DNA of 7,081 nt, from NCBI GenBank assembly GCA_902531455.1, contig CACAEM010000028.1, forward strand, positions 1-7,081. The letters are read 5' to 3'. The stretch's first letter is position 1. Every line of letters starts with the position of its first letter. Positions 1 through 7,081 of the stretch are shown piece by piece. A program made the translations under genes and the position numbers. The notes beneath the pieces are model-generated. The model was given only the letters and a program-made list of their open reading frames with translations. It made no database searches and had not been told where the DNA came from. Source of the DNA: an uncultured Pelagibacteraceae bacterium. GTDB lineage: Bacteria; Pseudomonadota; Alphaproteobacteria; Pelagibacterales; Pelagibacteraceae.

Positions 1-2
1 AA

Positions 3-1235
3 GATCAACTTGCAAACGTTGTAGATGGCAAAGCTTTTTTGCTTCAGGGAGGAGATTGTGCGGAGAGTTTTGCAGAATTTAATCCAGATAATATTAGAGA
101 CTATTTTAAATTAATGTTGCAAATGTCTTTAGTTTTAACATACTCAGCATCATTACCAGTTGTGAAGTTAGGAAGAATTGCTGGCCAGTTTTCGAAGCCC
201 AGAAGTGCGCCTACTGAAAAACGTGGAGACATAGAGCTTCCAAGTTATTTGGGAGATAACATTAATGGTGTAGAATTTAATGAAACTGCTAGAGAGTACG
301 ATCCTAAAAGATTATTCAGGGCCTATTCCCAATCTGCATCTACACTTAACCTTATAAGAGCATTTTCTAATGGTGGTTTTGCCGATTTGAAAAAAGTTCA
401 CTTGTGGAATTTAGGATATATTAAATCTGCTTCACAAGCTAAAAAATTTAAAGACCTAGAAGATAAAATCGCGGACGCATTGGCATTTATGGAAGCTTGT
501 GGAATTACATCAGATTTTAACAGACGACTTTACACTGTTAATTTTTGGACATCTCATGAGGCTTTACACTTACCTTTCGAAGAAACAATGACTAGAATTG
601 ATTCAATGACTGGTGAATATCATGATACATCAGCACATTTTGTTTGGATAGGTGATAGAACAAGACAAATAGACGGTGGACATATAGAATTCTGCAGAGG
701 AATTGAAAATCCAATTGGAATTAAGTGTGGACCAACCTCCAAGCCTGATGAAATTGCTAAAATTTGTGAATTAATTAATCCTAAAAATGAAAAAGGAAAA
801 GTTACTTTAATTTCTAGATTTGGTCATGATCAAGTAGAAAAATATTTACCAAAACTTATAAGAGGAATAAAAAAAGAGGGACTAAATGTGATTTGGTCAT
901 GTGATCCAATGCACGGAAATACAATTAAATCTACTACAGGATTTAAAACAAGACCTTTTAATAATGTTTTAAATGAAGTTAAAAATGTTTTTGGTGTACA
1001 TCAAAGTGAAGGCTCTTATGCAGGAGGACTTCATATTGAAATGACTGGTCAAAATGTGACAGAATGTACAGGTGGAGCACAGAAAATATCAGACACAGAT
1101 TTATCAAGTAGATATCACACACAATGTGATCCAAGACTAAATGCCAATCAAGCCTTAGAGTTAGCTTTCTTAATATCAGACGAGATTAAAAAGAATACCT
1201 TGTATGCTAAAAATGGTATTAGAGCGGCATCTTAA
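3..1235 (+). CDS. aroG: Class II 3-deoxy-7-phosphoheptulonate (DAHP) synthase, 5'-truncated by window edge
   Basis: Catalyses the first step of the shikimate pathway, condensing phosphoenolpyruvate and erythrose 4-phosphate in the cytoplasm. The frame is open from base 3 with no start codon in view. 410 residues are visible, and class II enzymes run about 450, so roughly 40-50 N-terminal residues lie outside. Seen directly: QGGDCAES (visible residues 15-22), KPRSAPTEKRG (65-75), YSQSASTLNLIRAF (108-121), WTSHEAL (182-188), GDRTRQIDGGH (217-227), DPMHGNT (301-307), EMTGQNVTEC (346-355) and CDPRLN (375-380). The four expected metal ligands fall at C19, H304, E346 and D376. The H-to-E and E-to-D spacings of 42 and 30 equal those I recall for M. 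tuberculosis AroG (C87, H369, E411, D441). It is the class II (plant-like) type, not the E. coli AroFGH type. The next gene follows after 37 bases on the same strand, so cotranscription is likely. Family is certain; the symbol is conventional. Confidence 0.96.
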   Translation, partial: DQLANVVDGKAFLLQGGDCAESFAEFNPDNIRDYFKLMLQMSLVLTYSASLPVVKLGRIAGQFSKPRSAPTEKRGDIELPSYLGDNINGVEFNETAREYDPKRLFRAYSQSASTLNLIRAFSNGGFADLKKVHLWNLGYIKSASQAKKFKDLEDKIADALAFMEACGITSDFNRRLYTVNFWTSHEALHLPFEETMTRIDSMTGEYHDTSAHFVWIGDRTRQIDGGHIEFCRGIENPIGIKCGPTSKPDEIAKICELINPKNEKGKVTLISRFGHDQVEKYLPKLIRGIKKEGLNVIWSCDPMHGNTIKSTTGFKTRPFNNVLNEVKNVFGVHQSEGSYAGGLHIEMTGQNVTECTGGAQKISDTDLSSRYHTQCDPRLNANQALELAFLISDEIKKNTLYAKNGIRAAS

Positions 1236-1272
1236 TCATTTAATTTTTAAAATTAATAATTATATTCAAAGT

Positions 1273-1734
1273 ATGGATCCAAGCCAAAAAGTAACATTTA
1301 TTAAAGATTGGATATCGAACTATGTAAGCTCGATGCCTAAAAAAGCTGAGTCTTTGGTCATTGGAATTTCAGGCGGAATAGACTCATCAGTTTCTAGCAC
1401 TCTGAGTGCAATGACGGGACTTAAAACTATTGTTTTATCCATGCCAATAAAGCAAAAAAGTGCACAACATGATTTAAGTTTAAAACATCAAGAGTGGCTT
1501 AAACAAAATTTTGAAAATGTTGAAGGAATTACCGTCGAGTTAGACAGTCTTTTTTCTACATTTCAAAATACTTTGAAAAATTTTAATAGTTTACATGGCA
1601 TGGCAAATTCTAGAGCTAGATTAAGAATGACAACGCTTTATCAGGTTGCTGCTGCAAACAATGGAATAGTAGTTGGCACAGGAAATAAAGTTGAAGACTT
1701 TGGTGTAGGATTTTACACAAAGTATGGTGATGGT
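1273..1734 (+). pseudogene. nadE: nadE 5' fragment (NH3-dependent NAD+ synthetase, N-terminal half)
   Basis: This part encodes the PP-loop ATPase core of NAD synthetase, which adenylates nicotinic acid adenine dinucleotide and amidates it with ammonia. There is no upstream nitrilase-type glutaminase domain: the frame begins about 32 residues before SGGIDSS, as in the short ammonia-dependent class. Similarity to NadE is continuous through KYGDG and then stops abruptly. The C-terminal region, which helps form the substrate site and the dimer, is absent, and no remnant of it was found in the other frames downstream. It is marked as a fragment because the remaining piece should not fold into a working enzyme. 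Confidence 0.82.
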
Positions 1735-2088
1735 GCTGAAATAATATTCCCAGAGGCTTTAAAAAACGAAAAAGAATTTGAATTAGTAAGAAAGTCACTA
1801 GATTGTTATCTTTTAGCTAATATGACTGAATTTGGTAAATCTAAATTACTTAATTATAAACAGCTTCAAGACTTGGGATATAATATAGTCATTTATCCAG
1901 TCTCCACCCAAAGATTAGCAATGAAAAATGTGGAGGATGGTTTACGTGCCATTTTTGCTGATGGACATCAAAACAATATTATTGATAAAATGCAGACGCG
2001 GAAGAGATTGTATGATCTAGTTGAATACGAAAAATATAATGCTTTAGACGAAAAGATTTATAATTTTAATACAGATGGACATGAATAA
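1273..2088 (+). CDS. Chimeric frame: N-terminal half of ammonia-dependent NAD synthetase joined in frame to C-terminal third of 2-methylisocitrate lyase
   Basis: A 271-residue frame from ATG 1273. Residues 1-154 are NadE: P-loop SGGIDSS (33-39), ANSRARLRM (111-119), GTGNKVED (135-142) and GFYTKYGDG (146-154). NadE normally continues GVDISPIADL and ends with a TDE-rich C-terminus. Here residue 155 onward reads AEIIFPEAL, LLANMTEFGK (180-189), YPVS (208-211) and DKMQTRKRLYDLVEY (238-252), which is PrpB sequence from the FPEA motif to its normal C-terminus. The missing NadE part is roughly 115 residues, including nicotinate-adenine-dinucleotide-binding elements. The missing PrpB part is roughly 180 residues, including the KKCGH catalytic cysteine loop and the Mg-binding aspartates. 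Neither activity is expected. Total length (271) mimics a normal NadE (about 275), so length filters would not flag it. An upstream in-frame ATG at 1204 lies inside the aroG gene and adds 23 residues without family similarity, so 1273 is preferred. No Shine-Dalgarno site is obvious. The 3' end overlaps the prpC start (TAATG). It could be a true fusion or an assembly chimera. Confidence 0.85.
   Translation: MDPSQKVTFIKDWISNYVSSMPKKAESLVIGISGGIDSSVSSTLSAMTGLKTIVLSMPIKQKSAQHDLSLKHQEWLKQNFENVEGITVELDSLFSTFQNTLKNFNSLHGMANSRARLRMTTLYQVAAANNGIVVGTGNKVEDFGVGFYTKYGDGAEIIFPEALKNEKEFELVRKSLDCYLLANMTEFGKSKLLNYKQLQDLGYNIVIYPVSTQRLAMKNVEDGLRAIFADGHQNNIIDKMQTRKRLYDLVEYEKYNALDEKIYNFNTDGHE
1732..2088 (+). pseudogene. 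prpB: prpB 3' fragment (2-methylisocitrate lyase, C-terminal third)
   Basis: Methylisocitrate lyase cleaves 2-methylisocitrate to pyruvate and succinate in the methylcitrate cycle for propionate. The retained 117 residues begin at the GAE of the strand that carries the FPEA glutamate (E188 in E. coli PrpB, from memory). They continue through LLANMTEFG, YPVS and DKMQTR to the usual C-terminal tail. The TIM-barrel N-terminal part with the metal-binding aspartates, the KKCGH loop and the RTDA arginine is missing. The TAATG coupling to a methylcitrate synthase downstream is the arrangement expected of a prpBC operon, so this end of the gene appears to be in its original place. Confidence 0.82.
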
Positions 2089-3212
2089 TGAGTGACGAAA
2101 TCAAAAAAGGTTTGCTTGGTATAGTTGTTGACGAAACAGAAGTTTCCAAAGTAATGCCAGAGATTAACTCTTTAACCTATAGAGGATATGCCGCTCAAGA
2201 TTTATGTGCTAAATGTAAATTTGAAGAGGTCGCTTATCTAATCCTTAATGGCGAACTACCAACCAAAAAACAATTAAAAAAATTTGAAAAAGAAGAAAGA
2301 AAAGAGAGAAAGCTATCTAAAACTTTATTAGATGATATCAAAAAATTTCCTAAAAAAGCTCACCCTATGGATGTTGCTAGAACAGCAGTAAGTATTATGG
2401 GACTTGAAGATAAAGAAACTAAAGATAATTCTCCCAAAGCCAATATGCGAAAAGTTATGAGAATATTTGCAAAGATGCCAGTTGCCCTAGCTGCATTTTA
2501 CAGAGCAAGAAAAGGAAAGAAAATTATTCCACCCAAAATAAATTTATCTTTTTCAGAAAACTTTTTTCATATGTGTTTTGGGAAAGTTCCAAATAGAAAT
2601 ATTGTAAAAGCATTTGATGTATCTCTAATTTTATATGCAGAACATAGTTTTAATGTATCCACTTTTACTGCAAGAACTATAACTAGTAGTTTATCTGACA
2701 TCCATGGTGCTATTACTGGAGCTATTGCAAGTTTAAAAGGACCTCTTCATGGAGGAGCTAATGAAGAAGTCATGCATATGATGAATAAAATTAAAAAACC
2801 TGAGAATGCTCTTAAGTGGATAAATAAAGCTCTAGATAACAAAGATGTTGTAATGGGTTTTGGTCACAGAGTTTACAAAAGTGGAGACTCAAGAGTTCCA
2901 ACTATGAGGGAATATTTTGGTAAAGTTGCCAAAATTAAGAAAGATAAAAAATTTGAGAAAATTTACGACATAGTTGAAAAGGTAATGATAGATAGAAAAA
3001 ACATTCATCCAAATGTGGATTACCCTACTGGACCGACTTATCATTTAATGGGTTTTGATACAGATTTTTTTACACCAATTTTTGTAATTTCAAGAATTAC
3101 TGGTTGGTCAGCACATATTATAGAACAACATGCTGCTAATAAACTTATTAGACCTCTAGCAAGCTACAGAGGTAGCAAACACAGAAAAGTTCTTCAATTA
3201 AATCAAAGATAA
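2088..3212 (+). CDS. prpC: 2-methylcitrate synthase / citrate synthase family protein
   Basis: Condenses propionyl-CoA (or acetyl-CoA) with oxaloacetate to give 2-methylcitrate (or citrate). The 374-residue length and the N-terminus (KKGLLGIVVDETEVSKVMPE, then YRGY 31-34) fit the short PrpC/citrate synthase II group rather than the longer hexameric GltA. Seen motifs: FEEVAYLILNGELP (45-58), HPMDVARTAVS (92-102), AEHSFNVSTFTAR (184-196), GPLHGGANE (218-226), GFGHRVYKSGD (257-267), NVDYPTG (309-315) and GWSAHIIEQ (339-347). The catalytic triad is complete as H221, H260 and D311. The ATG shares one base with the preceding TAA (TAATG), implying translational coupling to the prpB-derived frame. 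That context and the sequence favour PrpC over a housekeeping citrate synthase, though such enzymes often accept both substrates. No prpD is present in the window. The gene is intact, and its partner upstream is broken. Confidence 0.88.
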   Translation: MSDEIKKGLLGIVVDETEVSKVMPEINSLTYRGYAAQDLCAKCKFEEVAYLILNGELPTKKQLKKFEKEERKERKLSKTLLDDIKKFPKKAHPMDVARTAVSIMGLEDKETKDNSPKANMRKVMRIFAKMPVALAAFYRARKGKKIIPPKINLSFSENFFHMCFGKVPNRNIVKAFDVSLILYAEHSFNVSTFTARTITSSLSDIHGAITGAIASLKGPLHGGANEEVMHMMNKIKKPENALKWINKALDNKDVVMGFGHRVYKSGDSRVPTMREYFGKVAKIKKDKKFEKIYDIVEKVMIDRKNIHPNVDYPTGPTYHLMGFDTDFFTPIFVISRITGWSAHIIEQHAANKLIRPLASYRGSKHRKVLQLNQR

Positions 3213-3249
3213 TTAAATCATTATATTTTATTTCATTATAAAGTTTTTA

Positions 3250-3255
3250 TATAAT
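3250..3255 (+). promoter_or_regulatory. Possible -10 box for the flavodoxin-fold gene
   Basis: A perfect TATAAT lies 9 bases before the ATG at 3265, which would give a leaderless or nearly leaderless transcript. The region 17 bases upstream (3227-3232, TTTATT) is only a weak -35 match. In sequence this A+T-rich a chance match is quite possible. The 52-base gap after prpC is nevertheless the largest on the plus strand here, and it is a sensible place for a new promoter. Confidence 0.3.
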
Positions 3256-3264
3256 ACCTTTAAA

Positions 3265-3873
3265 ATGAAAAAAATATTTATTGCTTATGGGCATCACAAT
3301 ACTTCAAATTCTTTCAACTCAGCTATAAGAGACACCTTTATTGATGAAGCTAAAAAAGTTGGACATAAAATTGATTTGATAAATTTGTTTGAAGAAAAAG
3401 AACAACTTCCTTTTTATAATCAGAACGTTAATCCACCTCCTCAGCTTGTATTAGATTATAGAAAAAGATTGGAAGATAGTGATGTAATGATGTTAATCGG
3501 TTCTTGCCACAATTTAAGACTTAATGCAATTCTAGAAAATTGGGTTGATTGGGTGTTACATCCTAAATGGTTTTTTTCATACAAATCATTAATTCCAGGT
3601 AATAAATATTTTAAAAATTATGGTTACCCAGTTCCTGGTGCAATGAAAGGTAAACTTGGTATTGTATCAATTACATATGGTGGACCAATGATTAGTTATC
3701 AAAACTTTTCAATTTTTGACAATATTCCTTTTAGAAGAATAAAAAAAATTGTTTTTAAATTGGGGGGACTTAAAACAAAATATATTAGATTCTACTCTGT
3801 ATTGCCTGATATGGATAAAAAAATTTTTGAAAAACACATGGGTAGAGTTAAAAAGTTGGCAAGGAGCTTATAG
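3265..3873 (+). CDS. Flavodoxin-fold NAD(P)H oxidoreductase (NQO1/KefF/MdaB-like)
   Basis: A 202-residue cytoplasmic protein of the Flavodoxin_2 type, expected to bind FMN or FAD and reduce quinones or other acceptors with NAD(P)H. Seen: N-terminal strand KKIFIAYGHHNTSNSFN (2-18), matching the family pattern of a hydrophobic strand followed by H and SFN for phosphate binding. Next come DVMMLIG (73-79), LENWVDWVL (90-98), which matches the family's LKxWxDRV helix, and KGKLGIVSITYGGP (128-141), which matches the second flavin-contact loop. The usual PxWW segment before the helix is replaced by GSCHNLRLNAI (79-89), so flavin binding or substrate may be unusual. The substrate cannot be named. No clear Shine-Dalgarno site precedes the ATG. 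The gene ends convergently with the haem-monooxygenase-like gene, overlapping it by 6 bases. Confidence 0.8.
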   Translation: MKKIFIAYGHHNTSNSFNSAIRDTFIDEAKKVGHKIDLINLFEEKEQLPFYNQNVNPPPQLVLDYRKRLEDSDVMMLIGSCHNLRLNAILENWVDWVLHPKWFFSYKSLIPGNKYFKNYGYPVPGAMKGKLGIVSITYGGPMISYQNFSIFDNIPFRRIKKIVFKLGGLKTKYIRFYSVLPDMDKKIFEKHMGRVKKLARSL

Positions 3874-4170
3874 AACTCTTTCAAATCCCTCAAATTCTGG
3901 TGCTCCTAAATATAGATCTTTGTGCCGACCAGCATTTTTATGAGCTAATCTAAAAGCCTCAGATTTAGTCCAATTAAAAAAATCTTCTTGTGAATTCCAT
4001 ATACTATGGGAAGCATATAAAGAAAATTCATCAGTTTTTTTTCCTTTAATTAAATGAAATTCTTTAAAACCGGGAACGCCACTTAAGTGCGTATCTCTTT
4101 CTCTCCATACTTTTTCAAATTGCTCTTCTTTACCAGGAACAATTTTAAATCTGTTCATTGCAATAAACAT
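3868..4170 (-). CDS. ABM-domain protein, probable haem-degrading monooxygenase (IsdG/HmoB-like)
   Basis: A 100-residue single-domain ferredoxin-like (antibiotic biosynthesis monooxygenase) protein, the usual size for the IsdG/IsdI/HmoA group. Seen: NRFKIVPGKEEQFEKVWRER (6-25), VPGF (32-35), YASHSIWNSQEDFFNWTKSE (52-71), AHKNAG (76-81) and a C-terminal GAPEFEGFE. The residues needed for haem ring opening in IsdG (N7, W67, H77, from memory) are matched here by N6, W67 and H77, which favours a true haem oxygenase over other ABM proteins such as quinol monooxygenases. The start at 4170 keeps the Asn at position 6; a second Met at residue 5 would leave Asn at position 2 and is rejected. It begins 3 bases after the nitroreductase stop, so it is probably cotranscribed. 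Its stop overlaps the converging gene. The physiological reductant is unknown. Confidence 0.82.
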   Translation of the reverse strand: MFIAMNRFKIVPGKEEQFEKVWRERDTHLSGVPGFKEFHLIKGKKTDEFSLYASHSIWNSQEDFFNWTKSEAFRLAHKNAGRHKDLYLGAPEFEGFERVL

Positions 4171-4173
4171 AAA

Positions 4174-4737
4174 CTATAAGTATGAGACAACTTTGCCAGG
4201 GTCTGGTCTTCTTCTTTCGTTTGGTTCCTCAACTTTATGACCAATGTAAATAAAACCTGAAATTCTATCTATATCTGGTCTTCCACCCAAATATTCTAAC
4301 ATTTTATTATTATAAGCGTACCACTCTGTTAACCATTGAGCTGCATATCCTAAAGACTGAGCGCATGACAATAAATTCATGCATACTGCTCCTGACGACA
4401 AAACCATTTCCCAATTTGGTATTTTCGGATGTTCAACAGGTGTCGATATAACTGCCATTACTACAGAAGCTCTTTGAAGCCTTTTTGATTCAATTATTAA
4501 ACTTTCGTTACTAGCCTCTGGATTTTCCCTCTTAAATTCTGTTAATATTATGCTTTCATCAATAACTTTTAATTTATCGTCTTTTATAACTTTTATTTTC
4601 CAAGGATTTAAGGCTCCGTGGTCTGGAACTCTTATTCCAGCATTAATTATTGTTAGAAGATCATCATCTTTAATTGGATGATTTCGCATTTTTTTTGCTA
4701 AAACAGATCTTCTTTTCAAATAAAAATTCTCACTCAT
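4174..4737 (-). CDS. YdjA-like nitroreductase family FMN oxidoreductase
   Basis: A 187-residue protein of the small nitroreductase group typified by E. coli YdjA (183 residues): homodimeric, FMN-binding, and using NAD(P)H, with a natural substrate that is not established. Seen: the N-terminal RRS FMN-phosphate motif (9-11), AGIRVPDHGALNPW (33-46), matching YdjA AGxRxPDHxxxxPW, IPNWEM (106-111), the SSGAVCMNL helix (114-122) and GFIYIGH near the C-terminus (161-167), followed by a PDP element (178-180). It lies 38 bases downstream of nrdB and 3 bases upstream of the haem-monooxygenase-like gene on the same strand. A purine-rich GGAAGAAAG lies upstream on the minus strand, but it is too far from the ATG (about 12 bases or more) to be a strong ribosome site. 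Confidence 0.88.
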   Translation of the reverse strand: MSENFYLKRRSVLAKKMRNHPIKDDDLLTIINAGIRVPDHGALNPWKIKVIKDDKLKVIDESIILTEFKRENPEASNESLIIESKRLQRASVVMAVISTPVEHPKIPNWEMVLSSGAVCMNLLSCAQSLGYAAQWLTEWYAYNNKMLEYLGGRPDIDRISGFIYIGHKVEEPNERRRPDPGKVVSYL

Positions 4738-4757
4738 GCTTATTCAGCTTCTTTCTT

Positions 4758-4777
4758 CCGCACGTGTGGTTTTTTTT
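4758..4777 (+). other. Near-palindrome (CCGCACGTGTGG) followed by eight T
   Basis: The 12-base element centred on CACGTG is followed directly by T8 on the plus strand, inside the 38-base nrdB-nitroreductase gap. As plus-strand RNA it could fold a 4-pair stem (one G-U) with an ACGT loop and a U tract, resembling a minimal terminator. Both flanking genes are read on the minus strand, however, so that orientation has no obvious client. On the minus strand the A run precedes the hairpin and one stem pair is lost, so it is not a terminator there. It could instead be a protein-binding palindrome or chance. Confidence 0.3.
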
Positions 4778-5783
4778 AACTAAACGCTTCTGTCCAAGAT
4801 CCTCTTGTAGATGCTTTAGAATATTCAGTCGCTCTACCTTCAAAGAAGTTCATGTGTTCAACAGCATTCAACATAGTATCAAGCCATGTTAATGGATTTT
4901 TTTGGACATCATAAATAGGTTCCAAACCTAACTGATCAAGCCTTCTATTTGCAATGAATCTTATATATTCCTTAACTTCTTTCGCTGTTAAACCTTCCAT
5001 AGGTCCCATTTCAAAAGCTAAATCAATAAACGAATCTTCGTGCTCGACAATAGTTCTGCACGCTTCATAAAGTTCTTTTTTAAGTTTAGGTGTCCAAATT
5101 TCAGGGTTTTCTTTAATAAATTCTTTAAAGATTCTGATCATTGAATTACAGTGAAGCGTTTCATCTCTTACTGACCAAGTAACAATTTGGCCCATCCCTT
5201 TCATTTTATTATGTCTTGGAAAATTAAGTAAAATTGCAAAACTTGCAAATAACTGTAGACCTTCTGTGAATGCACTAAACACTGCAACTGTTTTTGCAAT
5301 ATCCTCTTTTGAATTTACATTAAAGTTTTGCATATAATCATATTTATCTTTCATCTCTTTATATTTCATGAAAGCTGAGTATTCTGACTCTGGCATTCCA
5401 ATAGTATCTAAAAGATGTGAGTAAGCTGCAACATGAACAGTTTCCATTGAAGCAAATGCAGTCATCATCATTAGTACTTCAGTTGGTTTAAATACAGTCG
5501 TGTAGTGTCTTAGGTAACAGTTATTAACTTCTACATCAGCTTGAGTAAAAAATCTAAAAATTTGAGTTAATAAATTTTTTTCTGGTTGTGATAAATTTTT
5601 TTGCCAATCTCTTACATCATCTCCTAACGGAACCTCTTCAGGCAACCAATGAATTCTCTGTTGAGTTAACCAAGCATCATAACACCATGGATATCTAAAA
5701 GGTTTGTAAACTGGGTTCTCAACTAACAGACCCATTTTTTTTGGTTGAATTATTTCTTTATTAATTTTTTCTGCTACTGACAT
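4776..5783 (-). CDS. nrdB: Class I ribonucleoside-diphosphate reductase, beta (small) subunit
   Basis: Small subunit of aerobic ribonucleotide reductase. It houses the dimetal-tyrosyl radical cofactor and passes the radical to NrdA for deoxyribonucleotide synthesis. It has 335 residues from the chosen ATG. Ligands seen: D83 (QADVE), E114 and H117 (METVH), E174 (FTEG), E208 and H211 (RDETLH). The radical tyrosine is Y121, seven residues after E114 as in E. coli (E115/Y122). Y321 in the C-terminal ATEYSKAS region is a likely counterpart of E. coli Y356 in radical transfer, and the tail WTEAFS probably docks to NrdA. A GTG nine bases upstream is in frame but sits against the ribosome site; the ATG at 5783 is 8 bases after GAGGAG and is preferred. 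The start overlaps the nrdA end by 10 bases. Confidence 0.96.
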   Translation of the reverse strand: MSVAEKINKEIIQPKKMGLLVENPVYKPFRYPWCYDAWLTQQRIHWLPEEVPLGDDVRDWQKNLSQPEKNLLTQIFRFFTQADVEVNNCYLRHYTTVFKPTEVLMMMTAFASMETVHVAAYSHLLDTIGMPESEYSAFMKYKEMKDKYDYMQNFNVNSKEDIAKTVAVFSAFTEGLQLFASFAILLNFPRHNKMKGMGQIVTWSVRDETLHCNSMIRIFKEFIKENPEIWTPKLKKELYEACRTIVEHEDSFIDLAFEMGPMEGLTAKEVKEYIRFIANRRLDQLGLEPIYDVQKNPLTWLDTMLNAVEHMNFFEGRATEYSKASTRGSWTEAFS

Positions 5784-7081
5784 GATAAACACTCCTCATA
5801 ATCTTGTTGGTTGTTACTTTCATCTTTTGACTTATAAACGTTTGCTGCAATATCAGTTGAATTTGCATCGTTAACATTTTCAGCACGTTGTATTGATTTA
5901 GACCTACAGTAATAGAGACTTTTCAATCCTTTCTTCCATGCTTGGAAGTGAATTTGATGTAAATCTCTTTTATGCACATCTGCAGGTAAAAATAAGTTAA
6001 TAGATTGAGCTTGAGAAATATGAGGTGTTCTGTCTGCACTCAAATCAACAAGCCATCTTTGATCTAACTCAAAAGCTGTTTTAAAAACGTCTTTTTCATC
6101 TTGGGTTAAAAAATCTAAATGTGATACTGATCCTTGGTTAGTCGTAATACTTGACCAAACTTCATCTTTATCTTTTCCGTGTTTTTCTAATAATTGTCTT
6201 AAATATTTATTTCGAACATTAAATGAACCGGACAATGTTTTGTGAGTAAAGCTATTAGCTGCTATTGGTTCAACACCTGGAGATGTTCCACCACATATTA
6301 TTGAGATAGAAGCTGTAGGCGCTATTGCAGTTTTGTTAGAAAATCTCTCCATGATACCATAGTCCAAAGCGTCAGGACACGAACCCCTTTCCTCAGCCAA
6401 ATCTTTTGATGCTTTATCCACATTTTTATGTATATGCTCAAAAATCTTTTTATTCCAAGCTTTGCTCATTACTGATTCTATTGGAATCATCTTTTTTTGA
6501 TAATAAGAATGCAATCCCATTACACCCAATCCAACACTCCGTTCTCTCATTGCTGAATATGTGGCATCGCTAAATTGTTCAGGTGCATTTTCTATGAAAT
6601 CAGTCATAACATTATCTAGAAATCTCATGACATCTTGTATAAAGTTTTCATCGTCTTTCCACTCATCGTACTTTTCTACATTTAATGATGATAAACAACA
6701 TACGGCAGTTCTATCTCTTCCATCTTTATCAATTCCTGTCGGAAGTGTAATCTCGCTACAAAGATTTGAAGTTTTAACAGTAAGACCAGCAAGTTTATGG
6801 TGTTGGGGAATTTGTCTATTAACAGTATCTATGAAAACAATGTATGGTTCACCTGTCTCAATTCTTGCTGTTAATAATCTTATCCATAAATTTCTAGCAG
6901 AAACAGTTGCTTGAACAGCTCCATCTTTTGGACTTTTTAATCCCCATTGCTCGTCCAATTCGACAGCTCTCATAAAAGCGTCTGAAACTAAAACACCATG
7001 ATGTAAATTTAATGATTTTCTATTCGGATCTCCTCCAGTTGGTCTTCTCATCTCAATAAACTCTTCAATTTCTGGATGGTC
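5774..7081 (-). CDS. nrdA: Class I ribonucleoside-diphosphate reductase, alpha (large) subunit, 5'-truncated by window edge
   Basis: Catalytic subunit that reduces ribonucleoside diphosphates to deoxyribonucleotides. The frame is open to the right edge (the ten codons before the first Met at 7051 still match the family, DHPEIEEF), so the N-terminus, including any ATP-cone and the first redox cysteine, is outside. 435 residues are visible. Seen: RRPTGGDPNRKSLNLHHGV (12-30 of the visible part), SNLCSEITLPTG (105-116) with the N-x-C-x-E catalytic triad N106, C108, E110 (E. coli N437, C439, E441), AVCCLSSLN (126-134) with the redox cysteine corresponding to C462, APTASISIICGGTSPGVEP, and SLYYCRSKS with the stacked tyrosines of the radical path (E. 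coli Y730/Y731). It ends ECLSCQ, giving a CxxC pair for re-reduction by thioredoxin or glutaredoxin. It overlaps nrdB by 10 bases. Confidence 0.96.
   Translation of the reverse strand, partial: DHPEIEEFIEMRRPTGGDPNRKSLNLHHGVLVSDAFMRAVELDEQWGLKSPKDGAVQATVSARNLWIRLLTARIETGEPYIVFIDTVNRQIPQHHKLAGLTVKTSNLCSEITLPTGIDKDGRDRTAVCCLSSLNVEKYDEWKDDENFIQDVMRFLDNVMTDFIENAPEQFSDATYSAMRERSVGLGVMGLHSYYQKKMIPIESVMSKAWNKKIFEHIHKNVDKASKDLAEERGSCPDALDYGIMERFSNKTAIAPTASISIICGGTSPGVEPIAANSFTHKTLSGSFNVRNKYLRQLLEKHGKDKDEVWSSITTNQGSVSHLDFLTQDEKDVFKTAFELDQRWLVDLSADRTPHISQAQSINLFLPADVHKRDLHQIHFQAWKKGLKSLYYCRSKSIQRAENVNDANSTDIAANVYKSKDESNNQQDYEECLSCQ
5792..5797 (-). promoter_or_regulatory. Shine-Dalgarno site GAGGAG for nrdB
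   Basis: GAGGAG on the minus strand lies within the last codons of nrdA, 8 bases before the nrdB ATG (5783-5781). It fixes the start of nrdB and shows translational coupling with nrdA. It is the clearest ribosome site in the window; most other genes here lack one. Confidence 0.75.

What the first reader, a model, noticed from the sequence alone, without database searches (positions are those of the whole stretch)
1720..1745. In-frame NadE-PrpB chimera joined exactly at a shared Gly-Ala/Asp motif
Seen: the frame reads as NadE through KYGDG (residues 150-154) and as methylisocitrate lyase from AEIIFPEAL onward, with no frameshift or stop. Known: NadE continues from GDG with GVDISP, and PrpB has GAD/GAE immediately before FPEA. 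Inference: the two ancestral genes carried similar DNA here (GGTGATGGTG-like versus GGTGCTGAA-like), so recombination or slippage over a few bases could join them and remove the nadE 3' part plus the prpB 5' part. The product has near-normal NadE length, so automatic annotation would probably call it an intact NAD synthetase or miss the PrpB part. I know of no described NadE-PrpB fusion.
Basis: partly seen in the sequence, partly recalled or inferred. Interest (0 to 1): 0.85.

Follow-up and report, generated by a model that had tools for sequence, protein, structure and literature searches.

The report
Artefactual joining of two bacterial genes
A marine bacterial DNA fragment seems to carry a new hybrid of two metabolic enzymes, but in related bacteria the two genes sit several thousand bases apart on opposite strands, and the join looks like a copying artefact made in the laboratory, not a natural gene.

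Summary
ORF 1273-2088 (+) reads as NadE for residues 1-154 and as the C-terminal 40% of PrpB (methylisocitrate lyase) from 155 on, in frame. It is most likely not a natural fusion gene. In SAR11 relatives DAHP synthase-nadE and prpB-prpC are divergent gene groups on opposite strands: 61 of 61 genomes with both pieces listed on one contig (breakpoints 6.3-10.2 kb apart, median 7.2), 8 of 8 in a set of close relatives (7.2-8.0 kb), 41 of 41 loci. None of 150 listed match rows crosses the junction. So the join needs an inversion plus loss of the DNA between, at a 4-5 base shared word (TGGTG). That is the signature published for multiple-displacement-amplification (MDA) chimeras: 337 of 475 were inverted and under 10 kb apart (PMC1855051). 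Of 240 proteins listed by two searches of about 5.8 billion clustered proteins, only the window's own carries both families. Both halves look conserved. The sequencing method and reads are unknown here, so a recent natural inversion is not excluded. Verdict: inverted in-vitro chimera, low interest.

The parts
3..1235 (+). Class II DAHP synthase gene, 5' end cut off by the window edge; left parent segment, collinear with nadE in relatives
   Evidence: PF01474 profile 48-438 of 438; TIGR01358 47-441 of 443; 93.7-96.3% aa identity to L001-L006 and L013
1273..1735 (+). 5' 63% of nadE (residues 1-154; 245 residues in the relative L103)
   Evidence: TIGR00552/PF02540; DNA matches to relatives typically end at 1733-1738
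1731..1735 (+). Junction: TGGTG shared by nadE (GATGGTG|G) and prpB (GCTGGTG|C). It is 5 bases if the strain's own prpB had GCT there, 4 if GCG or GCA as in some relatives
   Evidence: Junction sequences of relatives; random joins of a relative's nadE and another's prpB share 5 or more bases in 1.1%, 4 or more in 3.0%
1731..2088 (+). 3' 40% of prpB (117 codons after the shared Gly; 298 codons in the relative L103), without the KRCGH motif that lies at residues 121-125 of the full relative
   Evidence: TIGR02317 175-284 of 285; 97.4% aa identity to L015 and L017; full-length prpB at L103:7974-8870; motif position
2088..3212 (+). prpC (2-methylcitrate synthase/citrate synthase), intact; right parent segment, collinear with prpB in relatives
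   Evidence: NF010636 604 bits, above its cut-off of 479; follows prpB in the prpB loci that reach far enough and in L103

Best explanation
The join is an in-vitro chimera of the multiple-displacement-amplification type. A strand being copied through DAHP synthase into nadE lost its 3' end from the template inside nadE, at ...GATGGTG. That free end annealed over 4-5 bases to a nearby displaced strand of the same polarity in prpB (...GCTGGTG), and copying went on through prpB and prpC. The product joins two segments that lie about 7-8 kb apart on opposite strands in the chromosome, drops the DNA between, and by a roughly 1-in-3 chance keeps frame. The source cell most likely carried intact nadE and prpB. 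Shown: both parent segments, the divergent order and distance in relatives, the shared bases, and the absence of a second copy in the searches made. Inferred: that the DNA was amplified in this way, and that the source strain had the ordinary order.
For: (1) Inverted geometry: 61 of 61 genomes with both segments listed on one contig are divergent; 8 of 8 in the set of close relatives; 41 of 41 loci with DAHP synthase and prpB. (2) Distance: 60 of 61 under 10 kb, median 7.2 kb; 7157-8013 bases in the eight. (3) Shared TGGTG at the join, 1.1% chance at 5 or more bases, 3.0% at 4 or more. (4) PMC1855051 (abstract and passages seen): 406 of 475 MDA chimeras inverted, 337 of these under 10 kb apart; complementarity in 93.5% of inverted ones under 10 kb; about one junction per 22 kb. 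PMC2668756 (passages seen): one chimera per 13-27 kb in marine single-cell DNA. (5) Of the 120 proteins listed only the window's own has a NadE and a PrpB part; of the 120 listed for the reciprocal query none has. (6) No decay seen: dN/dS 0.023-0.054 for the nadE part and 0.012-0.039 for the prpB part, near the intact neighbours. (7) A 4-5 base word is too short for an assembler's k-mer overlap (general knowledge), so a chimeric DNA molecule is likelier than a pure assembly error.
Against: The source of the window and its amplification method are unknown (no whole genome held; source column blank). No near-identical parent strain was found: the relatives compared are about 85-91% identical in DNA, so the ordinary order in this very strain is inferred. 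Short shared bases and absence of decay would also fit a very recent natural rearrangement; with dS near 1 the dN/dS test cannot see recent decay. The frame is kept, which an artefact does only by luck (about 1 in 3).
Confidence: 0.78

Rival explanations
1. A real, very recent chromosomal inversion in one SAR11 strain, with breakpoints inside nadE and prpB, that broke both genes and left an in-frame but probably inactive NadE-PrpB protein.
For: The two genes are divergent in relatives, so one inversion between them gives exactly this join; short shared bases also occur at natural rearrangements (general knowledge); the frame is open.
Against: It would break nadE, the last step of NAD synthesis (established knowledge), in a small genome, and also prpB. 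The reciprocal prpB-nadE protein is not among the 120 listed of 8000 scored. No second copy of the join was seen. No sign of relaxed selection, though that test is weak for a recent event.
Confidence: 0.08
2. Another technical mis-join: library ligation or PCR chimera, or assembler error.
For: Single contig, single sequence; such artefacts exist in public assemblies (general knowledge), and the single-contig partial tandem PrpB proteins P0002, P0121 and P0122 may be others.
Against: Ligation chimeras would not favour inverted partners a few kb apart with shared bases; 4-5 bases are too few for a k-mer join (general knowledge); no run of N at the join.
Confidence: 0.13
3. A natural, functional NadE-PrpB fusion enzyme.
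For: Open frame of 271 codons with start and stop, and an intact prpC downstream.
Against: About 37% of NadE (everything after GDG) and about 60% of PrpB, with its KRCGH motif, are missing compared with the full-length genes in L103. No other member among the proteins listed. Relatives keep the two genes apart.
Confidence: 0.01

Closest known systems
Inverted chimeras with intervening deletion formed in multiple displacement amplification (Lasken and Stockwell 2007, PMC1855051)
   Same: Opposite-strand segments less than 10 kb apart joined, DNA between dropped, a few complementary bases at the join.
   Different: Here the use of such amplification is inferred from the geometry, not known; the join happens to keep frame.
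NH3-dependent NAD+ synthetase NadE (TIGR00552, PF02540)
   Same: Residues 1-154, 91-97% aa identical to NadE of L001-L006 and L013.
   Different: Lacks the C-terminal part from GVDISP on.
2-methylisocitrate lyase PrpB (TIGR02317)
   Same: Residues 155-271, up to 97.4% aa identical to SAR11 PrpB.
   Different: Lacks about 181 N-terminal residues, with the KRCGH motif; scores 137.5 against a cut-off of 354.4.

Membership tests
MDA inverted chimera | Joined segments lie on opposite strands in the source genome | tested here: met
   On relatives, not on the strain itself: 61 of 61 genomes with both segments listed on one contig; 8 of 8; 41 of 41 loci
MDA inverted chimera | Segments under 10 kb apart, DNA between deleted | tested here: met
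   On relatives: 60 of 61 under 10 kb, one at 10166; 7157-8013 bases in eight close relatives; no intervening DNA at the join in the window
MDA inverted chimera | Short complementarity (2-21 bases) at the join | tested here: met
   TGGTG or GGTG, judged from relatives' prpB
MDA inverted chimera | DNA was amplified with phi29 polymerase | not testable with these tools
   Origin of the window not given; no own genome held
MDA inverted chimera | Join present in only one assembly | tested here: met
   Within the reach of the searches: only the window's own among the 120 listed of 8000 scored; 0 of 150 listed rows span it; exact 20-base junction 0 hits in viral contigs. Metagenome contigs were not searched
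NadE (TIGR00552) | Match over the full domain | tested here: not met
   Only positions 4-158 of 251 matched, although the score passes the cut-off; the full relative matches 4-234
PrpB (TIGR02317) | Score above the equivalog cut-off | tested here: not met
   137.5 against 354.4; the full relative scores 373.4

The most novel reading that the evidence does not exclude
A SAR11 strain that truly carries this inversion, having lost both NAD synthetase and methylisocitrate lyase, and that lives on imported or salvaged NAD or precursors downstream of NadE.
Probability: 0.05. Interest if true: 0.45.

Novelty: not a real feature. Interest (0 to 1): 0.1.

Why it matters
As a finding it matters mainly as a warning. 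An in-frame join of two metabolic genes passes an NCBI NadE cut-off and could enter databases as an intact NAD synthase or a novel fusion. Comparing strand and distance of the two parents in relatives is a quick test that exposes such inverted chimeras. If the inversion were real, it would mean a free-living SAR11 cell without its own NAD synthetase.

Tried and rejected
Simple deletion between adjacent nadE and prpB: rejected, because relatives have them divergent, with six genes between them in L103, the one relative read in full. A recurrent natural fusion: not supported, no second member listed and no listed match across the join. The three proteins that outscored ordinary hits in the two protein searches (P0002, P0121, P0122) looked at first like possible further fusions; on reading they are partial tandem PrpB repeats without any NadE part. 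Search for the exact 20-base junction in viral contigs: 0 hits. Own-genome search: not possible. Literature: nadE + prpB + fusion + chimeric together, 0 papers; NAD synthetase + methylisocitrate lyase + fusion, 1 paper, on propionate and E. coli, seen only in the listing. These cover only the held open-licence PMC papers, and the term sets are narrow, so they do not prove that no such fusion is in print. Searches for SAR11 single-cell chimera papers gave PMC2668756, of which passages were seen; the other listed papers were not read. Solved structures matched either half separately, apart from one match of a phosphorylmutase chain that began at residue 122; it was not pursued. Structure prediction of the chimera was not run, since it would not separate an artefact from a real join.

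Limits of the counts: one search examined 197 genomes, 186 with a match; its listing was cut, so one search used the 150 listed rows from 86 genomes. Of these, 64 had both sides listed, 61 on one contig; the three with sides on different contigs (G159, G023, G095) were left out, and 22 genomes had only one side listed. In one search the nadE-side breakpoint was extrapolated where the match ended early (G064, G191, G051, G125), and the prpB side of G026 was not corrected (off by about 300 bases). One search used 8 of the 13 genomes; left out were G001, G007, G011 (sides on different contigs), G006 (no prpB side listed) and G012 (nadE side cut by the contig end; orientation also divergent). The 13 were chosen by me from the best rows. 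G002 is in both sets. Each protein search listed the best 120 of 8000 scored candidates. One search compared 14 loci that I chose, some of them overlapping pieces of one genome (L103 and L086; L017 and L092).

Full report
What is there. The ORF at 1273-2088 (+) encodes 271 residues (an in-frame earlier start at 1204 exists). Residues 1-154 are NadE and 155-264 match PrpB, each recognised on its own when the halves are searched apart (Pfam finds only the NadE half). Upstream is a class II DAHP synthase cut by the window edge, downstream an intact prpC.

What relatives look like. A scan of genome contigs kept 80 loci; the record titles name Pelagibacteraceae, Pelagibacterales or Candidatus Pelagibacter, that is SAR11. 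Placing the window's genes on them shows two separate collinear groups: DAHP synthase-nadE, and prpB-prpC. In 41 of 41 of these loci that hold both DAHP synthase and prpB, the two point away from each other. In the relative L103 the order is nadE, DAHP synthase, an ElyC-like gene, glmS and a GlmU-like acyltransferase on the minus strand, then a phosphoglycolate-phosphatase-like gene, prpD, prpB and prpC on the plus strand (the DAHP synthase and prpC of L103 named from their likeness to the window's). NadE there is 245 residues and PrpB 298.

Counts. Of 13 genomes chosen from the best rows and searched with window 1-3212, 8 have both pieces on one contig with the nadE side complete, and in all 8 they are on opposite strands with breakpoints 7157-8013 bases apart. 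In 197 genomes of the family, 186 matched. Of the 150 listed rows, from 86 genomes, none crosses the junction; 64 genomes have both sides listed, 61 of them on one contig, and 61 of 61 are divergent, with breakpoint distances of 6302-10166, median 7198, 60 of them under 10 kb. In the rows the nadE-side matches end at 1733-1738, apart from six that end earlier (1235-1633), and the prpB-side ones start at 1725-1732, apart from three that start later (1747, 1873, 2030).

The join itself. The window reads GGTGATGGTG|CTGAAAT. NadE relatives read GATGGTGG at this place in the closest rows, several PrpB relatives GATGCTGGTGCTGA. TGGTG at 1731-1735 is shared; if the strain's own prpB had GCG or GCA there, as some relatives do, the shared word is GGTG. 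Random joins of a relative's nadE and another's prpB share 5 or more bases in 1.1% and 4 or more in 3.0% of 400,000 draws. Both words include a GGT glycine codon in the same phase, which is why the frame is kept.

Mechanism. A deletion or slippage cannot join two divergent genes; one segment must be turned round. Lasken and Stockwell (PMC1855051; abstract and passages seen) describe this kind of product of multiple displacement amplification. Of 475 chimeras 406 were inverted, 337 of these with segments under 10 kb apart, with intervening deletion; complementarity at the join was found in 93.5% of inverted ones under 10 kb, and about one junction arose per 22 kb. For marine single cells one chimera per 13-27 kb was reported (PMC2668756, passages seen). 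Judged on relatives, the window meets each of the structural features. That the DNA was so amplified is my inference; the tools do not tell the source.

Is the fusion seen elsewhere, or decaying? Among about 5.8 billion clustered proteins one search scored 8000 candidates and listed 120; of these only the window's own protein has a NadE and a PrpB part, and the next, P0002, is a tandem PrpB. A reciprocal PrpB-NadE query, which a true inversion should also create, listed 120 proteins; all 120 match both PrpB parts and none the NadE part, and the top two are tandem PrpB repeats. The exact junction is absent from viral contigs; metagenome contigs were not searched. Against relatives the nadE part has dN/dS 0.023-0.054 and the prpB part 0.012-0.039, near the DAHP synthase (0.018-0.042) and prpC (0.014-0.017) beside them. 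A long-standing pseudogene should show more; since dS is mostly 0.6-1.2, a recent event would not show. This fits an artefact, and also a very recent event.

Verdict. The chimera is truly in the sequence but most likely not in a living cell: an inverted in-vitro chimera (about 0.78), another technical mis-join (about 0.13), a recent real inversion (about 0.08), a functional fusion (about 0.01). Results against my reading: unknown library method, no near-identical parent strain (the relatives compared are about 85-91% identical in DNA), and the kept frame.

Noticed in passing
window 3213-4770: The genes between prpC and nrdB (Flavodoxin_2 family, ABM monooxygenase, nitroreductase) form a variable spot: of 53 loci with prpB, prpC and nrdB, only 2 show the flavodoxin-like gene, 5 the ABM gene and 5 the nitroreductase, which is 68-69% identical in three loci where prpC and nrdB are 97-99%.
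   Followed up: partly
proteins P0002, P0121, P0122: Three single-contig PrpB proteins, much like SAR11 PrpB, with a partial tandem repeat of the domain; in P0121 the repeated stretch looks identical and the contig is 56 kb, in P0002 and P0122 the copies differ, as if two alleles were joined. Assembly errors or real duplications.
   Followed up: partly
L103:5063-5683 (-): A 206-residue protein matching only the C-terminal acyltransferase half of GlmU, next to glmS; where the uridylyltransferase half lies was not checked.
   Followed up: no
L070:7190-7207: The prpC match is split in two pieces in different frames in this relative, perhaps a frameshift or sequencing error.
   Followed up: no
relatives: The nadE-prpB distance falls mostly in discrete classes (about 6.3, 7.0, 7.2, 7.8-8.1 kb), which suggests single-gene gains or losses between the two groups.
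   Followed up: no
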